Assembly (NCBI RefSeq): GCF_026616195.1 | Contig: NZ_JANHDH010000002.1 | Location: 62,001-126,000, forward strand | DNA from: Haloarchaeobius amylolyticus | GTDB lineage: Archaea; Halobacteriota; Halobacteria; Halobacteriales; Natrialbaceae | Length of the DNA stretch: 64,000 nt | Direction of reading: 5' to 3' | Translations under genes and position numbers: made by a program | Notes under the pieces: generated by a model | The model's input: the letters and a program-made list of their open reading frames with translations, nothing else | Databases searched by the model: none | Told to the model about the DNA's origin: nothing | Shown: piece after piece, positions 1-64,000 of the stretch | How positions within the stretch are numbered: the first letter of the stretch is position 1 | How the letters are laid out: each line of letters opens with the position of its first letter

Positions 1-2
1 GT

Positions 3-749
3 GCCCGCCACGTCCACCCGGCCATCGCGGCCACGGTCGAGCGAAGCGCCCTCGTCGGCGGCCTCGACGGGTTCTCGCACGTGGCCGCCGGCGACGTCAT
101 CGGTCGCGAGGCCGGCGGGACGATGCCCCACGCGCTCATGATCTGCATGGGCAAGGGCAACCAGGAGGCGGCGTGGCGGGCCTTCCACGAGGCCGTCCCG
201 GAATCGGTCCCCAGAATCGCCCTGTGTGACACCTACACCGACGAGGTCGACGAGGTGCTCCGGGCGGTCGCGGAACTGGGCGACGACCTCGACGGGGTCC
301 GCCTCGATACGACGGGGTCGCGCCGCGGCGACTTCCGGCACATCGTCCGCGAGGTCCAGTGGGAACTGGCCGCCCGCGGCCACGAGGACGTCGACGTGTT
401 CGTCAGCGGCGGCCTCACGCCGGAGCGCCTCCGCGAGCTCCGGGACGTGGCCGACGGCTTCGGCGTCGGCAGCTACGTCACGAACGCGAACCCGGTGGAC
501 TTCGCGCTCGACATCGTCGAGGTCGACGGCGAACCGGCGGCGAAACGCGGGAAGCTCTCCGGGACGAAGCAGGTGTATCGCACCGACGACGGCGGCCACG
601 AGGTCGCGCTCGCGGACCGGCCGGGGCCGACCGACGGGAAGCCGCTGCTCGAACCGCTGATTCGCGATGGCGAGGTCGTCAGGACGTTCGACGTCGACGA
701 GGCGCGGCGCTACGCGGCGACGGACGCCGAGCGAGTCGACTTCGAGTAA
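3..749 (+). CDS. pncB: Nicotinate phosphoribosyltransferase (5'-truncated by window edge)
   Basis: This is the C-terminal 248 residues of an archaeal nicotinate phosphoribosyltransferase, which makes nicotinate mononucleotide from nicotinate and PRPP in NAD salvage. The reading frame is open from base 3 to the TAA at 747-749, so the real start lies to the left of the window. Visible motifs are RHVHPAIA at the first residues, RLDTTGSRRGDF near fragment residue 100 (phosphoribosyl/phosphate-binding loop of the type II PRTase barrel) and VSGGLT near residue 134. The barrel's C-terminal half is complete and ends in a short acidic tail. An internal GTG at 81 is inside the conserved region, so it is not the start. 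The next gene is convergent, about 20 bases away. Confidence 0.93.
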   Translation, partial: ARHVHPAIAATVERSALVGGLDGFSHVAAGDVIGREAGGTMPHALMICMGKGNQEAAWRAFHEAVPESVPRIALCDTYTDEVDEVLRAVAELGDDLDGVRLDTTGSRRGDFRHIVREVQWELAARGHEDVDVFVSGGLTPERLRELRDVADGFGVGSYVTNANPVDFALDIVEVDGEPAAKRGKLSGTKQVYRTDDGGHEVALADRPGPTDGKPLLEPLIRDGEVVRTFDVDEARRYAATDAERVDFE

Positions 750-768
750 GCAGGGCCGCAGTCTGGTC

Positions 769-1377
769 TCAGTTCGTCAGTTCTTCGATGCTGCCTTCGG
801 GGTCGCGCTCGCGGAAGATCTGGCCCTCGAACAGCGTGACGACGACGTCCTCCTGCTGCCAGGCGGTCGGCGGGAGGCCGGCCTTCCGGCAGACGCGCCC
901 GAGGTACTCCTCCTCGGACCAGCCGTGTTCGACGGGGACGGTCGGGTAGAGCCAGCCGGCGTTCGTGCCGGTGTCGATGGCGGCCCCGTGGGTACCGAGT
1001 TCCATGTCGGCGACGGGGTCGTCGGTGAGGACGACGTTGCAGACAGAGCAGACGGAGACGGTGAGGTTCGACAGCTCGGAGGGGGTGACCTCGGAGCCAC
1101 AGGAGTCCTCACTCGCCGCCTCGATGGCAGCGTCGACGATGACGTGCCCGAGCTGGTCGCTCGATTCGTACCCGCCAGCGCAGCCGCGGAGGCTGCCACG
1201 CCCCCGGGTGGATTCGAGCCGGACGAACGCGCCGGTCCGGTTGTAGAACGCATCACGCATGCTGCCGGGCTGCTCACGGCGACCGTTGAGAACGAAGCCT
1301 TCCACCGCGTCCCGCGCCAGTTCGACGGCCCGGGCCCCATCATCGTATGTCAGACGGACGCTCTGTGCCTGCGACAT
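769..1377 (-). CDS. AMMECR1-domain protein
   Basis: A 202-residue protein of the AMMECR1 family. The family is conserved in archaea and eukaryotes and its biochemical role is not settled. The sequence shows the diagnostic LRGCAG motif at residues 63-68 (family form LRGCIG), preceded by a region that accepts aromatic and charged residues (DAFYNRTGAFVRLE) and followed by the acidic GHVIVDAAIEAASED stretch. The start MSQAQSVRLTYDDG at 1377 was chosen because the open frame extends 68 codons further with proline- and arginine-rich, non-conserved residues running into the RNase P RNA promoter. The gene is convergent with pncB and divergent from the RNase P RNA gene. Confidence 0.88.
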   Translation of the reverse strand: MSQAQSVRLTYDDGARAVELARDAVEGFVLNGRREQPGSMRDAFYNRTGAFVRLESTRGRGSLRGCAGGYESSDQLGHVIVDAAIEAASEDSCGSEVTPSELSNLTVSVCSVCNVVLTDDPVADMELGTHGAAIDTGTNAGWLYPTVPVEHGWSEEEYLGRVCRKAGLPPTAWQQEDVVVTLFEGQIFRERDPEGSIEELTN

Positions 1378-1500
1378 AGTACACGTATAGCGATTGTCGC
1401 TCTTGAACGCTTTCGTTTCGTCTCGTCGGCGAATCGGTACCTGCACCGACACCTCCGGAGGGCCCGGAACGCGGGACGGCGGGTCGCGTCGACCGAGGTG

Positions 1501-1507
1501 TTTAAAT
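1501..1507 (+). promoter_or_regulatory. TATA-like box of the RNase P RNA gene
   Basis: The sequence TTTAAAT lies about 24-30 bases before the predicted 5' end of the RNase P RNA, the spacing expected for an archaeal TATA box. It stands out from the GC-rich surroundings. The transcription start is inferred, not seen. Confidence 0.6.
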
Positions 1508-1523
1508 GCGGGACGGGGATAGG

Positions 1524-1852
1524 AACTGGTGGTAGAGAGAGCCCGGCCGCCGCGGCACCGCCGCGAGGAAAGTCCCCCCACCGTCTGGGCAGGTGACCGG
1601 GCGCAAGCCCGGAGCGGGAGACCGCTGGCTCTGGAACAGAAACGAGACCACTCTCCCCGAGTGATGACGTGTGCGAACCGACCCGAGAGGCGAGGGAGCT
1701 AACCCACAGAACGTCGACGGGAGAGAACGGATGGAACGGCGAATCTTCACCGGTGCAAGTCCACGCCGTCAAGGTAGCCCGGACGAATGGCGATGGACGC
1801 TCAGCCGAATGCCGGGTCGAACAGAAGGGGGCTTACTCCTCTCTGCCAGTCG
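1524..1852 (+). ncRNA. rnpB: RNase P RNA
   Basis: This is the catalytic RNA of RNase P, which removes 5' leaders from pre-tRNAs. It contains the universally conserved GAGGAAAGTCC (1566-1576) and, near the 3' end, the ACAGAAGGGGGCTTAC signature (about 1821-1835). The 5' stretch AACTGGTGGTAGAGAGA (from 1525) pairs with TCTCTGCCAGT (about 1840-1850), forming helix P1 and setting the ends. Paired GGGCGCAAGCCC and GGAGCGGGAGACC segments after 1597 fit the specificity domain. At about 330 nt it is a typical archaeal type A RNA. No protein-coding frame across it looks real. Ends are accurate to a few bases. Confidence 0.95.
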
Positions 1853-1910
1853 AAGCACGTGAGTGGCGACGCTGGCGCGAAGAACCGCCGGGCGGTCTCT
1901 TCGTCGATGC

Positions 1911-2675
1911 TCAGTCGTCCGCGAGGTCGTCGACGTCGCCGCCGTCGGGCTGGACGCCCGCGGGCGGCGTGGTCGGGCCGCTGCTGCCGGCGCGGCTCAT
2001 CCAGCCGTCGATGTGGCTGGCGACGTAGTCCTTGCTGCCCCAGCCGATGGCGATACCGAGGCCGATGGCGAGGGCGGCACCCAGACCGTAGGCGGCCGCC
2101 TGCGCGACGACGTAGAGGATGGCCACGTCGAGGCCCATCGTGTCGAGGCCGATGGTGAGCGCGGTGAAGTAGAGGAACAGCCGCGCACCCGTGGCGAACA
2201 GCTGGGTGACCCGCCCCTCCTCGGTCGCGGCCTCGGTCCGCATGATGGTGTCACCGATGAAGTCGGCGACGATGAACCCGAGTACGATGACGGCCACGCC
2301 GGCGATGAACGCCGGCAGGTAGGTGGTCGCCGTCGCGACCCAGTCCGAGAGCGTCGGGATGGCGAGGACCTCCGTGGCCGCAAGCAGCGTCACGGCGTAG
2401 ACGAACAGCCGCGCGAGGCTGCCGAACGCGTTCGAGACGGCCTTCTGTGTTCCTCCGAGCATCTGCCCGAGCGGGGTCTTCAGCACCTGCTGGTCGATCT
2501 GGAGCCTGTCGGTGAGCGAGGTGGTCACCTTCCCGACGACGCGGGCGACGACCCACCCGACGACGAGGATGACGAGCGCGCCGATGACGTTCGGCAGGAA
2601 CGTCGCGACGTTCGTCAGCACCTCCTGGATGATGGGCGTTCCGTCGACCTGCAGTACGATGGCTGTCTGTGACAT
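1911..2675 (-). CDS. Conserved TM-helix membrane protein, mechanosensitive-channel-like
   Basis: A 254-residue integral membrane protein. It resembles the 'conserved TM helix' repeats of MscS-like/CmpX-type proteins: segments such as NVIGALVILVVGWVVARVVGKV (about residues 28-49) and TYLPAFIAGVAVIVLGFIVADFIG recur, each with a hydrophobic stretch followed by a charged turn. Four to five membrane segments can be read. The last (AYGLGAALAIGLGIAIGWGSKDY) is glycine-rich, like the pore helix of MscS. The cytoplasmic beta-domain of real MscS channels is missing; the protein ends in a short acidic tail. The start MSQTAIVLQ at 2675 was chosen over a much longer upstream frame that is only the shadow of the neighbouring peptidase gene. 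Function is inferred from resemblance. Confidence 0.78.
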   Translation of the reverse strand: MSQTAIVLQVDGTPIIQEVLTNVATFLPNVIGALVILVVGWVVARVVGKVTTSLTDRLQIDQQVLKTPLGQMLGGTQKAVSNAFGSLARLFVYAVTLLAATEVLAIPTLSDWVATATTYLPAFIAGVAVIVLGFIVADFIGDTIMRTEAATEEGRVTQLFATGARLFLYFTALTIGLDTMGLDVAILYVVAQAAAYGLGAALAIGLGIAIGWGSKDYVASHIDGWMSRAGSSGPTTPPAGVQPDGGDVDDLADD

Positions 2676-2770
2676 GACGTGTGTCCTACGCGCCGGAACT
2701 GATTTGGCGAATATCCTCACAGACAACGACATCGCACGGACAGCAGTTCGCTGGGGCGACGAACCGACCG

Positions 2771-3868
2771 TTAGCCCTCGAACCCGTCCTCCCAGCGGAA
2801 GGTGCCGTTCCGCTGGACGACCTCGCCGTCGACCGCCATGAACGAGTCCTCGCTCATGTCGGTGATCATGTCGACGTGGACCGCCGACTGGTTGCCCGAC
2901 TCCCCCTCGGGGAGGTTCGAGTCGTAGGCGCGGCCGACCGCCATGTGGATGGTGTCGCCCATCTTCTCGTCGAAGAGGATGTTGTCGGTGAAGCGGTCGA
3001 TGCCGCGGTTCATGCCGATACCCAGTTCGCCGAGGCGCCGCGCGCCCTCGTCGGTCTCCAGTATCTCGGCGAGTACGGCCTCGTTCTCGCCGGCGCTGTA
3101 GTCGACGACTTCGCCGTCCTCGAAGGTGAGGTGGACGTCCCGGACCTGCTTGCCGCGGAAGGTCATCGGCACGTCGAAGAACACCTCGCCCTCGGTGTCG
3201 TAGGGCGCGGTGAACACCTCGCCGCTGGGGAGGTTGTGCGAGTCGTACCGGACCGAGGCCGCGGAGTTCACCGCGGTCCTGCCCTCGATGGACATCGTGA
3301 TGTCCGTGTCCGCCTTGACGACGCGGACCTCGCTCCCGTCGTCGAGTATCTCCTTCATCTTCGCCATCTCGTCGGCGAGGGACTCCCAGTCGCGAAGCAC
3401 CGCGTCGTAGACGAAGTCCTGGTACTCCTCGTAGGCCATCCCGGCCTGCTGGGCCAGCGACCGCGTCGGGTGGACCGTCGACACCCAGTCGGTGTCCATG
3501 TACGCCTCGCGGATGCCCTGGGACGCCTTCGACTTCGCCTGTCGCTTCTCGCCGGGCACGTCGGCCGTCGCGCTGGTGTTCCGGCCGCCACCTAACGACA
3601 GCACCACGTCGGCGTTCTCGACCAGCGCCAGCTCGTGGTCGGGGTCGGCCTCGAAGTCGCCGTCGTGTGCTCGCAGGTAGGCACGGCTCACCTCCCCGGA
3701 ACTGTACAGCGTGACCATGTTCGCGCCCCGTGTACCGAGTTCCTCGGCGACGGCGACGGCGAGTTCGTGTGCGCCCTCGCTGACGTTGACGACGACGTCG
3801 TCGCCCGCCTCGACCTGTGCGCTCCAGTCGACGAGGACCTCGGCGTGCTCGTGGATGCGGTCGTCCAT
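2771..3868 (-). CDS. Aminopeptidase of the M29 (AmpS/thermophilic) family
   Basis: A 365-residue cytosolic metallo-aminopeptidase of MEROPS family M29, which releases N-terminal residues using two metal ions. Candidate metal ligands are in the expected order: GEVFTAP (E at about residue 217), DEKMGDTIHMAVG (E at 301, H at 308) and AVHVDMI (H at 331, D at 333). The N-terminal half carries the Rossmann-like domain with ADVVLSLGGGRNTS. The start MDDRIHEHAEV (3868) is preferred; an ATG four codons upstream (3880) is equally possible. A shorter paralogue lies at 34539-35492. The gene is a single unit between two minus-strand neighbours. Confidence 0.88.
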   Translation of the reverse strand: MDDRIHEHAEVLVDWSAQVEAGDDVVVNVSEGAHELAVAVAEELGTRGANMVTLYSSGEVSRAYLRAHDGDFEADPDHELALVENADVVLSLGGGRNTSATADVPGEKRQAKSKASQGIREAYMDTDWVSTVHPTRSLAQQAGMAYEEYQDFVYDAVLRDWESLADEMAKMKEILDDGSEVRVVKADTDITMSIEGRTAVNSAASVRYDSHNLPSGEVFTAPYDTEGEVFFDVPMTFRGKQVRDVHLTFEDGEVVDYSAGENEAVLAEILETDEGARRLGELGIGMNRGIDRFTDNILFDEKMGDTIHMAVGRAYDSNLPEGESGNQSAVHVDMITDMSEDSFMAVDGEVVQRNGTFRWEDGFEG

Positions 3869-3927
3869 ACCCGACTCCATGGGTGTCCCCTACAAAATTT
3901 GCCCGAAGTGGTGGTGGTCGCGCCCCA

Positions 3928-4122
3928 TCACCCGGCCCACTCGCCCGGCACGTCGCCGCCGACCTGCTGGCGCCAGCGCTCGAACCGCTCCGCGCACTCG
4001 GGGACGTGCTCGACGTGGTCGATGAACCCCGCACCACCGTCCGAGACCGGCCCGCCACAGAAGGGACACCGGCCGGGGTCGTCCCAGACCCGCTCGTCGC
4101 GCTGGGTGAACTGGAGACTCAT
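3928..4122 (-). CDS. Short zinc-finger protein (CPFCG type), copy 1
   Basis: A 64-residue protein with one probable zinc site: CPFCG at residues 19-23 and a downstream H-x3-HVPEC pair. It is followed by a basic/acidic C-terminal helix ending GDVPGEWAG. It belongs to the many short zinc-binding proteins of haloarchaea, whose roles are mostly unknown. A clear paralogue is at 8779-8976, sharing CPFCG, GAGF(I/V)DH, a C-terminal Cys-x6-9-W segment and a final G(E/G)W(A/S)G. It lies upstream of the M29 peptidase on the same strand, but no functional link can be shown. Confidence 0.8.
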   Translation of the reverse strand: MSLQFTQRDERVWDDPGRCPFCGGPVSDGGAGFIDHVEHVPECAERFERWRQQVGGDVPGEWAG

Positions 4123-4158
4123 AGCCGACCGTACGGCCGCAGGGAGGATGAGAGTTCG

Positions 4159-4293
4159 CTACTGCTTGCTGACGCGATACCGCCCGCCGACCTCGTTGGT
4201 GTTCAACTCGTCGGCGCGCTTCTTCGCCGTCTTCCGGTCCTCGAACGGGCCCTCGAACTCGTGCCCGTCCACCATCACGTAGTAGTCTACCAT
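4159..4293 (-). CDS. Small conserved-type basic protein (44 aa)
   Basis: A 44-residue frame reading MVDYYVMVDGHEFEGPF, then EDRKTAKKRADELN, and ending GGRYRVSKQ before TAG. The composition is that of a compact beta-strand pair plus a lysine-rich helix, and the gene has normal haloarchaeal codon use with G/C third positions. The start ATG at 4291-4293 is followed by a plausible first beta-strand, and the upstream sequence GTTAACCCCGGGCCTGATATAC includes an A/T-rich promoter-like box. I do not recognise a function. Short proteins of this size are often missed in annotation. Confidence 0.66.
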   Translation of the reverse strand: MVDYYVMVDGHEFEGPFEDRKTAKKRADELNTNEVGGRYRVSKQ

Positions 4294-4399
4294 CGTCGCC
4301 GAGTATATCAGGCCCGGGGTTAAGACTGTCACGGTATGGTATGTCGTGCCGAGGTGTCGAGTTGGCGGGAGGTTTCGGGAGGTGTGCGGTCGAAAGGTA

Positions 4400-4420
4400 G
4401 CTGGGGCGGATTCGAACCGC
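4400..4420 (-). repeat. Truncated tRNA-Val 3'-end duplicate
   Basis: Twenty-one bases here are identical to 4505-4525 inside the tRNA-Val gene, covering the 3' acceptor strand and the TPsiC arm. The copy is in the same orientation as the tRNA, about 105 bases downstream of it. Between the two lies a hairpin, TTGCGGC/GCCGCAA (4469-4495). No other part of a tRNA is present, so this is a fragment and not a gene. It resembles an attachment-site remnant. Confidence 0.75.
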
Positions 4421-4501
4421 GGTCGCAGCGGAGCTGCTCCCTGGTTCGAATCCTTCCAGATGACGGATTTGCGGCTCGCGGATTGCTCGCCGCAAAATCA
4501 G

Positions 4502-4575
4502 TGGGCTGGGGCGGATTCGAACCGCCGATTTTCTCCGTGTAAAGGAGATGTCATAACCAACTAGACCACCAGCCC
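4502..4575 (-). tRNA. tRNA-Val (TAC)
   Basis: A 74-base cloverleaf on the minus strand. The acceptor stem is GGGCTGG with its complement, the D-arm is GGTCTAGTTGGTTATGACA, and the anticodon stem-loop is CTCC-TTTACAC-GGAG (anticodon TAC, reads GTA and other valine codons). The T-arm is GGCGGTTCGAATCCGCC and the discriminator base is A. No intron is seen. CCA is not encoded, so it depends on the CCA-adding enzyme at 18067-19422. Confidence 0.96.
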
Positions 4576-4633
4576 GCACCCGAGACTATCCGGCCGGCCG
4601 GAATAACGCTTACCTTTTCGTGCAGAACCCGCT

Positions 4634-5140
4634 ATGGCGACTGTGGACAGAGAGCGCGCCTTCAACCTCGCCCTGGCCGGAGTGTTCGTCCTCCTCGCCG
4701 GCTTCCTCCTCTACTACGCCGGCATCGTCGAGCTGCCGGGCCAGGACCAGCACGACACCGGGACCGCGGTCGTCACCGACGAGAACGGCACGCGACTGGC
4801 GACCATCAGCGTCGAGGTCGCGGACACCAGACAGGAGCAGTACACCGGCCTGAGCGACCACGAGACGCTCGCGAACGGGAGCGGGATGTGGTTCGTCTAC
4901 GACCAGGAGCGCCAGATGACGTTCGTGATGCGCAAGATGGACTTCCCGCTGGACATCATCTTCGTGGACTCGGACGGTCGCATCACCAGCATCCATCACA
5001 TGCGGGCGCCCGGCCCGAACGAGGACGGGAACGACATCAAGGCGCCTGGTCGTGGCCAGTACGTCCTCGAGGTCCCTCGCGGGTACACGAACGCCACCGG
5101 CATCGAGGTCGGTGACCACGTCGAGGTCTCCTACGACTGA
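4634..5140 (+). CDS. DUF192-family membrane-anchored protein
   Basis: A 168-residue protein with one N-terminal membrane segment (about residues 10-30, LALAGVFVLLAGFLLYYAGI) and an extracellular DUF192 (COG1430) domain. The diagnostic family features are present: VEVADTRQEQYTGLSDHETL, GMWFVYDQERQMTFVMRKMDFPLDIIFVD (about residues 90-118), and a final strand with GQYVLEVPRGYTNATGIEVGDHVEV. The family is exported in many archaea and bacteria and has no established activity. The start is the first ATG after tRNA-Val; the region before it holds a TTACCTTTT-like A/T box. Confidence 0.87.
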   Translation: MATVDRERAFNLALAGVFVLLAGFLLYYAGIVELPGQDQHDTGTAVVTDENGTRLATISVEVADTRQEQYTGLSDHETLANGSGMWFVYDQERQMTFVMRKMDFPLDIIFVDSDGRITSIHHMRAPGPNEDGNDIKAPGRGQYVLEVPRGYTNATGIEVGDHVEVSYD

Positions 5141-5192
5141 GCCGTTCGACCAGACCGCAACGCCTACGCGAACCGGGCGAGGATGCTCGGGT

Positions 5193-5462
5193 ATGGCAGA
5201 CGCAGTCGAGACACTGGGCGAACTCGACGGCTGGCAGGGCGACGACTACGCCGCCCGGGTCCACTACGAGGGGGCCGGCGAGCGCTACAGCATCGAGTAC
5301 TACGCGCCGAGTGACTGTGTGGTGTACTGGAAGGTGAAAGGCGACGGCCAGACCGCGGTGCCGGTCGGCCGGGACACGGTGCCCGACCCGCTCCGGACGC
5401 GCATCCGCGAAGACCTGGCCGAGGCGGGTATCGATCCCGAGGTCGAGAGCCGGCAGCTCTGA
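5193..5462 (+). CDS. Conserved-type protein of unknown function (89 aa)
   Basis: An 89-residue acidic soluble protein starting MADAVETLGELDGW. It is predicted alpha/beta with a central YSIEYYAPSDCVVYWKVKGDGQTAVPVGRDTVPDPLRTRI segment. There are no membrane segments and no metal motif. The open frame runs upstream to 5052, but that part overlaps the end of the DUF192 gene and has arginine/serine-rich shadow composition, so ATG 5193 is taken. It follows the DUF192 gene by 52 bases on the same strand. Function not recognised. Confidence 0.72.
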   Translation: MADAVETLGELDGWQGDDYAARVHYEGAGERYSIEYYAPSDCVVYWKVKGDGQTAVPVGRDTVPDPLRTRIREDLAEAGIDPEVESRQL

Positions 5463-5555
5463 GTCGGCTCCTAACGACTCGTTCAGGCGTTCTCTGCGGG
5501 GACACGAGATGGTAACAGGTTCATACCTATACCTTCCTGTGGGTTCTAGTTCCCC

Positions 5556-5849
5556 ATGGTGTCTGGGCACAGTGAAGATGTATTCTGCGATGGATGCGGC
5601 CAACTCGTGTTCGACGGGTCGGGATTCTTCTGCGCCTGCGAGATGGCCGGGTTCGAGGGCGAGGCGATGGCGGAGAACGTCGCGGCCGACGGGCTGTCCG
5701 CGGTCGCGAGTTCCGTCCTGCAGTTCAACACCGCGCCGGTCGGCAGCGAGACGGTCCACGGGCGCGACTACCTGGTCGCGCTTCGATTCGTCGAGGTCGA
5801 CGGGGGCGTGTTCTGCTGTCCGGAGTGTCGCGTGAACACCGACGAGTAG
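5556..5849 (+). CDS. Small zinc-ribbon-like protein (97 aa)
   Basis: A 97-residue protein with paired cysteines: CDGCG (residues 11-15) and CAC (27-29) near the N-terminus, and CCPECR (87-92) near the C-terminus, so it probably holds one or two zinc ions. The middle (VASSVLQFNTAPVGSETVHGRDYLVALRFVEVDGG) has no recognisable catalytic motif. An A/T-rich box (CATACCTATACC, about 5523-5534) lies roughly 25-30 bases before the start, which suits a leaderless transcript. Likely a regulatory or scaffold zinc protein; role unknown. Confidence 0.76.
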   Translation: MVSGHSEDVFCDGCGQLVFDGSGFFCACEMAGFEGEAMAENVAADGLSAVASSVLQFNTAPVGSETVHGRDYLVALRFVEVDGGVFCCPECRVNTDE

Positions 5850-5959
5850 TCGGGAACTGGGCGCCGTCGGCTGGTTCTCTCCCCGTCGCGACACGGAGTG
5901 GCGGCAACTGTTTCGATTCGTAACAAGCCTTTTCAATTGGAAACCCTAGCGAGAGAACA

Positions 5960-7894
5960 ATGGAACTTCACGACGAAGACGACGACCCGTTCGAGGAACA
6001 ACGGGAACAGGCGGAGAACGCCATGAAGCGGCTGTTCCTCGAATACGGGTCGAAGAACCGGCTCGCGTTCGTCGTCGGGCTGCTCTCCAGCGTCGTCGCC
6101 CGGTTGCTGGACCTCATCCCGACGGTGATGCTGACGCTGGCGATCGACGCCATCTTCCGCGACGAGCAGGCGTTCACGCTCCTGTTCGTCCCCGACGCGT
6201 GGCTCCCACAGACGGAGGCCGGGCAACTGTGGCTCTCTGCGGGGCTCATCGCCTTCGGCTTCTTCGGCGGGGCCGCCTTCCACTGGACGCGCAACTGGGG
6301 ATGGAACTCGTTCGCCCAGCACATCCAGCACGACATCCGCACAGACACCTACGACAAGATGCAGCGCCTGAACATGGACTTCTTCGCCGACAAGCAGACC
6401 GGCGAGATGATGTCCATCCTCTCGAACGACGTGAACCGGCTCGAACGGTTCCTGAACGAGGGGATGAACTCGGCGTTCCGGCTCTCGGTGATGGTGGTCG
6501 GCATCGCGGGTATCCTCTTCTACTGGAACTGGCAACTCGCCATCGTCACCGTCGGCGTGGTCCCTCTCATCGCCCTCTTCACCTACAAGTTCGTCCAGAC
6601 CATCCAGCCGAAGTACGCCGACGTGCGCTCGTCGGTCGGGAAACTGAACTCCCGGCTGGAGAACAACCTCGGCGGCGTACAGGTCATCAAGACCTCGAAC
6701 ACCGAGGACTACGAGTCCGACCGCGTCGACGACGTCTCGAACGACTACTTCGAGGCGAACTGGGACGCCATCGACACCCGCATCAAGTTCTTCCCGGGTC
6801 TGCGCGTGCTCGCGGGCGTCGGCTACGTCATCACGTTCCTCATCGGCGGCCTGTGGGTGTTCGCCACCGCGAACGGGAACCCGGCGCCGGGGCCGTTCAC
6901 CGGCACGCTCTCCGTCGGTGAGTTCACCGGGTTCATCCTGCTCTCCCAGCAGTTCATCTGGCCGATGGCCCAGTTCGGCATGATCATCAACATGTACCAG
7001 CGTGCTCGCGCCTCTGCCGAGCGCATCTTCGGCCTGATGGACGAACCCTCGCGCATCGAGGAGGACCCCGACGCCGACGACCTCGTCGTGGATGACGGCG
7101 ACGTGGTGTACGACGACGTGACCTTCGGCTACGACGAGGAGGAGACCATCATCGAGGAGGTGTCCTTCGAGGTCGAGGGCGGCGAGACGCTCGCGCTGGT
7201 CGGGCCGACCGGGGCCGGCAAGTCCACGGTGCTCAAGCTCCTGCTCCGGATGTACGACGTGGACGAGGGGAGCATCAGCATCGACGACCAGGACCTCCGC
7301 GGCGTGACCATCCAGAGCCTCCGCAAGCACATCGGCTACGTCTCGCAGGACACCTTCCTGTTCTACGGGACCGTCGAGGAGAACATCACCTACGGGACGT
7401 TCGACGCCTCCCGCGAGGAGGTCGTCGAGGCCGCGAAGATGGCCGAGGCCCACGACTTCATCCAGAACCTCCCCGAGGGCTACGACACCGAGGTCGGCGA
7501 ACGCGGCGTGAAGCTCTCCGGCGGGCAGCGCCAGCGCCTCTCCATCGCCCGTGCCATCCTGAAGGACCCCGAGATCCTCGTGCTGGACGAGGCGACCTCC
7601 GACGTGGACACGGAGACGGAGATGCTCATCCAGCGCTCCATCGACGAACTCGCCGCGGACCGGACGACGTTCGCCATCGCACACCGGCTTTCGACCATCA
7701 AGGACGCCGACAAGATCCTGGTGCTGGAGGACGGCCGCATCAAGGAGCGCGGGACCCACGAGGAGCTGCTCTCGAACGACGACCTGTACGCCCACCTCTG
7801 GGGCGTGCAGGCCGGGGAGATAGACGAGCTGCCGGAGGAGTTCATCGAGCGGGCCCAGCAGCGCCAGGCCCGGACCGAGGTCGGCGACGACTGA
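5960..7894 (+). CDS. ABC exporter, fused permease and ATPase (MsbA/MDR type)
   Basis: A 644-residue half-transporter: a six-helix type IV exporter membrane domain (about residues 35-345) followed by a nucleotide-binding domain (about 370-610). The NBD shows Walker A GPTGAGKST (about 414-422), the signature LSGGQRQRLS (about 519), Walker B ILVLDEATS (about 539) and the H-loop AHRLST. It should work as a homodimer, or with a partner, to export lipids, drugs or peptides; the substrate cannot be told from sequence. The N-terminal 30 residues are acidic and cytoplasmic. The gene stands alone, with an A/T-rich box (CCTTTTCAATTGG, about 5928) about 30 bases upstream. Confidence 0.93.
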   Translation: MELHDEDDDPFEEQREQAENAMKRLFLEYGSKNRLAFVVGLLSSVVARLLDLIPTVMLTLAIDAIFRDEQAFTLLFVPDAWLPQTEAGQLWLSAGLIAFGFFGGAAFHWTRNWGWNSFAQHIQHDIRTDTYDKMQRLNMDFFADKQTGEMMSILSNDVNRLERFLNEGMNSAFRLSVMVVGIAGILFYWNWQLAIVTVGVVPLIALFTYKFVQTIQPKYADVRSSVGKLNSRLENNLGGVQVIKTSNTEDYESDRVDDVSNDYFEANWDAIDTRIKFFPGLRVLAGVGYVITFLIGGLWVFATANGNPAPGPFTGTLSVGEFTGFILLSQQFIWPMAQFGMIINMYQRARASAERIFGLMDEPSRIEEDPDADDLVVDDGDVVYDDVTFGYDEEETIIEEVSFEVEGGETLALVGPTGAGKSTVLKLLLRMYDVDEGSISIDDQDLRGVTIQSLRKHIGYVSQDTFLFYGTVEENITYGTFDASREEVVEAAKMAEAHDFIQNLPEGYDTEVGERGVKLSGGQRQRLSIARAILKDPEILVLDEATSDVDTETEMLIQRSIDELAADRTTFAIAHRLSTIKDADKILVLEDGRIKERGTHEELLSNDDLYAHLWGVQAGEIDELPEEFIERAQQRQARTEVGDD

Positions 7895-7922
7895 CCGGCC
7901 GCCGGTCGACGCGACGACCGGC

Positions 7923-8159
7923 CTATCGCCAGGCCTCGAGGTCGACCACGCTTTCGGCGTCGACGGTCAGCCAGGTCGTGAGCGCGTCCTCTTCGCTCAC
8001 GTCCGCGGGGAAGAACGTCACCTCGACGCCGCCGTCGGTGGGCTCCGCGATGGCCGCGAGCGCACCCGCCGGACCGCTGTCTGCGTCTACGTCTCGCGCG
8101 TCGTCGAACTCGATGGATTTCCCCTGCATGAGTGTCCTGTCGTCCGTGGTGGACGACAT
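7923..8159 (-). CDS. Short acidic protein of unknown function (78 aa)
   Basis: A 78-residue acidic protein beginning MSSTTDDRTLMQGKS and ending TVDAESVVDLEAWR. It has one recognisable alpha/beta unit (GVEVTFFPADVSEEDALTTWLTVD), no membrane segment and no cysteines. It is divergent from the 8265-8651 gene, and both face the A/T-rich 8160-8265 stretch, which holds TATATAA-like boxes for each direction. Haloarchaea carry many such regulator-sized proteins; no function is claimed. Confidence 0.72.
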   Translation of the reverse strand: MSSTTDDRTLMQGKSIEFDDARDVDADSGPAGALAAIAEPTDGGVEVTFFPADVSEEDALTTWLTVDAESVVDLEAWR

Positions 8160-8264
8160 ACCCGAGTGTTCGTCGAGTTGGTATATAAACTCGGAGCCTA
8201 TGTCCCGGTCGCTGGGAACCCCCCGCAGGCAGGTTCATATACTGACACAGAGAATATATTCCAA

Positions 8265-8651
8265 ATGATACACGAACGGGCGACGGCCCTCGCCACCTAC
8301 TGTGAGCAGCGCGCTGGTGACTACTTCCGCGGGGCGCTGGTGTACGACGACGTGGGGTTCGAGCTGGTCCACAGCAGGGAGGACCTCGGCCACCTCTTCG
8401 GGGACGAGGTAGTCGGGAAGATCGTCGACCACCTCCGCGAGCTACACCGGGTGGAGGACGGCCGCCCCGACATCCCGGGGCTCGGGGACTTCGAGTCCGG
8501 CGTGTACGCGTTCGCCGAGAGCATCGTCGTCCACTTCGCGCTCGCGGACGGGAAGGGCGTCGTCGTCGCGCTCGACCCGGCAGCCGGGAGCCAGCTGATG
8601 GGGTTCGTCCGCGAGTGCCGGCGCACGCTCCAGGACCTCTCCGCGGCGTAG
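8265..8651 (+). CDS. Protein of unknown function (128 aa)
   Basis: A 128-residue soluble protein starting MIHERATALATYCEQRAGDYF. The fold looks alpha/beta, with a sensor-like pattern: an N-terminal helix, then YFRGALVYDDVGFELVHSREDL, then AESIVVHFALADGKGVVVALDPAAG. That resembles a small-molecule or GTPase-partner (roadblock-like) module, but this is only a shape argument. The start was fixed by the A/T box GGTTCATATACTG about 25-30 bases upstream. The preceding 33 codons of open frame run through that promoter and are excluded. Confidence 0.72.
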   Translation: MIHERATALATYCEQRAGDYFRGALVYDDVGFELVHSREDLGHLFGDEVVGKIVDHLRELHRVEDGRPDIPGLGDFESGVYAFAESIVVHFALADGKGVVVALDPAAGSQLMGFVRECRRTLQDLSAA

Positions 8652-8778
8652 CCCGCGTCCTGGTGCCGTCTGGTGTTCTGTCTTAATCGTGTGAGAATAT
8701 ACATTGGCATATAATGACTCATATACTATCCTAATATCCCAATACCTAGATTCATATGTCTCTTTCCAGAATCTGTAG

Positions 8779-8976
8779 ATGAACATGTCAAGTGCGCCCG
8801 ACACCTCGACACCCACGTGGAGCAACCCGAACGTCTGCCCGTTCTGCGGGACCGAACTCGCCGACCCCGGCGCAGGCTTCGTCGACCACCTCACCGACAG
8901 TAACGACTGCAAGGACGGGTTCGAGATGTGGCGTGGCAACATCGCCGACGACATCGCCGGCGGCTGGTCCGGGTAA
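8779..8976 (+). CDS. Short zinc-finger protein (CPFCG type), copy 2
   Basis: A 65-residue paralogue of the gene at 3928-4122. It carries NVCPFCGTELADPGAGFVDHL, then NDCKDGFEMWRGNIADDIAGGWSG, so the cysteine pair, the D-H pair and the tryptophan-rich end are all kept. The N-terminal 16 residues are a serine/threonine/proline linker. The gene follows 127 bases of unusually A/T-rich sequence (8652-8778) that contains several TATA-like words. Role unknown; likely one zinc ion per molecule. Confidence 0.82.
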   Translation: MNMSSAPDTSTPTWSNPNVCPFCGTELADPGAGFVDHLTDSNDCKDGFEMWRGNIADDIAGGWSG

Positions 8977-9080
8977 GCGCGGTCCCGACGACGCGGCTCT
9001 CTCTCCTCTCTGTTCTCCACCATCCGAGCGACAGGGCCGGGAACGGTGGCCTGAATACGCGGCCGGCCGTGGCCCGAGGT

Positions 9081-9797
9081 ATGCACCTCACCGAGGCGAC
9101 CTGGACCGACGTCCGTGACGTGGACAGCGACGTGGCCATCCTGCCGGTCGGCAGTACCGAACAGCACGGCCCGCACGCCCCGCTCGGCACAGACGCACTG
9201 AGTGCTGCCGAGATCGCGGCGCGAGCCGAGGAGCAGGCCGACGAGGAGCTGGTCGTGGCCCCGGTCGTCAGCGTCGGCATCGCCGAGGAGCACCGCCACT
9301 TCGACGGGACGCTGTGGGTCTCGGAGGACACCTTCCGGGCGTACGTTCGCGAGACCATCGAGAGCCTCGCCCACCACGGCTTCGAACGCATCGCGGTGGT
9401 GAACGGCCACGGCGGGAACGCTGCGGCAGTGCGAGAGGTCTGTTCGCGGGTGACCCGCGACGGAACGGCCTACGCGGTCCCCTACACGTGGTTCGACACG
9501 GTCGACGCCGACCTGCTGGAGAACCTTGGTCACGGCGGCCCCATCGAGACGAGCGTCGTGCAGGCCATCGACGCCTCGCTCGTCCACGAGGACCGCTTCG
9601 AGGAGGCCGCAGCTGGCGCTGGCGAGCGGTTCGGTGAGTGGGTCTCGGGCGTGAACATCGCGTACGACTTCGCCGAGTTCGCCGAAAGTGGGAACGTCAA
9701 GGACCCGAGCGACGCGAGCGCGGCACACGGCGAGGCCGTGCTGGCGGACGCGGTCGCGAAGCTACTGCAACTGCTGGACGCCATCGCGGACCGGTAG
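9081..9797 (+). CDS. Creatininase/ArfB-family amidohydrolase
   Basis: A 238-residue metal-dependent amidohydrolase of the creatininase family. Archaeal members include ArfB, which removes formate from an early riboflavin/F420 intermediate; which substrate is used here cannot be decided. Metal ligands are visible in STEQHGPHAPLGTD (about residues 23-36, with E, H and D), in EEHRHFDGT and in NGHGGN (about 112-117). The start MHLTEATW at 9081 was chosen over a longer frame because upstream residues are arginine-rich and overlap the previous gene. Haloarchaea make F420 and riboflavin, so an ArfB role is reasonable. Confidence 0.85.
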   Translation: MHLTEATWTDVRDVDSDVAILPVGSTEQHGPHAPLGTDALSAAEIAARAEEQADEELVVAPVVSVGIAEEHRHFDGTLWVSEDTFRAYVRETIESLAHHGFERIAVVNGHGGNAAAVREVCSRVTRDGTAYAVPYTWFDTVDADLLENLGHGGPIETSVVQAIDASLVHEDRFEEAAAGAGERFGEWVSGVNIAYDFAEFAESGNVKDPSDASAAHGEAVLADAVAKLLQLLDAIADR

Positions 9798-9818
9798 CCG
9801 ACCGCGACGGGCTCTCGA

Positions 9819-10280
9819 TCAGTCGTCCGCTGCCGCTTCCTCGGCCTCTGCCTCGTCGGCGTCGTCCTCCTCTGTCGCCTCGTCGTCCGCGGCGTGGGCG
9901 TCCTCCAGCGTGCTCCGGAGGCCGGGGACGGTCGAGGTGAGTTCGCCGACCTGCTCGCCGGCGTCGCCGATGTCCTCGATGACGGTCTCGAGTCGTTCGA
10001 GTTCCGCCTCGAGGTCGTCGGCATCGTCGAAGGCGTCGGCGCGCTTGCCCATCGTGAACCACTTCTTGGCGTCGCGGAGGTGCTCCTCCGCGTCGCCGGT
10101 GTCGAGTGCCGACCGCAGGCCGTTGAGCACGCCGAGGACGTTGTCGGCGTCCGTCTCCCACACGTCGTCGGCGTCCGGGAGTTCCGCCCAGGCGTCCGCC
10201 AGCGAGGACTCGACGTCCTCGCGCATCTCGGAAGCGGCCTCGCCGAACAGGTCGTCGTCGTTCAGGGTCGATTGACTCAT
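9819..10280 (-). CDS. Acidic helical protein of unknown function (153 aa)
   Basis: A 153-residue, strongly acidic and mostly helical protein starting MSQSTLNDDDLFGEAASEMRED. It carries a predicted coiled-coil region (ADDLEAELERLETVIEDIGDAGEQVGEL, about residues 90-117) and a C-terminal tail made almost wholly of Asp, Glu and Ala. It resembles conserved haloarchaeal proteins of unknown function (DUF5790-like, by memory only). The start is ATG 10280; 14 further codons upstream are poorly coding. It is convergent with the creatininase gene, 21 bases apart. Confidence 0.76.
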   Translation of the reverse strand: MSQSTLNDDDLFGEAASEMREDVESSLADAWAELPDADDVWETDADNVLGVLNGLRSALDTGDAEEHLRDAKKWFTMGKRADAFDDADDLEAELERLETVIEDIGDAGEQVGELTSTVPGLRSTLEDAHAADDEATEEDDADEAEAEEAAADD

Positions 10281-10418
10281 ACCAGAGGGTTCGGCGCCCG
10301 GCGGGTTAAATACCTGCCTCAAAGTGAAAGTGGAATCGCACTCGACGGGGGCTGTCGTGGCCGAATCGCACCCGAGAATCGAAACTACCTATCTCCCCAC
10401 CGGGTCGATACGTTCCCG

Positions 10419-10769
10419 TCAGTCCTCGGCGACGGAGTCGACCCGCATCATCGGGTAGTCGCCCTCCATCGACATGCTCGTCTCGACCGTGGTGCCCTCG
10501 TACTCGATGGTCATCGTCACGTCGGCGAACCGCCCGGTGAACTCGGTGTACTCGGCGCTCTGGTCGGCGAGTTCGGCCTCGATGCGGTCGGTCCGCATCG
10601 TCACCTGCACGTCGGCGCAGTGGGGCTGGTTCTCGATGGCTTCCTCCATCGCTCGGCCGAGGCTCTCGGCGCTCTCCGGGCTGACGGGCGTGCCCGCGAA
10701 CTGGTGGTACAGCGTCCCGAACTTGATGCCCGCTTCGAAGCAGGCGGTCTCGCTTTCGGTCGGGTCCAT
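10419..10769 (-). CDS. mptD: Archaeal dihydroneopterin aldolase (MptD family)
   Basis: A 116-residue protein of the archaeal 7,8-dihydroneopterin aldolase family (MptD/DUF381), which makes 6-hydroxymethyl-dihydropterin for folate- or methanopterin-type cofactors. The family hallmark near the N-terminus is present: ACFEAGIKFGTLYHQFAGTPVSPES (residues 9-33). So is the NQPHC segment (about 51-55) and the C-terminal GDYPMMRV. The ATG at 10769 fits the family's usual length (about 115-120). The gene lies 73 bases downstream of the BNR-repeat gene on the same strand. Confidence 0.84.
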   Translation of the reverse strand: MDPTESETACFEAGIKFGTLYHQFAGTPVSPESAESLGRAMEEAIENQPHCADVQVTMRTDRIEAELADQSAEYTEFTGRFADVTMTIEYEGTTVETSMSMEGDYPMMRVDSVAED

Positions 10770-10842
10770 GCTCGACGTGTCGCGGGCGGGGTGGAAGTCG
10801 GTTCGGGTTCCGGGCGCCACCACGCCTCCGATATGGGACGGG

Positions 10843-11832
10843 TCAGGGAAGCGGCGCCGCGTCGACGCTCCGGATGGTCGGCAACTGTGGCCCCACCTCG
10901 GCCCAGGTCGCACCGCGGTCGGTACTCACGACGAGCTGGGCCTCGCCGGCGTAGTGGGTCGCGTGGAAGAGGGTCCGGGCGTCGGTCGGATGGGTCGAGA
11001 GGAGGTTGCAGCCGACGACCGAGGCCGGCGGGACCGCGCCGACGCTGGTCCAGGTCCGCCCGCCGTCGTCGCTGTTCCAGACCCCGGCGGTGTCCGCGGT
11101 CGGGTCGGGGGCGGCGTCGACGAACAGCCGGCCGTCCGCGCTCTGGACGAGTTCTTTCACGTACATCCCGTCGAAGCGGTCGATGCGGTGCCACTCGGTC
11201 GCGTCCTCGCTCCAGAGGAGGCCGCCGGCCGCGTCCCCGGCGGTCCCCGCGGTGACGACGAAGCGACCCTCGACCAGCGCGGTGTCGTGGGCGTCGATGC
11301 CCGGGAGTGCGTCCTCCCACGTCTCGCCGCCGTCCCTGGAGAAGAGGACCGCACCGTGTTCGACCGCGGCGAGCAGCGTCGCGTCGGCGACGGTGATGCC
11401 GTGGACGTGGCCGGCGGCGAACGGGTCGTGGCCGAAGGACCAGTCCTCGCGCGTCGGGAGGGTCGCGAAGTCGCTCACCGTCTCGAAGCCGTCGTCCCCA
11501 CCCGGTCGGCCGTGGAACAGCCCCGGCGGTTCGGTGCCGACGTAGACCGCGTCCGGGTCGGCCGGGTCCCGCGTGACGCCCCACACCCACTCGTCGGCGA
11601 AGCCGACCGTCCTGGCCCGGTCGCCGGCGTCGGTCACCCGGTGGAGCCCCCACCCGCGCAGGCCGCAGCCGACCGCGGCGACGTCCGGGTCCCCCGGGTG
11701 GACCGACACGTCACGGACCGTCTCGCCCGCGAGCGACCGGCCGACGCGGTCGACCTGCTCGCCGTCGACGTCGAAGGTGAACAGTCCGTCGTCGGTGCCG
11801 ACGTAGACGCGGCAAGCGGGGAGTGTTAACAT
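10843..11832 (-). CDS. BNR/Asp-box beta-propeller protein
   Basis: A 329-residue beta-propeller protein. At least three Asp-box (BNR) motifs can be read: SRDGGETWE (about residue 165), NSDDGGRTWTSVG (about 253) and STDRGATWAEVG (about 307), with further blades starting YVGTDDGLFTFDVDG and YVGTEPPGLFHG. This architecture occurs in sialidases, VPS10 proteins and photosystem II stability factors; no catalytic residues of a glycosidase are evident. There is no signal peptide, so a cytosolic scaffold or monitor role is possible. The start MLTLPACRVYVG is the first ATG, placing the first blade at the very N-terminus. Confidence 0.85.
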   Translation of the reverse strand: MLTLPACRVYVGTDDGLFTFDVDGEQVDRVGRSLAGETVRDVSVHPGDPDVAAVGCGLRGWGLHRVTDAGDRARTVGFADEWVWGVTRDPADPDAVYVGTEPPGLFHGRPGGDDGFETVSDFATLPTREDWSFGHDPFAAGHVHGITVADATLLAAVEHGAVLFSRDGGETWEDALPGIDAHDTALVEGRFVVTAGTAGDAAGGLLWSEDATEWHRIDRFDGMYVKELVQSADGRLFVDAAPDPTADTAGVWNSDDGGRTWTSVGAVPPASVVGCNLLSTHPTDARTLFHATHYAGEAQLVVSTDRGATWAEVGPQLPTIRSVDAAPLP

Positions 11833-11967
11833 GCATCAAGTATTGCCGAGCCACCCCGATGTACGACTGCCTTGAGGAATCAAGGTGGTGTGGCGAACGC
11901 GCGGCCTCGTGGCCGGTGCGTACGGAATCGTATCCTACTTACCACCCCCGGACGTTGCCACAACCGA

Positions 11968-12723
11968 ATGGACGACACCGTTCTGCTCACCGGTGCAGGC
12001 GGCCGTGTCGGCACCGCGATACTGGCCGACCTCGCGGCGGCGTACGACTGGCGACTGCTCGACCGTGACCCGCCGACCGACGAGTCGGCCTACCCCGGTG
12101 AGTTCGTCGTCGCGGACGTGAACGACGAGGATGCCATCCGCGACGCGATGGACGACGTGGGCGCGGTCATCCATCTCGCGGGCGACCCGCGTCCCGACGC
12201 CCCCTGGAAGTCCGTCCTCGAGAACAACATCGACGGCACCCACACCGTCATGCAGGCGGCGGTCGACGCCGGCGTCGAGAAGTTCGTCTTCGCCTCCTCG
12301 AACCACGCCGTCGGCGCCTACGAGACCGACGAGCGCACGCCGGACATGTACCGGCCCCACGACGACTTCCGCCTCGACGGCACGGAACTCCCCCGCCCGA
12401 AGAACGTCTACGGCGTCTCGAAGGCCACCGGTGAGACGCTGGGACGCTACTTCCACGACATGCACGACCTCTCGGTCGTCTGTGTCCGTATCGGCAACCT
12501 CACGAAGGACCACCCGCCGAAGGACTACGAGCGCGGGCAGGCGATGTGGCTCTCCTACCGGGACTGCGCGCACCTCTTCGACCGCTGTCTGCAGGCCGAC
12601 TACGACTACGAGATCGTCTACGGCATCTCCGACAACGACCGCAAGTACTACTCCATCGATAGGGCAAGAGAGGTGCTGGGGTACGACCCACAGGACAACT
12701 CCGCCGAGTTCGCCGACGACTGA
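11968..12723 (+). CDS. azf: NAD-dependent glucose-6-phosphate dehydrogenase, archaeal zwischenferment
   Basis: A 251-residue extended short-chain dehydrogenase that matches the haloarchaeal Azf enzyme, which oxidises glucose-6-phosphate with NAD+ at the entry of the oxidative pentose phosphate pathway. Visible features are the Rossmann motif TGAGGRVG (residues 8-15), HLAGDPRPDAPW, the catalytic YGVSKATGE (Y-x3-K, about residues 148-152) and the C-terminal YGISDNDRKYYSIDRAREVLGY. Azf is unrelated to bacterial Zwf. The start was fixed at ATG 11968 since the 32 codons above it do not code well. Its stop touches the stop of the convergent DUF309 gene. Confidence 0.88.
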   Translation: MDDTVLLTGAGGRVGTAILADLAAAYDWRLLDRDPPTDESAYPGEFVVADVNDEDAIRDAMDDVGAVIHLAGDPRPDAPWKSVLENNIDGTHTVMQAAVDAGVEKFVFASSNHAVGAYETDERTPDMYRPHDDFRLDGTELPRPKNVYGVSKATGETLGRYFHDMHDLSVVCVRIGNLTKDHPPKDYERGQAMWLSYRDCAHLFDRCLQADYDYEIVYGISDNDRKYYSIDRAREVLGYDPQDNSAEFADD

Positions 12724-13341
12724 TCACCCGAACAGTCCCTCGACGTCTGACTCCTTGCTTTCGCGCTTCGAGACGTGTCCCTCCAGTCGCTGGTAGACCA
12801 GCCCGCGGTTCTCGGGGTCGGCGACGAAGTCCCGGAGCAGGCTCTCGAACCGCCCCAGCTCGGCGCCGTCCTCGCGGTCCTCCCTCGCGAACCGGACCGC
12901 ACTCGCCAGCACCTCTTCGTCGTAGGGGCCGTCCTCGGCGTACACCCGCGCCGCGACCGCAACCGCGGCCAGGTCGAGGTCGTCGACGGTCACGACCGCG
13001 CCCTCGTGGCGGAGAGTCGGGAGCGACCGACGCTCGACGACCTCGGGGTCGGCTTCGAGCGCGGCGAGGATGCGACGCACCCGCGGCACGTCGATACCGC
13101 GGTGGTCGGCCGGCAGCCCGGCGAGGTACCCGCCCGCCGACGCGGCGAGGCCGACACACCCCGTCCAGTTCCGGTTCGCGGCGTGGTGGAACGCGGCCGT
13201 GAACTGGATGAGGCCGTGGAGCAACCGCTCGTCCTCGTGCCCGTCGGGCAGGTCGAGCCAGTGGTCCTCCCAGGCGTCGTGGGCGTCGTGCAGGTCGCCA
13301 GCGTTGTAGATGGCCAGCCCCGCACGCAGATGGTCGCGCAT
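12724..13341 (-). CDS. DUF309 family protein
   Basis: A 205-residue helical protein of the DUF309 family. The hallmark HDAHDAWEDHWLDLP sits at residues 18-32, followed by LLHGLIQFTAAFHHAANRNWTGC (about 42-64). The repeated histidines and tryptophans suggest a metal or ligand pocket, but the family's activity is unknown. The C-terminal half (DLDLAAVAVAARVYAEDGPYDEEVL onward) is helical and specific to this protein. The start MRDHLRAGLAIYNAGD at 13341 agrees with the family start. Convergent with azf, with no gap between the stop codons. Confidence 0.83.
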   Translation of the reverse strand: MRDHLRAGLAIYNAGDLHDAHDAWEDHWLDLPDGHEDERLLHGLIQFTAAFHHAANRNWTGCVGLAASAGGYLAGLPADHRGIDVPRVRRILAALEADPEVVERRSLPTLRHEGAVVTVDDLDLAAVAVAARVYAEDGPYDEEVLASAVRFAREDREDGAELGRFESLLRDFVADPENRGLVYQRLEGHVSKRESKESDVEGLFG

Positions 13342-13550
13342 ACCTCCCCTCGGATTCGAGTTCCCAAAAGACTGACTACTCGTGGGATGACTTGAGTTCG
13401 AACTCACTCGGTTCCGCGAGCGATAGGTGCTCACGCTGGCAATACCAACTTTCCGTCACCCTTACCTTTCTTGCTACCTTACTGATAGACACAAGAGAAC
13501 ACACGACACAGAGATACCAGCGTGTAGACTCTTCCCGGAGGACACAAACG

Positions 13551-13787
13551 ATGGAGTACAGGCGAACGTGTGTCGCGTGCGGAACGCGATTCCATATGAC
13601 CGGCAAGTACCACGGCAACTACTGCACCGAATGCCACCACGAATGGCTCGACATCCAGCGCGAGCGCCCCTCGGACACGCTCTCGGTTCCGAAACCGCGG
13701 CACCACTGGGGGCGTCGGCCGAGACGACCCGCGTGGGAGCCACCCGAGCAGCGGGAGGACGTCGAGGACGACGAACTCGAGGAGTGA
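13551..13787 (+). CDS. Small zinc-finger protein (78 aa)
   Basis: A 78-residue protein with a treble-clef-like zinc site at the N-terminus: CVACG (residues 7-11) and CTECHHEW (25-32). It is followed by a basic/proline-rich linker (PKPRHHWGRRPRRPAWEPP) and an acidic end. The basic linker could contact nucleic acid. A good Shine-Dalgarno-like GGAGGA (about 13537) precedes the ATG, unlike most genes here. It lies next to the hairpin-rich tRNA-Arg flank. Confidence 0.75.
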   Translation: MEYRRTCVACGTRFHMTGKYHGNYCTECHHEWLDIQRERPSDTLSVPKPRHHWGRRPRRPAWEPPEQREDVEDDELEE

Positions 13788-14174
13788 GTCCACGGCGGCC
13801 CGTGGCGGCGACAGAGGACTCTCTGTGCCGACGTTCGTTCGGTGGGTGACGACCGCTGGTGCTGTTTCTCTGGTCGTGACGGTCGATTCTCGAGCTACGC
13901 TCGCAGCAGCGCTGCTCGCTGCTCAAACCTCCGTGAAACCGTTCGCCGAACGCGTACTGCTCGCTCCGCTCGCAGTGTAGCGTTCGGTAGAAACGTCCTG
14001 ACGGAGTCTTGCGCGAACGAAGTGAGCGCAAGGCTCGTCGGGCGTGAGTGGAGCGAACGTCCTGACGGAGTCCTACGCGAGCGAACGCGAGCGTAGGGCA
14101 AGTCAGGTCGTGAACAGAGCGGGAGCAGAGCTCCCGCAAGCAATCGGTGACTGCGTCACCGATGACGAAGTGAA
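13788..14174. repeat. Hairpin-rich tRNA-Arg 3' flank with truncated tRNA ends
   Basis: No gene is seen here. The 13-mer CGTCCTGACGGAG, which is the 3' end of the tRNA-Arg gene (14175-14187), recurs at 13994-14006 and 14058-14070 in the same orientation. Inverted repeats are present at 13947-13988 (CCGAACGC/GCGTTCGG), 14008-14032 (CTTGCGC/GCGCAAG), 14072-14097 (CCTACGC/GCGTAGG), 14119-14137 (GCGGGAG/CTCCCGC) and 14143-14163 (ATCGGTGAC/GTCACCGAT). The unit 'tRNA end plus hairpin' thus repeats. Confidence 0.85.
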
Positions 14175-14247
14175 CGTCCTGACGGAGATTTGAACTCCGG
14201 TCCCTGGCTCCGCAAGCCAAGAGGATAGTCCACTACCCTATCAGGAC
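14175..14247 (-). tRNA. tRNA-Arg (GCG)
   Basis: A 73-base cloverleaf on the minus strand. The acceptor stem is GTCCTGA with TCAGGAC, the D-arm is AGGGTAGTGGACTATCCT, and the anticodon stem-loop is TGGC-TTGCGGA-GCCA (anticodon GCG, reads CGC/CGT). The T-arm is CCGGAGTTCAAATCTCCG and the discriminator base is G. No intron. Two truncated copies of its 3' end lie just downstream. Confidence 0.95.
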
Positions 14248-14403
14248 TCAACTCTACGTACCGCGGATAAGAATAAGAGGGTTACGATGTGTTCGCCCTC
14301 CGACGCCTGCGGACACGGCACACGATTCGCGGGAGGGGCCCAAACTGAAAACAGATTTTCACCGTGCGAAAGGACTTTGAAATAAGGGGTCGTCTCTTCT
14401 CTC

Positions 14404-14907
14404 ATGAAGCGACGTGCGTTGTTGAAGCGGACGGCAGCCCTGGCGACGGCCGGCGCGCTGGCCGGCTGTGTCGGCGGTGACAGCCTCGGCGGTGTGGACG
14501 AGGAGACCGACACGGACACCGAGACGCCGACCGAGACGCCGACCCCGACGGACCAACCGACTCCCCAGCTCGACTCCCAGTCCATCGAGACCACGAACAC
14601 GGGCTGTGGCTCCGAGGGCAGCGCGAGGGTGGCCTTCGGCGAGGCCGACGTCGAGGTGACCGGGGCCATCATGGCGTCCACGCCGTGCCACGAGGCCGTG
14701 CTACAGGACACGACGCTCGACGCCGAGGGGAAGACGCTCACCGTCACCGTCGGAGTGCAGGACGACGGCTCCGACGCGTGTACCCAGTGCATCGCGACCG
14801 TCGAGTACGCCGCGACGCTCGGGTTCGCGAACGGCCTCCCCGAGACGGTCGAGGTCGTCCACGAGAGCCAGGGGCAGACGACGACGGTCACCACGACGTC
14901 CCGCTGA
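14404..14907 (+). CDS. Tat-type lipoprotein of unknown function
   Basis: A 167-residue secreted lipoprotein. The N-terminus MKRRALLKRTAALATAGALAGC has a twin-arginine motif and a lipobox ending in Cys 22, so it is likely exported folded by Tat and lipid-anchored. A Thr/Glu/Pro linker (TETPTETPTPTDQPTP) follows, a common surface-exposed, glycosylatable spacer. The globular part has four cysteines (NTGCG, STPCHE, DACTQC) that could form disulfides or bind metal. No known family recognised. The start is the first ATG after the tRNA-Arg promoter region. Confidence 0.8.
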   Translation: MKRRALLKRTAALATAGALAGCVGGDSLGGVDEETDTDTETPTETPTPTDQPTPQLDSQSIETTNTGCGSEGSARVAFGEADVEVTGAIMASTPCHEAVLQDTTLDAEGKTLTVTVGVQDDGSDACTQCIATVEYAATLGFANGLPETVEVVHESQGQTTTVTTTSR

Positions 14908-15090
14908 CCCCAGTCCGCCCTACCGCACCCGGCTGCCGTCCCACACCGACCCCGAGCCTTCTTGTACGAGGGGGCGGCAAACGGCGGTGATGCACACTCA
15001 GGACGGACCGGCGAAACCGACAGACGAGAGCGGGGTCTCTCGCCAAGGACAACGCTTAAGCGCGCCCCTTCCCTGCGAATTGATACGATT

Positions 15091-16563
15091 ATGGGTGCGA
15101 TAGAGGACGTCTACGAGGACCTCGACGCCGAGGAGGTCACACTGGAGGAGTTCCGAGAGGCGGTCGAGGCCAAGGTCGAACAGATGGGGGGGCTCGCCGA
15201 CGACGAGACGGCGGCGATGCTCATCGCCCACGAACTGGAGGACAAGGAGGTGAACGGCATCTCCGACATCAGCCCCGGCATGCAGGAGGTGAAGTTCATC
15301 GCCAAGGTCACCGCCATCGGCGAGATCCGAACCTTCGAGCGCGACGGGGACGACCCCGACGGGAAGGTCGCCAACGTCGAGGTCGCCGACGAGACCGGCC
15401 AGGTCCGGCTCTCGTTCTGGGACGAGAAGGCCGACGCCGCCGAGAACGAACTCGAGGTCGGGCAGGTCCTGCGCGTGAAGGGCCGCCCCAAGGAGGGCTA
15501 CAACGGCATCGAGGTCAACGTCGACGAGGTCGAGGTCGACGAGGACGCCGAGGTCGACGTCGAGATCCTCGACGCCTACCGCATCGACGACCTCTCGCTC
15601 GGACTCTCCGACGTGAACCTGAAGGGGCGCATCCTCGACACCGAGTCCATCCGCACCTTCGACCGCGACGACGGCTCGACGGGCAAGGTCGCGAACATGG
15701 TCCTGGGCGACCCGACCGGGCGCATCCGCGTCACCATGTGGGACGGACAGGCCGACACCGTCGAGGAGGTCGACGCCGGCATGACCGTCGAGGTGGTCGA
15801 CGGGTACGTGCGCGAGCGCGACGGCCAGCTCGAACTTCACGTCGGCGAGCGCGGCGCCATCGAGGAACTCGACGAGGACGTCACCTACGAGCCCGAGAGC
15901 ACCCCCATCGCCGAGGTCGAGATCGGCCAGACCGTCGACATCGCGGGCGTCATCCGGTCGGCCGACCCGAAGCGCACCTTCGACCGCGACGACGGCTCGG
16001 AGGGGCAGGTCCGCAACGTCCGCGTGCAGGACGACACCGACGACATCCGGGTCGCGCTGTGGGGCGACAAGGCCGACTACGACCTCGGTCCGGGCGACCG
16101 CGCCGCCTTCGCCGACGTCGAGATACAGGAGGGCTGGCAGGACGACCTCGAGGCCTCCGCTGGCTGGCGGTCGAGCGTCACCGTCCTCGACGACGACGCC
16201 GACACGCCGAGCAGCGCGAGCGCCGGTGCAGGTGGTGACGACGCGGCCGACGCCGAACAGGCGACCGGCCTCGACGCCTTCGGCGACGACGGCGGCAGCG
16301 AGGGCGGGTCCAGCGGCGCCAGCGCCGAGAGCAGCGACAGCACCGAGACGACCAGTGCCTCCGGCGGCGGCGCGACCGCGTCGCTGCAGGAGGAGGCCGT
16401 CGAGTTCACCGGGACCGTCGTCCAGGCGGGGAACCCGGTCATCCTCGACGACGGCGAGGAGACGATGAGCGTCGAGACCGACGCCGACGTCCACCTCGGC
16501 CAGGAGGTCACCGCCCGTGGCACGGTCACGGACGGCGTCCTCCACGCCGACGACGTGTTCTGA
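15091..16563 (+). CDS. Replication protein A-type single-stranded DNA-binding protein (RpaC/Rpa2-like)
   Basis: A 490-residue ssDNA-binding protein with three tandem OB folds, each recognisable by a repeating pattern: IRTFERDGDDPDGKVANVEVADETGQVRLSFWDEKAD, IRTFDRDDGSTGKVANMVLGDPTGRIRVTMWDGQAD and KRTFDRDDGSEGQVRNVRVQDDTDDIRVALWGDKAD. A helical N-terminus (residues 1-60), a Ser/Gly/Ala/acidic linker (about 370-435) and a small C-terminal OB-like domain complete it. It matches the haloarchaeal RpaC type, which protects ssDNA in replication and repair. The start MGAIEDVYEDLD at 15091 is taken because the longer frame reaches back over the A/T promoter box. It is the first gene of a block with histone and HDAC-family genes. 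Confidence 0.9.
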   Translation: MGAIEDVYEDLDAEEVTLEEFREAVEAKVEQMGGLADDETAAMLIAHELEDKEVNGISDISPGMQEVKFIAKVTAIGEIRTFERDGDDPDGKVANVEVADETGQVRLSFWDEKADAAENELEVGQVLRVKGRPKEGYNGIEVNVDEVEVDEDAEVDVEILDAYRIDDLSLGLSDVNLKGRILDTESIRTFDRDDGSTGKVANMVLGDPTGRIRVTMWDGQADTVEEVDAGMTVEVVDGYVRERDGQLELHVGERGAIEELDEDVTYEPESTPIAEVEIGQTVDIAGVIRSADPKRTFDRDDGSEGQVRNVRVQDDTDDIRVALWGDKADYDLGPGDRAAFADVEIQEGWQDDLEASAGWRSSVTVLDDDADTPSSASAGAGGDDAADAEQATGLDAFGDDGGSEGGSSGASAESSDSTETTSASGGGATASLQEEAVEFTGTVVQAGNPVILDDGEETMSVETDADVHLGQEVTARGTVTDGVLHADDVF

Positions 16564-16641
16564 GCCGGCGTTCCGCCCTAACGCCGGTGATGAACGCGCC
16601 TACGGAAAACTACAAAGGGACGGGATGATTCGTTTTCGGGT

Positions 16642-17073
16642 ATGAGCGTTGAGCTACCGTTCGCCCCGGTGGACTCCATCATCCGACGGAACGCAGGCGA
16701 CCTCCGGGTCAGTGCAGACGCGGCCGAGGAGCTCGCCCGCCGGATTCAACAACACGGCGCCGCCCTCGCCGAAGACGCGGCGGAGGTCGCCACGGCGGAC
16801 GGTCGGAAGACGCTGATGGCGACGGACTTCGGGGTCGAAGCCGACATCGACAAGGACGAACTCGAACTGCCGGTCGCCCCGGTCGACCGCATCGCCCGCC
16901 TCAACATCGACGACTCCTACCGGGTGTCGATGGACGCGCGCATCGCGCTCGCCGACATCCTGGAGGACTACGCGGACAACGTCGCGGCCGCAGCGGCGAA
17001 ACTCGCACGGCACGCCGACCGACGAACCATCAAGGGGGAGGACATCGAGACGTACTTCTCCCTGTTCGAATGA
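16642..17073 (+). CDS. Archaeal histone, fused double histone fold
   Basis: A 143-residue protein with two histone folds in one chain. The first is residues 3-65 (LPFAPVDSIIRRNAGDLRVSADAAEELARRI) and the second about 73-143 (LPVAPVDRIARLNIDDSYRVSMDARIALADIL, ending RRTIKGEDIETYFSLFE). Each has the conserved pattern of a buried hydrophobic core and the R-T-(I/L) loop. A fused doublet is the haloarchaeal norm and acts like a built-in dimer. It is compact DNA-binding chromatin protein without tails. Its stop lies two bases before the HDAC-family start codon (17075), so the two are probably co-translated. Confidence 0.93.
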   Translation: MSVELPFAPVDSIIRRNAGDLRVSADAAEELARRIQQHGAALAEDAAEVATADGRKTLMATDFGVEADIDKDELELPVAPVDRIARLNIDDSYRVSMDARIALADILEDYADNVAAAAAKLARHADRRTIKGEDIETYFSLFE

Positions 17074-17074
17074 G

Positions 17075-18088
17075 ATGAGATTCGGTTACAGCCCACGGTG
17101 TCTCGACCACGACACGGGCACGCGACACCCGGAGACGCCGGACCGCCTCCGGGCCATCCGGGAGGGACTCAAGCGAAAGCACGGCGTCGAGTACGTCGAC
17201 GCGGAGCCGGCCACGATGGACGAGGTCACCGCGGTCCACGAGACGGACTACATCGAGGAACTCGAGGAGTTCTGTGCGAACGGCGGGGGCGACTGGGACC
17301 CCGACACCACCGCCGTCGAGGACTCCTGGGAGGCAATCCTCCAGAGCGCCGGCCTCGCGCAGTGGGCCGCCGAGTCCGCACTGGACGGCGAACAGGGCCG
17401 GGACACCCCCTTCGCCATCGGCCGGCCGCCCGGCCACCACGCGGTCTACGACGACGCGATGGGCTTCTGTTTCGTCAACAACGTCGCGGTCGCCGCCCGG
17501 TACGCGCTCGACGAGCGCGACATCGACGGCGTCGCCATCGTCGACTGGGACGTCCACCACGGCAACGGCACGCAGGACATCTTCTACGACGACGGCGACG
17601 TGTTCTTCGCCTCCATCCACGAGGAGGGCCTCTACCCCGGCACCGGCGACCACGACGAGACCGGCGAGGGCGAGGGCGAGGGCGCGACGATGAACGTCTC
17701 GCTGCCTGCGGGCGCGGGGACCGCCGACTACGAGGCGGTGTTCGAGCGCTGCGTCGAACCCGCCATCGAGCGCTTCGACCCGGACCTGCTACTCGTGAGC
17801 GCCGGCTTCGACGCCCACCGGCACGACCCCATCTCGCGGATGCGCGTCTCCACCGAGGGCTACGCGCTGTTCACCGACCGGCTCCGCGCCCTCTGTGACC
17901 GCGTCGACATGCCCATCGCCTTCGTGTTAGAGGGCGGGTACGGGCTGGACGTCCTCGCCGACGGCGTCGCGATGGTCCACGAGACCTTCGACGGGCGCAA
18001 ACCCATCGACCCCGACGAGGACGTCTCCGACGACGTCTCGGCGTGCATCGACGAGGTCCGCGAGATTCACGGCCTCGGCGAGAAGTAA
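17075..18088 (+). CDS. Histone deacetylase family protein
   Basis: A 337-residue zinc amidohydrolase of the class II HDAC/acetylpolyamine amidohydrolase superfamily. Visible active-site motifs are RPPGHHA (catalytic His pair, about residues 115-121), DWDVHHGNGTQ (zinc ligands Asp and His, about 155-165), SAGFDAHRHDP (third zinc Asp, about 242-252) and LEGGY (tyrosine, about 285-289). Substrates may be acetylated lysines on proteins (possibly Alba, RPA or other DNA proteins, since this histone lacks tails) or acetylpolyamines. It begins one base after the histone stop, and its last 22 bases overlap the convergent cca gene. Confidence 0.93.
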   Translation: MRFGYSPRCLDHDTGTRHPETPDRLRAIREGLKRKHGVEYVDAEPATMDEVTAVHETDYIEELEEFCANGGGDWDPDTTAVEDSWEAILQSAGLAQWAAESALDGEQGRDTPFAIGRPPGHHAVYDDAMGFCFVNNVAVAARYALDERDIDGVAIVDWDVHHGNGTQDIFYDDGDVFFASIHEEGLYPGTGDHDETGEGEGEGATMNVSLPAGAGTADYEAVFERCVEPAIERFDPDLLLVSAGFDAHRHDPISRMRVSTEGYALFTDRLRALCDRVDMPIAFVLEGGYGLDVLADGVAMVHETFDGRKPIDPDEDVSDDVSACIDEVREIHGLGEK

Positions 18089-19422
18089 TCCGCCAGCTCG
18101 ATTCCGAACTCCGCTGCCAGCGCCGTGACCTCCTCCCCGACCAGCACCTCGTACTCCTCCCGGAGCGCCGACTCCACGTGGGCACCCAGCGCCACGTCGA
18201 ACAGCCGGTCCGAGTCGAGCAACTCCCGCGGGGTCCGGACGTCGCGCTTGCGCTCGACCACGTACCGGTCGTCCTCGATGAACGGCCCGTAGGCCTCGGA
18301 GTCGGCGTACTTCTCGTAGAACCCCGTCGCGTGCTGGCGGACGTACACCGGCGGGCCCTGGTGGCGCTCGACGGCCGGCCGCTCCGCGACCGCGCACTCG
18401 ACGAACAGCACGGCGGACTCGTCCGCGAACGTCTCCCACCGGAGTGGGTCGAACCCGCGGCGTTCGAGTTCGTTCGCGACGCCCATGAGCGAGCGCCGGA
18501 GCTGTGGCCAGAGCTGGTCGTCGACGAGGTCGGGCGCGTCGAACCGGACCGCGACCGGCGTGGTCCCGCGCTCCTCGACCTGCTCGCGAACCCCCTCGGC
18601 GTCCAGCGCTCCCGTCGAACTGGGGAAGAACCGCTCGACCGTCGGCTCGTCGAGGAACGCCCGGGCGTGGTGTTGCAGGCGCGCGAAGTTCTCCGCCGAG
18701 AGCACCGCCGCCACGTTGCGCTCCGGGTCGGTCGGGTCGATGACGACCAGCGGGTCGTCGAACTCCTGGGCCGCGTGGTCCTCCGGGTCGAAGACAACCG
18801 GCGGCTCCCAGTCCGTCGCCGCCTCGAGGAACGCGCGGAACCCGCCGCACTCGTAGATGAGCAACTCGGTCAGGTACCCCGAGAACCCCTCCGTACGGAG
18901 GTTGCTGCCGTAGACGCCGATACCCTTGAGGAACTGCTTGGCGACGCGGACGTCCGCGGCCAGCGACTCGTCGAGATGCTCGCGCAGGTACTCGTTGTGG
19001 AACGGCGTCCGGTCGACCGCCGACCGGATGGCCGGCGCCTCGGGCACCCGGAAACACGGCACGAGGTCGATGTCGAACCCCTCGTACTCGCCCTTGATGT
19101 AGGGGTGCTCGGCGTACTCTTCGTGCCCGTCGGGCAGCACCGCGTGCCCGACCGCCAGCCCGTACTCCTCCAGGGTCTCGCGGTCGAGGTCGGCCGGGAA
19201 CCGCACGAACACGTCGATGTCGCGGTCGCCCGATATCCACGTCCCCCGCGCGGTCGACCCGACCTGCATCACGTCCGCGCCGGGACTGTACTCCGCGACC
19301 GCTGTCTCGGCCCGTTCGATGATCTCGTCAGCGGCCGCCCGGAGCTGCTCGCGCTCCTCGGGCGACGGGTCCACCCGCTCGCGAACCGCCGCGACCGTCT
19401 CCTCGAACGCGTCCTCGCTCAT
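18067..19422 (-). CDS. cca: CCA tRNA nucleotidyltransferase (archaeal class I)
   Basis: A 451-residue class I CCA-adding enzyme that builds or repairs the 3' CCA of tRNAs, needed because the tRNA genes in this window do not encode CCA. The nucleotidyltransferase signature is clear: QVGSTARGTWISGDRDIDVF (about residues 53-72, with G-S and D-x-D carrying metal ligands), then GFDIDLVPCF (third Asp, about 114-123). The central (YGSNLRTEGFSGYLTELL) and C-terminal tail domains follow the archaeal layout. The start MSEDAFEETVAAVRERVDPS at 19422 fits the family. Its 3' end overlaps the HDAC gene by 22 bases. Confidence 0.94.
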   Translation of the reverse strand: MSEDAFEETVAAVRERVDPSPEEREQLRAAADEIIERAETAVAEYSPGADVMQVGSTARGTWISGDRDIDVFVRFPADLDRETLEEYGLAVGHAVLPDGHEEYAEHPYIKGEYEGFDIDLVPCFRVPEAPAIRSAVDRTPFHNEYLREHLDESLAADVRVAKQFLKGIGVYGSNLRTEGFSGYLTELLIYECGGFRAFLEAATDWEPPVVFDPEDHAAQEFDDPLVVIDPTDPERNVAAVLSAENFARLQHHARAFLDEPTVERFFPSSTGALDAEGVREQVEERGTTPVAVRFDAPDLVDDQLWPQLRRSLMGVANELERRGFDPLRWETFADESAVLFVECAVAERPAVERHQGPPVYVRQHATGFYEKYADSEAYGPFIEDDRYVVERKRDVRTPRELLDSDRLFDVALGAHVESALREEYEVLVGEEVTALAAEFGIELADYFSPRP

Positions 19423-19561
19423 GTTCGTCGGATACAGGCCCGCCCGGTAAACGGGTATCGATGGGCCAGCACCCCCTGTACGTCACGGGATACCGTGATA
19501 CACCGCCGCCCTAAAGCGAAAGTCTCTTTATATTCGCCCGGATTATCTGCAAATGCAGCAA

Positions 19562-19634
19562 GCCGTCATAGCTCAGTTGGTAGAGCACCACGCTGTTAAC
19601 GTGGTGGTCCCAGGTTCGAGCCCTGGTGACGGCG
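19562..19634 (+). tRNA. tRNA-Asn (GTT)
   Basis: A 73-base cloverleaf. The acceptor stem is GCCGTCA with TGACGGC, the D-arm is GCTCAGTTGGTAGAGC, and the anticodon stem-loop is CCACG-CTGTTAA-CGTGG (anticodon GTT). The T-arm is CAGGTTCGAGCCCTG and the discriminator base is G. No intron. Directly downstream are two perfect hairpins: AAAATCGC/GCGATTTT (19636-19654), which may end transcription, and CGCCGGAC/GTCCGGCG (19661-19679). Confidence 0.96.
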
Positions 19635-19635
19635 T

Positions 19636-19679
19636 AAAATCGCTTCGCGATTTTCCGTCCCGCCGGACGTAGTCCGGCG
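19636..19679 (+). terminator. Paired hairpins downstream of tRNA-Asn
   Basis: Two perfect 8-bp stem-loops stand back to back: AAAATCGC-TTC-GCGATTTT and CGCCGGAC-GTA-GTCCGGCG. The first ends in a short T run, suitable for stopping the polymerase. After them, GGCGACGGCG resembles the tRNA-Asn 3' end (GGTGACGGCG), which matches the pattern of truncated tRNA ends seen elsewhere in the window. Confidence 0.5.
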
Positions 19680-19785
19680 ACGGCGCTCCTCTCGATCGTT
19701 CGTTCGATAGTTCCGACTGTCACTCTCTTCCGAAAACAGTCGGTTCGTAATGTTGATACCGCGGCACGGTCAACCCGTACCTGTC

Positions 19786-19861
19786 GGGCCCTTAGCTTAG
19801 TCTGGTTCAAAGCCCCCGGCTCATAACCGGGTGATCGCTGGTTCGAATCCGGCAGGGCCCA
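19786..19861 (+). tRNA. tRNA with CAT anticodon (elongator Met or Ile2)
   Basis: A 76-base cloverleaf. The acceptor stem is GGGCCCT with AGGGCCC, the D-arm is AGCTTAGTCTGGTTCAAAGC, and the anticodon stem-loop is CCCGG-CTCATAA-CCGGG (anticodon CAT). The T-arm is GCTGGTTCGAATCCGGC and the discriminator base is A. It is not the initiator, which in archaea has an A1:U72-type end and three GC pairs in the anticodon stem. CAT is shared by elongator Met and the agmatidine-modified Ile2 tRNA, so the amino acid is left open; the GGGCCC acceptor is like haloarchaeal isoleucine tRNAs. Confidence 0.9.
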
Positions 19862-20003
19862 CCTGAAATTAACCCGTTACTGGGCCGTTTCGGCATCGGG
19901 AGCCAATCTAGCTCCCGGCCACGCGTCGGCACGATCTGCCATCTACTGCGTTCATCGACTGGCCTGTGGCTACCGCTTTCTCCGTGGAGCACCAACTGTA
20001 GGT

Positions 20004-20243
20004 ATGCCCACGTTCGAGGGGACGTTCGAGATACAGGACAGAACGGACGCACAGGCGGTACGGACGCTCATGGAGGAAGCTTACAACGCGTTTCGCGAGG
20101 AGCTACAGGTCCACGGCCGGATGACCGAGGAGTCGAGCGAGGTGTTACAGGAGTTCGAGGTGATCCGCGACGCGACGAGGCGGCCGGCGGCGGGCAGGTT
20201 GACCATCGTCTACGAGCGACAGGACGAACCACTGGACGACTGA
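20004..20243 (+). CDS. Protein of unknown function (79 aa)
   Basis: A 79-residue soluble protein, MPTFEGTFEIQDRTDAQAVR onward, with a helix (RTLMEEAYNAFREELQVHGRMTEESSEVLQEFEVI) between two short strands. No cysteines, membrane segment or known motif. It lies between the CAT tRNA and the histidine kinase gene, on the same strand as both; the 80-base gap to the kinase is A/T-poor, so shared transcription is possible but unproven. Confidence 0.7.
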   Translation: MPTFEGTFEIQDRTDAQAVRTLMEEAYNAFREELQVHGRMTEESSEVLQEFEVIRDATRRPAAGRLTIVYERQDEPLDD

Positions 20244-20323
20244 CCGACCCGGCAGTGTCGGGCCGGTTGCGATTCGCTGTCGGCCCATCGCATTGAAGTA
20301 CCGGACTGACGAGGATGTAGTAT

Positions 20324-22234
20324 ATGCCCGGGGCGATTCGAGTCCTCCACGTCGACGACGAGCCGGCGTTTCTGGACCTCACGTCGACGTTCCTCGAGCG
20401 GGAGCTTCGCGACGTGGAGGTGGCGACGGCCCGGTCGGTGGAGGCCGCCCTGAGGCGTTTCGACGAGTTCGACCCGGACTGCGTGGTCAGCGATTACCAG
20501 ATGCCCGACGCGCATGGGCTGGACCTCCTCGAGGCGGTCCGCGAGCGCGAGCCGTCGGTCCCGTTCGTGCTGTTCACCGGACGTGGCTCGGAACAGGTCG
20601 CCAGCGACGCCATCTCGGCGGGGGTGACGGACTACCTCCAGAAGGGGAGCGGGCGAGAGCAGTTCGAGTTGCTCGCGAACCGCATCGAGAAGGCGGCAGA
20701 GGCGTACCGGACGCGGGCGGCGTTCGAGGAGACCGAGCGGATGGTCTCGACGCTCATCAGCAACCTGCCGGGGATGGTGTACCGGTGTCTGAACGAGCAG
20801 GCGTGGCCGATGGAGTTCGTCAGCGAGGGGTGTCTCGACCTGACCGGGTACCACCCGGAGCAACTGGAGAACGACGACGTCGTCTGGGGTGAGGACATCC
20901 TCGTCCAGGACGATCAGGCCGCGATGTGGGCGGAGGTACAGGCTGCACTCGACGAGGGCGAGCCCTTCGAGGTCACGTACCGTATCCGGCGGCGCGACGG
21001 CGAGGTTCGCTGGTGCTGGGAGCAGGGCCGTGGCGTGTACCGTGGGGGTGAGCTCGTCGCCATCGAGGGGTTCATCACCGACGTGACCGACCAGCGGCGC
21101 TACCGGCGACGACTGGACAGCCTCACCGAGACCGCCGGGACACTCCTCGAGACACCCGACCGTCACGAGTGTGCGTGGGTCGCGGTCGAGGCGGCCTGCG
21201 AATCGCTCGAATTCCCCATCGCCTCGGTCCGGCTCTACGACGAGGACTCGGGTGCACTGGAGCCGGTCGCCTTCACGGACGACACGGCGGAGACGCTCGA
21301 GGGTCGGCTGGCGTTTCCCGGCGAGAACGGGCCGGCGTGGACAGCGTTCACCACGGGTACGGTCCAGTCGATCGCGGACCTCGACGGGGCGGAGAGGACG
21401 GTCGATGCGGACGTGGCGGTCCGGTCGCTGCTCGCGCTCCCACTCGGCGAGTTCGGTGTGCTGGTGCTCGCGTCGCCCGCCCCAGACGCGTTCGACGCGG
21501 ACGACCGGAACCTCGCCCGTATCCTGGGTGCGACGCTACAGTCCGCCGTCGAGCGTGCAGACCGTGAGGCCGCCCTCCACGAGCGCGAGCGCGAGTTGCG
21601 CGCACAGAACGAGCGCCTCGAGGAGTTCACCAACATCGTCAGCCACGACCTCCGCAACCCGGTCGGGGTCGCCCGGGGACAGCTCCAGCTCGCCGAGGCG
21701 ACCGGCGAGGCCGAGCACTTCGAGCGGGCGAACGAGGCGCTCGAGCGGGTCGAATCCCTCGTCTCGGACATGCTGGCGCTCGCCAAACAGGGGATGGTCG
21801 TCGGCGAGACCGAGGCCGCCCACCTCGACGTGCTCGCCCACAAGGCGTGGAAGGCCGTCGAGAGCAACGCGGCAGAGCTGGTCGTCGAGTCCAACGTCGG
21901 GCTGGTCGCGGACACGAGCCGTCTTCAGCAACTTCTGGAGAACCTCCTCGCGAACGCCGTCGAACACGCGGACGAGGGGGTGACAATCTCGGTCGGGCGA
22001 CTCGACGACGGTGACGGGTTCTACGTCGCCGACGACGGTCCGGGTATCCCCGAGGCCGACCGGGACGTCATCTTCGACCCGGGCTACAGCACCGACGAGG
22101 CCGGCACCGGGTTCGGGCTGGCCATCGTCGAACAGGTCGCCCGCGCACACGACTGGTCCGTCACGCTCACCGAAAGCGACGCCGGCGGTGCCCGGTTCGA
22201 GTTCGCGAACGTCACGCTCGCGGACAACGAGTGA
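20324..22234 (+). CDS. Hybrid sensor histidine kinase (REC-PAS-GAF-HisKA-HATPase)
   Basis: A 636-residue cytosolic signalling protein. In order: a response-regulator receiver at the N-terminus (DDEP acidic pocket at 11-14, phospho-acceptor Asp 57 in VSDYQMPD, K about 107), a PAS domain (about 135-260, ending FITDVTDQRRY), a GAF domain (about 280-410), a HisKA dimerisation helix with the phospho-His in SHDLRNPVG (about 441), and an HATPase with NLLANAVEHA, DDGPGIPEAD and GTGFGLAIV. No membrane segment, so it senses an internal or soluble signal. Receiver-first kinases of this kind are common in haloarchaea. No partner regulator is adjacent, so its output target is unknown. Confidence 0.92.
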   Translation: MPGAIRVLHVDDEPAFLDLTSTFLERELRDVEVATARSVEAALRRFDEFDPDCVVSDYQMPDAHGLDLLEAVREREPSVPFVLFTGRGSEQVASDAISAGVTDYLQKGSGREQFELLANRIEKAAEAYRTRAAFEETERMVSTLISNLPGMVYRCLNEQAWPMEFVSEGCLDLTGYHPEQLENDDVVWGEDILVQDDQAAMWAEVQAALDEGEPFEVTYRIRRRDGEVRWCWEQGRGVYRGGELVAIEGFITDVTDQRRYRRRLDSLTETAGTLLETPDRHECAWVAVEAACESLEFPIASVRLYDEDSGALEPVAFTDDTAETLEGRLAFPGENGPAWTAFTTGTVQSIADLDGAERTVDADVAVRSLLALPLGEFGVLVLASPAPDAFDADDRNLARILGATLQSAVERADREAALHERERELRAQNERLEEFTNIVSHDLRNPVGVARGQLQLAEATGEAEHFERANEALERVESLVSDMLALAKQGMVVGETEAAHLDVLAHKAWKAVESNAAELVVESNVGLVADTSRLQQLLENLLANAVEHADEGVTISVGRLDDGDGFYVADDGPGIPEADRDVIFDPGYSTDEAGTGFGLAIVEQVARAHDWSVTLTESDAGGARFEFANVTLADNE

Positions 22235-22361
22235 CACGCTTCGGGTCACGGTCACGGTCACGATCTCCCTGCTGAGTCGCCGACGGCGGTGTGGTACCCA
22301 ACACCTCGGTCGCGTCACATCGAAATCCTTTTTTGTATCATCGGCGGACTGTAGAGTGCAC

Positions 22362-22435
22362 GCCGCCTTAGCTCAGACTGGGAGAGCACTCGACTGAAGA
22401 TCGAGCTGTCCCCGGTTCAAATCCGGGAGGCGGCA
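22362..22435 (+). tRNA. tRNA-Phe (GAA)
   Basis: A 74-base cloverleaf. The acceptor stem is GCCGCCT with GGGCGGC-like pairing to AGGCGGC, the D-arm is GCTCAGACTGGGAGAGC, and the anticodon stem-loop is CTCGA-CTGAAGA-TCGAG (anticodon GAA). The T-arm is CCCCGGTTCAAATCCGGG and the discriminator base is A. A T-rich box (CCTTTTTTGTATC, about 22327-22339) lies about 25-30 bases before it and is the likely promoter. No intron. Confidence 0.96.
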
Positions 22436-22518
22436 TCCTACCTTCCGACGACTACGCGTCGAGTGACGACCCTGCTCGACAGCGACAGGGTTCCCACCGA
22501 ACAGAAGGAGGACCGTGT

Positions 22519-23430
22519 TCACTCCAGCAGTTCTCGGATGATGCGGAGCTCTTCGTCTTTCGAGATGGTGTCGGCTTCCATGCAGGCGTGGACGACCCTG
22601 TGGACGAGGTCGGGATCGTCGAAGACGGATTCGTCAGCCTGTTCGGCTTCGTCTTCGGACGCTTCGAGAGCCGTGATGCGGTCTTCGAGTCGACCGATCG
22701 TGTCCTCGAGGGCGGCGGTCCTCGTGGCTGCGCTGTCCTCGTCCTCGGCCGGGGAGGACGGGGTGGCCTCTGTTTCGTCTGCGTCGGTCGCTTCGGGTGT
22801 CGTCGACTCGGTCGTGGTGTCGGCGGTCACGGATGCCTGGGGTGTCGGTGGCTCGTCGAAGACGCGTTCGACGAACGATTCGCGGTCGTTCCAGTCGAAG
22901 CCCTCGATGCTGTTGACCCGGTTGCTCACGGTCGCGGCCGTCACGCCCAGCTGGTCGCCAATCGCCTGTTGAGTCGCGGCCGGTTCGGCTGCGACCACGG
23001 CCAGCACCTCGCGCTGGCGCTCGGAGAGGTCATCAGCAGTGGTCGCCGTCGGGTCGTGAGTGGGGTCGCTGTCCTCGCCGTTGCTGCCCACTGGGTCACC
23101 TGGGGCTACCGACTCGGGTTCGTCGTCCAGTGTCTCAGGTTCGTCGCCCGTGGGTCCATCCTGGTCCGAGGGCGTGTCGTCGTTCTGCGTCTCGGCTGGC
23201 GAGGGGTCGGCTGCGGGCTGGTCACCGTCTGTCGCATCGTCGTCCTCGGCTGCCGGGTCGCCGTACTCCTCGAAGACGGTCTCGACGAGGTCGGCCGTCG
23301 CGCTCGGTACCATCGACGCGAGTTCCGCTATCGAGGCGTCCGGGTTCTCGGCGGCGACGTCCAGAATCTGTCTGTGTCGAATCGACTTGGGAAACGAACT
23401 CCCGTCCTCCTTTGTACTCGCTCCTGTCAT
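22519..23430 (-). CDS. Acidic winged-helix DNA-binding protein
   Basis: A 303-residue very acidic protein with DNA-binding modules joined by low-complexity linkers. An N-terminal helix-turn-helix spans about residues 15-56 (SIRHRQILDVAAENPDASIAELASMVPSATADLV). A central one at about 135-185 reads LSERQREVLAVVAAEPAATQQAIGDQLGVTAATVSNRVNSIEGF, a typical haloarchaeal wHTH. The linkers (57-133, 196-245) are rich in Asp, Glu, Thr and Pro. The C-terminus has a coiled-coil (TAALEDTIGRLEDRITALEASEDEAEQ) and a helical end. Probably a dimeric transcription regulator; its target is unknown. Confidence 0.8.
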   Translation of the reverse strand: MTGASTKEDGSSFPKSIRHRQILDVAAENPDASIAELASMVPSATADLVETVFEEYGDPAAEDDDATDGDQPAADPSPAETQNDDTPSDQDGPTGDEPETLDDEPESVAPGDPVGSNGEDSDPTHDPTATTADDLSERQREVLAVVAAEPAATQQAIGDQLGVTAATVSNRVNSIEGFDWNDRESFVERVFDEPPTPQASVTADTTTESTTPEATDADETEATPSSPAEDEDSAATRTAALEDTIGRLEDRITALEASEDEAEQADESVFDDPDLVHRVVHACMEADTISKDEELRIIRELLE

Positions 23431-23698
23431 GTTCTCGGTGTGTTCTACAGCCCGTCCAGAGCTTCCAGATGGGTGGTTATAGCTTTGGTAGTGGCTGGTC
23501 TGACACGTTCCACGTCTTCTTCTGGAACAACCGGTCTTCGTGGCATCACGAATTGGTACGCACCAATGATAGAGGAAGATGGAGGTCGATCATCCAGGGA
23601 CCGACAGTCTCTCCGTCTCACGGCGTCGGCCGCCATGCAAGTGTGACGCTAGCACCGGTCGCGGTCAGGTTAGGCCGACTCGCCTCGTACCGTCCAGC

Positions 23699-24664
23699 AT
23701 GACAGGGGCGCCCCGACACGGGCCACCAGACGAGACCCCCGACACGACGGAAGATATCGTCTTCCGACGGTACCGACCCGCGGACTTCGAGCGCGTCCGG
23801 GACTTTCTGGTCGACACGTACGGGGCGTTCGCGGCGCCGCGGAACTGGACCATCGAGCGCTGGAACTTCGCCCCGTCGATGGCGCGGACGATGAACGGCG
23901 TCTCGCGGGCGGACTGGGCGGCCGGCGTCGGCCTCTGGGAGCGCGGGGGCGAACTGGTCGCGGTCGTGAACGCGGAGGGGGAGGCGTCGGGCGAGGCGTT
24001 CCTCCAGCGCGGCCCGGACCCGCTCCCCGACGAGGTGTTCGCCGAGGCGTTCGCGTTCGCCGAACGCCACCTCCCGGTCGAGGCGGATGGCCGGCGGGTG
24101 CTCCGGTTCCGGATCCCGGTCGGGGAGACGCGACTGGAGTCGCTCGCTCGCGAACGCGGCTACGAGCGCGCGGACTGGCACGAGACCGTCTCGACGCTCC
24201 CCATCGAGGACCGCCCCGGCAGCGACCTGCCGGCGGGGTACGCCATCGTGGACGGCGAGGAACTCACCGATGCGGCGCGAGGGCTGGCCCACGCCAGGGC
24301 CTTCGAGTACGCCGACACCGCCTACGCCGACCGGACGCCACGGGCCTACGCCGCGATGCGGGCGACGCCGGACTACCGGGCGGACCTGGACCTGTACGTC
24401 CTCGACCGCGACGGCGTTCCAGTCTCGTTCGCGACGGTCTGGCACGACGCCGAGAACCGGCTCGGCATCCTCGAACCGGTCGGGACCGTCCCCGCACACC
24501 GCCGGCGAGGGCTCGCCAGCGCCGTCATCGGGGCGGGGCTCGACCGCATCGCGGCCGAGGGTGCGACGACGGCGAACGTGGTCTCGGAGAAGCCACTCTA
24601 CCTCGCGCTGGGGTTCGAGCCGGTGCTCCGGTACGGGGTCTGGGAGAAGACGATGGCCGGCTAG
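23699..24664 (+). CDS. GNAT-family N-acetyltransferase
   Basis: A 321-residue protein with two GNAT-like halves. The C-terminal half has the acetyl-CoA-binding pattern PVGTVPAHRRRGLASAVIGAGLDRI (about residues 263-287, R-x-x-G-x-A form) and the typical final strand NVVSEKPLYLALGFEPVLRYGVWEK. The N-terminal half (RRYRPADFERVRDFLVDTYG) is a degenerate GNAT fold that often sets substrate choice. The acceptor is unknown. The start ATG at 23699 is taken; the 40 codons above it are arginine-rich and non-coding in style. Convergent with the DUF5995 gene. Confidence 0.87.
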   Translation: MTGAPRHGPPDETPDTTEDIVFRRYRPADFERVRDFLVDTYGAFAAPRNWTIERWNFAPSMARTMNGVSRADWAAGVGLWERGGELVAVVNAEGEASGEAFLQRGPDPLPDEVFAEAFAFAERHLPVEADGRRVLRFRIPVGETRLESLARERGYERADWHETVSTLPIEDRPGSDLPAGYAIVDGEELTDAARGLAHARAFEYADTAYADRTPRAYAAMRATPDYRADLDLYVLDRDGVPVSFATVWHDAENRLGILEPVGTVPAHRRRGLASAVIGAGLDRIAAEGATTANVVSEKPLYLALGFEPVLRYGVWEKTMAG

Positions 24665-24717
24665 AACCGGCGTACGCGATGGCCGATGCTCGGGACTCCG
24701 GGGCAGCCTGCCCTCGG

Positions 24718-25626
24718 TCAGTCCTCCGTCACGCGGTCGTCCGTCGTCTCCGCCTCCCCCAGCCTGCCCTCGAACTCGCGGAGGGCGCCGTGGACCCGGG
24801 AACTCGCGTTCGGGCTGAGGAGGAGGTGTGCCGCGCCGGTCGCGGTGACGCGGGTGACCCAGCGCGCGAGACGCCGGCGGACCGCCCAGCGCGAGTCGAG
24901 CGCACACGCGTTGCGCCAGGCGCTGTCGCGGCCTTCGCGGATGGTGCGGATGGAGAGGACCTCGTCGAGGCGGCCCATCGACTCGTCGACCGTGGTGATG
25001 CCGGGGGCGTCGTAGTCGGCGGCGAGGGTGTCCTGTGCCTCGTCGACCAGGCAGCGGAGGATCTCGTTGACGGTGCAGTGGTCGGCGTACTTCCGGCGAC
25101 GGTTCGTCGCGACGCCGGCCTCGTGGAGGGCGAACGCGAGGTCGTAGTTGATGTGGGCGTTGATACCGAGCATGGCGTCCTGCACGACGAGGCAGTCGCC
25201 GCGCGCGGCGGCCTCGAAGGCGAGCTGCCAGGGGTCCGAGAGCGCGTCGAGGTCGCCGGTCTCGTAGTCGTACAGCGCCTGCCGGTAGAGGTTGGCGAAG
25301 GCGACGAGGTACCGGGCGACCCACTCGCCGTCCTCGAAGGTGCCGCGGTCGATGGCGTCGCCGACCAGTTCGGTCACGCGGGCGTAGATGGAGAGGAAGA
25401 CGGCGCGGCGGTCCTCGCGCGTGACGAACAGGCGTTCGAGCGCGAGGAGTCGTCGGTGGGCGTCCGCGACGGTGGTGAAGGGGGTCGCGACGAGGGCCAG
25501 AACTTCGCGGTCGCCGTCGCGGGGGTCGGTGGCGACCCCTGTGTCTGTCGCGGGCCGGGCGTGACGGACGCCTTCGATGCCGCTTCGAACTCGGTGGGTG
25601 CTCGCTCTCGGGCCTGTTCCCCTCAT
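24718..25626 (-). CDS. DUF5995 family protein
   Basis: A 302-residue helical protein of the DUF5995 family, found in actinobacteria and haloarchaea; function unknown. Recognisable family segments are the central GINAHINYDLAFALHEAG (about residues 151-168) with H and N residues that could form a metal or ligand site, DHCTVNEIL, and the Y-rich LVAFANLYRQALYDYETG. The first 20 residues (MRGTGPRASTHRVRSGIEGV) are basic and may not be part of the protein; a later start cannot be excluded. Confidence 0.82.
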   Translation of the reverse strand: MRGTGPRASTHRVRSGIEGVRHARPATDTGVATDPRDGDREVLALVATPFTTVADAHRRLLALERLFVTREDRRAVFLSIYARVTELVGDAIDRGTFEDGEWVARYLVAFANLYRQALYDYETGDLDALSDPWQLAFEAAARGDCLVVQDAMLGINAHINYDLAFALHEAGVATNRRRKYADHCTVNEILRCLVDEAQDTLAADYDAPGITTVDESMGRLDEVLSIRTIREGRDSAWRNACALDSRWAVRRRLARWVTRVTATGAAHLLLSPNASSRVHGALREFEGRLGEAETTDDRVTED

Positions 25627-25782
25627 TCTGCAGGGATACGATGCGGACTGAGATAACTATTCGGCGAGGGGACCGGTGGGTTCGACGGTCGGATTCGAGG
25701 GGTCAGAAGCCGACTGGGCGGCCGAACGGTCGTTCGGTTCTCCACAAACCTTTTCCGCCGCCGGAGGTACTATTCAAGAGCA

Positions 25783-25977
25783 ATGGCGACAGGTAAGGTT
25801 GATTTCTTCAACGACACCGGCGGTTACGGCTTCATCGACACCGAGGATTCTGACGAGGACGTTTTCTTCCACATGGAGGACGTTGGCGGTCCGGACCTCG
25901 AGGAAGGCCAGGAGGTAGAGTTCGAGATCGAGGACTCCCCGAAGGGTCCGCGCGCGAAGAACCTGAAACGGCTGTAA
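25783..25977 (+). CDS. Cold-shock domain protein, copy 1
   Basis: A 64-residue single cold-shock domain that binds single-stranded RNA or DNA and keeps RNA unfolded. RNP1 (GGYGFI, residues 13-18) and RNP2 (DVFFHM, 26-31) are both intact; the chain ends [11 protein letters not shown]. It begins [11 protein letters not shown]. Its coding DNA is very close to the copy at 47152-47346 even at silent sites. A GGAGG-like word sits before the ATG. First of four such genes in 4.3 kb. Confidence 0.95.
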
Positions 25978-26046
25978 CCATCGGGACCGGGCCGTCGTAG
26001 ACGGCACGTACCGACCGATTCTCCATTTATCGACCTCGCCAGCGAC

Positions 26047-26094
26047 GGCTGTGTGCAGTGAGGGTTGTGCGCAGTAACGGTTGTGCGCAGCGAC
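26047..26094. repeat. Three tandem 16-bp units
   Basis: Three head-to-tail units read GGCTGTGTGCAGTGAG, GGTTGTGCGCAGTAAC and GGTTGTGCGCAGCGAC, in the gap between a cold-shock gene and a membrane-protein gene. They are non-coding. Such a short array may be a minisatellite or a regulator-binding cluster. Confidence 0.7.
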
Positions 26095-26205
26095 GTGGCC
26101 CGCAGGCGCCCCGGAACAGGTCACGCGAGCGAACACACTGGCAATCGTCGCGTACCCTTTTGCCGCTACAGTGGTAACTACTAGCACACTGGGTGGCACG
26201 CAGCT

Positions 26206-26691
26206 ATGGCAATCTTCCACAAGGAAAAGCACGCCGGCGAATCACCGTTCGAATCGCGGTTCCGGTGGCGCAGCGGCGCGGCTTCGGGGTTCCTCGCCGC
26301 GGGCGTGACCGGGCTCGCCATCACACTGATGGGCCTCGAGACGCTCCAGGTCGCCATCGCGGGGCTGTACGGCTTCGAGGGGAACATCGTGGTCGGCTGG
26401 GCGGCCCACCTGCTGCACGGGGCGCTGTTCGGCGTCGTCTTCGCGGGCGTACTGGCCGACCCCGGCCTGTTCGCGGTGAGCGACTGGCTCTGGAAGGTGG
26501 TGGTCGCGGGCGCGGTGTACGGTGTCATCCTGGCCGTGTTCGGAGCCGGTATCATCATGCCCATCTGGCTCGGGGCGGTCGGTCTTCCGGCCCCGCCGAG
26601 CATCCCGCACGTCTCGGCCTCGCTGGTCGGCTGGCACCTGCTCTACGGGGTGGTCCTCGGCGGGTCGTTTTACTTCCTCGAGGCGGAGTGA
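26206..26691 (+). CDS. Membrane protein of unknown function, four helices
   Basis: A 161-residue integral membrane protein with about four helices: GAASGFLAAGVTGLAITLMG, WAAHLLHGALFGVVFAGVLA, VVVAGAVYGVILAVFGAGII and LVGWHLLYGVVLGGSFYFLEA. A basic N-terminus (MAIFHKEKH) suggests a cytoplasmic N-end. Histidines in helices two and four (HLLHG, WHLLYG) are at similar positions, which hints at an internal duplication or a heme/metal site. No named family recognised. It lies between two cold-shock genes in the same direction. Confidence 0.76.
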   Translation: MAIFHKEKHAGESPFESRFRWRSGAASGFLAAGVTGLAITLMGLETLQVAIAGLYGFEGNIVVGWAAHLLHGALFGVVFAGVLADPGLFAVSDWLWKVVVAGAVYGVILAVFGAGIIMPIWLGAVGLPAPPSIPHVSASLVGWHLLYGVVLGGSFYFLEAE

Positions 26692-26741
26692 CCCCCCGGT
26701 ATCCGTAAACCTCGTATCCTTAGACGCCGTACTGAGGGGTG

Positions 26742-26936
26742 ATGGCGAAAGGTAAGGTTGACTTCTTCAACGACACCGGCGGTTACGGTTTCATCGACAC
26801 CGAGGACGCGGACGACGACGTCTTCTTCCACATGGAAGACATCGGCGGTCCGGACCTCGAGGAGGGCCAGGAGGTCGAGTTCGACATCGTCGACACCGAC
26901 AAGGGCCCGCGCGCGAAGAACCTGAAGCGACTCTGA
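26742..26936 (+). CDS. Cold-shock domain protein, copy 2
   Basis: A 64-residue cold-shock domain starting [11 protein letters not shown], with RNP1 GGYGFI and RNP2 DVFFHM intact and the end [11 protein letters not shown]. The first ATG of the frame (26739) gives an extra Met; the second, at 26742, matches the other copies. It sits 50 bases after the membrane-protein gene, and a TATCCTTAGA box about 30 bases upstream suggests its own leaderless promoter. Confidence 0.94.
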   Translation: MAKGKVDFFNDTGGYGFIDTEDADDDVFFHMEDIGGPDLEEGQEVEFDIVDTDKGPRAKNLKRL

Positions 26937-27115
26937 ACGACCCGAACAGAACCACTCGGGCGGGGCGAGGGGTGCCACTGGCACCCCGTTCCCCCGCCAC
27001 CGAGTTCTCCGACGACAGAACCGACAGAGCGCCTGCTTCGGCGGTTCCTCGGGCGTCCGTGCCACAGAGCTATCTCGGAAGGCTTAACGGGTCGGCGCAC
27101 CTCCCAACAACCGTA

Positions 27116-27310
27116 ATGGCGAAAGGTAAGGTTGATTTCTTCAACGACACCGGCGGCTACGGTTTCATTTCGACTGAGGATGCGGACGAGGACGTTTTCT
27201 TCCACATGGAGGACGTTGGCGGCCCGGATCTCGAAGAAGGTCAGGAGGTAGAGTTCGACATCGAGGACGCCCCCAAGGGGCCCCGCGCGACCAACGTCAC
27301 CCGTCTGTAA
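27116..27310 (+). CDS. Cold-shock domain protein, copy 3
   Basis: A 64-residue cold-shock domain. Compared with the other copies it has FISTEDADED in place of FIDTED and ends KGPRATNVTRL, so the C-terminal strand differs. RNP1 and RNP2 are intact. The box GGCTTAACGG (about 27080-27089) lies near -30 of the ATG, suggesting a leaderless transcript. It shares rare codons and silent bases (GTTGATTTC, GTTTTCTTCC) with copies 1 and 5. Confidence 0.94.
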   Translation: MAKGKVDFFNDTGGYGFISTEDADEDVFFHMEDVGGPDLEEGQEVEFDIEDAPKGPRATNVTRL

Positions 27311-27405
27311 GCCGCCGCAGTCTCACTGCGAGTGCTGACGACGAGGACGATACCATTTTTCGAGGACGACACCGACCAGTGACGACGCCGGCGTCCGGCG
27401 CGACG

Positions 27406-28605
27406 TCAGCGGTCCGGCCCGACCTTCTCCGTGACGCGGAAGCCCTCCGGCGGGTGCAGGATACCGGCGACGGTCCCCATCGAGTGGACGAGCGAGACGA
27501 CGGGGACGAGCGGGAGCACGACCACCCAGCGCAGCGCCTGCTCACCGTAGTAGGCGAGCCCGCGAAGGAACCAGAAGGCGGTGAACGCGGCGAGCGTGAG
27601 CGACGCGAGGACGAACAGGCCGCCGTAGACGACCGAGACGCCGAGTAGCGAGAGCGGGACGGCGACCATGGTCACGATGGGCGAGAGCGCCCACGCGTAG
27701 TTCCGGACCCGGGTGAGCAGCCGGTAGCGCGCGGGGAGCATCGAGGCGGCGCGGACGTTCCCGGCGGCCCAGCGCCGGCGCTGCTGGAGGATCTCCCCCA
27801 GCGAGGGCGGTGCCTCGTTCCGGCAGGTCGTCTCCGCGAGCGCGAACGTGATGTCGTGGTCGCGGGCGGCCGCCCAGACGAAGGCGGTGTCCTCGACGAT
27901 GGTCTCGCGGTCCCACGTCACCTCGTCCTCGAGGTCGCTGCGGACCGCGATGCCGCCGCCCCACGCGAACAGCGGAATCTGCAGGCGGGCGAACGCGCGC
28001 TGTTCGAGCTGGACGCCCATCCGGTAGATGTCGGCCAGGTAGCTGAGCACCGACCCCGTCCGGCGGGGCTGCTCGCGGAGCTGGACCACGTCGGCGTCCG
28101 GCAGGCCGTGCCACGAGCCGACGACGCTGTCCTCGTCGAGGTAGCAGACGAACTCGCGGTCACAGGGGACGTTCCGGCGCGCCCACTCGATGGCGCGACC
28201 CTTCCGGACGGCCTCGCACTCGAAGTCGTCCGGGACGGCGTGGACCGTCGCGCCGTCGACGTCGATGGGCTCTTCGGCGACGACGTGGACGTCGGTCAGT
28301 TCGTCGGGGAGCGAGTCGACCGTCGCCTGTACCACGTCGGCGGCGTCGATGGTGAGGATCCGGACCTGGACGTCGTCCCCGCCGTACTCGGCCGGGGGCG
28401 CGTCGTAGCCCTGGCCGACGACGTAGGTCAGGACGACCCACACGAGCGCGGTCGCCCCGAACAGGAGCGTGGTGGACCACAGGGTCAGTTCGAGCAACGT
28501 CTCGCCAGGGAGGAACCCGGGTGTCGCCCCGGGTACCACGACGGCCGCCCCGGCGAGCGCCAGGGCGGCGGTGACCGTCAGCAACGCGTATCGTTCGAGC
28601 TTCAT
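27406..28605 (-). CDS. Membrane glycosyltransferase, family 2
   Basis: A 399-residue processive-type GT2 enzyme. It has two N-terminal membrane helices (residues 5-60), a cytosolic catalytic domain (about 75-285) and three or four C-terminal helices (about 300-385). Catalytic features are YLDEDSVVG (the D-x-D type metal/sugar site, about 153), VEDTAF (about 240) and QQRRRWAAG (the Q-x-x-R-W acceptor motif, about 275). This layout fits transfer of sugars to a lipid or a growing chain across the membrane. The start MKLERYALLTV at 28605 gives a clean first helix. No other sugar genes are adjacent. Confidence 0.86.
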   Translation of the reverse strand: MKLERYALLTVTAALALAGAAVVVPGATPGFLPGETLLELTLWSTTLLFGATALVWVVLTYVVGQGYDAPPAEYGGDDVQVRILTIDAADVVQATVDSLPDELTDVHVVAEEPIDVDGATVHAVPDDFECEAVRKGRAIEWARRNVPCDREFVCYLDEDSVVGSWHGLPDADVVQLREQPRRTGSVLSYLADIYRMGVQLEQRAFARLQIPLFAWGGGIAVRSDLEDEVTWDRETIVEDTAFVWAAARDHDITFALAETTCRNEAPPSLGEILQQRRRWAAGNVRAASMLPARYRLLTRVRNYAWALSPIVTMVAVPLSLLGVSVVYGGLFVLASLTLAAFTAFWFLRGLAYYGEQALRWVVVLPLVPVVSLVHSMGTVAGILHPPEGFRVTEKVGPDR

Positions 28606-28762
28606 CACACCCGAGGTGGAGTGCTGGACCCCCTTCAACCGATGACGCCGTTGGCCCGGTTTCACGGCCGTTCAGGCGGGTTAAACGGTTTGAACAGCGG
28701 AATCTCGACTGCGTACAAAGCGCCCCGGCCGAGGTGGTTAGGGCCCGGGGTTGCTTGCGTCG

Positions 28763-29680
28763 TCAGGGTTCGACCAGCCGGGAGTCGTCGTCCTCGCGGG
28801 GCGGGGCTGGCGGCTCTCGCGACAGTCCCAGTGCCGGCTCCTCGACGGTGAGGTCGCCCGAGAGCGCGTGCTGGCTGGTCGTGCTGAGGTCGATGCCGTG
28901 GGCGCGACAGCGCTCGTGGACCGCGGTGAGGTACGCCGACCGGATCTCCGGGAGGCGGCGCCGGTCCTCCTTGTGGAGCCAGACCCGCGCCGTCACGACG
29001 ACCGCGGTGTCCGCGAGGTCGGTGACGCGGATGGTCGGCGCGGGCGTGTCGAGGATGACGTCGTTCTCGGCGGCGACCGCCCGCAGGAGGTCGATGGTCG
29101 CCGTGACGTCCGCGTCGTACCCGACGCCGAAGTCGTAGGTGATACTCACCGGGTTGTTGACCGTCTCGTTGCGGATGGTGAGCGTGACCAGTTGCGCGTT
29201 CGGGATGAGGATGGTCTCGTTGTCGGGCGTGCGGACGCGGGTGACCCGGAAGCCGATGTCGCTGATGGTCCCGGTCACGTCCTTGACGGTGATGGTGTCG
29301 CCGACGTTCAGTTTCGGGTCCTGGATGATGAACACGCCGGCGACGAAGTTCGAGAGCACGTCCCGGGCGGCGAACCCGACCGCGAGGGTGACGCCGGCGG
29401 CGATGATGGCCGAGCCGAGGAACGCGGTCCGGAACCCGGCCGCCGCGACCCCGCCGAGGACGGCGCCGCCGAGCACGAGGACGTGGACGACCTTCCCGAG
29501 CGCCTGTTCGAGCGTCTCGGTGAGACGACTGCGCGCGAGCAGCCAGCGGACGCCGGGTTCGACGACGACCCGGCCGAGCAGGTACAGGCCGAACGCGGCC
29601 ACGGTGAACTCGAGGACCTGCATCCCGAGGTCGCCGTAGCGCTCGACGAGCGGCCCCGGAGCGAGCTGAGCGACCGCCAT
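28763..29680 (-). CDS. Small-conductance mechanosensitive channel (MscS family)
   Basis: A 305-residue MscS channel that opens under membrane tension to release solutes on osmotic downshock. Three or more helices precede the pore helix GAVLGGVAAAGFRTAFLGSAIIAAGVTLAVGFAARDVLSNFVAGV. The beta-domain follows with the family signature NVGDTITVKDVTGTISDIGFRVTRVRTPDNETILIPNAQL (about residues 123-165). The C-terminal domain and an acidic tail finish it. The start MAVAQLAPGPLVERYG is the first ATG. Relevant for cells in changing salt. Unlike the protein at 1911-2675 it has the full cytoplasmic cage. Confidence 0.93.
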   Translation of the reverse strand: MAVAQLAPGPLVERYGDLGMQVLEFTVAAFGLYLLGRVVVEPGVRWLLARSRLTETLEQALGKVVHVLVLGGAVLGGVAAAGFRTAFLGSAIIAAGVTLAVGFAARDVLSNFVAGVFIIQDPKLNVGDTITVKDVTGTISDIGFRVTRVRTPDNETILIPNAQLVTLTIRNETVNNPVSITYDFGVGYDADVTATIDLLRAVAAENDVILDTPAPTIRVTDLADTAVVVTARVWLHKEDRRRLPEIRSAYLTAVHERCRAHGIDLSTTSQHALSGDLTVEEPALGLSREPPAPPREDDDSRLVEP

Positions 29681-29863
29681 ACCTGCCTAGTGGCGACCGA
29701 GGGCCAAAGCCACAGAGGTACTCGCGGCTGCTGATTCCTCAACGCGGTGTGCCGTCCCGTGGCTGGCACGGTGATTGCCGGTGGTCGTGGCGATTCGGGG
29801 GGCTGAAGGGTCGGAGACGGGCCTCGAAAGCGTTATAGTAGCGTGCTCACTCGTTCAACTCGT

Positions 29864-30058
29864 ATGGCGAAAGGTACTGTGGACTTCTTCAAGGAGTCCG
29901 GCGGTTACGGTTTCATCGACACTGAAGACGAGGACGACGACGTATTCTTCCACATGGCGGACATCGGGGGCGAGGACCTCGAGGAGGGCCAGGAGGTCGA
30001 GTTCGACATCGTCGACGGCGACAAGGGCCCGCGTGCGGCCAACCTCACGCGCCTGTAA
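29864..30058 (+). CDS. Cold-shock domain protein, copy 4 (divergent)
   Basis: A 64-residue cold-shock domain that differs most from the others: MAKGTVDFFKESGGYGFI and FHMADIGGEDLEEG, ending KGPRAANLTRL. RNP1 and RNP2 are intact. The TATA-like GTTATAGTA (29832-29840) is about 30 bases before the ATG, so the mRNA is probably leaderless. The 7 codons of open frame upstream of ATG 29864 cross this promoter and are excluded. Confidence 0.94.
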   Translation: MAKGTVDFFKESGGYGFIDTEDEDDDVFFHMADIGGEDLEEGQEVEFDIVDGDKGPRAANLTRL

Positions 30059-30713
30059 GACGGCATCGATCACAGAGAGAGCGACCTTCTTTCGACGCAA
30101 CCCGACAGTGGCGACGCCGGGTCGGACGTCCGGCCGACCCGCCGCCGACCCGCCGCCGTCTCGCGACCTGGGACGCCCAGCCGCGGCCACGGCGGACGAA
30201 CGGGCAGTTCCACCCGGCGACGACGTGTAAAGCGCAAAAACTTGTGCTATTATCTCTACTTATGGTCTTATTGTTTCGAAATTCTGGATATCAGTGGCTA
30301 TCTTTGCGCTAGTAGGCAAGATTTTAGTACATGGGTCCAAAGGTAGGGATGCAGCGGTCACCCGCTGTGCGCTGGAGTCCACTTGCCCACGTCGGGCACG
30401 TGTCTCATCGAGCGTTCCCTGCCGATACTCATGCTCAGACGGCGGCCGTGAGTGGCTGCACGGCTGTCGTCCCGTGTCCTACCACAGTCGGCGGTACTCG
30501 CTCGACTTCTTCGGAACCCACCGCGTAGCCGTCGCGTTCTCGCTCTCGTCGCTACTACCCCGACAGCAACCGGTCCTCGCGACCCCGGAGCCACACATTG
30601 ACAAACGTTCTCAACCGTGTGTTACTGCGCACGTACGCATATAATGCCATACTAGGAGTTTGGACTCTCCACCGCATAGATTTATATCGGAGAAATGCGA
30701 CCTGACATACACA
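30059..30713. other. Long gene-free interval with an A/T-rich patch
   Basis: No convincing gene is seen in these 655 bases. Bases 30231-30330 are far more A/T-rich than the surroundings and are framed by an 8-bp inverted repeat (AGCGCAAA at 30231-30238, TTTGCGCT at 30303-30310). Frames such as 30294-30644 have a Ser/Arg/His-rich composition unlike the neighbouring proteins. The right end holds the promoter of the wHTH gene. Confidence 0.55.
30679..30688 (+). promoter_or_regulatory. TATA box of the small wHTH gene
   Basis: The word GATTTATATC lies about 26-35 bases before the ATG at 30714 in a GC-rich setting, so the transcript should be leaderless or nearly so. Confidence 0.65.
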
Positions 30714-30944
30714 ATGAGCGTCCAACAGGCTGTCGCCAAACCGACCTTCGAACCGCTGCCCGAGAACCTCACGTCGCCCCGCGCCAAGCTGGTCTACTTC
30801 TTCCTGAAGACGGCCGGCTCGGCGACTGTCGACGAGATTCAGGGTACTCTGGACATGCAGAAGATCGCGCTGCTGAGCGTTCTGAAGTCCCTCTCGAAGG
30901 ACGGTCTCGTCGAGCGCGACGGCAACGAATACGTCTACGCCTGA
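30714..30944 (+). CDS. Small winged-helix regulator (TrmB/MarR-like)
   Basis: A 76-residue single winged-helix domain: [58 protein letters not shown]. The recognition helix (about residues 47-60) and the wing (62-76) are clear. It has no sensing domain, so it may dimerise or respond through a partner. It lies before the ribosomal protein L10e gene with a 143-base gap that has its own A/T box, so the two are probably separate units. Confidence 0.84.
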
Positions 30945-31087
30945 GCTGTATTATTCATCTTCTATCATGTTCTCACCGCCCCTCCAGTGGTGACTCCGAC
31001 GCGAGGTGGCGGCCGTGGTCACCGTCGAAGCCGGTTCCGCTTCGAAGGCTTTATTCACGCTCTCGGCGTCAGTTGCCCGTAATAACC

Positions 31088-31618
31088 ATGTCGGACAAAC
31101 CCGCCTCTATGTACCGGGAGATCTCCAAGCCCGCGTACACGCGACGCGAGTACATCACGGGCATCCCCGGTTCCAAGATTGCACAGCACAAGATGGGCGA
31201 CACCGGCTCCGAGCCGGACGACTGGCCGGTCCAGATCAGTCTGGTGCTCGAGGAGGAGTGCCAGATCCGCCACGGGTCGCTGGAGGCCTCGCGGCTCTCG
31301 GCGAACCGTCACCTCATCAAGGAGCTCGGTGAGGGCAACTACTACATGATCCTGCGGAAGTTCCCGCACCACGTCCTGCGCGAGAACAAGCAGGCGACCG
31401 GTGCTGGGGCAGACCGTGTCTCCGACGGGATGCGTCAGGCGTTCGGGAAGGTCGTCGGCACGGCCGCGCGCATCCAGCGTGGCGAGCGACTGTTCACGTG
31501 CTGGTGTACCGTCGAGCAGGCACCCGTCGTCAAGGACGCGTTCCGCCGCGCGTACAACAAGATTTCCCCGCCGTGTCGCGTCGTCGTCGAGCGTGGCGAG
31601 GAGAAACTCATCGCGTAA
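31088..31618 (+). CDS. rpl10e: 50S ribosomal protein L10e (uL16)
   Basis: A 176-residue large-subunit ribosomal protein of the uL16/L10e family, placed near the peptidyl-transferase centre and tRNA entry. Family features are the N-terminal [25 protein letters not shown], the loop [23 protein letters not shown] (about residues 107-129) and the C-terminal [14 protein letters not shown]. The start [11 protein letters not shown] at 31088 is certain from the family pattern. It is followed after 36 bases by an ATP-grasp gene in the same direction. Confidence 0.96.
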
Positions 31619-31654
31619 GCGAGCGCTTTTGCTCTCGCGCTCGAACGCCCTCGC

Positions 31655-32539
31655 ATGGTCGACCTCGCAGTCGTCACCCGTGCCGAGACGTTCGAGCGCA
31701 TGCGCGCGCCACTCGCCGAGCGCGGCGTGTCGGTCGAACACGTCCAGGTCGACGAACGAACGCTCCCGCTCGCGCCCGCCGACGCCCCCTTCTCGCCCGA
31801 CGACTTCGACGCCGGCTTCGTCTACCCCAGTCGGCTCATGGAGGGCGACGTGGCCGACGCGCTGCTCGACGTGCCGTGGGTGAACGGCAGGGACGCCATC
31901 CTCACGTCCCGGAACAAGGCGGGCGTGCTCGCCCGTCTCGGCCAGGCGGGCATCCCCGTCCCAGACTCGGTCGTGGTGTCGAACCCGGTCGACGAGGCCG
32001 ACCTCGCCGACGCCTTCGCGCACTTCGACCCGCCGGTCGTCCTCAAGCCGAACTCCACGACCCGCGGGGTCGGCGTCGCGAAGGTCCGCGACCTCGACTC
32101 CTTCCTCGGCGTCACCGACTACCTCAACCTCGTCCACGACTACCGCGCGACCGGCGACCGGTCGTTCCTGGTGCAGGAGTACGTCCCCGACGCGCGCGAC
32201 TACCGGGTGATGGTGCTCGACGGGGAGTACGTCGGCGCGGTCGAGCGCCGACTGCCCGACGCGGACCGCGAGGCCGGGCGCTGGAAGCACAACGTCCACC
32301 GCGGCGCGACCGCGACCCCGGTCGACCTCGACCCCGAGTACCGGCGCCTCGCCGAGCGAGTGGCCGACGAACTCGATATCACCTTCCTCGGCGTGGACCT
32401 GCTGGTCGACGAGGAGAGTGGGAGAGTACTGGTCAACGAGACGAACGCGCGGCCGACCATCGACGACGCGGCCAAGTACGAGCCGGGGTTCTACGACCGG
32501 CTCGCGGCGGTGATACGGCGAACCGCAGAAACAGGGTGA
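31655..32539 (+). CDS. ATP-grasp ligase (RimK-like)
   Basis: A 294-residue ATP-grasp enzyme, most like RimK-type ligases that join a carboxylate to an amine using ATP. It shows the ATP lid (VLKPNSTTRGVGVAKV, about residues 126-141), the QEYVP segment (about 168), DYRVMVLDGEYVGAVERR, and the metal-binding end DLLVDEESGRVLVNETNARPTI (about 248-269, with E and N-x-N). Substrate unknown; family members add glutamates, make peptides, or modify ribosomal and carrier proteins, which is notable next to the L10e gene. It converges with hsp20, 6 bases between stops. Confidence 0.86.
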   Translation: MVDLAVVTRAETFERMRAPLAERGVSVEHVQVDERTLPLAPADAPFSPDDFDAGFVYPSRLMEGDVADALLDVPWVNGRDAILTSRNKAGVLARLGQAGIPVPDSVVVSNPVDEADLADAFAHFDPPVVLKPNSTTRGVGVAKVRDLDSFLGVTDYLNLVHDYRATGDRSFLVQEYVPDARDYRVMVLDGEYVGAVERRLPDADREAGRWKHNVHRGATATPVDLDPEYRRLAERVADELDITFLGVDLLVDEESGRVLVNETNARPTIDDAAKYEPGFYDRLAAVIRRTAETG

Positions 32540-32545
32540 TGGGCG

Positions 32546-32935
32546 CTACGTGAGGTCGATGTCGGCGGAGCTGTCCATCCGGTCGAAGACGACCTCGAGG
32601 ACCCCGTTGTTGTAGGTTGCCGTCGCGGTGTGTTCGTCGACACGCGTGGGAAGCTCGACGCGCTCGTGGTACTGTCGGTGGTCGCTCTCGGCCCCGATGG
32701 TGAGCGCCTCACCGTCGCACTCGAGCTTGATGTTGTCTTTCTCTACGCCTGGCAGGTCCGCGATGACGCGGATCTCTTCGTCGGTCTCGTGGATGTCGAC
32801 GTGCGTGTCTGCCCCGAAGCCAGCGTCGCCTTCGAAGTGCATGTCCATCGACCGATCGCCCATCATCTCGTTCATCATCCGTTCGATCTCCTTGAAGAAG
32901 TCGTCGAACGGCTCGTCACGGTCGTCACGACGCAT
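32546..32935 (-). CDS. Hsp20/alpha-crystallin small heat-shock protein
   Basis: A 129-residue small heat-shock protein, an ATP-independent holdase. The alpha-crystallin domain spans about residues 38-129: VDIHETDEEIRVIADLPGVEKDNIKLECDGEALTI is the classic strand-rich core with the A-D-L-P-G motif, and the final strand ends NGVLEVVFDRM, close to the G-V-L family motif. The N-terminal arm (FDDFFKEIERMMNEMMG) is Met- and acid-rich. The C-terminal I-x-I tail is weak or absent (SSADIDLT). Confidence 0.9.
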   Translation of the reverse strand: MRRDDRDEPFDDFFKEIERMMNEMMGDRSMDMHFEGDAGFGADTHVDIHETDEEIRVIADLPGVEKDNIKLECDGEALTIGAESDHRQYHERVELPTRVDEHTATATYNNGVLEVVFDRMDSSADIDLT

Positions 32936-32993
32936 GGACGTGGGTAGCGGGCGTCAGGTGAAAAACCTTCTGTCCCCGACAGTCAGCCCGGTC

Positions 32994-34007
32994 TCAGAGG
33001 CCCATGCCCATGGCCTCGTTGGTCGTCTCGATGCTCTCTGCGGCGGATTCGGTCCCGAGGACGGCGCGGATGGCGTCGACGTTCTCGGGGACCACGTCGG
33101 ACTCCTGGTGGATGGCCTGGAACAGGTAGAGGTCGTTGCCCTCCATCGTCACGGAGGCGCCCCAGATGCAGTTCTCCCAGATGTCGGCGCGGGGGCGGCC
33201 CTGGTCCATGGCGTACTCCTTGAGCTTGCCGGCGCCGTCGATGTCCATGTTGTCGGGGACCACGAAGGTACGCGACTGCGATTCGAGCAGCTCGCGGACG
33301 TCCTCGGCGTCGGGGGTGGACTCGAGTTCGACGTTGATGCTGTGGGTGTGCATCAGGGTGGCGGGGACCTTCAGCCCGAGCGTGTCGATGTTCAGGTCGG
33401 GGAAGATGGTGTTGACGTCGGGGCCGTGGTGGCTCGGCAGGGTGACCGGGTTCGGCAGGATGTCGTTGATGGGGCCGCGGCCGGTCTGGCCGGGGTCGCC
33501 GCCGCGGCGGACCAGCGTGGCGCGGACCTTCTCGATGCCGTACTCCTCCTGCAGGGGCGCGACGAGCCGGGAGAGCCCGGTCGTGTTGCAGGAGACGACG
33601 CGGACGTAGTCGGCGTCGGCGGCCATCTCGTAGTTCGCGCGAGCGTTGAAGCTCACGTCGCCCACGTCGGCGTCCTCGCCGCCCTGGAACAGCGCCGGGG
33701 TGTCGTACTCCTCGTAGAGCGTCTTGTTGTCGGCGCCGATGCCCGACGGGCAGGCGTCGACCACGATGTCGGCGGCCGCGACGAGTTCGTCGACGGTCCC
33801 GGCGACCTCGATGCCGGCCTCGTCGAACTGGTCGAGGCGGTCCTCGATGGCGGCGTAGAGCGGGTAGCCCTTCTGGACCGCGGTCTCGGCCTCGAAGTTG
33901 GGGCGGGTCTTCGCGACGCCGAGGACTTCCATGTCGGGCTGGGCTGCGACGGCGTCAGCCACGCGCTTGCCGATGGTACCGTAGCCGTTGATGGCCACCT
34001 GTATCAT
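32994..34007 (-). CDS. gap: Type II glyceraldehyde-3-phosphate dehydrogenase
   Basis: A 337-residue archaeal type II phosphorylating GAPDH, which in haloarchaea serves mainly gluconeogenesis alongside a type I glycolytic enzyme. It has the Rossmann motif [10 protein letters not shown] (residues 7-16), the catalytic Cys 140 in VVSCNTTGL, the RRGGDP loop and HTHSINVEL near residue 215. The start [10 protein letters not shown] at 34007 is exact for the family; the longer open frame upstream is not coding. The gene may stand alone; the convergent hsp20 gene is 58 bases away. Confidence 0.95.
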
Positions 34008-34248
34008 ACGCGAAGGTGCACAGACGCCGTGCATAACGGTTTCGAGGTCGGTACCTACTTCGGAGCCGAGTAAGTTCTCCGCGCCAGCGCGCAGTCCGGC
34101 GGTTCGGTCGTGACGGCGTGCTGTGGTGTGTGAACAGTGCTGGAGGTGGTAGGCGGCGATTACTCCGGTTCTCGCCACACGCAGTATGGTTCCATGCCTG
34201 CTAATGTGGAAATATTAAATATCAACGCGGTAATCTATACGATAGAGT

Positions 34249-34461
34249 ATGTTGACCATCGGGGGGTTCGTAGCGGGGCTGGTCCTGTTCGTCGGGGGAC
34301 TCAGGGCCATCCGCACGACGGGGGACCCGGGGAGCCCGGCCAACCAGGTGTTCGTTCGCGAGACCGCACACCGCGACAGCGCCATCCGGCACGTCCAGTG
34401 CGACGGGGCGGTCCTCGCGGTGCTCGGGCTGTTGTTGATGCTCGCGGTCACGCTCGTCTGA
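34249..34461 (+). CDS. Small membrane protein (70 aa)
   Basis: A 70-residue protein with two membrane segments (LTIGGFVAGLVLFVGGLRAI, residues 2-21, and VLAVLGLLLMLAVTLV, 55-70) joined by a charged loop. No family recognised. An A/T box (AATATTAAATATC, about 34211) is about 35 bases upstream. It sits alone before the M29-like peptidase gene. Confidence 0.7.
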   Translation: MLTIGGFVAGLVLFVGGLRAIRTTGDPGSPANQVFVRETAHRDSAIRHVQCDGAVLAVLGLLLMLAVTLV

Positions 34462-34538
34462 CCGTCACGCAGGGGGGACGACCGCGACCCGCCACCGAGA
34501 CGGCAAGGTCTATCAGCCGCCCCCGAGTTCCTCCGCGT

Positions 34539-35492
34539 ATGACAGACCTCCAGGAGCCGGCGGAGACGGCCATCCGCCAGTGTCTCGCCGTCCAGCCAGA
34601 CGAGTCCTGCGTCATCGTCACCGACGACACGCGCCAGCCCATCGGGGAGGCGCTGTACGACGCGGCCGCCGCCGTGACCGACGACGTGACCATCGCGCGC
34701 TACCCGCCGGGCGACCAGCACGGCGAGGAGCCGCCCGCGCCCGTCGCGGCCGCCATGGCAGCCAGCGACGTGTTCCTCGCGCCGACGACCAAGAGCATCA
34801 GCCACACCCGCGCTCGCGGCGACGCCTGCGAGGCGGGTGCACGCGGGTCGACGCTCCCGGGCATCACCGAGGAGGTGTTCACGACCGGCCTCGACGCCGA
34901 CTACGAGAACATCGCCGCCGAGTGCGAGGCGATGCTCGAGCAGGTCGCCGACGCCGACGAGGTCCGCGTCACGACCGAGCTGGGCACCGACATCACGTTC
35001 GAGATCGGCGACCGCGACTGGCGCTCGGACACCGGGATGGTCCACGAGCCCGGCGACTTCTCGAACCTCCCCGCCGGCGAGGTGTTCGTCTCGCCCGAGA
35101 ACGCCAACGGGACCTACGTCGTCGACGGCACCATCGACCCCCACGGCCTTCTTGGGGAGAACGAGACCGTGACCATCGAGGTCGAAGACGGGTTCGTGAC
35201 GGCGACCGATTCGGACGAACTCGATGCGATGCTGGAGACCGCGGCCGAGGAAGTGGGGCAGGACGCCTACAATCTCGCCGAACTCGGCATCGGGACGAAC
35301 GTCGCCGTGACGGAACTCGTGGGCTCGGTCCTGCTGGACGAGAAGGCCGGCGGCACCGTCCACATCGCCTTCGGGGACGACGCCGGCATCGGCGGCGACG
35401 TGAGCGCCCCCATCCACCAGGACGGCATCATCCGCGAGCCGACCGTGTATGCGGACGGGGAGGAAGTGGAACTGCCCGGCGGCGTGGAGTAG
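34539..35492 (+). CDS. M29-like aminopeptidase, short form
   Basis: A 317-residue homologue of the M29 aminopeptidases and of the enzyme at 2771-3868. The ligand-bearing segments are kept: PAGEVFVSPEN (E at 181), LLDEKAGGTVHIAFG (E at 268, H at 275) and PIHQDGII (H at 292, D at 294). The N-terminal domain is shorter by about 40 residues and lacks the large loop between its sheet and helices. It is probably a cytosolic peptidase of different specificity. The start at 34539 is the first ATG matching the family pattern; the upstream frame is noise. Confidence 0.85.
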   Translation: MTDLQEPAETAIRQCLAVQPDESCVIVTDDTRQPIGEALYDAAAAVTDDVTIARYPPGDQHGEEPPAPVAAAMAASDVFLAPTTKSISHTRARGDACEAGARGSTLPGITEEVFTTGLDADYENIAAECEAMLEQVADADEVRVTTELGTDITFEIGDRDWRSDTGMVHEPGDFSNLPAGEVFVSPENANGTYVVDGTIDPHGLLGENETVTIEVEDGFVTATDSDELDAMLETAAEEVGQDAYNLAELGIGTNVAVTELVGSVLLDEKAGGTVHIAFGDDAGIGGDVSAPIHQDGIIREPTVYADGEEVELPGGVE

Positions 35493-35598
35493 GGTCGGAG
35501 CAGGCCGGCGATTTTTGATCGGGAATCGTTTCTGGTCGAGTCGAATCACTGGCGTGAGGGAACACTCGATACGCAGGGACAGGTGGCGACGAGCGTCT

Positions 35599-35748
35599 GA
35601 CTCGCGCCGATGGCAGTGAAAGACCGCAACCGCACCACGCCCTCCCCAGCCGACTCCCTTCGTTCCGTTTCACTCCACTCCGGTCGTCCCTCGCGCGAGT
35701 ACGAACCCGCCGCCTCGCATTGCTCGGCGACGAGTCCGGTCGCGCGCC
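35599..35748 (+). repeat. Dispersed intergenic element, copy a
   Basis: A forward copy of the four-member repeat family. It carries the shared core CGCACCACGCCCTCCCCAGC (from 35631), the follow-on CCGTTTCACT and GTCGTCCCTCGCGCG, and an end like CGCGCGCC (35741-35748). Its left end (CTCGCGCCGATGG) is degraded. No protein is encoded. It faces copy b, so the pair could fold back. Confidence 0.75.
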
Positions 35749-35792
35749 ATGTGGATGGTCGGGACCAGATGACGGTGCCAGACGAACACCCT

Positions 35793-35936
35793 GGCGCGCG
35801 CTTTCGAGCGTGCTTCGCGCCAGCGAAGCCGCGAGTCGGCCTCGTGTGAGGGATGAGGAGCGCAGCGGAACGCAGTGGAGCGAGCACCGCAATCGGCTGG
35901 GGAGGGTGTGGTGCGGTCACGACGCCAGCGCGAGTG
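35793..35936 (-). repeat. Dispersed intergenic element, copy b (inverted)
   Basis: A reverse-oriented copy. Read on the minus strand it starts CACTCGCGCTGGCG (35936-35923), contains CGCACCACACCCTCCCCAGC and CTCATCCCTCACACGAG, and ends at CGAAAGCGCGCGCC (35806-35793). The terminal inverted repeats match those of copies c and d at 12 of 14 bases or better. With copy a it fills most of the gap between the M29-like peptidase and the HVO_0476-type gene. Confidence 0.8.
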
Positions 35937-36074
35937 ACCCGCCTTCCTCTCCCCGCAGGACGACGCACCCCGAGAGACCACTGCCGGACGGCGGCCTCGA
36001 ACGACCGAGTGCCACACGCAACCACACGAGACGGACTCCGACGGCTTTTACCGCGCTCCCTGCTAGAACCGACT

Positions 36075-36725
36075 ATGACCGAGGTCGCAGAACGTGTCGC
36101 CGTTCCCTGCCCATCGTGTGCGACGGGTGAGACCGTCCACGAGGTGCTCAAGGAGCGCGGCGACATGTACACGGTACGCTGTACGGAGTGCAGTCACGTC
36201 CACAAGGAGAAGATCGAGGAGGAGGAGACGGTGAACGTCAAGGTCGTCGTCAGCCAGGACGGCGAGTCCTTCACGGCCCGGGTCGACGCACCCGCCGAGG
36301 AGACCGTCGCGGTCGGCGAGGAGTTCATCCTCGACACCGAGGAGGCAATCATGACGGTGCGCATCACCGACCTCGAGGTCGGCAAGGAACAGCGCACCGA
36401 CGAGGCACTCGCGAAGGACGTCGATACGTTCTGGACCCGCGCGGTCGGGAACGTCGGCGTGAACGTCACCATCCACCCGCGCGACGGGCGGAACAAGGAG
36501 ACGCGCGCGGAGAAGGTCCACGTCCCCGGCGACTACGAGTTCACCGTGGGCGAGACCGAGGTGTTCGGCGAGAGCGAGTTCACCATCAAGGGCATCGCGG
36601 TCCGCCAGGACGCCGAGGGCTACGACTTCGACCACGTCGACCACGACGGGGACACGGTCGTCGCCAAGGACGCAAAGCGCGTCTACGCCTGGGACGAGGA
36701 GACGACCGCCTGGTCCGCCTGGTAA
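36075..36725 (+). CDS. HVO_0476-family zinc-finger protein
   Basis: A 216-residue protein conserved across haloarchaea. An N-terminal zinc ribbon (CPSCATGETVHE, residues 12-23, and CTECSHVHKEK, 36-46) is followed by a beta-rich acidic body (VNVKVVVSQDGESFTARVDAPAEETVAVGEEFIL and later ETRAEKVHVPGDYEFTVGE). The ribbon may bind nucleic acid or a protein partner; no activity is known. It leads the three methyltransferase genes, 70 bases before the first, so it may share their unit. Confidence 0.85.
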   Translation: MTEVAERVAVPCPSCATGETVHEVLKERGDMYTVRCTECSHVHKEKIEEEETVNVKVVVSQDGESFTARVDAPAEETVAVGEEFILDTEEAIMTVRITDLEVGKEQRTDEALAKDVDTFWTRAVGNVGVNVTIHPRDGRNKETRAEKVHVPGDYEFTVGETEVFGESEFTIKGIAVRQDAEGYDFDHVDHDGDTVVAKDAKRVYAWDEETTAWSAW

Positions 36726-36795
36726 GCCCGCCCACCCTTCTCAACGCGAACCGATTTCAGGCTCGCGGTCCAACTCTCACGGACAGGCGACACCC

Positions 36796-37431
36796 ATGTC
36801 CACCGATTTCGAGGCCGCCCGCGAGTCGCTGGTCTCCCGGCTGGCCAGCCGCCAGCGCATCGAACGCGAGTCGACGCTCGAGGCGATGGGGGCCGTCCCG
36901 CGCCACGAGTTCGTCCCGGAGCGCCACCGGCAGGAGGCGTACGCGGACCGGCCGCTGCCCATCGGTGACGGTGCGACCATCAGCGCGCCGCACATGGTCG
37001 CGATGATGGTCGACGAGCTCGCCCTGGAACCCGGGGACCGGGTGCTTGAGGTCGGCACAGGCTGTGGCTACCACGCCGCCGTGACTGCCGAGGTAGTCGG
37101 CGCGGCGAACGTCTTCTCGGTGGAGTACAGCGAGCAGCTGGCGGCGCAGGCCCGCGAGCGTCTCGACCGGCTGGGCTACGGGGACATCTCCATCCGGACC
37201 GGTGACGGGCGCGAGGGCTGGCCCGAGCACGCGCCATACGACGCGGCGTACCTGACCTGCGCGGCGGCCGAGTTCCCGACAGCCGTGGTCGAGCAGGTCC
37301 GCCCCGGCGGGCGGCTGCTCGCCCCCATCGGGACAGGGAGCCAGCGCCTCGTCGGGGCAACCCGGCGCGCCGACGGCTCGCTGGAGACGCAGGACCTCGG
37401 CGGGGTCCGCTTCGTCAGGATGCAAGGTTGA
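36796..37431 (+). CDS. pcm: Protein-L-isoaspartate O-methyltransferase
   Basis: A 211-residue repair enzyme that methylates L-isoaspartyl sites in damaged proteins using S-adenosylmethionine. The family's N-terminal pattern is intact (VPRHEFVPERHRQEAYADRPLPIGDGATISAPHMVA, about residues 34-70), and the SAM motif is VLEVGTGCGYHAAV (about 84-97). The C-terminal PGGRLLAPIG is present. It is followed 26 bases later by an O-methyltransferase-like gene and then by a second Pcm-like gene, all in the same direction. Confidence 0.93.
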   Translation: MSTDFEAARESLVSRLASRQRIERESTLEAMGAVPRHEFVPERHRQEAYADRPLPIGDGATISAPHMVAMMVDELALEPGDRVLEVGTGCGYHAAVTAEVVGAANVFSVEYSEQLAAQARERLDRLGYGDISIRTGDGREGWPEHAPYDAAYLTCAAAEFPTAVVEQVRPGGRLLAPIGTGSQRLVGATRRADGSLETQDLGGVRFVRMQG

Positions 37432-37457
37432 CGTGGCCGGCCCGCCATGGGTCGGGC

Positions 37458-38450
37458 ATGACCGGACAGACGGACACACCGACCGAGACGCTGTTCCTGC
37501 TGTGGGCCGCCCGCGAGACGGGCGTACTCGACGCGCTGGTCGCCGACGCCGACACGCCGGCCGAGGTCGCCGCCCAGACCGGTATCACCGAGCGAGCCGC
37601 CCGGCTGACCGTCGAGGCGCTGGCCGACGAGGGCTTCTTCTCGCCCGTCGACGGCGCCTACGAGCCGACGAACCGGGCGCTCGGCTTCCTCGCGGCGAGC
37701 GACCTCCGGTCGGTGAGTCGCCTCCCGCACGAACTCGACCGCCTCGCGGCCATGTGTGAGCTCCCCGAGACGATGCGGACCGGGGAGCCGCCGGCCCGAA
37801 TGGCCGACTCCGACGACGCGACGTGGAACGAACTCGGCCACGTGCAGGCGACCGACGCGGCGACGGTCCGCGCCTGCGTCACGGCCGCCCAGCACGCCGC
37901 CGGCGGTCCCGACGGTGCACCCCTGGTCCTCGACGTGGGCGGTGCGCCGGGCACCTACGCGGTCGAGTTCGCCACGCGTGGGCACGACGTGACGTTGCTC
38001 GACACCGAGGCGCGACTGGCCGAGAGCGAGTCGCTCCTCGCGCACGAACCGGTAGAGACGGTCGTCGGTTCCCCCGATGCGCTGGCTGACCCGGAGACGC
38101 TGGCGGCCTCGGCCGACGTACCCGCCGCGGACTGCGTCTTCGTCCCGTTGCGGACCCACGAGTTCACGGCCGAGACGAACCGCGAACTCGTCGCGGGGGC
38201 GCACGACGTGCTCGCAGAACCGACCGACGACGGCGATGCTGGCGGCTGGCTCGTCGTCGTGGACCACCTTCGCGACCGCTCGCCCCGGGCCACGGCGACG
38301 ACCGTCACCGAACTGGCCACGGGCGAGGGCGCGTGCTACGCCAGCGACCGGTACCGCGAGTGGCTCGACGCGGCCGGCTTCCGGGCGATACAGGTCCGTG
38401 ACGTGCCCGGAACCGACAGACAGGTCGTCTGCGGACAGGCGCGACCTTGA
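37458..38450 (+). CDS. O-methyltransferase-like SAM enzyme with N-terminal wHTH-type dimer domain
   Basis: A 330-residue protein built like small-molecule O-methyltransferases: a helical N-terminal dimerisation domain (residues 1-95, LLWAARETGVLDALVADADTPAEVAAQTGITERAARLTVEALADEGFF) and a Rossmann-type methyltransferase (LVLDVGGAPGTYAVEFATRGHDVTLLD, about 158-185). The substrate is unknown. It lacks the canonical catalytic His of plant-type enzymes in an obvious place. ATG 37458 was chosen; an earlier ATG (37428) overlaps the pcm stop. It is the middle gene of three, with 26-base gaps on both sides. Confidence 0.83.
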   Translation: MTGQTDTPTETLFLLWAARETGVLDALVADADTPAEVAAQTGITERAARLTVEALADEGFFSPVDGAYEPTNRALGFLAASDLRSVSRLPHELDRLAAMCELPETMRTGEPPARMADSDDATWNELGHVQATDAATVRACVTAAQHAAGGPDGAPLVLDVGGAPGTYAVEFATRGHDVTLLDTEARLAESESLLAHEPVETVVGSPDALADPETLAASADVPAADCVFVPLRTHEFTAETNRELVAGAHDVLAEPTDDGDAGGWLVVVDHLRDRSPRATATTVTELATGEGACYASDRYREWLDAAGFRAIQVRDVPGTDRQVVCGQARP

Positions 38451-38476
38451 TATGCGTGCATCTCTGAGGCCGACGT

Positions 38477-39202
38477 ATGGAGCACGCGGTGCTACGTGAC
38501 GACATGGTCGACAGCCTCGAACACGACGCGAAGGGCGTCGTGTCGACAGAGGCGGTCGGCCTGGCCCTGCGGGAGGTCCCCCGTCACGAGTTCGTCGCGG
38601 ACGAGCGCACCGCCTACACCGACCAGGCGCACGACCACGACGGGACCACGGTCCTCGCGCCGAGTCTGGTCGCCCGGCTGTTCGAGGCGCTCGAGGTCGA
38701 GGACGACGATTCGGTCCTCATCGTCGGCGCCGGCGTGGGCTACACCGCCGCCGTCGCCGCCGAGATCGCCGGCGCCAGGCACGTCCACGCGGTCGACATC
38801 ACCCGACACGTCGTCTACGATGCCCGGACGAACCTCGCCTCGGCCGGCTACGAGGACGTGTTCGTCGACTGCCGGGACGGCGCGCGCGGGCTGCCGGAGT
38901 ACGCGCCCTTCGACAAGATACTCGTCGAGGCGGCCGCCGTGGACCCGCCCCGGGCCCTCCTCAACCAGCTGGCCGACGACGGCCGGCTGGTGATGCCCCG
39001 TGGTGTCGGCGAGCAACACATCGCCGCGGTCGAGGACGGCGAGGAGGTCGACAGCTACGGCCCGGTCGTCTTCGCGCCCCTGCTGGTCGAGGGCGAGCAG
39101 GCGGGCGCCATCGAGCGCAACCGGACCGCGCGGGAGGACCGCGAGCGCGCGGCCCAGGCGGTCCAGCGCGGCTGGGAGTACGACTGGATCGAGTGGGACT
39201 GA
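38477..39202 (+). CDS. Second protein-L-isoaspartate O-methyltransferase-like protein
   Basis: A 241-residue homologue of Pcm. The N-terminal VPRHEFVADERTAYTDQAHDHDGTTVLAPSLVARLF mirrors the pcm pattern, while the SAM loop reads VLIVGAGVGYTAAV (about residues 75-88) with Ile in place of the usual acidic residue, and the C-terminus carries an extra acidic/aromatic tail (AVQRGWEYDWIEWD). The ISAP motif of Pcm is replaced by VLAP. It may have a narrower or different substrate. It closes the methyltransferase gene trio. Confidence 0.85.
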   Translation: MEHAVLRDDMVDSLEHDAKGVVSTEAVGLALREVPRHEFVADERTAYTDQAHDHDGTTVLAPSLVARLFEALEVEDDDSVLIVGAGVGYTAAVAAEIAGARHVHAVDITRHVVYDARTNLASAGYEDVFVDCRDGARGLPEYAPFDKILVEAAAVDPPRALLNQLADDGRLVMPRGVGEQHIAAVEDGEEVDSYGPVVFAPLLVEGEQAGAIERNRTAREDRERAAQAVQRGWEYDWIEWD

Positions 39203-39220
39203 CTTTTCGCACGGCCGCCA

Positions 39221-39712
39221 CTACTCCTCGATGACGAGGATGACCGTGTTCGCGCGCTGGTCGGCGTACTCGCTTCCTGCTGGGGGTTTGATGTCTATCT
39301 CGAGCGTGCCCTCTGCCTGATTCGGGCCGAGCGTCGGCGCGATGTCGAGGGTCGCCTGTCCCTCGGACCCTGTCTTCGCGGTGCGTATCCCGTCCAGTTT
39401 CGCGGTCTCGCCCTTGACGACGACGGTCGCGCCGGCGACGGGGTCGCCGTCCGTGTCGACGACGGTGATGGTCACGGACTGCTCGCCAGGCGTGACCACG
39501 TCGGGGTCCGGCTGGGCGTCGACCTCGGTGACGGTGAGAGCGCCGATGCCGGAGATCATGTTCATCATCACGGAGAGGCTGGCGACGCCGACCACGAGCG
39601 CGATGACGAGTCGGACGGGGAGGCCCTCGATGGCGCGGGTGTCGTCGCGGAGGCGGTCGAGTCGGGGACGCTCGCGTTGGCTGCGGTCGGGTCGGGGCCG
39701 GTCGCGTGTCAT
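39221..39712 (-). CDS. Membrane-anchored Ig-like (carboxypeptidase-regulatory/Big) domain protein
   Basis: A 163-residue protein with a basic N-terminus (MTRDRPRPDRSQRERPRLDRL), one membrane segment (VRLVIALVVGVASLSVMMNMI, about residues 34-54) and an extracellular beta-sandwich: VTPGEQSVTITVVDTDGDPVAGATVVVKG is a classic CarboxypepD_reg/Big-type fold. The chain ends with a plain strand, no anchor. A pilin-like or surface-adhesion role is possible but not shown. The start ATG at 39712 is used; the longer frame would translate through the dispersed repeat (copy c). Confidence 0.74.
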   Translation of the reverse strand: MTRDRPRPDRSQRERPRLDRLRDDTRAIEGLPVRLVIALVVGVASLSVMMNMISGIGALTVTEVDAQPDPDVVTPGEQSVTITVVDTDGDPVAGATVVVKGETAKLDGIRTAKTGSEGQATLDIAPTLGPNQAEGTLEIDIKPPAGSEYADQRANTVILVIEE

Positions 39713-39807
39713 GCCGGGGTTGGTCCCGTGCTGGTATTTGAATGGTCGGTGTGGCTGGGTGCGCCAGCCGGGTCGGTCGGTACCGTGCTTGCTGCCGACG
39801 ATGAGCC

Positions 39808-39972
39808 GGCTCGCGCTGGCGTCCATGCCCGCGACCGCACCCACAGCACCGCGACCGCACCACGCCCTCCCCAGCCGACTCCCTCCTCTCCGTTTCACTT
39901 CGCTCCGGTCGTCCCTCGCGCGGCTCCGGTTCGCCGTCTCACTGGCGTTCGACGGCCTCACCAGCGCGCGCC
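39808..39972 (+). repeat. Dispersed intergenic element, copy c
   Basis: A 165-bp copy with terminal inverted repeats GGCTCGCGCTGGCG (39808-39821) and CACCAGCGCGCGCC (39959-39972), 12 of 14 bases complementary. The core CGCACCACGCCCTCCCCAGC begins at 39857. It occupies nearly all of the divergent gap between the Ig-like protein gene and the HerA-like ATPase gene, so it may lie over their promoters. Confidence 0.85.
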
Positions 39973-40025
39973 GGTGGTTCCTGACCGGGTGAAGCTTCAA
40001 ACCCGAAGCCGGGCCCACACCCGGC

Positions 40026-41084
40026 ATGGTCGTCATCGGACGGGACGCAGACGAGACGGGCGAGACGGTCGACCTCGGGCACTTCCGGGCCGCCGACGGG
40101 AGCCACGGCGCCCGGGTCGCCCTCGACTGCGAGTTCCCCCACGCGGGGCTGGTCGTCGGGAAGCGCGGGTACGGGAAGTCCTACACGCTCGGGGTCGTCG
40201 CCGAGGGGCTGGCGCGGGCACGCGGGGTCGCGCCCGTGGTCGTGGACCCACTTGGCGTGTTCACGACCCTGGCGTCGGGTACGGTGCCGGCGACGGTCGT
40301 CTCCGAGCCGCGGGTGTCCCCGGGGACCCTGCCACCTCGGGCGTGGTGTGGCCTGCTCGGGCTCGCCCCCGATTCGGCCGCCGGCGCGGTCCTCTGGCAG
40401 GTGGCGTCGGGTGCCGAGACGCTGGCAGCGATGCGCCGAGAACTCGAGGACCTGGAGTGCTCGGCGGTCGCGCGCCGGACCGTCCGGAACCACCTCGCGC
40501 TCGCGGAGTCGTGGGACGTGTTCGCGCCAGCGGGGCTCGACGCCGCCGCCCTCGCGACCGGCGAGGTGACGGTCCTCGACCTCGCCGGGGCGCCCACGAC
40601 TGCGATGAACGCGGTGGTCCGGGCGGTCGCGACGGCGCTGTACGAGGCGCGCGTCGTGGGGTCGGTCGCCCGGCTCCCGTGGCTGCTCTGTGACGAGGCC
40701 CACGTCTTCTTCGACGGGGTGGCCGCCCCGGCGCTCCGGACCCTGCTCACCCGGGGGCGACAGCCGGGGGTGAGCCTGCTGGCCGCCACACAGCGACCGG
40801 GCGCGCTCCCGGACGTGGCCGTCTCGCAGGCGGACCTGCTGGTCGCCCATCGGCTGACCGACCGGGGCGACCTGGCCGCGCTCGACCGCGCCCGGCCCGC
40901 GTACGCCGCGGAGTCGCTCACTGCCGGCCTGCCGACCCGGCCGGGCGACGTGACGGTCGTCGACGACACGGCCGAGGCGGTCCACGCGGTTCGCGTCCGC
41001 GAGCGCGACACGCCACACGGGGGTGCGAGCCCACGGGCCGGGGCGGTCGAGACGCGTCGCCGCGGTGCCGGGAATCTCAAATGA
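40026..41084 (+). CDS. HerA/DUF87-type ATPase
   Basis: A 352-residue P-loop ATPase of the HerA/FtsK group. Walker A is GKRGYGKSYT (about residues 45-54), Walker B is LLCDEAHVFF (about 220-229), and an arginine-finger-like TRGRQPGVSLLAATQRP follows (sensor Q/R, about 243-259). Such proteins pump DNA or move along it and are often linked to end resection or to mobile elements. The usual NurA nuclease partner is absent here, and the protein is shorter than HerA (about 500 residues), lacking much of the N-terminal HAS barrel and the C-terminal brace. Its role is therefore open. Confidence 0.84.
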   Translation: MVVIGRDADETGETVDLGHFRAADGSHGARVALDCEFPHAGLVVGKRGYGKSYTLGVVAEGLARARGVAPVVVDPLGVFTTLASGTVPATVVSEPRVSPGTLPPRAWCGLLGLAPDSAAGAVLWQVASGAETLAAMRRELEDLECSAVARRTVRNHLALAESWDVFAPAGLDAAALATGEVTVLDLAGAPTTAMNAVVRAVATALYEARVVGSVARLPWLLCDEAHVFFDGVAAPALRTLLTRGRQPGVSLLAATQRPGALPDVAVSQADLLVAHRLTDRGDLAALDRARPAYAAESLTAGLPTRPGDVTVVDDTAEAVHAVRVRERDTPHGGASPRAGAVETRRRGAGNLK

Positions 41085-41422
41085 ACGTTTCAGTCTTCAC
41101 CGCGGTTAAGTCCCGGACGGGACAAGGGTGAGGTGTCGACAGGAGTCGCCGCCCACGGTCATCCCCTATCCGACGTCATCCCCCAACATCCCGTATCCTG
41201 TCGGCACGCGTACCCAGCACCGGGGAAGCCGCCCTGCCCCGGTGTCTCCGATCCGACCAGCCACGGTTCGCCCCCGCCAGTCACGCCTGCGGTCGCGTCA
41301 CACCGGGAGCACCTACCACGACGAGACACATGTCTGGTATCATACCTATTCTGACTAGATGGACAAACAGCTCTTTGGGTTAACGTGTCGCTTAATGGAA
41401 TAGTCGAGAAAGTTTTCCCCGC
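41085..41422. other. Gene-free interval before the peptide-binding lipoprotein
   Basis: I see no gene in these 338 bases. The stretch 41128-41358 is open in two frames but is Pro/Ser/Arg-rich and looks non-coding. Close to the right end, GGGTTAACG and CGCTTAATGG (about 41379-41398) are the likely promoter elements of the lipoprotein gene. Confidence 0.5.
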
Positions 41423-43288
41423 ATGTCAGATGAAAAGTCCCTCCAGCGCCGGACGTTCCTGAAAGCGACCGGCGGCGCCGCGGCTGCCGTGACACTCGCC
41501 GGCTGTTCGACCCAGGACGACACCGGGACGGACGACACGCAGAACACCGACGGTACCGACAGCACAGACACCGACGGCACCGACAAACCACCCGCGAAGT
41601 CGGACAAGACGTTCAAGATAACCAACGCGACGATGAGCACGATGGACCCGATCAAGGCCACGGACACGGCCTCCGGTCGGGTCATCCAGCAGGTCTTCGA
41701 CGCCCTGATGAACTACCCGGACGCCCGCATCGAGGTCGAGCCGCTCCTCGCGAAGGACTACGAGGTGTCCGAGGACTTCCTGACGTACACGTTCGATCTG
41801 AAGGAGGGCGCGAAGTTCCACAACGGCGAGACCGTCACCGCCCAGGACTTCGTCTACTCGTTCGAACGACTCGCGGCGTCGGACAACTCCCGCCGCGGCT
41901 ACTTCATCCTCGACTCGATGGGGGTGAAACACGAGACGAAGACCATCACGACCGACGACGGCGAGGAGAAGGAGGTGTACAAGCCCGGGACCATCGCCGT
42001 GGAGGCGGTCGACGACACCACCCTCGAGATCGAGCTCGCGAGCCCGTTCCACTCCACGCTCGAGATGCTCGCCTACACCGCCTTCGCGGCCCTCCCCGAG
42101 GGCATCCTCGGCGACATCCAGGGTTACGACGGCGAGATGAGCCACTCGAAGTTCGCGACGGAGAACCCCGTCGGCGCGGGCCCGTTCCAGTTCGACAACT
42201 GGGAGACCAACACCCAGGTCTCGGTCACGCGCTTCGAGGACTACCACGGGACCACCGCGACCATCGGCGGCGTCCACTGGCAGATCATCACCGACCCCGA
42301 CGCGCTGTACAACTACGGCCAGAACAAGAACTCCGACCTGCCCTCGATTCCGACGTCGAAGTACGACCCGAGCCTCGTCAGCATCGAGAACACCGACGAC
42401 GTCGGGCGAAAGACCGGGACCTACGGCCCGATGCGGAACGGTGAGACGGCCGACTACCTGTCGGTCCCCACCATCAACACGTACTACATCGGCCTGAACG
42501 CCAAGAACGTGAAGGGTCCCGCCCGGAAGGCCATCGCCTACGCGATGAACCAGAAGGAGGGCGTCGAGCAGGTGTTCAAGGGCCGCGGCAAGGCGGCCTA
42601 CCACTTCACGCCGCCCAGCATCTACCCCGGCGGCGTCTCCGCGTACGACGAGCACGCGAAGAACAACTACCCGTACGGCTACAACACGACCGACCTCGAG
42701 TCCGCACGCCAGGTCATGGAGGACGCCGGCTACGGCCCGAACAACAAGTACGAGGTCACGTTCACGACCTACCAGTCCGACACGTGGCAGGGCCTGGGCA
42801 AGATCCTCCGCGACAAGCTCAGCAGTGCACACGTCAACATGAAGCTCGAGGAGGCGCCGTTCTCGACGCTCCTCAACCGCGGTCGGAAGGGGAACCTCGC
42901 GGCGTTCTCGCTCGGGTGGATCATGGACTGGCCCGCCCCGGACAACTTCTGGGGCCAGATGGCGCCCCCGGAGATCACGGACACCACCGGCGGCGCGGCC
43001 GGCGCGTACGTCGACTGGGACGACGCCCAGGGCGACGGGACCAGTCAGGCGAAGAACGCGTGGGAGACCATCCAGAACAACCAGGCACCGACCGGCCAGA
43101 AGGCCAAGAAGCGCGAGCAGGCCTACGTCACGCTCGAGGAGGCCAACTGGCAGGACATGGTCCTGCTGCCGGCCTACCACGCGGTCTCCGAGCGCTTCGC
43201 GTACGACTGGGTCGACGTCAACAAGTACGGCGCTGGCGGCGACTCGCGCCAGAAACTCCACAAGGTCCGCATCGGCAACCGAGGATAG
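41423..43288 (+). CDS. Tat-exported peptide-binding lipoprotein (SBP family 5)
   Basis: A 621-residue solute-binding protein of ABC importer family 5 (oligopeptide/dipeptide type). The N-terminus LQRRTFLKATGGAAAAVTLAGC has a Tat motif and a lipobox (Cys 28), followed by an acidic/Thr linker. The body has the usual family signature near residues 90-140: LAKDYEVSEDFLTYTFDLKEGAKFHNGETVTAQDFVYSFERL. It should capture peptides or similar ligands outside the cell. Genes for the matching permeases and ATPases are not beside it; the next gene is a regulator on the other strand. Confidence 0.93.
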   Translation: MSDEKSLQRRTFLKATGGAAAAVTLAGCSTQDDTGTDDTQNTDGTDSTDTDGTDKPPAKSDKTFKITNATMSTMDPIKATDTASGRVIQQVFDALMNYPDARIEVEPLLAKDYEVSEDFLTYTFDLKEGAKFHNGETVTAQDFVYSFERLAASDNSRRGYFILDSMGVKHETKTITTDDGEEKEVYKPGTIAVEAVDDTTLEIELASPFHSTLEMLAYTAFAALPEGILGDIQGYDGEMSHSKFATENPVGAGPFQFDNWETNTQVSVTRFEDYHGTTATIGGVHWQIITDPDALYNYGQNKNSDLPSIPTSKYDPSLVSIENTDDVGRKTGTYGPMRNGETADYLSVPTINTYYIGLNAKNVKGPARKAIAYAMNQKEGVEQVFKGRGKAAYHFTPPSIYPGGVSAYDEHAKNNYPYGYNTTDLESARQVMEDAGYGPNNKYEVTFTTYQSDTWQGLGKILRDKLSSAHVNMKLEEAPFSTLLNRGRKGNLAAFSLGWIMDWPAPDNFWGQMAPPEITDTTGGAAGAYVDWDDAQGDGTSQAKNAWETIQNNQAPTGQKAKKREQAYVTLEEANWQDMVLLPAYHAVSERFAYDWVDVNKYGAGGDSRQKLHKVRIGNRG

Positions 43289-43567
43289 GGGACCACCGAC
43301 CCGCCCACGACACTGCTGTCATCCCACTGCGGTCTGTTTCTTCGGTCGTCGCCCGACCCAGCTCGACCCATAGTCACGCCTCTCGGGAGAACTCGATTTC
43401 GACACACAGTCACACCTCGGGGGTGTTGGTTCGTCAGGAAGGGGGGGTTGGGGGGAGTATGGGGGTGGCGACAGCGGTTAGCTGCTCATTCGCCATCTAC
43501 TCGTATGCGAGGAACGGGATTAACCGTTTACTCTAATCCCTTCGTGTCTACGAACCGTGTACTCTAA

Positions 43568-46500
43568 TCAGTTAGAGTCGGCTTCGAACACCGACTCGAC
43601 GAGCTTGCGTTCGGCCGCGCGCAGGTGGTAGTGGTACGTCGGCGGCGTCACGTCGAGCGCGTCCGCGAGCTTCTCGCCCGTGACGCCCCGCGGCCACGCG
43701 TAGAAGCCGGCGTAGAAGGCCGCCTGCAGGGCCTCGAACTGCCGGTCGGTCAGCTCGCTCTCGACCCAGGTGCGCAGGTCACGGGTCTTCCGCGCGGTGC
43801 TGGTCGTCTCCCGGCGCGCGCCGAGTTCGGTCCCGGGGTAGGTCTCCTGGATGTCGTTCCAGAGCCCGCGGGTGTCCCCGCCCTGGGGCAACTCGACGAG
43901 GAGTTCGGTCACCCCGTCCGTCGCCTCCAGCTCCCGGAGCGAACCGTCGTACTCCCGCAGCAGTTCGAACAGCCGCGGCTCGGCCAGCCGGAGTTCGAAC
44001 AGCGTCCGCTGGTCGTCCTCGTCCTCCGTGATGCGGGTGATGGAGGTGACCGCCGACCAGTCCGCGACCGTCTCCTCGACCGCGTCCGGGGCCACGCCCT
44101 CGATGGTGACGAAACAGAGGTGGGTCCCGTCGGGCCGGGCGATGGCGCCGTCGAGCGTCAGCGTCCCGCCCACCTGCTTCGAGAGCCGGCTGAACGAGAG
44201 GCGCTCGTCGTCGACGCGGAACTCGAGTTCGATGCGGCTGTCCGTGACGAGCGCCCGCGTCCGCTCGACGGCGTGGATGGCGTACCCGATGGTCTGGCCG
44301 AGTTCGGCCAGCACCTCGACCTCCCGGTCGGTGACGGTCTCCGGCGTCGAGACGTGCAACACGAGCACGCTGTAGACCCGTTCGTTGTCGACCAGTGGGA
44401 CCGCCACGACGGTCTGGAACCCGTAGGTCAGCGACTCGGTCCGGCGCTCCTCCCAGTCGGGCGCGTTCAGGACGTTCTCGATGACCTGGACGGACTGCTC
44501 CTCGGTCGCCCGCCGGCAGAGGTCGCCCTCGGGCGTGGACTCCTCGGCGGTGTCGCCGACGCGGTCCATGTAGTTCGCGTCCGCGTCCGCCCAGACCAGC
44601 GGCGACATCGACTCGGTCGCCGGGTCGACCTCGCCGACCCACGTGCAGACGTACGGGTCCGCGTCCGCGAGCCGGTCGCACACCGCCTGCTCGATCTCGC
44701 GTCGGGTCGAGGCCTGTGCGACCGCCCGGTTCACGTCCCGGACGATCTTGTTCGTGTGGTTGAGCTTCCGGAGCTCCTCGTTCTGCCGACTCAGGGTCCG
44801 GTCGTGGTCCCGGAGCAACTGCTCGCGCTCGGCCCGGTCGAGCGCCGCCTCGGTGTTCGCCGCGAGGATGTGCAACATCTCGATGGTGGACTCGTCGAGG
44901 CCGTCGACCTCGCCACTGGCGGCGACGATGGCCCCGTGGGTCCCCAGCGGGATGACGAGCTCGCTCTCGACGCCGGCACAGAGCCCACTGCCGTCCTCGA
45001 CGTCCGGGAAGTACCGCGACTCGCCCGCGCTGAACGCCGACCAGACGTTGCTCTCGCCGCGCTCGATGCTCGGCGGCGACTCCAGCAACTCCGGGGTGTT
45101 CGGCGTCGTCGCCGCCGGCTCCAGCGTGCCGACCTCGCTGTCGAACTGGTAGACGACGAGCGCCGACAGCCCGAGCAGGTCCCCGGCCGTCCCCGCCGTC
45201 GTCTCGCAGATGTCCTCGTACGTCTCCGCCCGCATCAGGTCGCGGGTCGTCTCGTGGAGCGTGTTCAGGGTCTGCTCGTACTGCTTGCGCTCCGTGATGT
45301 CCGTCGCGATGGTCAGCACTGCCTGCTCGCCCTCGTACTCGATGGCGCGCGAGGTCGTCTCGACGTGCTTGACCGTCCCGTCGTCCGTGACGATGCGCCG
45401 CTCGCGCCGGGTCGGTTCGACCGTCCCCTGTTCGACCTCGTTGATCGTCGCCTCGACCTCGTCGAGGTCGGTCGCCGGGACGATGTCGGCGATGGAGCGA
45501 TCCATGATGGCCTCGGCACTCTCGGCCCTCAGCAGGGACACCACGGCTGGGTTCGCGTACACCACGTCGAGGTCGCGGTGCACCAGGATGGGGTTCGGCG
45601 ACACCTCGACCAGCGTCCGGTAGCGCTCGCTGCTCTCGCGGCGCTCGCTCTCGATGACCGACCGCTCGACCGCGCTCGCCAGCACCGTCGCGACGTTCTG
45701 GAGGAACGTCACGTCGTCCTGGGTGAACTTCCGGTGCGTGCTCGCGTGCGCCTCCAGCACACCCCACGTCTCGCCGCGTAGCCCGATGGCCACGCACGCC
45801 CCGCTCTGGACCGGCGCATCGAGCATCACTCCGTTCGGCTCGAAGCGCTCCTCCTCGGCGATGTCGTCGACCACGACGACCGGCGTGTCGTCCGCGTCGA
45901 CCACGTACCGGGCCTGCGCCGACGGGGTCGCCTCCGCATCCCACCCGACCTCAGCCTCCGGTAGCAACTCGCCCGTCGAACCGCTCCGTCGCAACACCCG
46001 GACGTGACTCACGTCCAGCGCCCGCGCGACCCGCCGCACCGTCGTCTCGAACAGCACGTCGAGCTGTGGCTCGTTCAGCGCCTGCTGGCCGATGGCCGCG
46101 ACCGCCTCCTGCTGTCTGACCCGGTCCCGGAGGGCGCTCTCGGTCCGGTACTGCGACACCGCGTTCCCGATCTGGTTCGCCAGCAGCGTGAACCGGTCCC
46201 GTCCCGGCTTCTTCTGCAGGTACTGCGTCACGCCCGCCGCGATGGCCTCGCTAGCGATCTCCTCGGACCCCTTCCCCGTGAAGAGGATGAACGGCAACCG
46301 CTCGTCGCGCTCCCGGACCGCCTCCAGCAACTCCAGCCCGTTCATCACGGGCATATCGTAGTCACTCACGATGCAGTCGACCGGCCGGCCGTCGTCGAGC
46401 GCAGCCAGCGCGGCCTCTCCATCCGGAACCGGCACGATATCCAGCGCCGCGTTCTCCCGTTCGAGCATCGCCTTCGACACGTCCGCGAAGTCCGGGTCGT

Positions 46501-46576
46501 TGTCGACGAACAGTACGGTCACCCCGTCGGTCGTCGCGCCCCGTGGTTCGAACTGCCCGATCCCGTCCTGCGACAT
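43568..46576 (-). CDS. Bat-type multi-sensor regulator (REC-GAF-PAS-GAF-GAF-BAT-HTH)
   Basis: A 1002-residue cytosolic protein. In order: receiver (about 20-135, Asp 72 in VSDYDMP), GAF (about 165-320), PAS (about 330-440), GAF (about 450-600), a third GAF (about 625-780), the Bat-associated domain (about 790-930) and a C-terminal HTH_10 (ELTDRQFEALQAAFYAGFYAWPRGVTGEKLADALDVTPPTYHYHLRAAERKL). It resembles the bacterio-opsin activator Bat, which senses oxygen and light and activates genes. There is no kinase domain, so a separate kinase must phosphorylate the receiver. Its 3' end carries the perfect palindrome ACTCTAA-TCAG-TTAGAGT (43561-43578), probably part of a terminator. Confidence 0.93.
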   Translation of the reverse strand: MSQDGIGQFEPRGATTDGVTVLFVDNDPDFADVSKAMLERENAALDIVPVPDGEAALAALDDGRPVDCIVSDYDMPVMNGLELLEAVRERDERLPFILFTGKGSEEIASEAIAAGVTQYLQKKPGRDRFTLLANQIGNAVSQYRTESALRDRVRQQEAVAAIGQQALNEPQLDVLFETTVRRVARALDVSHVRVLRRSGSTGELLPEAEVGWDAEATPSAQARYVVDADDTPVVVVDDIAEEERFEPNGVMLDAPVQSGACVAIGLRGETWGVLEAHASTHRKFTQDDVTFLQNVATVLASAVERSVIESERRESSERYRTLVEVSPNPILVHRDLDVVYANPAVVSLLRAESAEAIMDRSIADIVPATDLDEVEATINEVEQGTVEPTRRERRIVTDDGTVKHVETTSRAIEYEGEQAVLTIATDITERKQYEQTLNTLHETTRDLMRAETYEDICETTAGTAGDLLGLSALVVYQFDSEVGTLEPAATTPNTPELLESPPSIERGESNVWSAFSAGESRYFPDVEDGSGLCAGVESELVIPLGTHGAIVAASGEVDGLDESTIEMLHILAANTEAALDRAEREQLLRDHDRTLSRQNEELRKLNHTNKIVRDVNRAVAQASTRREIEQAVCDRLADADPYVCTWVGEVDPATESMSPLVWADADANYMDRVGDTAEESTPEGDLCRRATEEQSVQVIENVLNAPDWEERRTESLTYGFQTVVAVPLVDNERVYSVLVLHVSTPETVTDREVEVLAELGQTIGYAIHAVERTRALVTDSRIELEFRVDDERLSFSRLSKQVGGTLTLDGAIARPDGTHLCFVTIEGVAPDAVEETVADWSAVTSITRITEDEDDQRTLFELRLAEPRLFELLREYDGSLRELEATDGVTELLVELPQGGDTRGLWNDIQETYPGTELGARRETTSTARKTRDLRTWVESELTDRQFEALQAAFYAGFYAWPRGVTGEKLADALDVTPPTYHYHLRAAERKLVESVFEADSN

Positions 46577-46763
46577 GCTACCGGATACGGGCGCAAGGTA
46601 CTAAACGATTAGAGTCGCTGGAGTGTCGTTTCCCTCCCCTGCCGAGGGGCGGGTATTGATCGAGATGGCTGGAAAATACCGCGAATCGGCTGTTCTGGAT
46701 ACTGTCGGGAGAGCCAGACCTGGCACGGGCTGTGCTCGGATGGGTGATTCGCTCGAACAGGAG

Positions 46764-47012
46764 CGAGGCGGGATTTGAACCCTGTGCAGACGGTCCGGGC
46801 GTGCGGTCTCACCTTCGTTCGACCGTTCCGGGCTGCGACTGCTGGTGTTCAGATCCCTCTGTGAGGGCGTTCTCGCTCACGGAGACGAGCAGACGCTACG
46901 CGGTGCTCGTCGAGTAGTTCGCTTGAGAAAGCGCCCGAGGCGGGATTTGAACCCGCGTCACGACCGTGACAGGGTCGTATGATGGGCCACTACACCACCC
47001 GGGCTCCCTGCA
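46764..47012 (-). repeat. tRNA-Asp direct repeat, copy A
   Basis: This 249-base segment recurs at 47936-48168. On the + strand it starts with CGAGGCGGGATTTGAACCC (46764-46782), a 19-base copy of the tRNA-Asp 3' end, then about 150 bases of flank (for example CTGCTGGTGTTC and CTCGCTCACGGAGACGAGCA) and the full tRNA-Asp gene. The copies diverge mainly in the 46791-46835 segment. Confidence 0.85.
46932..47004 (-). tRNA. tRNA-Asp (GTC), copy 1
   Basis: A 73-base cloverleaf on the minus strand. The acceptor stem is GCCCGGG with TCGGGC (near-complete pairing), the D-arm is GGTGTAGTGGCCCATCAT, and the anticodon stem-loop is CGACC-CTGTCAC-GGTCG (anticodon GTC). The T-arm is GCGGGTTCAAATCCCGC and the discriminator base is G. 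Identical over its full length to the copy at 48087-48159. An A/T box (CATAAAAGT on the minus strand, about 47035) lies about 30 bases upstream. Confidence 0.96.
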
Positions 47013-47151
47013 CTCATTGCTAACTGCCGGGTACTTTTATGCCTTTTCAATCGTCGGTCCTGTGTCCCGCGTTCTCACGGGTCCAGAACCGCGAGCCGCG
47101 AGGCTACGCGGGTCGGTCGTCGAAGAATGAAACTACGTCGGTCGTCGAGCC

Positions 47152-47346
47152 TTAGAGGCGGACGACGTTCGCAGCGCGCGGACCCTTCGGGGAGTCCTCG
47201 ATTTCGAACTCTACTTCCTGCCCTTCCTCGAGATCCGGACCGCCAACGTCCTCCATGTGGAAGAAAACGTCCTCGTCCGCGTCCTCGGTGTCGATGAAGC
47301 CGTAACCGCCAGTGTCGTTGAAGAAATCAACCTTGCCTGTCGCCAT
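47152..47346 (-). CDS. Cold-shock domain protein, copy 5
   Basis: A 64-residue cold-shock domain nearly identical to copy 1 ([22 protein letters not shown]) but ending KGPRAANVVRL. RNP1 and RNP2 are intact. Many silent positions match copy 1, 21 kb away, which suggests gene conversion or a recent duplication. It lies between the two tRNA-Asp repeats together with the nuclease-like gene, both on the minus strand. Confidence 0.95.
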   Translation of the reverse strand: MATGKVDFFNDTGGYGFIDTEDADEDVFFHMEDVGGPDLEEGQEVEFEIEDSPKGPRAANVVRL

Positions 47347-47404
47347 TGCTTCTGAGACGAGAGGCCCCGGACGGATAAGCGTTCCTAGAGGACTGGTACC
47401 ACGA

Positions 47405-47845
47405 CTATCGGTCCCGGGAGGGTCGTCCCCCGAAGTACCGCTCCACGAGGAACTCTGACGCCCAGTTGACCCGCGACAGGGGAGCCTTCGGCTGTGGGTC
47501 GTCGACCCGGAGCCGCATCTCGCCATCTCCGGTCTCCGTGACCGGAACCCAGTACGCGTCCCCGGTCTCGCGTGAGTGGACGGCGTAGGCGTCGATCTGG
47601 TCGGCCGAGTACGGCACGTCGACCCGTCCATCCGACCCGACGGTCGAACTGTACAGGTTGAACCGGACCGTACCGTTCACCCAGCTCCCCGTCTTGCACT
47701 GGACCCGGTGGAGCCGGTCGCCATCGTCGACGATCAGGTCGTAGCGGTCGCTGTCCCCGAACGGGACCGATACCGACAGCCCGAGCCGCATCAACTCGGC
47801 GAGGACGAGCGCTTCGGTCTCGTCGCCCTTCCGTGAGGTGTTCAC
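47405..47845 (-). CDS. PD-(D/E)XK nuclease-like protein (group I intron-associated type)
   Basis: A 146-residue protein that fits the PD-(D/E)XK nuclease fold of the group I intron-associated endonuclease type (PDDEXK_5). It starts with an N-terminal helix (RKGDETEALVLAELMRLGLSVSVPFGDSDRYDLIVDD) carrying the acidic site E and D, then HRVQCKTGSW (Q-x-K, about residues 47-56). The start codon is GTG (47843-47845). This type of nuclease has been found near introns and mobile elements and as resolvase-like proteins; catalysis is inferred from the motif pattern. It lies 58 bases upstream of cold-shock copy 5 and inside the tRNA-Asp direct repeat. Confidence 0.76.
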   Translation of the reverse strand: MNTSRKGDETEALVLAELMRLGLSVSVPFGDSDRYDLIVDDGDRLHRVQCKTGSWVNGTVRFNLYSSTVGSDGRVDVPYSADQIDAYAVHSRETGDAYWVPVTETGDGEMRLRVDDPQPKAPLSRVNWASEFLVERYFGGRPSRDR

Positions 47846-47935
47846 GTCGAGGCTTGCGCGTTATCGGGGAAGAACTCGGGGGCGAGACGTCTCCGACTCG
47901 ATTGCTGCTCGTGGTCGTGAAATGGGAGGAGTGTC

Positions 47936-48168
47936 CGAGGCGGGATTTGAACCCTGTGCAGACGATCTGGCTCGCTTCGCTCGCCGGCTGCGACTGCTGG
48001 TGTTCGAATCCCTCTGTGGGGGTCTTCTCGCTCACGGAGACGAGCACACGCTACGCGGTACTCGTCGAATAGTTCGCTTGAGAAAGCGCCCGAGGCGGGA
48101 TTTGAACCCGCGTCACGACCGTGACAGGGTCGTATGATGGGCCACTACACCACCCGGGCTTCCTGCAA
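47936..48168 (-). repeat. tRNA-Asp direct repeat, copy B
   Basis: A second copy of the unit at 46764-47012, in the same orientation: a truncated tRNA-Asp 3' end (CGAGGCGGGATTTGAACCC, 47936-47954), the shared flank (CTGCTGGTGTTCGAATCCCT, CTCGCTCACGGAGACGAGCA) and the full tRNA-Asp. It is about 16 bases shorter than copy A. Centre-to-centre distance is about 1.17 kb. Confidence 0.85.
48087..48159 (-). tRNA. tRNA-Asp (GTC), copy 2
   Basis: A 73-base gene identical to the one at 46932-47004, with the same arms and GTC anticodon. It has its own A/T-rich upstream element (CCTTAATACTGCG on the minus strand, about 48190), so both copies can be transcribed. Two identical tRNA-Asp genes are unusual in such compact genomes and arose here from the direct repeat. 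Confidence 0.96.
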
Positions 48169-48366
48169 CCACTCGTTTCGCAGTCGCAGTATTAAGGCTT
48201 TCCAATCGATGGGCGTGTGGTAGGGGAGGGCGTGGGGCAAACCATTTAGTACAGTAGTGCAATCGTGAGACTGTAACATCTATTCGCAACTGGGACACCT
48301 CGGTCCTGCGAACCCCCGTCGGGCTGACGGGAACCGATAGTGCTAAGTCTCGGACGACTTGGCAAG

Positions 48367-48376
48367 CGTTAAATGG
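48367..48376 (+). promoter_or_regulatory. Likely promoter of the RNA polymerase operon
   Basis: The word CGTTAAATGG stands out in the 281-base gap between tRNA-Asp and rpoH. It is about 65-74 bases before the rpoH ATG, which would leave a leader of roughly 40-45 bases. No second A/T box is closer to the start codon. Confidence 0.42.
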
Positions 48377-48440
48377 GTCCCACTAATAGTGACCTGTAGT
48401 ATCTCGTGACAGCAGCTTCTCCCTCTGGCCAGACACACCC

Positions 48441-48668
48441 ATGGTAGACGTAAGCCAACATGAAATGGTTCCGGAGCACACCGTCCTCGACGAGGACGAA
48501 CTCGAGGATGTGCTCACGGAGTACGACATCGATAGCACAGACCTGCCGAAGATCAAGCGCACGGATCCCGCGCTCCCCGACGACGCCGAGGTCGGCGACG
48601 TCATCAAGGTCGTCCGGGACTCGCGAACAACAGACGAGGCGGTCGTATACCGACTCGTGGTGGAGTGA
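48441..48668 (+). CDS. rpoH: RNA polymerase subunit H (Rpb5 homologue)
   Basis: A 75-residue subunit H, the C-terminal part of eukaryotic Rpb5, which helps form the lower jaw of the polymerase. The signature [20 protein letters not shown]...[11 protein letters not shown]...[24 protein letters not shown] is complete. It is the first gene of the operon. The rpoB2 start codon follows the stop after 3 bases, so the genes are tightly linked. Confidence 0.96.
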
Positions 48669-48671
48669 ACA

Positions 48672-50237
48672 ATGGACCGATCAAAACGACGCGCGATTTC
48701 GAAGGAGTACTTCTCGAAGGACAGACTCGCAGAACACCACTTCCGTTCGTTCAACGCGTTCCTCATGCGGGGGATGCAGGAGGTCGTCGACGAGAAGGCG
48801 ACCATCGAGACGGACATCGGCGACAAGGAAGGCGAGGAACCGGTGCACGTCGAGCTGGGCGACGTTCGCGTCGTGACCCCGCGTGTGCGCGAGGCCGACG
48901 GGTCCGAAGAACTGCTCTACCCGCAGGAGGCTCGCCTGCGCAACATCACCTACTCCGCGCCCGTGTTCATGGAGATGTCCATCGTGAAGGGCGAGGAGGG
49001 CGAGGAGCGCGTGGTCGACTCCACGGAGACGAAGGTGGGCCGGATGCCCATCATGGTCGGCTCCGAGAAGTGTAACATCGCGGGCTTCTCCGACGAGGAG
49101 CTCATCGAGATCGGCGAGGACCCCGCCGACCCCGGTGGCTACTTCATCGTCAACGGCTCCGAGCGCGTCCTGATGACGAGCGAGGACCTCGCCCCGAACA
49201 AGATCCTCGCGGAGTACGACACCAAGTACGGCGACGAGATCCAGGTCGCGAAGACGTTCAGTCAGCGCCGGGGGTACCGCGCGCTGGTGCTGACCGAGCG
49301 GAACCGCGAGGGCCTGCTCGAGGTCTCGTTCCCGTCGGTCTCTGGCAGCATCAACTTCGTGACGCTCGTGCGCGCACTCGGCCTCGAATCCGACGAGGAG
49401 ATCGTCCACCGCGTCAGCGACGACCCCGAGGTCGTCAAGTACATGCTGGAGAACCTGGAAGCCGCGGAGGTCCAGTCCCAGGAGGAGGCCATCGAGAAAC
49501 TGGGCAAGCGCGTCGCCTCCGGGCAGGGCAAGAACTACCAGCTCAAGCGCGCGAACTACGTCATCGACCGCTACCTCCTCCCGCACCTCCACGAGGACGG
49601 CGTCGAGGAGGAGGACGTGCGCATCAACAAGGCGTTCTACCTCTGCCGGATGGCCGAGGCGTGTTTCGAGCTCGCACTCCAGCGCCGCGACTCGGACGAC
49701 AAGGACCACTACGCCAACAAGCGGCTGAAGGTCTCCGGCGACCTGATGAAGGACCTGTTCCGGACCGCGCTGAACAAACTGGCGCGTGACGTGAAGTACC
49801 AGCTCGAGCGCGCCAACATGCGCAACCGGCAGCTCTCCGTGAACACGGTCGTTCGTTCGGACGTGCTGACCGAGCGCCTGGAGCACCCCATCGCGACGGG
49901 GAACTGGGTGGGTGGCCGCTCCGGCGTCTCCCAGCTGGTCGACCGGACGGACTTCATGGGTGTGCTGTCGCACCTGCGCCGGCTGCGCTCGCCGCTCTCG
50001 CGGTCGCAGCCGCACTTCGAGGCACGCGACCTGCACGCGACCCAGTGGGGTCGCATCTGCCCCTCCGAGACCCCGGAGGGACCGAACTGTGGGCTGGTGA
50101 AGAACTTCGCCCAGGCCATGGAGCTGTCGCAGAACATCGAGGACGAACAGGCGCTCAAGCGCGAGCTCGCGTCGATGGGGGTACAGGGTATCCCCGGACT
50201 CGAGGGACAGGGTCAGGAGCAACCCGCGGACGACTAA
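48672..50237 (+). CDS. rpoB2: RNA polymerase subunit B'' (N-terminal half of Rpb2)
   Basis: A 521-residue chain corresponding to the lobe and protrusion of Rpb2. It begins MDRSKRRAISKEYFSKDRLAEHHFRSFNAF and shows GGYFIVNGSERVLMTSEDLAPNKIL (about residues 155-180), FLRR/SQRRGYRALVL and the DNA-facing ATQWGRICPSETPEGPNCGLVKN (about 455-477). In haloarchaea and many methanogens rpoB is split here, so a separate B' chain follows. The end is Gln/Glu-rich (LEGQGQEQPADD). It is translated next to rpoH and rpoB1 with 3-base gaps. Confidence 0.97.
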   Translation: MDRSKRRAISKEYFSKDRLAEHHFRSFNAFLMRGMQEVVDEKATIETDIGDKEGEEPVHVELGDVRVVTPRVREADGSEELLYPQEARLRNITYSAPVFMEMSIVKGEEGEERVVDSTETKVGRMPIMVGSEKCNIAGFSDEELIEIGEDPADPGGYFIVNGSERVLMTSEDLAPNKILAEYDTKYGDEIQVAKTFSQRRGYRALVLTERNREGLLEVSFPSVSGSINFVTLVRALGLESDEEIVHRVSDDPEVVKYMLENLEAAEVQSQEEAIEKLGKRVASGQGKNYQLKRANYVIDRYLLPHLHEDGVEEEDVRINKAFYLCRMAEACFELALQRRDSDDKDHYANKRLKVSGDLMKDLFRTALNKLARDVKYQLERANMRNRQLSVNTVVRSDVLTERLEHPIATGNWVGGRSGVSQLVDRTDFMGVLSHLRRLRSPLSRSQPHFEARDLHATQWGRICPSETPEGPNCGLVKNFAQAMELSQNIEDEQALKRELASMGVQGIPGLEGQGQEQPADD

Positions 50238-50240
50238 ACA

Positions 50241-52070
50241 ATGGCAAGCCAACAGCGAGAAGCGAAAGTCTACGTCAACGGTAGTCTGGTCGGGACACAC
50301 CCCGAACCACACGAGCTAGCAGAACAGATCCGAGAGGCACGACGACTGGGGGACGTCTCCGAGATGGTCAACGTCTCGGTCAAGGACCGTACCCGCGAGG
50401 TCATCATCAACGCCGACGCGGGGCGTGCCCGCCGCCCGCTGCTCGTCGTCGAGGACGGCGAGCCGCTCATCTCCGAAGAGGAGTTCCAGGCGGTCCAGAA
50501 CGGCGAACTGGAGTTCGACGACCTCGTCGAGCACGGCTACGTCGAGTTCATCGACGCCGAGGAGGAGGAGGACATCTACGTCGCCGTCGACGAGGAGGAC
50601 CTCAACGAGGACCACACGCACCTCGAGGTCGACCCGCAGCTCATCTTCGGTATCGGTGCGGGGATGATCCCGTACCCGGAACACAACGCGTCGCCCCGCA
50701 TCACCATGGGTGCAGGGATGATCAAGCAGTCGCTGGGGCTGCCCGCGGCGAACTACCGTATCCGCCCGGACACGCGCCAGCACCTGCTGCACTACCCGCA
50801 GCTCTCGATGGTGAAGACCCAGACCACCGAGCAGATCGGCTACGACGACCGCCCGGCGGCCCAGAACTTCACCGTCGCGGTCATGTCCTACGAGGGCTTC
50901 AACATCGAGGACGCACTGGTCCTGAACGGCGGCTCGGTCGACCGCGCGCTCGCTCGCTCGCACTTCTTCCGTACCTACGAGGGCGAGGAGCGCCGGTACC
51001 CGGGTGGCCAGGAGGACCGCTTCGAGATTCCGAGCCAGGACGTCCGCGGTGCGCGTGGTGAGGACGCGTACACGCACCTGGACGAGGATGGCCTCGTCAA
51101 CCCCGAGACGCGCGTCGGCGAGAACGACGTGCTGCTCGGGAAGACGTCGCCGCCGCGCTTCCTCGAGGAGCCGGACGACATGGGTGGCCTCTCGCCGCAG
51201 AAGCGCCGGGAGACCTCCGTCACGATGCGCTCGGGCGAGTCCGGTGTCGTCGACACCGTCACCCTGATGGAGGGCGAGGACGGCTCGAAGCTCTCGAAGG
51301 TGTCCGTGCGCGACCAGCGTATCCCCGAACTCGGGGACAAGTTCGCGTCGCGACACGGCCAGAAGGGTGTCGTCGGCCACATCGCGCCCCAGGAGGACAT
51401 GCCCTTCACGCAGGAGGGTGTCGTCCCGGACCTCATCGTCAACCCGCACGCGCTGCCGTCGCGCATGACGGTCGGCCACGTGCTGGAGATGCTCGGCGGC
51501 AAGGTCGGCGCACTCGAAGGCCGACGTGTCGACGGGACGCCGTTCACCGGCGAGGACGAGTGGGAGATCCGCGGCGGGCTCGAGGAGGCCGGCTTCAAGT
51601 CCTCGGGCAAGGAGATCATGTACTCCGGCGTCACCGGCGAGAAGATCGAGGCCGAGATCTTCGTCGGGGTCATCTTCTACCAGAAGCTCTACCACATGGT
51701 CTCGAACAAACTGCACGCCCGCTCGCGCGGGCCGGTGCAGGTGCTCACGCGCCAGCCGACCGAGGGTCGTGCCCGCGAGGGTGGCCTGCGCGTCGGTGAG
51801 ATGGAGCGTGACGTGCTCATCGGGCACGGTGCCGCGATGGCGCTCAAGGAACGGCTCCTCGACGAGTCCGACCGCGAGTTCATCAACGTGTGTGGCCAGT
51901 GTGGCATGAGCGCGGTCGAGAACGTCGACCAGCGCCGTGTCTACTGCCCGAACTGTGGCGAGGAGACGGACATCCACGAGATCGAGATGTCCTACGCGTT
52001 CAAACTGCTCCTCGACGAGATGAAGGCGCTCGGTATCGCCCCGCGACTGGAACTGGAGGACGCAGTCTAA
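50241..52070 (+). CDS. rpoB1: RNA polymerase subunit B' (C-terminal half of Rpb2)
   Basis: A 609-residue chain with the wall, hybrid-binding region and clamp part of Rpb2. Visible are [27 protein letters not shown] (about residues 136-162), the catalytic-site part [15 protein letters not shown] (about 214), [13 protein letters not shown] (about 367-379) and, near the end, the zinc site [25 protein letters not shown] (about 553-577). The start [23 protein letters not shown] fits the haloarchaeal split. It is followed after 1 base by rpoA1. Confidence 0.97.
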
Positions 52071-52071
52071 C

Positions 52072-55011
52072 ATGGCAAGCTCACAGACACCGAAGGAGAT
52101 CGGCGAGATCAACTTCGGACTGATGGACCCGGAGGAGTACCGAGAGATGTCCGCCACGAAGATCATCACGGCGGACACCTACGACGACGACGGCTTCCCC
52201 ATCGACATGGGGCTGATGGACCCGCGCCTGGGCGTCATCGACCCCGGCCTGGAGTGCAAGACGTGCGGGAAGCACTCCGGTTCGTGTAACGGACACTTCG
52301 GCCACATCGAGCTGGCCGCACCCGTCATCCACGTCGGGTTCACGAAGCTCATCCGCCGCCTGCTGCGTGGCACCTGCCGCGAGTGTGCCCGCCTCTGTCT
52401 GACCGAGGACGAGAAAGAGGAGTTCCGCGAGCAGCTCACCCAGACGCGACGCCTCGGTGGCGACCTCAACGACGTGACGAAGGCCGCCATCCGCCAGGCC
52501 CGCAAGAAGGACCGCTGCCCGCACTGTGGCGAGATCCAGTTCGACATCCAGCACGAGAAGCCGACCACGTACTACGAGGTCCAGCAGGTGCTGACCGGCG
52601 AGTACTCCCAGCGCATCGCCGCCGCGATGCAGCCCGACCCCGACGACGAGGCCGACGAGGGGATGGGCCGCGAGGAGCTCGCCAACGAGACGGGCATCGA
52701 CCTCTCGCGGGTCAACCAGATCCTCTCCGGTGAGTTCCGCCCGCGCGAGTCCGACCGCAAGAAGCTCGAGAAGGCACTCGACATCGACCTGACCGAGGAG
52801 GACATGAACAAACTGATGCCCTCGGACATCCGCGACTGGTTCGAGGACATCCCGGACGAGGACATCGAGGTGCTCGGCATCTCCGCCGAGAAGTCCCGGC
52901 CGGAGTGGATGATCCTGACGGTGCTGCCGGTCCCGCCGGTCACCGCCCGTCCCTCCATCACGCTGGACAACGGCCAGCGCTCCGAGGACGACCTGACCCA
53001 CAAGCTCGTCGACATCATCCGCATCAACCAGCGGTTCATGGAGAACCGCGAGGCGGGTGCACCCCAGCTCATCATCGAGGACCTGTGGGAGCTGCTCCAG
53101 TACCACGTCACGACGTTCATGGACAACGAGATCTCGGGCACACCGCCGGCGCGACACCGCTCCGGCCGCCCGCTGAAGACGCTCTCCCAGCGCCTGAAGG
53201 GCAAGGAGGGTCGCTTCCGCGGCTCGCTGTCCGGGAAGCGCGTGAACTTCTCCGCGCGTACCGTCATCTCGCCGGACCCGACGCTCTCGCTGAACGAGGT
53301 CGGCGTCCCGGACCGCGTCGCCAAGGAGATGACACAGACGATGAACGTCACCGAGCGTAACATCGAGGACGCCAAGCGCTACGTCCGCAACGGCCCCGAG
53401 GGCCACCCGGGCGCGAACTACGTCCGGCGTGACGACGGGCGTCGCCTGAAGGTGACCGAGAAGAACTGCGAGGAGCTCGCCGAGAAGATTCTCCCCGGCT
53501 GGGAGGTCAACCGGCACCTCATCGACGGCGACATCGTCATCTTCAACCGGCAGCCGTCGCTGCACCGGATGTCCATCATGGCCCACGAGGTCGTGGTGAT
53601 GCCCTACAAGACGTTCCGCCTGAACACTGTCGTCTGCCCGCCGTACAACGCGGACTTCGACGGTGACGAGATGAACATGCACGCGCTCCAGAACGAGGAG
53701 GCCCGTGCCGAGGCGCGCGTCCTCATGCGCGTGCAGGAGCAGATTCTCAGCCCGCGCTTCGGGCAGAACATCATCGGTGCCATCCAGGACCACATCAGTG
53801 GCACGTACCTGCTCACCCACGACAACCCGCAGTTCAACGAGACGCAGGCACTCGACCTGCTCCGTGCGACCCGCATCGACGAACTGCCCGAGCCGATGGG
53901 CCACGACGACGCGGACCGCCCGTACTGGACCGGCCGGCAGCTCTTCTCCGAGCTGCTCCCGGACGACCTGAACATGGAGTTCCAGTCGAACACGGGCGAC
54001 ACGGTCGTCATCGAGGACGGTCAGATGATCGAGGGCACCATCGACGAGGACGGCGTCGGCGCGTTCGGTGGCGAGGTCGTCGACACCATCGCGAAGGTGT
54101 ACGGCATGACGCGTGCCCGCATCTTCATCAACGAGGTCGGCGCGCTCGCGATGCGCTCGATCATGCACTTCGGGTTCTCCATCGGGATCGACAACGAGAC
54201 CATCCCGGAGGAGGCCCAGGAGCGCATCGACGAGACCATCGGCGACGCCTACGACCGCGTCGAGGAACTCATCTCGACGTACGAGGCGGGCGAACTCGAG
54301 TCCCTGCCCGGTCGGACCGTCGACGAGACGCTCGAGATGAAGATCATGCAGACGCTCGGGAAGGCCCGTGACAACGCCGGTGACATCGCGGAAGAGCACT
54401 TCCAGGACGACAACCCGGCGGTCGTCATGGCCAACTCCGGTGCCCGTGGGTCGATGCTCAACCTGACCCAGATGGCCGGCTGTGTCGGCCAGCAGGCAGT
54501 TCGAGGCGAGCGCATCAACCGTGGCTACGAGGACCGCACCCTGAGCCACTACAAGAAGAACGACCTGAGCGCGGAGGCACACGGCTTCGTCGAGCACTCC
54601 TACACCGGCGGCCTGACCCCCCGCGAGTTCTTCTTCCACGCGATGGGTGGCCGCGAGGGCCTGGTCGACACGGCAGTCCGTACCTCGAAGTCCGGGTACC
54701 TGCAGCGTCGCCTCATCAACGCGCTCTCCGAGCTGGAGACGCAGTACGACGGGACCGTCCGGGACACCTCGGACACCATCGTCCAGTTCGAGTTCGGCGA
54801 GGACGGCACCTCGCCGACGAAGGTCGCCTACGACGACGAGCACGGCATCGACGTCGACCAGATCGCAGACCGCATCATCGAGGCGGAGTTCGACAGCGAG
54901 GACTCCAAACTGGAGTTCCTCGGCGACAAGGCGCGCCCGACGAACCTCTCCGAGCACGCCGACGCACGTCGCAACCCCGACCTCCTGCAGGGGGTGGAAT
55001 CCGATGATTGA
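52072..55011 (+). CDS. rpoA1: RNA polymerase subunit A' (N-terminal part of Rpb1)
   Basis: A 979-residue largest-subunit fragment. The zinc-binding clamp head is CKTCGKHSGSCNGHFGHIEL (about residues 63-82), with a second CRECARLC and CPHCGE pair; the hybrid-binding rudder/lid region contains RFRGSLSGKRVNFSARTVISPDP; and the catalytic magnesium loop is NADFDGDEMN (about 525-534). The bridge-helix start QMAGCVGQQAVRG and FVEHSYTGGLTPREFFFHAMGGREGLVDTAV follow. The chain stops before the jaw/cleft, which is on rpoA2. The gene is in the operon, with a hairpin-bearing 48-base gap before rpoA2. Confidence 0.97.
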   Translation: MASSQTPKEIGEINFGLMDPEEYREMSATKIITADTYDDDGFPIDMGLMDPRLGVIDPGLECKTCGKHSGSCNGHFGHIELAAPVIHVGFTKLIRRLLRGTCRECARLCLTEDEKEEFREQLTQTRRLGGDLNDVTKAAIRQARKKDRCPHCGEIQFDIQHEKPTTYYEVQQVLTGEYSQRIAAAMQPDPDDEADEGMGREELANETGIDLSRVNQILSGEFRPRESDRKKLEKALDIDLTEEDMNKLMPSDIRDWFEDIPDEDIEVLGISAEKSRPEWMILTVLPVPPVTARPSITLDNGQRSEDDLTHKLVDIIRINQRFMENREAGAPQLIIEDLWELLQYHVTTFMDNEISGTPPARHRSGRPLKTLSQRLKGKEGRFRGSLSGKRVNFSARTVISPDPTLSLNEVGVPDRVAKEMTQTMNVTERNIEDAKRYVRNGPEGHPGANYVRRDDGRRLKVTEKNCEELAEKILPGWEVNRHLIDGDIVIFNRQPSLHRMSIMAHEVVVMPYKTFRLNTVVCPPYNADFDGDEMNMHALQNEEARAEARVLMRVQEQILSPRFGQNIIGAIQDHISGTYLLTHDNPQFNETQALDLLRATRIDELPEPMGHDDADRPYWTGRQLFSELLPDDLNMEFQSNTGDTVVIEDGQMIEGTIDEDGVGAFGGEVVDTIAKVYGMTRARIFINEVGALAMRSIMHFGFSIGIDNETIPEEAQERIDETIGDAYDRVEELISTYEAGELESLPGRTVDETLEMKIMQTLGKARDNAGDIAEEHFQDDNPAVVMANSGARGSMLNLTQMAGCVGQQAVRGERINRGYEDRTLSHYKKNDLSAEAHGFVEHSYTGGLTPREFFFHAMGGREGLVDTAVRTSKSGYLQRRLINALSELETQYDGTVRDTSDTIVQFEFGEDGTSPTKVAYDDEHGIDVDQIADRIIEAEFDSEDSKLEFLGDKARPTNLSEHADARRNPDLLQGVESDD

Positions 55012-55035
55012 ACAGGAGTCCAATCAGGCTCACAG

Positions 55036-55056
55036 CCGAGCTTCGCTCGGAGGTGA
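55036..55056 (+). promoter_or_regulatory. Hairpin and Shine-Dalgarno before rpoA2
   Basis: CCGAGC-TTC-GCTCGG (55036-55050) is a 6-bp stem whose 3' arm overlaps GGAGGTGA (55049-55056), a strong ribosome-binding site 4-5 bases from the rpoA2 ATG (55060). Most other genes here have tight or no gaps, so this hairpin may set the translation rate of A'' or couple it to rpoA1. Confidence 0.55.
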
Positions 55057-55059
55057 ACG

Positions 55060-56265
55060 ATGACTGAATTCGACGTATCCGACGACATCGAGGCCGTCGT
55101 GGAGGACACGGACCTCCCGCGACGACTCAAGAACGAGGTGTACCGCACGGTCGAAGAGCGCGGCGCGACACTCGAGCAGGCCGACGAGATCGCCCGCGCG
55201 GTCGAGCACCGCTACCTCGACACCCGGGTCGACCCGCTCGACCCCGTCGGGACGGTGAGCGCGCAGTCCATCGGGGAACCGGGGACCCAGCTCACGATGA
55301 ACACGTTCCACTACGCGGGTGTCGCAGAGATCGACGTCACCCAGGGCCTGCCGCGGCTCATCGAGCTGGTGGACGCCCGGAAGACGCCGGACACGCCGAT
55401 GATGACGGTGTACCTCGAGGACGAGTACGCGACCGAACGCGAGCGCGCCCACGAGGTCGTCTGGCAGATCGAGGCGACGAAGATCCTCGCGCTGGGTGAC
55501 ATCTCGACGAACGTCGCCGACATGCGCGTGCAGGTCAGCCTGAACCCGGACACGCTCCAGGAGCGCTGGCCGACCATGGAGAGCACGGACGAGATCGCCG
55601 GCGAGGTCGCCGACATCATCGAGGACAGCCTCGGCGTGACGACCATCCAGCAGGGGACGGACATCGAGTTCGGCCCCGAGGAGCCCAGCTACCGCGACCT
55701 GCTCCAGCTGGTCGAGGAGCTGCGCGACATCACGTTCAAGGGCATCGAGGAGGTCACCCGCGTCGTCATCCGCAAGGAGGAGACCGACGAGGGCGAGGAG
55801 TTCGTCCTCTACACCGAGGGGTCGGCCTTCGGCGACGTGCTCACCATCGAGGGCGTCGACGCCTCGCGTTCGACGTGTAACAACATCCACGAGATCCACC
55901 GCGAGCTCGGCATCGAGGCGGCTCGCGAGGCCATCATCGAGGAGACGAAGAACACGCTCGAAGAGCAGGGTCTCGACGACGTGAACATCCGGCACCTGAT
56001 GCTGGTCGCCGACATCATGACGAACCGCGGCGAGATCGAGTCCATCGGCCGCCACGGCATCTCCGGCTCGAAGGAGTCGGTGCTCGCCCGCGCGGCGTTC
56101 GAGGTCACGGTCAACCACCTGCTCGACGCGGCCATCCACGGCGAGGTCGACGACCTCAACGGCGTCACCGAGAACGTCATCGTCGGCAAGCCCATCAAAC
56201 TGGGCACGGGTGACGTGAACCTGAAGATGGGTTCGGTCAGTCGCCAGCCCGAGCAGGCAGACTGA
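55060..56265 (+). CDS. rpoA2: RNA polymerase subunit A'' (C-terminal part of Rpb1)
   Basis: A 401-residue chain completing the Rpb1 jaw and cleft. Key segments are [57 protein letters not shown] (about residues 51-110, trigger loop and cleft) and [25 protein letters not shown] near residue 329-355. The ending [14 protein letters not shown] is short; there is no CTD. The start is ATG 55060. The stop codon (TGA) shares one base with the nusA start codon (TGATG), so translation is coupled. Confidence 0.97.
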
Positions 56266-56684
56266 TGGCGATCACGCTGTCCGACGAGGCACGGCGCATC
56301 CTGGCGCTGTTCGAGGAGGTGACGGGTGCGACCGGACGTGACTGTCTGGTCGACGACGACCGGGTCGTCGTCCTCGTCGCGGCTGGCGAGATGGGCGAGG
56401 CCATCGGTCCGGGCGGCCAGCACGTCCGCGACTTCGAGGAGCGGCTCAATCGCGACGTCAAGCTCGTCGAGGACGCGGACCTCGTCGAGGACTTCGTCGC
56501 GAACGCGCTGGCGCCCGCGGCGGTGTACCACGTCACGATGAGCGAGAACGGCGACACGGTCGCCTATGCGGAGGTCGCCGAGGAGGACACGGGTGTCGCC
56601 ATCGGCGTCGACGGCCGGAACATCGACGCGGCGCGGCGGCTCGCGTCCCGGCACTTCGGCGTGGACGACATCCAGTTGACCTGA
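56265..56684 (+). CDS. nusA: NusA-like KH-domain transcription factor
   Basis: A 139-residue archaeal NusA made of two KH domains only, lacking the bacterial N-terminal and S1 parts. KH1 shows VLVAAGEMGEAIGPGGQHVRDFEERLNRDVKLVEDA (about residues 27-65) with the G-x-x-G loop, and KH2 shows DTGVAIGVDGRNIDAARRLASRHFG (about 107-131). It binds RNA and is thought to affect elongation or termination. It is the last gene of the polymerase operon proper and overlaps rpoA2 by one base. Confidence 0.95.
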   Translation: MAITLSDEARRILALFEEVTGATGRDCLVDDDRVVVLVAAGEMGEAIGPGGQHVRDFEERLNRDVKLVEDADLVEDFVANALAPAAVYHVTMSENGDTVAYAEVAEEDTGVAIGVDGRNIDAARRLASRHFGVDDIQLT

Positions 56685-56787
56685 ACTCGGGTCGACACCT
56701 CAATTCCCAGCAGAAATTTATCTACCCTGGCGTCCTATCAGTAGTCGTTACTATGGTCCGCACTCGTTCCAGTGGAGGTGTCCCGAA

Positions 56788-57957
56788 GTGAAACTCGCGA
56801 TGATCGGCTTCGGGCAGGCGGGGGGGAAGGTCGTCGACCGGTTCATCGAGTTCGACCGACAGACGCGGGGCAAGACGGTCCGTGCGGCTATCGCGGTCAA
56901 CACGGCCAAATCCGACCTCCACGGGCTGGAGCACATCCCGCAGGAGAACCGGGTCCTCATCGGACAGACCCGGGTGAAAGGCCACGGCGTCGGTGCCGAC
57001 AACGAGCTCGGGGCCGAGGTGGCCCAGGAGGACATCGAGGAGGTCCAGGCGGCGCTCGACGGCGTCCCGGTCCACGAGGTCGACGCGTTCCTCATCGTCG
57101 CCGGTCTCGGCGGCGGGAGCGGGAGCGGTGGCGCGCCCGTGCTCGCGAAGCACCTCAAGCGCATCTACAGCGAACCGGTCTACGGACTCGGCATCCTCCC
57201 GAGTTCGGAGGAGGGCGGCATCTACACGCTGAACGCGGCGCGGTCGTTCCAGACGTTCGTCCGCGAGGTGGACAACCTCATCGTGTTCGACAACGACGCC
57301 TGGCGGGCGACCGGCGAGTCGGTCGAGGGTGGGTACGCGAAGATCAACGACGAGATCGTCCGCCGGCTCGGACTGCTGTTCGGGGCGGGCGAGGTCGACG
57401 AGGGCGACGTGGTCGCAGAGAGCGTCGTGGACTCCTCGGAGATCATCAACACGCTGGCGGGCGGTGGCATCTCGACCATCGGGTACGCGGTCGACCAGCT
57501 CGGCGACCAGAAGAAGGGTGGGCTGCTCTCGCGCTTCTCGAAGGAGGCGGACCTCGACGAGGTCGACGAGACGAACCGCATCACGTCGCTGGTGCGCAAG
57601 GCGACGCTGGGGCGGCTCACGCTGCCCTGCGAGGTCCAGGGCACCGAGCGCGCGCTGCTGGTGGTCGCGGGCCCGCCGAACCGGCTCAACCGCAAGGGTA
57701 TCGAGCGCGGGCGGAAGTGGCTCGAGGAGCAGACCGGTTCGATGGAGATCCGCGGCGGCGACTACCCGCTCCCGAAGGAGAACGCGGTGGCGTGTGCCGT
57801 CCTGCTCTCGGGCGTGAACAACGTGCCGCGGGTCAAGGAACTACAGCAGGTCGCCATCGAGGCACTGGAGAACATCGAGGACATCCGCGAGCAGTCCGAC
57901 CGGAACCTCGCGGAGTTGCTCGCGGACGGCGACGAGGAACTCTCCCCGCTGTTCTGA
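56788..57957 (+). CDS. cetZ: CetZ tubulin/FtsZ-family protein
   Basis: A 389-residue GTPase of the CetZ family, which in haloarchaea shapes cells and controls motility-related rod form. It has MIGFGQAGGKVVDRF (nucleotide-binding start), AVNTAKSDL, GVGADNELG and the tubulin signature GGGSGSGGAPVLAKH (residues 108-122). The C-terminal half has the T7-like GYAVDQLGDQKKGGLLSRFSKEADL loop region. CetZ, not FtsZ, is favoured by the AVNTAKSD and SSEEGGIYTLNAARSFQTF patterns. The start codon is GTG (56788), with a strong GGAGGTG Shine-Dalgarno 8-14 bases upstream. It sits between nusA and rps12. Confidence 0.93.
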   Translation: MKLAMIGFGQAGGKVVDRFIEFDRQTRGKTVRAAIAVNTAKSDLHGLEHIPQENRVLIGQTRVKGHGVGADNELGAEVAQEDIEEVQAALDGVPVHEVDAFLIVAGLGGGSGSGGAPVLAKHLKRIYSEPVYGLGILPSSEEGGIYTLNAARSFQTFVREVDNLIVFDNDAWRATGESVEGGYAKINDEIVRRLGLLFGAGEVDEGDVVAESVVDSSEIINTLAGGGISTIGYAVDQLGDQKKGGLLSRFSKEADLDEVDETNRITSLVRKATLGRLTLPCEVQGTERALLVVAGPPNRLNRKGIERGRKWLEEQTGSMEIRGGDYPLPKENAVACAVLLSGVNNVPRVKELQQVAIEALENIEDIREQSDRNLAELLADGDEELSPLF

Positions 57958-58267
57958 GGTAGCCCGTCGTCTGTCCCTGGTGGCTTCGAGACCACGACCG
58001 CGTGACGGACTAGCACGTTCGTCCCCCTGATTTCGCAGGGTCTCGCCCCGGCAGCGGCCGCGCTCTCGGTGTCGAGGCGGCGCCAGGCACGACCCGAACG
58101 AACGGCGTTGCGCCGACCTTACTCGATAAAACGCTCGCAGAACCCGTAATTCGATTCGCTGAGACGGCCTCAGATTCCTTCTTTACCCCCTCTCGCGCCC
58201 GCTGGAGGCGTAACTCCCGGGCCAAAGAGGGAGGCTTAAGTGCCTCCGTCAGGTAGCGACTGATACT
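57958..58267. other. Interval between cetZ and rps12, with a ribosomal promoter
   Basis: I see no gene in these 310 bases. The A/T-rich word GGCTTAAGTG (58231-58240), about 28-37 bases before the rps12 ATG, is the likely TATA box. The preceding stretch (GATAAAACGC at 58126-58135, GTAATTCGATTC at 58147-58158) may hold a second promoter element. Confidence 0.55.
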
Positions 58268-58696
58268 ATGGCAAACGGCAAATACGCCGCACGCAAACTG
58301 AAGAAGGACCGCCAGGAACAGCGGTGGTCCGACTCGAAGTACGCCCGACGCGAGCGCGGGCTTCGCAAGAAGTCCGACCCCCTCGAGGGGGCGCCGCAGG
58401 GTCGAGGTATCGTCCTGGAGAAGGTCGGCATCGAGGCGAAGCAGCCGAACTCCGCGATCCGGAAGTGTGTCCGCGTCCAGCTCATCAAGAACGGGAAGCA
58501 GGTCACCGCGTTCTGCCCCGGTGACGGCGCCATCTCGTTCATCGACGAGCACGACGAGGTCACCATCGCCGGTATCGGTGGTGCGAAGGGTCGCGCGATG
58601 GGTGACCTCTCCGGCGTGAACTACAAGGTCGAGAAGGTCAACGGCGTCTCGCTCCTCGAACTGGTCCGCGGGAACGCAGAGAAACCGGTGCGCTAA
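58268..58696 (+). CDS. rps12: 30S ribosomal protein S12 (uS12)
   Basis: A 142-residue decoding-centre protein. The archaeal pattern is complete: [96 protein letters not shown]. The loop that reads codon-anticodon geometry ([10 protein letters not shown], about residues 58-67) is intact. The ATG at 58268 is the family start. It is linked to rps7 with a 3-base gap. Confidence 0.97.
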
Positions 58697-58699
58697 ACC

Positions 58700-59314
58700 A
58701 TGGCAGCAGAAGATACACCCGAGCCGGACAAGCCCGCCGGCACCGACGAGGAGGGCGCACGCGCGAAGCTCTTCACGAAGTGGGACATCACGGAGATCGA
58801 GTACCGTGACCCCTCGACGGAGCGCTACATCACGGTCACCCCCATCGCGCACACGATGGGCCGTCACGCCTCCAAGCAGTTCAAGAAGTCCGAGATCTCC
58901 ATCGTCGAGCGGCTCACGAACCGCCTGATGCAGACCGAGGAGAACACGGGCAAGAAGCAGAAGGCCCTGCAGATCGTCCGCGATGCGTTCGACATCATCC
59001 ACGAGCGCACCGAGGAGAACCCGGTGCAGGTGCTCGTCCGTGCCGTCGAGAACGCGGCACCCCGCGAGGAGACCGTCCGTCTCAAGTACGGTGGCATCTC
59101 CGTCCCGAAGGCCGTCGACGTCGCGCCCCAGCGTCGCGTCGACCAGGCCCTGAAGTTCATCGCCGACGGCGCCCAGAAGGCATCCTACAAGACCGGCAAG
59201 CCGGCTGCCGAGGGCCTCGCCCAGCAGCTCATCGGCGCGTCCAACTACGACGTCCAGGCCTACCCGATCAGCCAGAAGGAAGAGAAAGAGCGCGTCGCGG
59301 CCGCGGCTCGCTAA
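58700..59314 (+). CDS. rps7: 30S ribosomal protein S7 (uS7)
   Basis: A 204-residue head-domain protein that organises the 3' major rRNA domain. The family body is clear: RHASKQFKKSEISIVERLTNRLMQTEENTGKKQKALQIVRDAFDIIHERTEENPVQVLVRAVENAAPREETVRLKYGGISVPKAVDVAPQRRVDQALKFIADGAQKASYKTGKPAAEGLAQQLIGASNYDVQAYPISQKEEKERVAAAAR. The N-terminal about 40 residues are a haloarchaeal acidic extension. In many archaea fusA (EF-2) follows; here a repeat element and bioY follow instead. Confidence 0.97.
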   Translation: MAAEDTPEPDKPAGTDEEGARAKLFTKWDITEIEYRDPSTERYITVTPIAHTMGRHASKQFKKSEISIVERLTNRLMQTEENTGKKQKALQIVRDAFDIIHERTEENPVQVLVRAVENAAPREETVRLKYGGISVPKAVDVAPQRRVDQALKFIADGAQKASYKTGKPAAEGLAQQLIGASNYDVQAYPISQKEEKERVAAAAR

Positions 59315-59454
59315 CGTCTGCGATTTCTTCTCTCGTCTTTCGCGCTTCGTGAGTGGCGACGCCGTGGTTCGATTTCGGGTCCCGGGTTCGCGGTCTGCCT
59401 GACGTGTGTCGGCTGGTGAGGATGGCGTGTGTCGATTGCTGAAAGCGGCCAGCG

Positions 59455-59673
59455 GGCTCGCGCTGGCGTCCATGACCGCCCCGCAGCCGCCCCGCACCAC
59501 ACCCTCCCCAGCCGATTCCGTTCCTCGCTCCGTTTCGCTGCGCTCCACTCCGCTGCGGTACTCATCCCTCGCACGGCTCGGCCTCGCGGCCTCGTTGGCT
59601 CACGGGTCGTTCCTCCCCGTTCGCTCTGCGGCACTCCGTGCCGCGCTACTCGGCACACTCGCCAGCGCGCGCC
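59455..59673 (+). repeat. Dispersed intergenic element, copy d (longest)
   Basis: A 219-bp copy with the cleanest ends: GGCTCGCGCTGGCG (59455-59468) and CGCCAGCGCGCGCC (59660-59673), complementary at 13 of 14 bases. The core GCACCACACCCTCCCCAGCC begins at 59494, and CTCATCCCTCGCACGGCTCG matches copy b. It lies between rps7 and bioY, so it marks the border where the ribosomal cluster ends. The region 59315-59754 holds no gene. Confidence 0.88.
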
Positions 59674-59707
59674 ACGTGTGCGCTCCCGGAGCACCCGGCA
59701 CCCGGAA

Positions 59708-59739
59708 TCGTCAACCGACACGATTTTCCCGGTTGACGA
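59708..59739 (+). promoter_or_regulatory. BirA-type biotin operator before bioY
   Basis: TCGTCAACC (59708-59716), 14 bases, then GGTTGACGA (59731-59739) form a perfect 9-bp inverted repeat. Known BirA operators have the form TTGTAAACC-N14/15-GGTTTACAA, so both the spacing and the AACC/GGTT inner edges match. It ends 15 bases before the bioY ATG, and the A/T-rich spacer (GATTTT, 59722-59727) sits where a TATA box would be. A regulator bound here would block transcription of the biotin importer when biotin is plentiful. Confidence 0.72.
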
Positions 59740-59754
59740 GCCTCTGTATCCCGT

Positions 59755-60357
59755 ATGGCAGAACGAGAGGGACGATCGGAGTACGGGAACGTCGACCTCG
59801 TCGGCGACGAGACGGTCAAGCAGGTGGCGGTCGCGGCGGTGCTGGCGGCGCTGACCGCGGCACTGGCACAGGTATCGATTCCGCTGCCGGGGCTGCCGGC
59901 GCCCATCTCCTTCCAGCTGTTCGGCGTCTACTTCGCCGGGCTGTTACTGGGTGCGCGCTGGGGTGGCTTCTCGGTGGCGCTGTACCTGCTCGTGGGGGCC
60001 GCGGGCGCGCCGGTGTTCTCGAACGGGAGCGGTGGCCTCGGGGTGTTGCTCGGGCCGACCGGCGGCTACCTGTTCGGGTACCTGCTCGCGGCGGTGGTCA
60101 TCGGCCTCGTGGTGCACCGGGGGCTGGAGACGCGCTCGCTGACGCAGGTGCCGGTGTGGCTGCAGGCGGGCGCGCTGTTGCTCGGGCTGGCCATCATCTA
60201 CGCGCTGGGCGTGCCGTGGCTGGCGGAGACCACGTCGTACTCGCTGGAGAAGTCCATCCAGATCGGGATGGTCATCTTCGTGCCGGGTGACCTGCTGAAG
60301 ATCGCGGCGACCATCGGGGTCGTCCGGGCGGGGCTGTTCGACGCCGTCGCGGCATGA
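59755..60357 (+). CDS. bioY: Biotin-binding S component of ECF transporter
   Basis: A 200-residue integral membrane protein that captures biotin. Six or so helices are visible after a short charged N-terminus. The family motif begins QVAVAAVLAALTAALAQVSIPLPGLPAPISFQLFGVYFAGLLLGARWG, and the later GPTGGYLFGYLLAAVVIGLVVHRGLE and PGDLLKIAATIGVVRAGLFDAV are typical of BioY. It works with the BioM and BioN subunits downstream. The start is ATG 59755. Its stop overlaps the bioM start (ATGA). Confidence 0.94.
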   Translation: MAEREGRSEYGNVDLVGDETVKQVAVAAVLAALTAALAQVSIPLPGLPAPISFQLFGVYFAGLLLGARWGGFSVALYLLVGAAGAPVFSNGSGGLGVLLGPTGGYLFGYLLAAVVIGLVVHRGLETRSLTQVPVWLQAGALLLGLAIIYALGVPWLAETTSYSLEKSIQIGMVIFVPGDLLKIAATIGVVRAGLFDAVAA

Positions 60358-61055
60358 TACAGACGCGCGACCTGGTGCATCGCTTCGGCGACCACCGGGC
60401 GCTCGACGGTGTCTCGCTCTCGATTCCCGACGGCGAGTTCGTGCTCGTCGTGGGGCCGAACGGGAGCGGGAAGACGACGCTGGTGCGCCACTTCAACGGG
60501 CTGCTGGCGCCCGACGAGGGCGCGGTCGTGGTCGACGACACGCCGGTCGCCGAGGACCCGGTCGCCGCCCGCACGAGCGTCGGGATGGTGTTCCAGCACG
60601 CCCGCGACCAGCTGGTCGCGTCGACCGTCGGCGGGGACGTGGCCTTCGGCCCCGAGAACCTCGGGCTTGCCCGCGAGGAGATAGACCGGCGCGTGGCAGA
60701 ATCGCTCGACGCGGTCGGCATGACCGGCCGCGAGGACGAGCGCGTGGACGAACTCTCCGGTGGCGAGCAGTCCCGGGTGGCAATCGCGGGCGCGCTCGCG
60801 ATGGAGCCGAATCACCTCGTGCTGGACGAGCCCTTCGCCGGGCTGGACCAGCGTGCCCGCCGGTCGGTGCTCGACAGGCTCGACGCGCTCCACGCCGAGG
60901 GGACCAGCGTCGTCGTCGTCACGCACGACCTGCGGGACCTGTTCGAGCGCGCCGAGCGCGTGGTCGCGATGGCCGACGGGCGGGTGGTCGGAGACGGCAC
61001 CCCCGACGACGTCGCGGACGACCTCGCCGGGCTGGGTGTGGACGTGCCATGCTGA
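60354..61055 (+). CDS. bioM: ATPase subunit of the biotin ECF transporter
   Basis: A 233-residue ABC ATPase of the ECF A type (like CbiO). Walker A is GPNGSGKTT (residues 34-42), the signature is LSGGEQSRVA (about 134-143), Walker B is LVLDEPFAGLD (about 155-165), and the Q-loop is MVFQHARDQL. It powers uptake by BioY. It overlaps bioY by four bases (ATGA) and bioN by seven, so the three genes are translated together. A single ATPase here may act as a homodimer. Confidence 0.95.
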   Translation: MIQTRDLVHRFGDHRALDGVSLSIPDGEFVLVVGPNGSGKTTLVRHFNGLLAPDEGAVVVDDTPVAEDPVAARTSVGMVFQHARDQLVASTVGGDVAFGPENLGLAREEIDRRVAESLDAVGMTGREDERVDELSGGEQSRVAIAGALAMEPNHLVLDEPFAGLDQRARRSVLDRLDALHAEGTSVVVVTHDLRDLFERAERVVAMADGRVVGDGTPDDVADDLAGLGVDVPC

Positions 61056-61810
61056 CCTACGCGCCGGGCGAGTCGGTCGTCCACCGGCTCGACGCGCGCT
61101 CGAAACTGGCGTTCCAGCTGGGCTTCGCGGCGGCCGCGTTCGCGCACCCCGAGCCGGACTGGCTGGCCGGGCTGGCGGTCGTGGCGGCGCTGGGACTCGC
61201 GCTGGCGCGGCTCTCGCCGGTGCGGGTGTTCCGGGAGTACTGGTTCGTCTTCCTCCTGCTCCTGAGCAGCCCGCTGGTCGCGGCGGTGTCGCTCTCCGCG
61301 CCGTGGGTCGTGCCAGCGCGGGCGGTCGACCCGCTGCTGGCGGTCTCGCGCGTCGGGCTCATCCTGTTCGTGAGCGCGGTATACGTTAGGACGACGCCGG
61401 TCCGGGAGACGCGGGCGGCCATCCAGCGCCACGTCCCCGGGAAGACGGGACGGCTGCTCGGTGTCGGTGTGGCACTGACGCTCCGGTTCGTGCCGGTGCT
61501 GACGCGGGACCTCCGGTCGGTCAGAGATGCGATCCGGGCGCGGGGTGGGGAGAACAGGTCGGTGGTCGACCGCGGCCGGCGGCTCGGGACGGTCGGATTG
61601 TCGCGGGCGCTGGAGCGGGCAGACCGGCTGTCGGTGGCGCTCCGGGCGCGGTGTTTCTCGTGGAACCCGACACCGCCCGAGATGACGTTCTCGCGGGTCG
61701 ATTACGCCGTGCTGGCGGTGGGCGTCGGGCTCGGTATCGCGGGGCTGGTGCCGGTGGTAGCCGGGGTGGCCGGTGGCCTGGTACCGGTGGTTGTCGGCCT
61801 CGTCGGCTGA
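61049..61810 (+). CDS. bioN: Transmembrane coupling subunit of the biotin ECF transporter
   Basis: A 253-residue EcfT/BioN protein that links BioM to BioY. The N-terminal signature LTYAPGESVVHRLDARSKLAFQLGFAAAAF is followed by several membrane helices. The two coupling-helix X-R-X motifs are present (DAIRARGGENRS, about residues 152-163, and VALRARCFSW, about 193-202). The C-terminal tail has two more helices (AVLAVGVGLGIAGLVPVVAGVAGG). It converges with the serpin gene, one base between stop codons. Confidence 0.93.
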   Translation: MLTYAPGESVVHRLDARSKLAFQLGFAAAAFAHPEPDWLAGLAVVAALGLALARLSPVRVFREYWFVFLLLLSSPLVAAVSLSAPWVVPARAVDPLLAVSRVGLILFVSAVYVRTTPVRETRAAIQRHVPGKTGRLLGVGVALTLRFVPVLTRDLRSVRDAIRARGGENRSVVDRGRRLGTVGLSRALERADRLSVALRARCFSWNPTPPEMTFSRVDYAVLAVGVGLGIAGLVPVVAGVAGGLVPVVVGLVG

Positions 61811-61811
61811 C

Positions 61812-63134
61812 TCACTGCGCCGCCGCGGCGTCGACGACCCGCCCGAGGAACAGCACGGAGTCGGTCTCGCGGTGCCGGATGGCGAACAGGAACGGCCGGT
61901 CCGCGACGAACTCGAAGGGGTCCATCGGGGCGGAGTCGGTGCCGACGACGACCGCCGTCGCCGCCGCGGCCTCGGTCCCGTTCTCGTCGACCGCGACGAA
62001 GGTCTGGTGGACCACGTCGTCGATGGCGAGCCGTTCCGGGGTGCCGGGCTCGACCATCCCGGAGAAGTCCGCGAGGTCGTGGTCGAAGGCGTCCGCCATC
62101 CCGAGGTCCTTCAGGGCCTGGTTCAGGCCGACCGCGGAGCCGAAGGTGAACTTCGGGAGGACGACCCGACCCTCGTTGGGTTCGAGCGCGTCGAACAGGC
62201 CGTGGAGGGCGTCTGCGTCCAGGTTCTGCTCGTAGGATTCGAACTCGCCTTCGGGCGGCAGGATGACGACCATGCTGGCCGCGTCGCCCTCGTAGGGCAG
62301 CTCGACTGCCTGCGCGCCGTCGACCTCGGCGTAGGGGACCGACAGCTCGGACTGGCGCATGAGGGGGACCTGCGTCTCGGCGTCGTCGAGGGCGGTGAAG
62401 GTACCCTGGCTGGTCGCGTCCTCCGGGAAGGTGTTGACCCACTGGGCCTTGAAGTAGACCGCGTTGGTCCCGACGAGCCGGGTGTCGTCCGTGATGGTGC
62501 CCGGCGAGAGCAGGTCCTGGATGCGGTCCTCGGTCTGGTCGGCGACCCAGTCGTTGATGGTCACGCGGGCCGGTTCGGGCTCGGCGACGAAGTCGAGGGT
62601 GCGGAGGCCGGCGCCATAGTTCCGGGCGATGACGTCGAGGTACTCCTCGCTGAAGGGGTAGTCCGACTGCCCCCAGAGGGCGTTCACGAGGTCGAGGCGG
62701 AAGCTCTCGTCCTCGGCGTCGGCGGGGGTGTCGATGGCGAGGTCGAGCCGGTTGAACGTCGGGTGGAGGTCTGCCTGGTCCTCGACGTAGTGCAGCGTCT
62801 CGGCGATCTGGGCCTCGGTGTCGCCGCGGGCACCCGCCCACACCATCGCCATCGCGAGCGAGATGGAGAGCGGCGAGACGAACAGGTTCTCGCCCGGCTT
62901 CGCGGCCACGCGGTTGTGGTGCAGGTCCAGGGCGAACGCGGTGTTGGCACGGACCTGCTCGCGGAGCGTGTCCGTGTCGACGGCCGGGTCGGTGTCGCGG
63001 GCGAGGTCGGAGGCGAGCAGGCCGGGCGTCACGGTCGAGCCACCGTTGCCGAGGCTCCCGAGACAGCCGGCCAGGGCCGGGATGGAGAGCGCGCCCGCCA
63101 GGGCGAGCACCTCTCTGCGGTTCCAGGTGTTCAT
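61812..63134 (-). CDS. Secreted serpin (Tat lipoprotein)
   Basis: A 440-residue serpin, a suicide inhibitor of serine or cysteine proteases. The N-terminus has a Tat motif (NRREVLALAG) and lipobox ending LAGC (Cys 24), so it is surface-anchored. The fold is clear from NLFVSPLSISLAMAMVWAGARGDTEAQIAETLH (about residues 83-115), NAVYFKAQWVNTFPEDAT and ADRPFLFAIRHRETDSVLFLGRV. The reactive loop hinge GTEAAAATAVV (386-396) has the small residues of inhibitory serpins. P1 is uncertain, likely within GTDSAPMDP. It may protect the cell surface from secreted halolysin-type proteases. Confidence 0.93.
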   Translation of the reverse strand: MNTWNRREVLALAGALSIPALAGCLGSLGNGGSTVTPGLLASDLARDTDPAVDTDTLREQVRANTAFALDLHHNRVAAKPGENLFVSPLSISLAMAMVWAGARGDTEAQIAETLHYVEDQADLHPTFNRLDLAIDTPADAEDESFRLDLVNALWGQSDYPFSEEYLDVIARNYGAGLRTLDFVAEPEPARVTINDWVADQTEDRIQDLLSPGTITDDTRLVGTNAVYFKAQWVNTFPEDATSQGTFTALDDAETQVPLMRQSELSVPYAEVDGAQAVELPYEGDAASMVVILPPEGEFESYEQNLDADALHGLFDALEPNEGRVVLPKFTFGSAVGLNQALKDLGMADAFDHDLADFSGMVEPGTPERLAIDDVVHQTFVAVDENGTEAAAATAVVVGTDSAPMDPFEFVADRPFLFAIRHRETDSVLFLGRVVDAAAAQ

Positions 63135-63212
63135 GCCGGTACAGAGGTGCTCCGAGCTTATCTCGGCGCGCTTACGTAAAAGAGCGATTTGAACCTGGCG
63201 AGAGCACGGCGC

Positions 63213-63965
63213 TCAGTCTGCGGCCTGCTGTCGGCCGAGCGCATACTCCCGGGTCACGTCGACCAGGGCCTTCCGGTACCCGCTCTCGCTCGGGTCGTCG
63301 GCCAGCGTTGCGAAGTGGCGCTTGAATCGCTCGACGCTCACGTCCGGCGCGTCGCTCGCGGCCACGCGTGCGAGTTCGTACATCGGGTGGTCGTCGTCGA
63401 CGAGGTCGTGGCGTTCCACCAGCGCGAGCGCGAAGGCCGCGTTGACCGCCGTGATGTCCGGGTCGGCACCCGGCTGGATGGGCATGAGCCCGGCCCGTGG
63501 CGGGCTCGGCTGGTCGGCGACCGCCGCGGCGAGGCTCGATTCGAGGAAGGAGACGAGCTTCTCCGGCGGGGACACCCGCATCGTGATGTCGTCGGCGTAG
63601 ATGTCCTTCATGTGGTTGGCGATCTGGTAGCAGTGTGCGACCTTGCGGCGCTCGACGCTGTTGCCCGCGAGGCCCAGGAAGAGGGCCTCGTCGGTCGACT
63701 GGACGTGCGAGGGGTGTTCCTCCTCGTAGCGCACCATGTGCGCGAACTCGTGGATGGTGAGTTCGCGGGCCATCACGCTCGTCGCGGCCCGTCGCGAGAT
63801 GTTGAGGACGTGGTGGTCGTCGTAGTGGCCTGTCCAGGTCCGCTCGTCGGGGTCCTCCCTGACGTGGACGCGGATCGGCAACTCGACGTCGGCCTCGGTC
63901 TCGAAGAGGTCCCGGGCGCTCAAGAAGGGAGCCGTGGGCCCGGAACCCTGTACGCGAACCTCCAT
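63213..63965 (-). CDS. HExxH-motif protein (DUF5781-like)
   Basis: A protein of about 250 residues conserved in haloarchaea as a domain of unknown function (DUF5781-like, by memory). It contains the metalloprotease-type motif HEFAH (residues 72-76 from the 63965 start) in ARELTIHEFAHMVRYEEEHPSHVQSTDEAL; the downstream acidic helix could hold the third metal ligand. Other conserved blocks are DPDERTWTGHYDDHHVLNISRRA and AHCYQIANHMKDIYADDITMRV. The ATG at 63965 is preferred; a longer frame starts at 63995 (30 bases upstream), close to the window edge. Tandem with the serpin gene, 78 bases apart. Confidence 0.82.
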   Translation of the reverse strand: MEVRVQGSGPTAPFLSARDLFETEADVELPIRVHVREDPDERTWTGHYDDHHVLNISRRAATSVMARELTIHEFAHMVRYEEEHPSHVQSTDEALFLGLAGNSVERRKVAHCYQIANHMKDIYADDITMRVSPPEKLVSFLESSLAAAVADQPSPPRAGLMPIQPGADPDITAVNAAFALALVERHDLVDDDHPMYELARVAASDAPDVSVERFKRHFATLADDPSESGYRKALVDVTREYALGRQQAAD

Positions 63966-64000
63966 GCTATACTCTCTCAAGCGTTCGGGCGTCATGAGGG

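Follow-up and report, generated by a model that had tools for sequence, protein, structure and literature searches.

Haloarchaeal PD-(D/E)XK nucleases linked to tRNA genes and tRNA introns: probable homing endonucleases related to I-Ssp6803I

The homing endonuclease I-Ssp6803I, whose solved structure is 2OST, is encoded by the group I intron of the tRNA-fMet gene of Synechocystis (PMC1995217), and that article cites Bonocora and Shub 2001 for the specificity of the enzyme for the tRNA anticodon region. In the collaborative (trans) homing of phage group I introns, a free-standing nuclease gene lies beside an intron without an open reading frame, an arrangement regarded as a possible intermediate towards a composite intron (PMC3984707). 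Archaeal bulge-helix-bulge introns that carry homing endonuclease genes have been mentioned (PMC6125680), and the mobile archaeal rRNA introns combine such an intron with a LAGLIDADG endonuclease gene inside a structural-RNA gene. Similar introns have also spread among the tRNA genes of the Thermoproteales (Fujishima 2010, as reviewed in PMC4090602), where the movement of archaeal tRNA introns is described as unknown.

The haloarchaeal nucleases described here share with I-Ssp6803I profile homology, fold, the E/D/Q/K residues and a link to the anticodon region of a tRNA gene (PMC1995217). Whereas I-Ssp6803I resides in a self-splicing group I intron, the haloarchaeal nucleases are mostly free-standing, beside intronless tRNA genes or tRNA genes with short bulge-helix-bulge introns, and the family covers at least six isoacceptors of tRNA, with a single one in each clade. 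The resemblance to phage collaborative homing lies in the free-standing nuclease next to an ORF-less intron and in one locus (L010) that looks like a composite intron; however, the haloarchaeal tRNA introns are protein-spliced and are not group I introns, and the target would have to coincide with the intron site. The mobile rRNA introns differ in having an rRNA host and LAGLIDADG enzymes, in contrast to the tRNA host and PD-(D/E)XK enzymes of haloarchaea. For the Thermoproteales the mechanism is given as "still unknown" in PMC4090602, whereas the haloarchaeal introns have a candidate enzyme linked to them. Since no group I intron was seen at the nuclease loci, haloarchaeal genes annotated as "group I intron-associated PD-(D/E)XK endonuclease" would need to be re-read.

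The locus under study lies in a 64,000-nucleotide stretch (the window) of the Haloarchaeobius amylolyticus contig NZ_JANHDH010000002.1, from a genome of 4.6 Mb with 50 tRNAs (Table 1). As reported in a preliminary description of the window, tRNA-Asp repeats enclose a cold-shock gene and a nuclease gene with a GTG start, and no integrase is present among the genes between the repeats. The two tRNA-Asp(GTC) genes are identical in sequence. The 249- and 233-bp repeats described earlier correspond to a 182-bp and a 35-bp segment taken together. Each tRNA-Asp gene is followed by an echo unit, composed of a hairpin, an inverted T-arm and a copy of the same tRNA's own T-arm and acceptor end; the two truncated tRNA ends agree with the 3' end of tRNA-Asp in 20/24 and 22/24 nucleotides. 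Such units lie downstream of about half of the tRNA genes of this genome, at +70 to +280 nt. The element had been proposed to be shared with tRNA-Val and tRNA-Arg, and the former match is real (21/24) while the latter is weak (17/24). The window also holds an archaeal RNase P RNA gene, at 1531-1847 (RF00373, 190.5 bits).

Table 1. Positions of features at the tRNA-Asp locus and of related elements in the window.
Feature	Position	Strand	Basis
tRNA-Asp(GTC), copy upstream of the nuclease gene	48086-48159	-	ARAGORN, Rfam
3'-end echo unit after first tRNA-Asp (hairpin, inverted T-arm, tRNA 3'-end copy)	47936-48085	-	sequence comparison
Inverted T-arm within this unit	~48001-48012
tRNA 3'-end copy within this unit	47936-47959
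PDDEXK_5 nuclease, I-Ssp6803I-like, 146 aa, GTG start	47405-47845	-	Pfam E = 3.2e-34
Cold-shock protein, 64 aa	47152-47346	-	Pfam CSD E = 1e-20
tRNA-Asp(GTC), second copy, downstream of the nuclease and cold-shock genes	46931-47004	-	ARAGORN, Rfam
3'-end echo unit after second tRNA-Asp	46764-46930	-	sequence comparison
Direct repeats, 182 bp, 95% identity	46831-47012 / 47986-48167
Direct repeats, 35 bp, 94% identity	46764-46798 / 47936-47970
Echo unit after tRNA-Val	4407-4500
rpoH, divergent neighbour of the tRNA-Asp locus	48441-48668	+
rpoB2, divergent neighbour of the tRNA-Asp locus	from 48672	+
Region containing rpoH and rpoB2	48441-50237	+

The window nuclease matched the Pfam family PF11645 (PDDEXK_5) along its full domain, with 118 bits against a cut-off of 26. 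A profile built from 16 haloarchaeal homologues was used to search the PDB and matched one solved structure, 2OST (E = 8.6e-12). The AlphaFold2 model of the window protein (pLDDT 88.9) has a predicted PD-(D/E)XK fold like that of 2OST, and 2OST accounted for the best four Foldseek matches (E = 1.4e-10, TM 0.74), followed by Hjc resolvases. In structure, the window nuclease is closest to I-Ssp6803I, a homing endonuclease from the tRNA-fMet intron of a cyanobacterium. The predicted catalytic residues are E11, D36, Q49 and K51, of which D, Q and K align with 2OST, where residues of this E/D/Q/K type are catalytic. All four were kept in 153 of 157 homologues, and the lack of conservation that the preliminary description would have counted against its mini-island proposal was not seen. 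Close pairs of nucleases had dN/dS values of 0.09-0.26, and frameshifted or stop-bearing copies also occur.

A protein-motif scan of the genome collection gave 69 haloarchaeal nuclease loci, and by Pfam search the family was present in 192 of 391 genomes of the class and in none of 14 control genomes, with a patchy distribution within genera. A search for the family beside tRNA genes elsewhere had been suggested, and among 157 distinct haloarchaeal homologues (a distant plasmid-borne subgroup with no tRNA nearby, L017 and L018, was left out) all but one adjoin a tRNA gene. By chance, about 0.4% of positions in the window genome lie within 700 bp downstream of a same-strand tRNA gene. The adjoining tRNA was Asp(GTC) for 110 nucleases, Pro(TGG) for 24, Lys(TTT) for 12, Asn(GTT) for 5, Arg(TCT) for 3 and Ser(TGA) for 2, and no upstream tRNA on the strand opposite to the nuclease was found in the contexts of the haloarchaeal homologues. 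In Asp and Pro loci the nuclease adjoins the 3' end of the tRNA gene, and it lies upstream of the tRNA in the Arg, Ser and some of the Lys loci. The tRNA label changes seven times on the nuclease protein tree, which is the minimum, compared with a mean of 45 after shuffling; the inner forks of this tree are weak because the alignment has only 138 columns. The Asp loci all occupy one syntenic place, so that inheritance accounts for much of their tRNA linkage. Loci L110, L114-L116 and L122 were considered as exceptions without a tRNA and were rejected, since an intron-containing tRNA-Lys had escaped the intronless scan. The tRNA-Arg of L266 was called as Gly by ARAGORN because of its intron, and its exons match tRNA-Arg(TCT). 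The window genome has a second PDDEXK_5 gene (G000:C1:1854104-1854661), with a longer open frame, 94 bp downstream of tRNA-Pro(TGG) on the same strand, and a two-domain PDDEXK_5 version occupies the tRNA-Pro(TGG) site in two further loci of the genus (L019 and L020).

Viral relatives of the nuclease were also found in tRNA clusters: halovirus HSTV-4 has one that lies 2 bp after a tRNA-Asn gene, and several IMG/VR contigs carry them inside arrays of tRNA genes. Viruses are thus possible carriers of the family. The relatives in viral tRNA arrays include L332, L333, L335, L337 and L338, so that the tRNA linkage extends beyond haloarchaeal chromosomes. The HSTV-4 nuclease was considered as a member of the Halorubrum Asn clade; it does not join this clade, and has a long branch of unsure placement.

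The tRNA-Asp gene adjoins rpoH-rpoB2 in most Halobacteria examined, in one to four copies with or without a nuclease, and in most of the loci compared these divergent neighbours fix the position of the locus across the Halobacteria. Among loci also holding rpoB2, nuclease identity had a correlation of only r = 0.14 with the identity of the adjacent rpoB2 (1326 pairs). The rpoB2 genes of Natrialba asiatica (L102) and of N. aegyptia and N. taiwanensis (L107 and L112) are 100% identical, with 46-47% identity of the nucleases; for two Haloarchaeobius the values are 99% and 48%, and for Natronobiforma and Halogranum they are 85% and 78%. Judged from these comparisons, lineages have exchanged nuclease alleles at the rpoH/tRNA-Asp site, whose position is fixed, an apparent horizontal spread at one site, independent of the flanking genes, as is characteristic of homing genes. 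Homologous recombination in the flanks could also exchange alleles at this site without cleavage. The view that an arrangement common to all relatives would be old and stable and not mobile applies to the position of the locus, which is old and syntenic, and fails for the nuclease. The order tRNA-Asp, nuclease, tRNA-Asp is indeed shared by 6/6 congeners; the cold-shock gene is not.

A search of related haloarchaea for an empty site had also been suggested, and a clean pair of occupied and empty loci of one genus (L174 and L286) was found, such that the gene is present or absent at a fixed site next to the tRNA, again as for homing genes. The sequence leading to tRNA-Asp, together with the tRNA gene itself, is 97% identical between the two loci. 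L174 has about 485 bp more, a segment that may reflect either a gain or a loss and that comprises the nuclease gene and about 30 bp on either side. The tRNA-Asp gene is not duplicated here, and the segment lies over 200 bp downstream of it, flanked on both sides by a 15-bp sequence of which the empty locus has one copy. This type of repeat was not seen at the other 135 Asp loci, and the generation of direct repeats by nuclease insertion was rejected, as a repeat of at least 11 bp was found at only 1 of 136 Asp loci, near the chance level. Genomes with and without the nuclease have identical tRNA-Asp sequences, and resistance through an altered tRNA-Asp was rejected because the same variants occur in both groups. 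The Asp, Pro and Ser tRNAs beside nucleases carry no intron. With tRNA-Asp intronless and the same in both groups, simple cleavage of the tRNA body by the Asp enzyme would also hit the enzyme's own locus.

The tRNA genes beside Lys-, Asn- and Arg-clade nucleases all carry an intron in the anticodon loop, directly 3' of the anticodon, against base rates of 5-13% for introns in these tRNAs. Intron patterns in the 391 genomes numbered 27 for Lys, 20 for Asn and 51 for Arg; one further Lys match, in G081, looks spurious and is outside the count. In the 391-genome sample, 10/10 nuclease-adjacent tRNA-Lys genes have the intron (for short introns this count holds by construction of the context reading), 17 other genomes have it, and no intronless tRNA-Lys was found beside a nuclease. 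The association gave a Fisher p of ~4e-13 under the assumption of independent genomes, which genomes are not. Among 15 Haloferax genomes, four have both intron and nuclease, two the intron alone (in one of which the contig ends), nine neither, and none the nuclease alone. In Halorubrum, 11 genomes chosen as nuclease-free are also without the tRNA-Asn intron, and one genome (G353) has this intron without the nuclease. Two loci that are collinear at about 86% (L016 and L315) differ chiefly by a 36-nt tRNA-Asn intron and by a nuclease insert of about 510 bp between tRNA-Asn and tRNA-Met. The intron is present in 3/3 tRNA-Arg genes beside a nuclease. Introns without a nearby nuclease are commoner than introns with one.

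The combination expected of collaborative homing, a nuclease beside an ORF-less intron with both absent in relatives, was thus seen for Lys in Haloferax and for Asn in Halorubrum, and not in the intronless Asp clade to which the window gene belongs. One genome (L010) has a 451-nt tRNA-Lys intron, called by ARAGORN, that contains the nuclease gene; this intron is placed in the anticodon loop 3' of the anticodon, and its ends have the same predicted bulge-helix-bulge fold as the short introns. The nearest relatives of the enclosed nuclease are free-standing nucleases beside tRNA-Lys genes with short introns (48-52% identity). In L266, L274 and L277, the tRNA-Arg(TCT) has an intron and the nuclease ends no more than about 10 bp from where the tRNA starts. 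The 3' end of the Arg(TCT) intron, GAAGAC, resembles that of tRNA-Lys introns, hinting at transfer between tRNA genes. Within the genus of the window this intron is patchy, being present in G002, G004 and G005 and not found in G000.

The homology and fold, the residues, the clade-specific tRNA linkage, the exchange of alleles, the presence and absence at fixed sites and the co-occurrence with introns all come from sequence analysis, and from them we infer cleavage and homing. The window nuclease is probably a free-standing homing endonuclease of the PD-(D/E)XK (I-Ssp6803I) type, from a haloarchaeal family in which each clade is associated with a single tRNA gene. The enzyme would make a double-strand break in or near the element-free allele of its cognate tRNA locus, and repair from an element-bearing copy would transfer the nuclease gene. 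In the Lys, Asn and Arg clades, the repair would also transfer the intron, which would interrupt and so protect an anticodon-loop target. In one genome, the gene would have moved into the intron, to give a composite mobile intron spliced through its bulge-helix-bulge. As the Asp clade, including the window gene, has no intron, homing there would be intronless and would involve some immunity determinant. The free-standing, intron-partnered and intron-embedded forms may represent stages of one homing-endonuclease family. It is fairly likely that these enzymes spread haloarchaeal tRNA introns, each clade at one tRNA, and that the whole series has been preserved, from a free-standing gene next to an intronless tRNA, via a gene with a separate intron, to a gene within the intron.

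A role as a host gene, in which the I-Ssp6803I fold was domesticated for a tRNA-related function, the tRNA neighbour inherited and alleles exchanged by ordinary homologous recombination, would fit the strong purifying selection (the dN/dS values above), the one syntenic Asp locus and the absence of an intron or of a changed tRNA at Asp. It appears unlikely in view of the absence of the gene from about half of the genomes of the class, its patchiness within genera and its decayed copies, and it sits poorly with six different tRNA genes and minimal switching between them, with the tie to introns at three tRNAs and the location inside one intron, and with viral relatives beside viral tRNA genes. 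The viral relatives also weigh against a defence nuclease that shields tRNA genes against integrating elements, for instance by cleaving incoming DNA at tRNA 3' ends that resemble attP. In archaea, integration often targets tRNA genes (PMC8371274), and the position of the Asp- and Pro-locus nucleases next to the 3' end of the tRNA would suit such a function, but the Arg, Ser and some Lys nucleases lie upstream of the tRNA, and the intron association points to the anticodon loop and not to the 3' end; this explanation is very improbable.

The preliminary description had put forward a tRNA-Asp mini-island, with the repeats as attachment sites, the nuclease and cold-shock genes as cargo and an excisable circle of 1.17 kb. 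The repeats and the two enclosed genes are real, and 32 entries among the Asp loci have tRNA-Asp on both sides of the nuclease. The second, downstream tRNA-Asp is nevertheless absent from most Asp loci, tandem tRNA-Asp genes are common in nuclease-free genomes, where echoes also exist, no integrase was found between the repeats, such repeats are not restricted to occupied sites, and the cleanly defined insert holds the nuclease alone, away from the tRNA. The supposed passenger, the cold-shock gene between the nuclease and the second tRNA-Asp, was found only in the window genome and G002 among six genomes of the genus. As about half of the tRNA genes of the genome carry 3'-end echoes, and as tandem tRNA-Asp occurs at the locus with and without the nuclease, the window repeats are not attachment sites specific to this pair. 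They are a tandem duplication of tRNA-Asp and its echo unit that encloses the gene by chance, and a mini-island of this kind can hardly be entertained. The parts of the earlier proposal that gain support are the nuclease as a candidate driver, its tRNA linkage in other genomes, its conserved catalytic residues and the existence of a clean empty site.

A homing role of the nuclease family would offer a testable explanation for the spread of archaeal tRNA introns. A specific enzyme, its target genes and natural occupied and empty pairs in Haloferax and Halorubrum make tRNA-intron movement directly testable, and one of these genera is a genetic workhorse. If true, this would be a first mechanism for tRNA intron gain in Archaea, would carry PD-(D/E)XK homing endonucleases beyond a single cyanobacterial intron to a family widespread among archaea and viruses, and would show, within that family, how a free-standing nuclease evolved into a mobile intron. 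The open literature that was searched held no report of such tRNA-linked nucleases in archaea; subscription papers were outside this scope, and priority is not established.

The nuclease was rejected as the cause of tRNA-Asp duplication, because multiple copies are common without it too. Echo units were likewise rejected as nuclease products, as many tRNA genes have echoes and no nuclease, and at Asp loci their frequency is not higher with the nuclease (26/103 nuclease-bearing loci against 13/30). A pattern search for echo units on viral contigs gave only ordinary tRNA genes or a chance match. Echo units may be absent, single or tandem (three in L009, for example) and differ between close relatives, being swapped, lost or tandemly repeated between L250 and L300 and between L174 and L286. 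The pattern resembles an insertion of small modules at the 3' ends of tRNA genes. In the Natrialbaceae (L015, L124 and others), an unusual amplification was observed, with up to four tRNA-Asp genes in tight tandem by rpoH, partly overlapping in the ARAGORN calls.

Follow-up and report, generated by a model that had tools for sequence, protein, structure and literature searches.

A predicted BirA-type operator at the bioYMN promoter of Haloarchaeobius amylolyticus with a second copy at the 5' end of bioB

The window, i.e. the whole stretch of 64,000 nucleotides of Haloarchaeobius amylolyticus DNA analysed here, encodes the three subunits of a biotin ECF transporter in the order bioY, bioM and bioN, and a palindrome lies directly 5' of bioY:

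59708..59716, + strand: left half-site TCGTCAACC of the predicted BirA-type operator (exact sequence)
59717..59730, + strand: 14-nt spacer GACACGATTTTCCC with a TATA-like TTTT at 59724-59727, about 30 nt 5' of the ATG (read from the sequence)
59731..59739, + strand: right half-site GGTTGACGA, the exact reverse complement of the left half
59755..60357, + strand: bioY, substrate-binding subunit of the biotin ECF transporter (Pfam BioY, E 1.8e-39)
60354..61055, + strand: bioM, ECF ATPase, overlapping the bioY stop codon (Pfam ABC_tran, E 1.3e-30; the bioY-bioM order is kept in relatives)
61049..61810, + strand: bioN, ECF transmembrane subunit, overlapping the bioM stop codon (Pfam CbiQ, E 1.6e-14)

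Together the half-sites form a perfect 9-14-9 palindrome, TCGTCAACC-N14-GGTTGACGA, at 59708-59739, ending 15 nt 5' of the bioY ATG at 59755, and our sequence check found the coordinates and the description given in an earlier note on this DNA to be correct. It is the sole perfect 9-14-9 palindrome of the window. Perfect 9-bp inverted repeats with a spacer of 13-15 nt occur twice, i.e. the bioY palindrome and one other, and palindromicity alone is therefore weak evidence; as a perfect palindrome of such geometry is not improbable in 64 kb, the argument is built on the identity of the sequence, its position and its recurrence. Compared to the BirA signal consensus TTGTAAACC-N14/15-GGTTTACAA (Rodionov et al. 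2002, as quoted in PMC545781), seven of the nine positions of each half-site agree and the spacing is N14, in line with the BirA-like spacing and inner AACC/GGTT that the earlier note had pointed out. Allowing up to three mismatches, 0.09 matches to the BirA-type motif are expected in the window and the match at bioY is exact; as a background, 600 stretches of 210 nt were drawn at random from the window, and their best match had at most two mismatches in 1/600 and at most three in 23/600. The presence of this specific motif at bioY is not due to chance.

The palindrome is conserved across the order. We searched 195 genomes with the pattern YCGTNAACC-N14-GGTTNACGR, allowing one mismatch and using the reversed pattern as control, and found the motif in 157 genomes compared to four for the control, which answers positively the question whether relatives carry it 5' of bioY; among the 30 motif loci listed, 28 lie 5' of bioY and one at bioB. 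Sampling by gene first, which avoids a bias towards the motif and used the distinct bioY loci in L089-L118 and the distinct bioB loci in L159-L188, revealed a site with at most three mismatches at 22/23 bioY and 29/29 bioB loci. The spacing is 14 nt in 105 of 113 bioY sites. Across these 105 sites half-site positions 3 and 6-9 (G, A, A, C, C) are near-invariant. In the haloarchaeal half-sites in general, position 2 is mostly C and position 5 is either A or C, the latter pairing as C-G in 40, A-T in 29 and A-G in 23 bioY sites, so that the C-G/A-T alternation is just partly symmetric. One genus (f14 g27) has a spacer of 13 nt in six bioY sites and also at bioB (L119-L122, L358, L359, L180), and this common shift points to one shared regulator; the region of its BirA connecting HTH and ligase domain shows no obvious indel. 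Two genomes of genus g36 in family f10 (G026, G038) as well as G008 and G127 encode an HTH-bearing BirA with no good site before bioY, G127 retaining the bioB site. Upstream of bioY in family f7 (L106, L113, L117, L132, L133) we observed TCGTAAACC or TCGTCAACC, about 14 nt and then a GGTAAACCA-like sequence, possibly being an altered or direct arrangement replacing the usual inverted half in this family (genus g20), in which the bioB site is ordinary.

At bioY the usual distance between site and start codon is 12-14 nt (75/113 sites). In the relatives, the spacers of the bioY sites contain 62% AT on average; a common reading is CGAAG-TTTTGAT, which is similar to the BRE (CGAAA) and TATA (TTWT) elements of haloarchaea (PMC4983044) and suggests that the half-sites flank the promoter core. 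In Hfx. volcanii 72% of the protein-coding transcripts are leaderless (PMC4983044). The bioYMN promoter is predicted to be leaderless or nearly so with the half-sites bracketing a TATA-like core. These comparative data fit the proposal that the palindrome overlies the likely TATA region.

Scanning the 4.6-Mb genome of the organism revealed four places with at most three mismatches, of which the two with at most one mismatch are bioY and bioB. The second site (G000 C1:1157088-1157119; L027:5089-5120) is located at the 5' end of bioB, which is identified by TIGR00433 (E 8.5e-102); bioF and a bioD-like gene lie downstream of it. The gene separating bioB from bioF (L027:6241-7323) encodes a 360-aa product with a Rossmann dehydrogenase-like start (AVLGTGGIGRRTLD), for which Pfam gave no match at E 0.001. 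At bioB the geometry differs from that at bioY: in 36/36 loci the site ends 11 nt past the first base of the start codon, and in 35/36 a TATA-like sequence is present directly 5' of the left half. The right half is made up of the final G of the GTG or ATG start together with codons 2-4. GTT is the second codon in 36/36 loci, while it accounts for only 55 of the 998 other valine codons (5.5%) of the same genes. Codon 3 is mostly TAC; three loci have GAC instead, which in families f14 and f17 parallels bioY half-sites reading GGTTGAC. We consider it probable that the right half-site of the operator is fixed within codons 2-4 of bioB, the final G of the start codon being its first base, with repressor binding rather than enzyme function dictating, at the biotin synthase N-terminus, the GTT codon and in some clades even the residue (Y to D where the half-sites are GGTTGACGA), and that the whole regulon is able to shift to the 13-nt spacing as in the one genus.

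The gene birA is solitary, at about 440 kb of C1 and away from both bioY and bioB. Its 313-aa product possesses the N-terminal HTH that the earlier note had made a test of its proposal (HTH_11 at 11-55, E 1.7e-10), followed in the same protein by the ligase domain (BPL_LplA_LipB at 81-206, E 3.2e-20) and BPL_C at 261-306, and it aligns, HTH region included, over the greater part of its length with the structures of the bifunctional repressors of S. aureus (6apw) and E. coli (1bia). Nine loci of one family spanning birA and its upstream region contain no consistent site for autoregulation. A one-mismatch site was found 63 nt upstream of a biotin-carboxylase gene 5' of birA in G152 (L300:4899-4930); because the relatives checked have no site at the corresponding position, we do not claim this gene as a member of the regulon. 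Several other extra sites with one mismatch (G114, G156, G166 and a single one in G191) fall within or close to genes lacking a recognised link to biotin and were taken as chance matches.

Presence of the site follows presence of the BirA HTH domain. Using a detection cut-off of E <= 1e-10 for the BirA-type HTH, sites occur in 157 of the 177 genomes with the domain and in 0/18 in which it is undetected (Fisher 3e-15, a value that overstates independence because the genomes are phylogenetically related). Twelve of the 18 genomes have neither BirA nor BioY and have thus lost both together, so that few of the losses are informative, and in one genome (G089) birA is truncated. Of the absence cases, G019 and G015 are the most informative, both having kept bioY and having no site: the BirA of G019 begins at the ligase domain and has no HTH, and that of G015 has a degenerate N-terminal domain. 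G002 and G016 have no HTH, no site and no bioY. In seven near-complete genomes (G003, G012, G039, G075, G109, G119, G143) BirA and BioY are undetectable, which suggests loss of the entire biotin system.

The motif extends beyond the order. A stricter pattern matched 31 of 246 genomes of the wider phylum compared to none for the control, and in families f27, f29 and f35, which we call methanogens from their phylum and gene content, the palindrome is flanked by bioY and by a birA that encodes an HTH (L325-L327, L329-L333, L335-L336), several of these loci having the identical half-sites TCGTCAACC...GGTTGACGA. A BioY search of the genome contigs returned mostly bacterial matches and was little used. 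As in the window, the palindrome of the methanogens is placed just 5' of bioY; in contrast, birA there adjoins bioY, whereas that of the window organism stands alone elsewhere on the chromosome. This linkage ties the motif to BirA. It also argues against the suggestion that the G/C change in the half-site represents a haloarchaeal version of the motif: the methanogens share the motif, and the C/G variant is present in published deltaproteobacterial BirA sites as well, including TTGTcAACC-N14-GGTTgACgA (PMC545781 Table 1), so a distinct haloarchaeal version was rejected.

Compared to the bioO type of operator of E. coli, the haloarchaeal sites have the inverted half-sites, the inner AACC/GGTT and the 14-nt spacing in common, and they likewise lie upstream of genes for biotin transport or synthesis in genomes encoding a BirA with an N-terminal winged HTH. 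They differ from the BirA consensus in reading mostly TCGT instead of TTGT and in having A or C at position 5, and from the bacterial operators in lying over archaeal TATA/BRE elements instead of -35/-10 elements, in the right half being placed inside codons 2-4 at bioB and in the 13-nt spacer of one genus. A 2002 study by Rodionov, Mironov and Gelfand (Genome Res 12:1507) reportedly claims in its title conservation in Eubacteria and Archaea. The predicted archaeal sites of 2002 resemble ours in combining an HTH-bearing archaeal BirA with a palindromic signal before biotin genes. According to the papers citing that work, BirA signals common to bacteria and archaea were predicted there (Rodionov et al., as cited in PMC3403918 and PMC545781), and HTH-bearing BirA proteins are documented in archaea (PMC3199775). 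Archaeal BirA operators had thus already been predicted in 2002; less familiar are the predicted operator within the bioB coding region and the shifted spacer. In our literature search, neither an experimental study on the BirA regulon of haloarchaea nor an experimental test of BirA as a repressor in an archaeon was found.

The sites at bioY and bioB, their conservation, the HTH domain of BirA, the co-absence of site and HTH and the linkage in the methanogens all support reading the palindrome as a BirA operator. Two competing explanations remain improbable. The site may be a biotin-responsive operator bound by another factor, such as a TetR, GntR or ArsR-like HTH protein, while BirA would serve as ligase only. 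Haloarchaea encode many HTH proteins, 88 HTH_11 matches, most of them weak, being present in the genome of the window organism, and bacteria are known to use biotin regulators other than BirA, i.e. BioR and BioQ (PMC5343134). However, no HTH gene was recognised adjoining bioY or bioB in this genome, and no dedicated GntR or TetR regulator linked to the bio genes, as typical for BioR and BioQ, was found. Furthermore, half-sites and spacing agree with the published BirA signal (PMC545781), the methanogen site is placed between birA and bioY, and the site is missing where the HTH is missing, leaving this explanation an unlikely one. Equally unlikely in our judgement is that BirA binds with an outcome other than simple repression, either activation or fine tuning together with another factor. 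The direction of regulation is drawn from the bacterial systems, and the position of the site differs, bracketing the TATA at bioY and lying downstream of it at bioB; yet either position would block preinitiation complex assembly or promoter escape, and neither looks like an upstream activator site.

An RNA hairpin in the 5' leader, i.e. a riboswitch or attenuator, would account for an inverted repeat close to a start codon, but we regard it as very improbable. As the TATA-like core lies within the spacer, most of the bioY site would stay outside the transcript; the majority of haloarchaeal transcripts have no leader, as the Hfx. volcanii figure given above illustrates; conservation covers the half-site sequence itself and not just its pairing; and Rfam gave no match for the leader up to E 1, on which the riboswitch reading was rejected. 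A chance palindrome or artefact, for which the second perfect inverted repeat of the window might speak, is refuted by conservation, the site recurring at specific genes through the order and the methanogens, and its probability is negligible.

We therefore consider it very likely that BirA, as a bifunctional biotin ligase/repressor, uses the bioY palindrome as operator for biotin-dependent repression of bioYMN, with a second copy at bioB. Bacterial BirA dimerises in its biotinyl-AMP-bound form and binds to both half-sites, and by analogy with it we infer binding, corepressor and direction of regulation in the haloarchaea. With plentiful biotin, BirA charged with biotinyl-AMP would dimerise and the two winged HTH domains of the dimer would bind the half-sites flanking the promoter core of bioY, occluding TBP/TFB from the TATA region and switching off uptake. 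If biotin is scarce or apo-carboxylase acceptor is abundant, BirA would pass on its biotin, the dimer would be lost and bioYMN would be transcribed. At bioB, BirA would cover the transcription start together with the start codon and thereby block the start region.

As a summary, the binding signal of the transcription factor BirA is recognisable in bacteria and archaea alike. One operator design would be used on the archaeal TATA/BRE promoter in two geometries, at bioY and at bioB, and the latter would be a clean case of a predicted DNA-binding site constraining codons. The compact two-gene and order-wide regulon, with its sharply placed sites in predicted leaderless promoters, should be directly testable in tractable haloarchaea.
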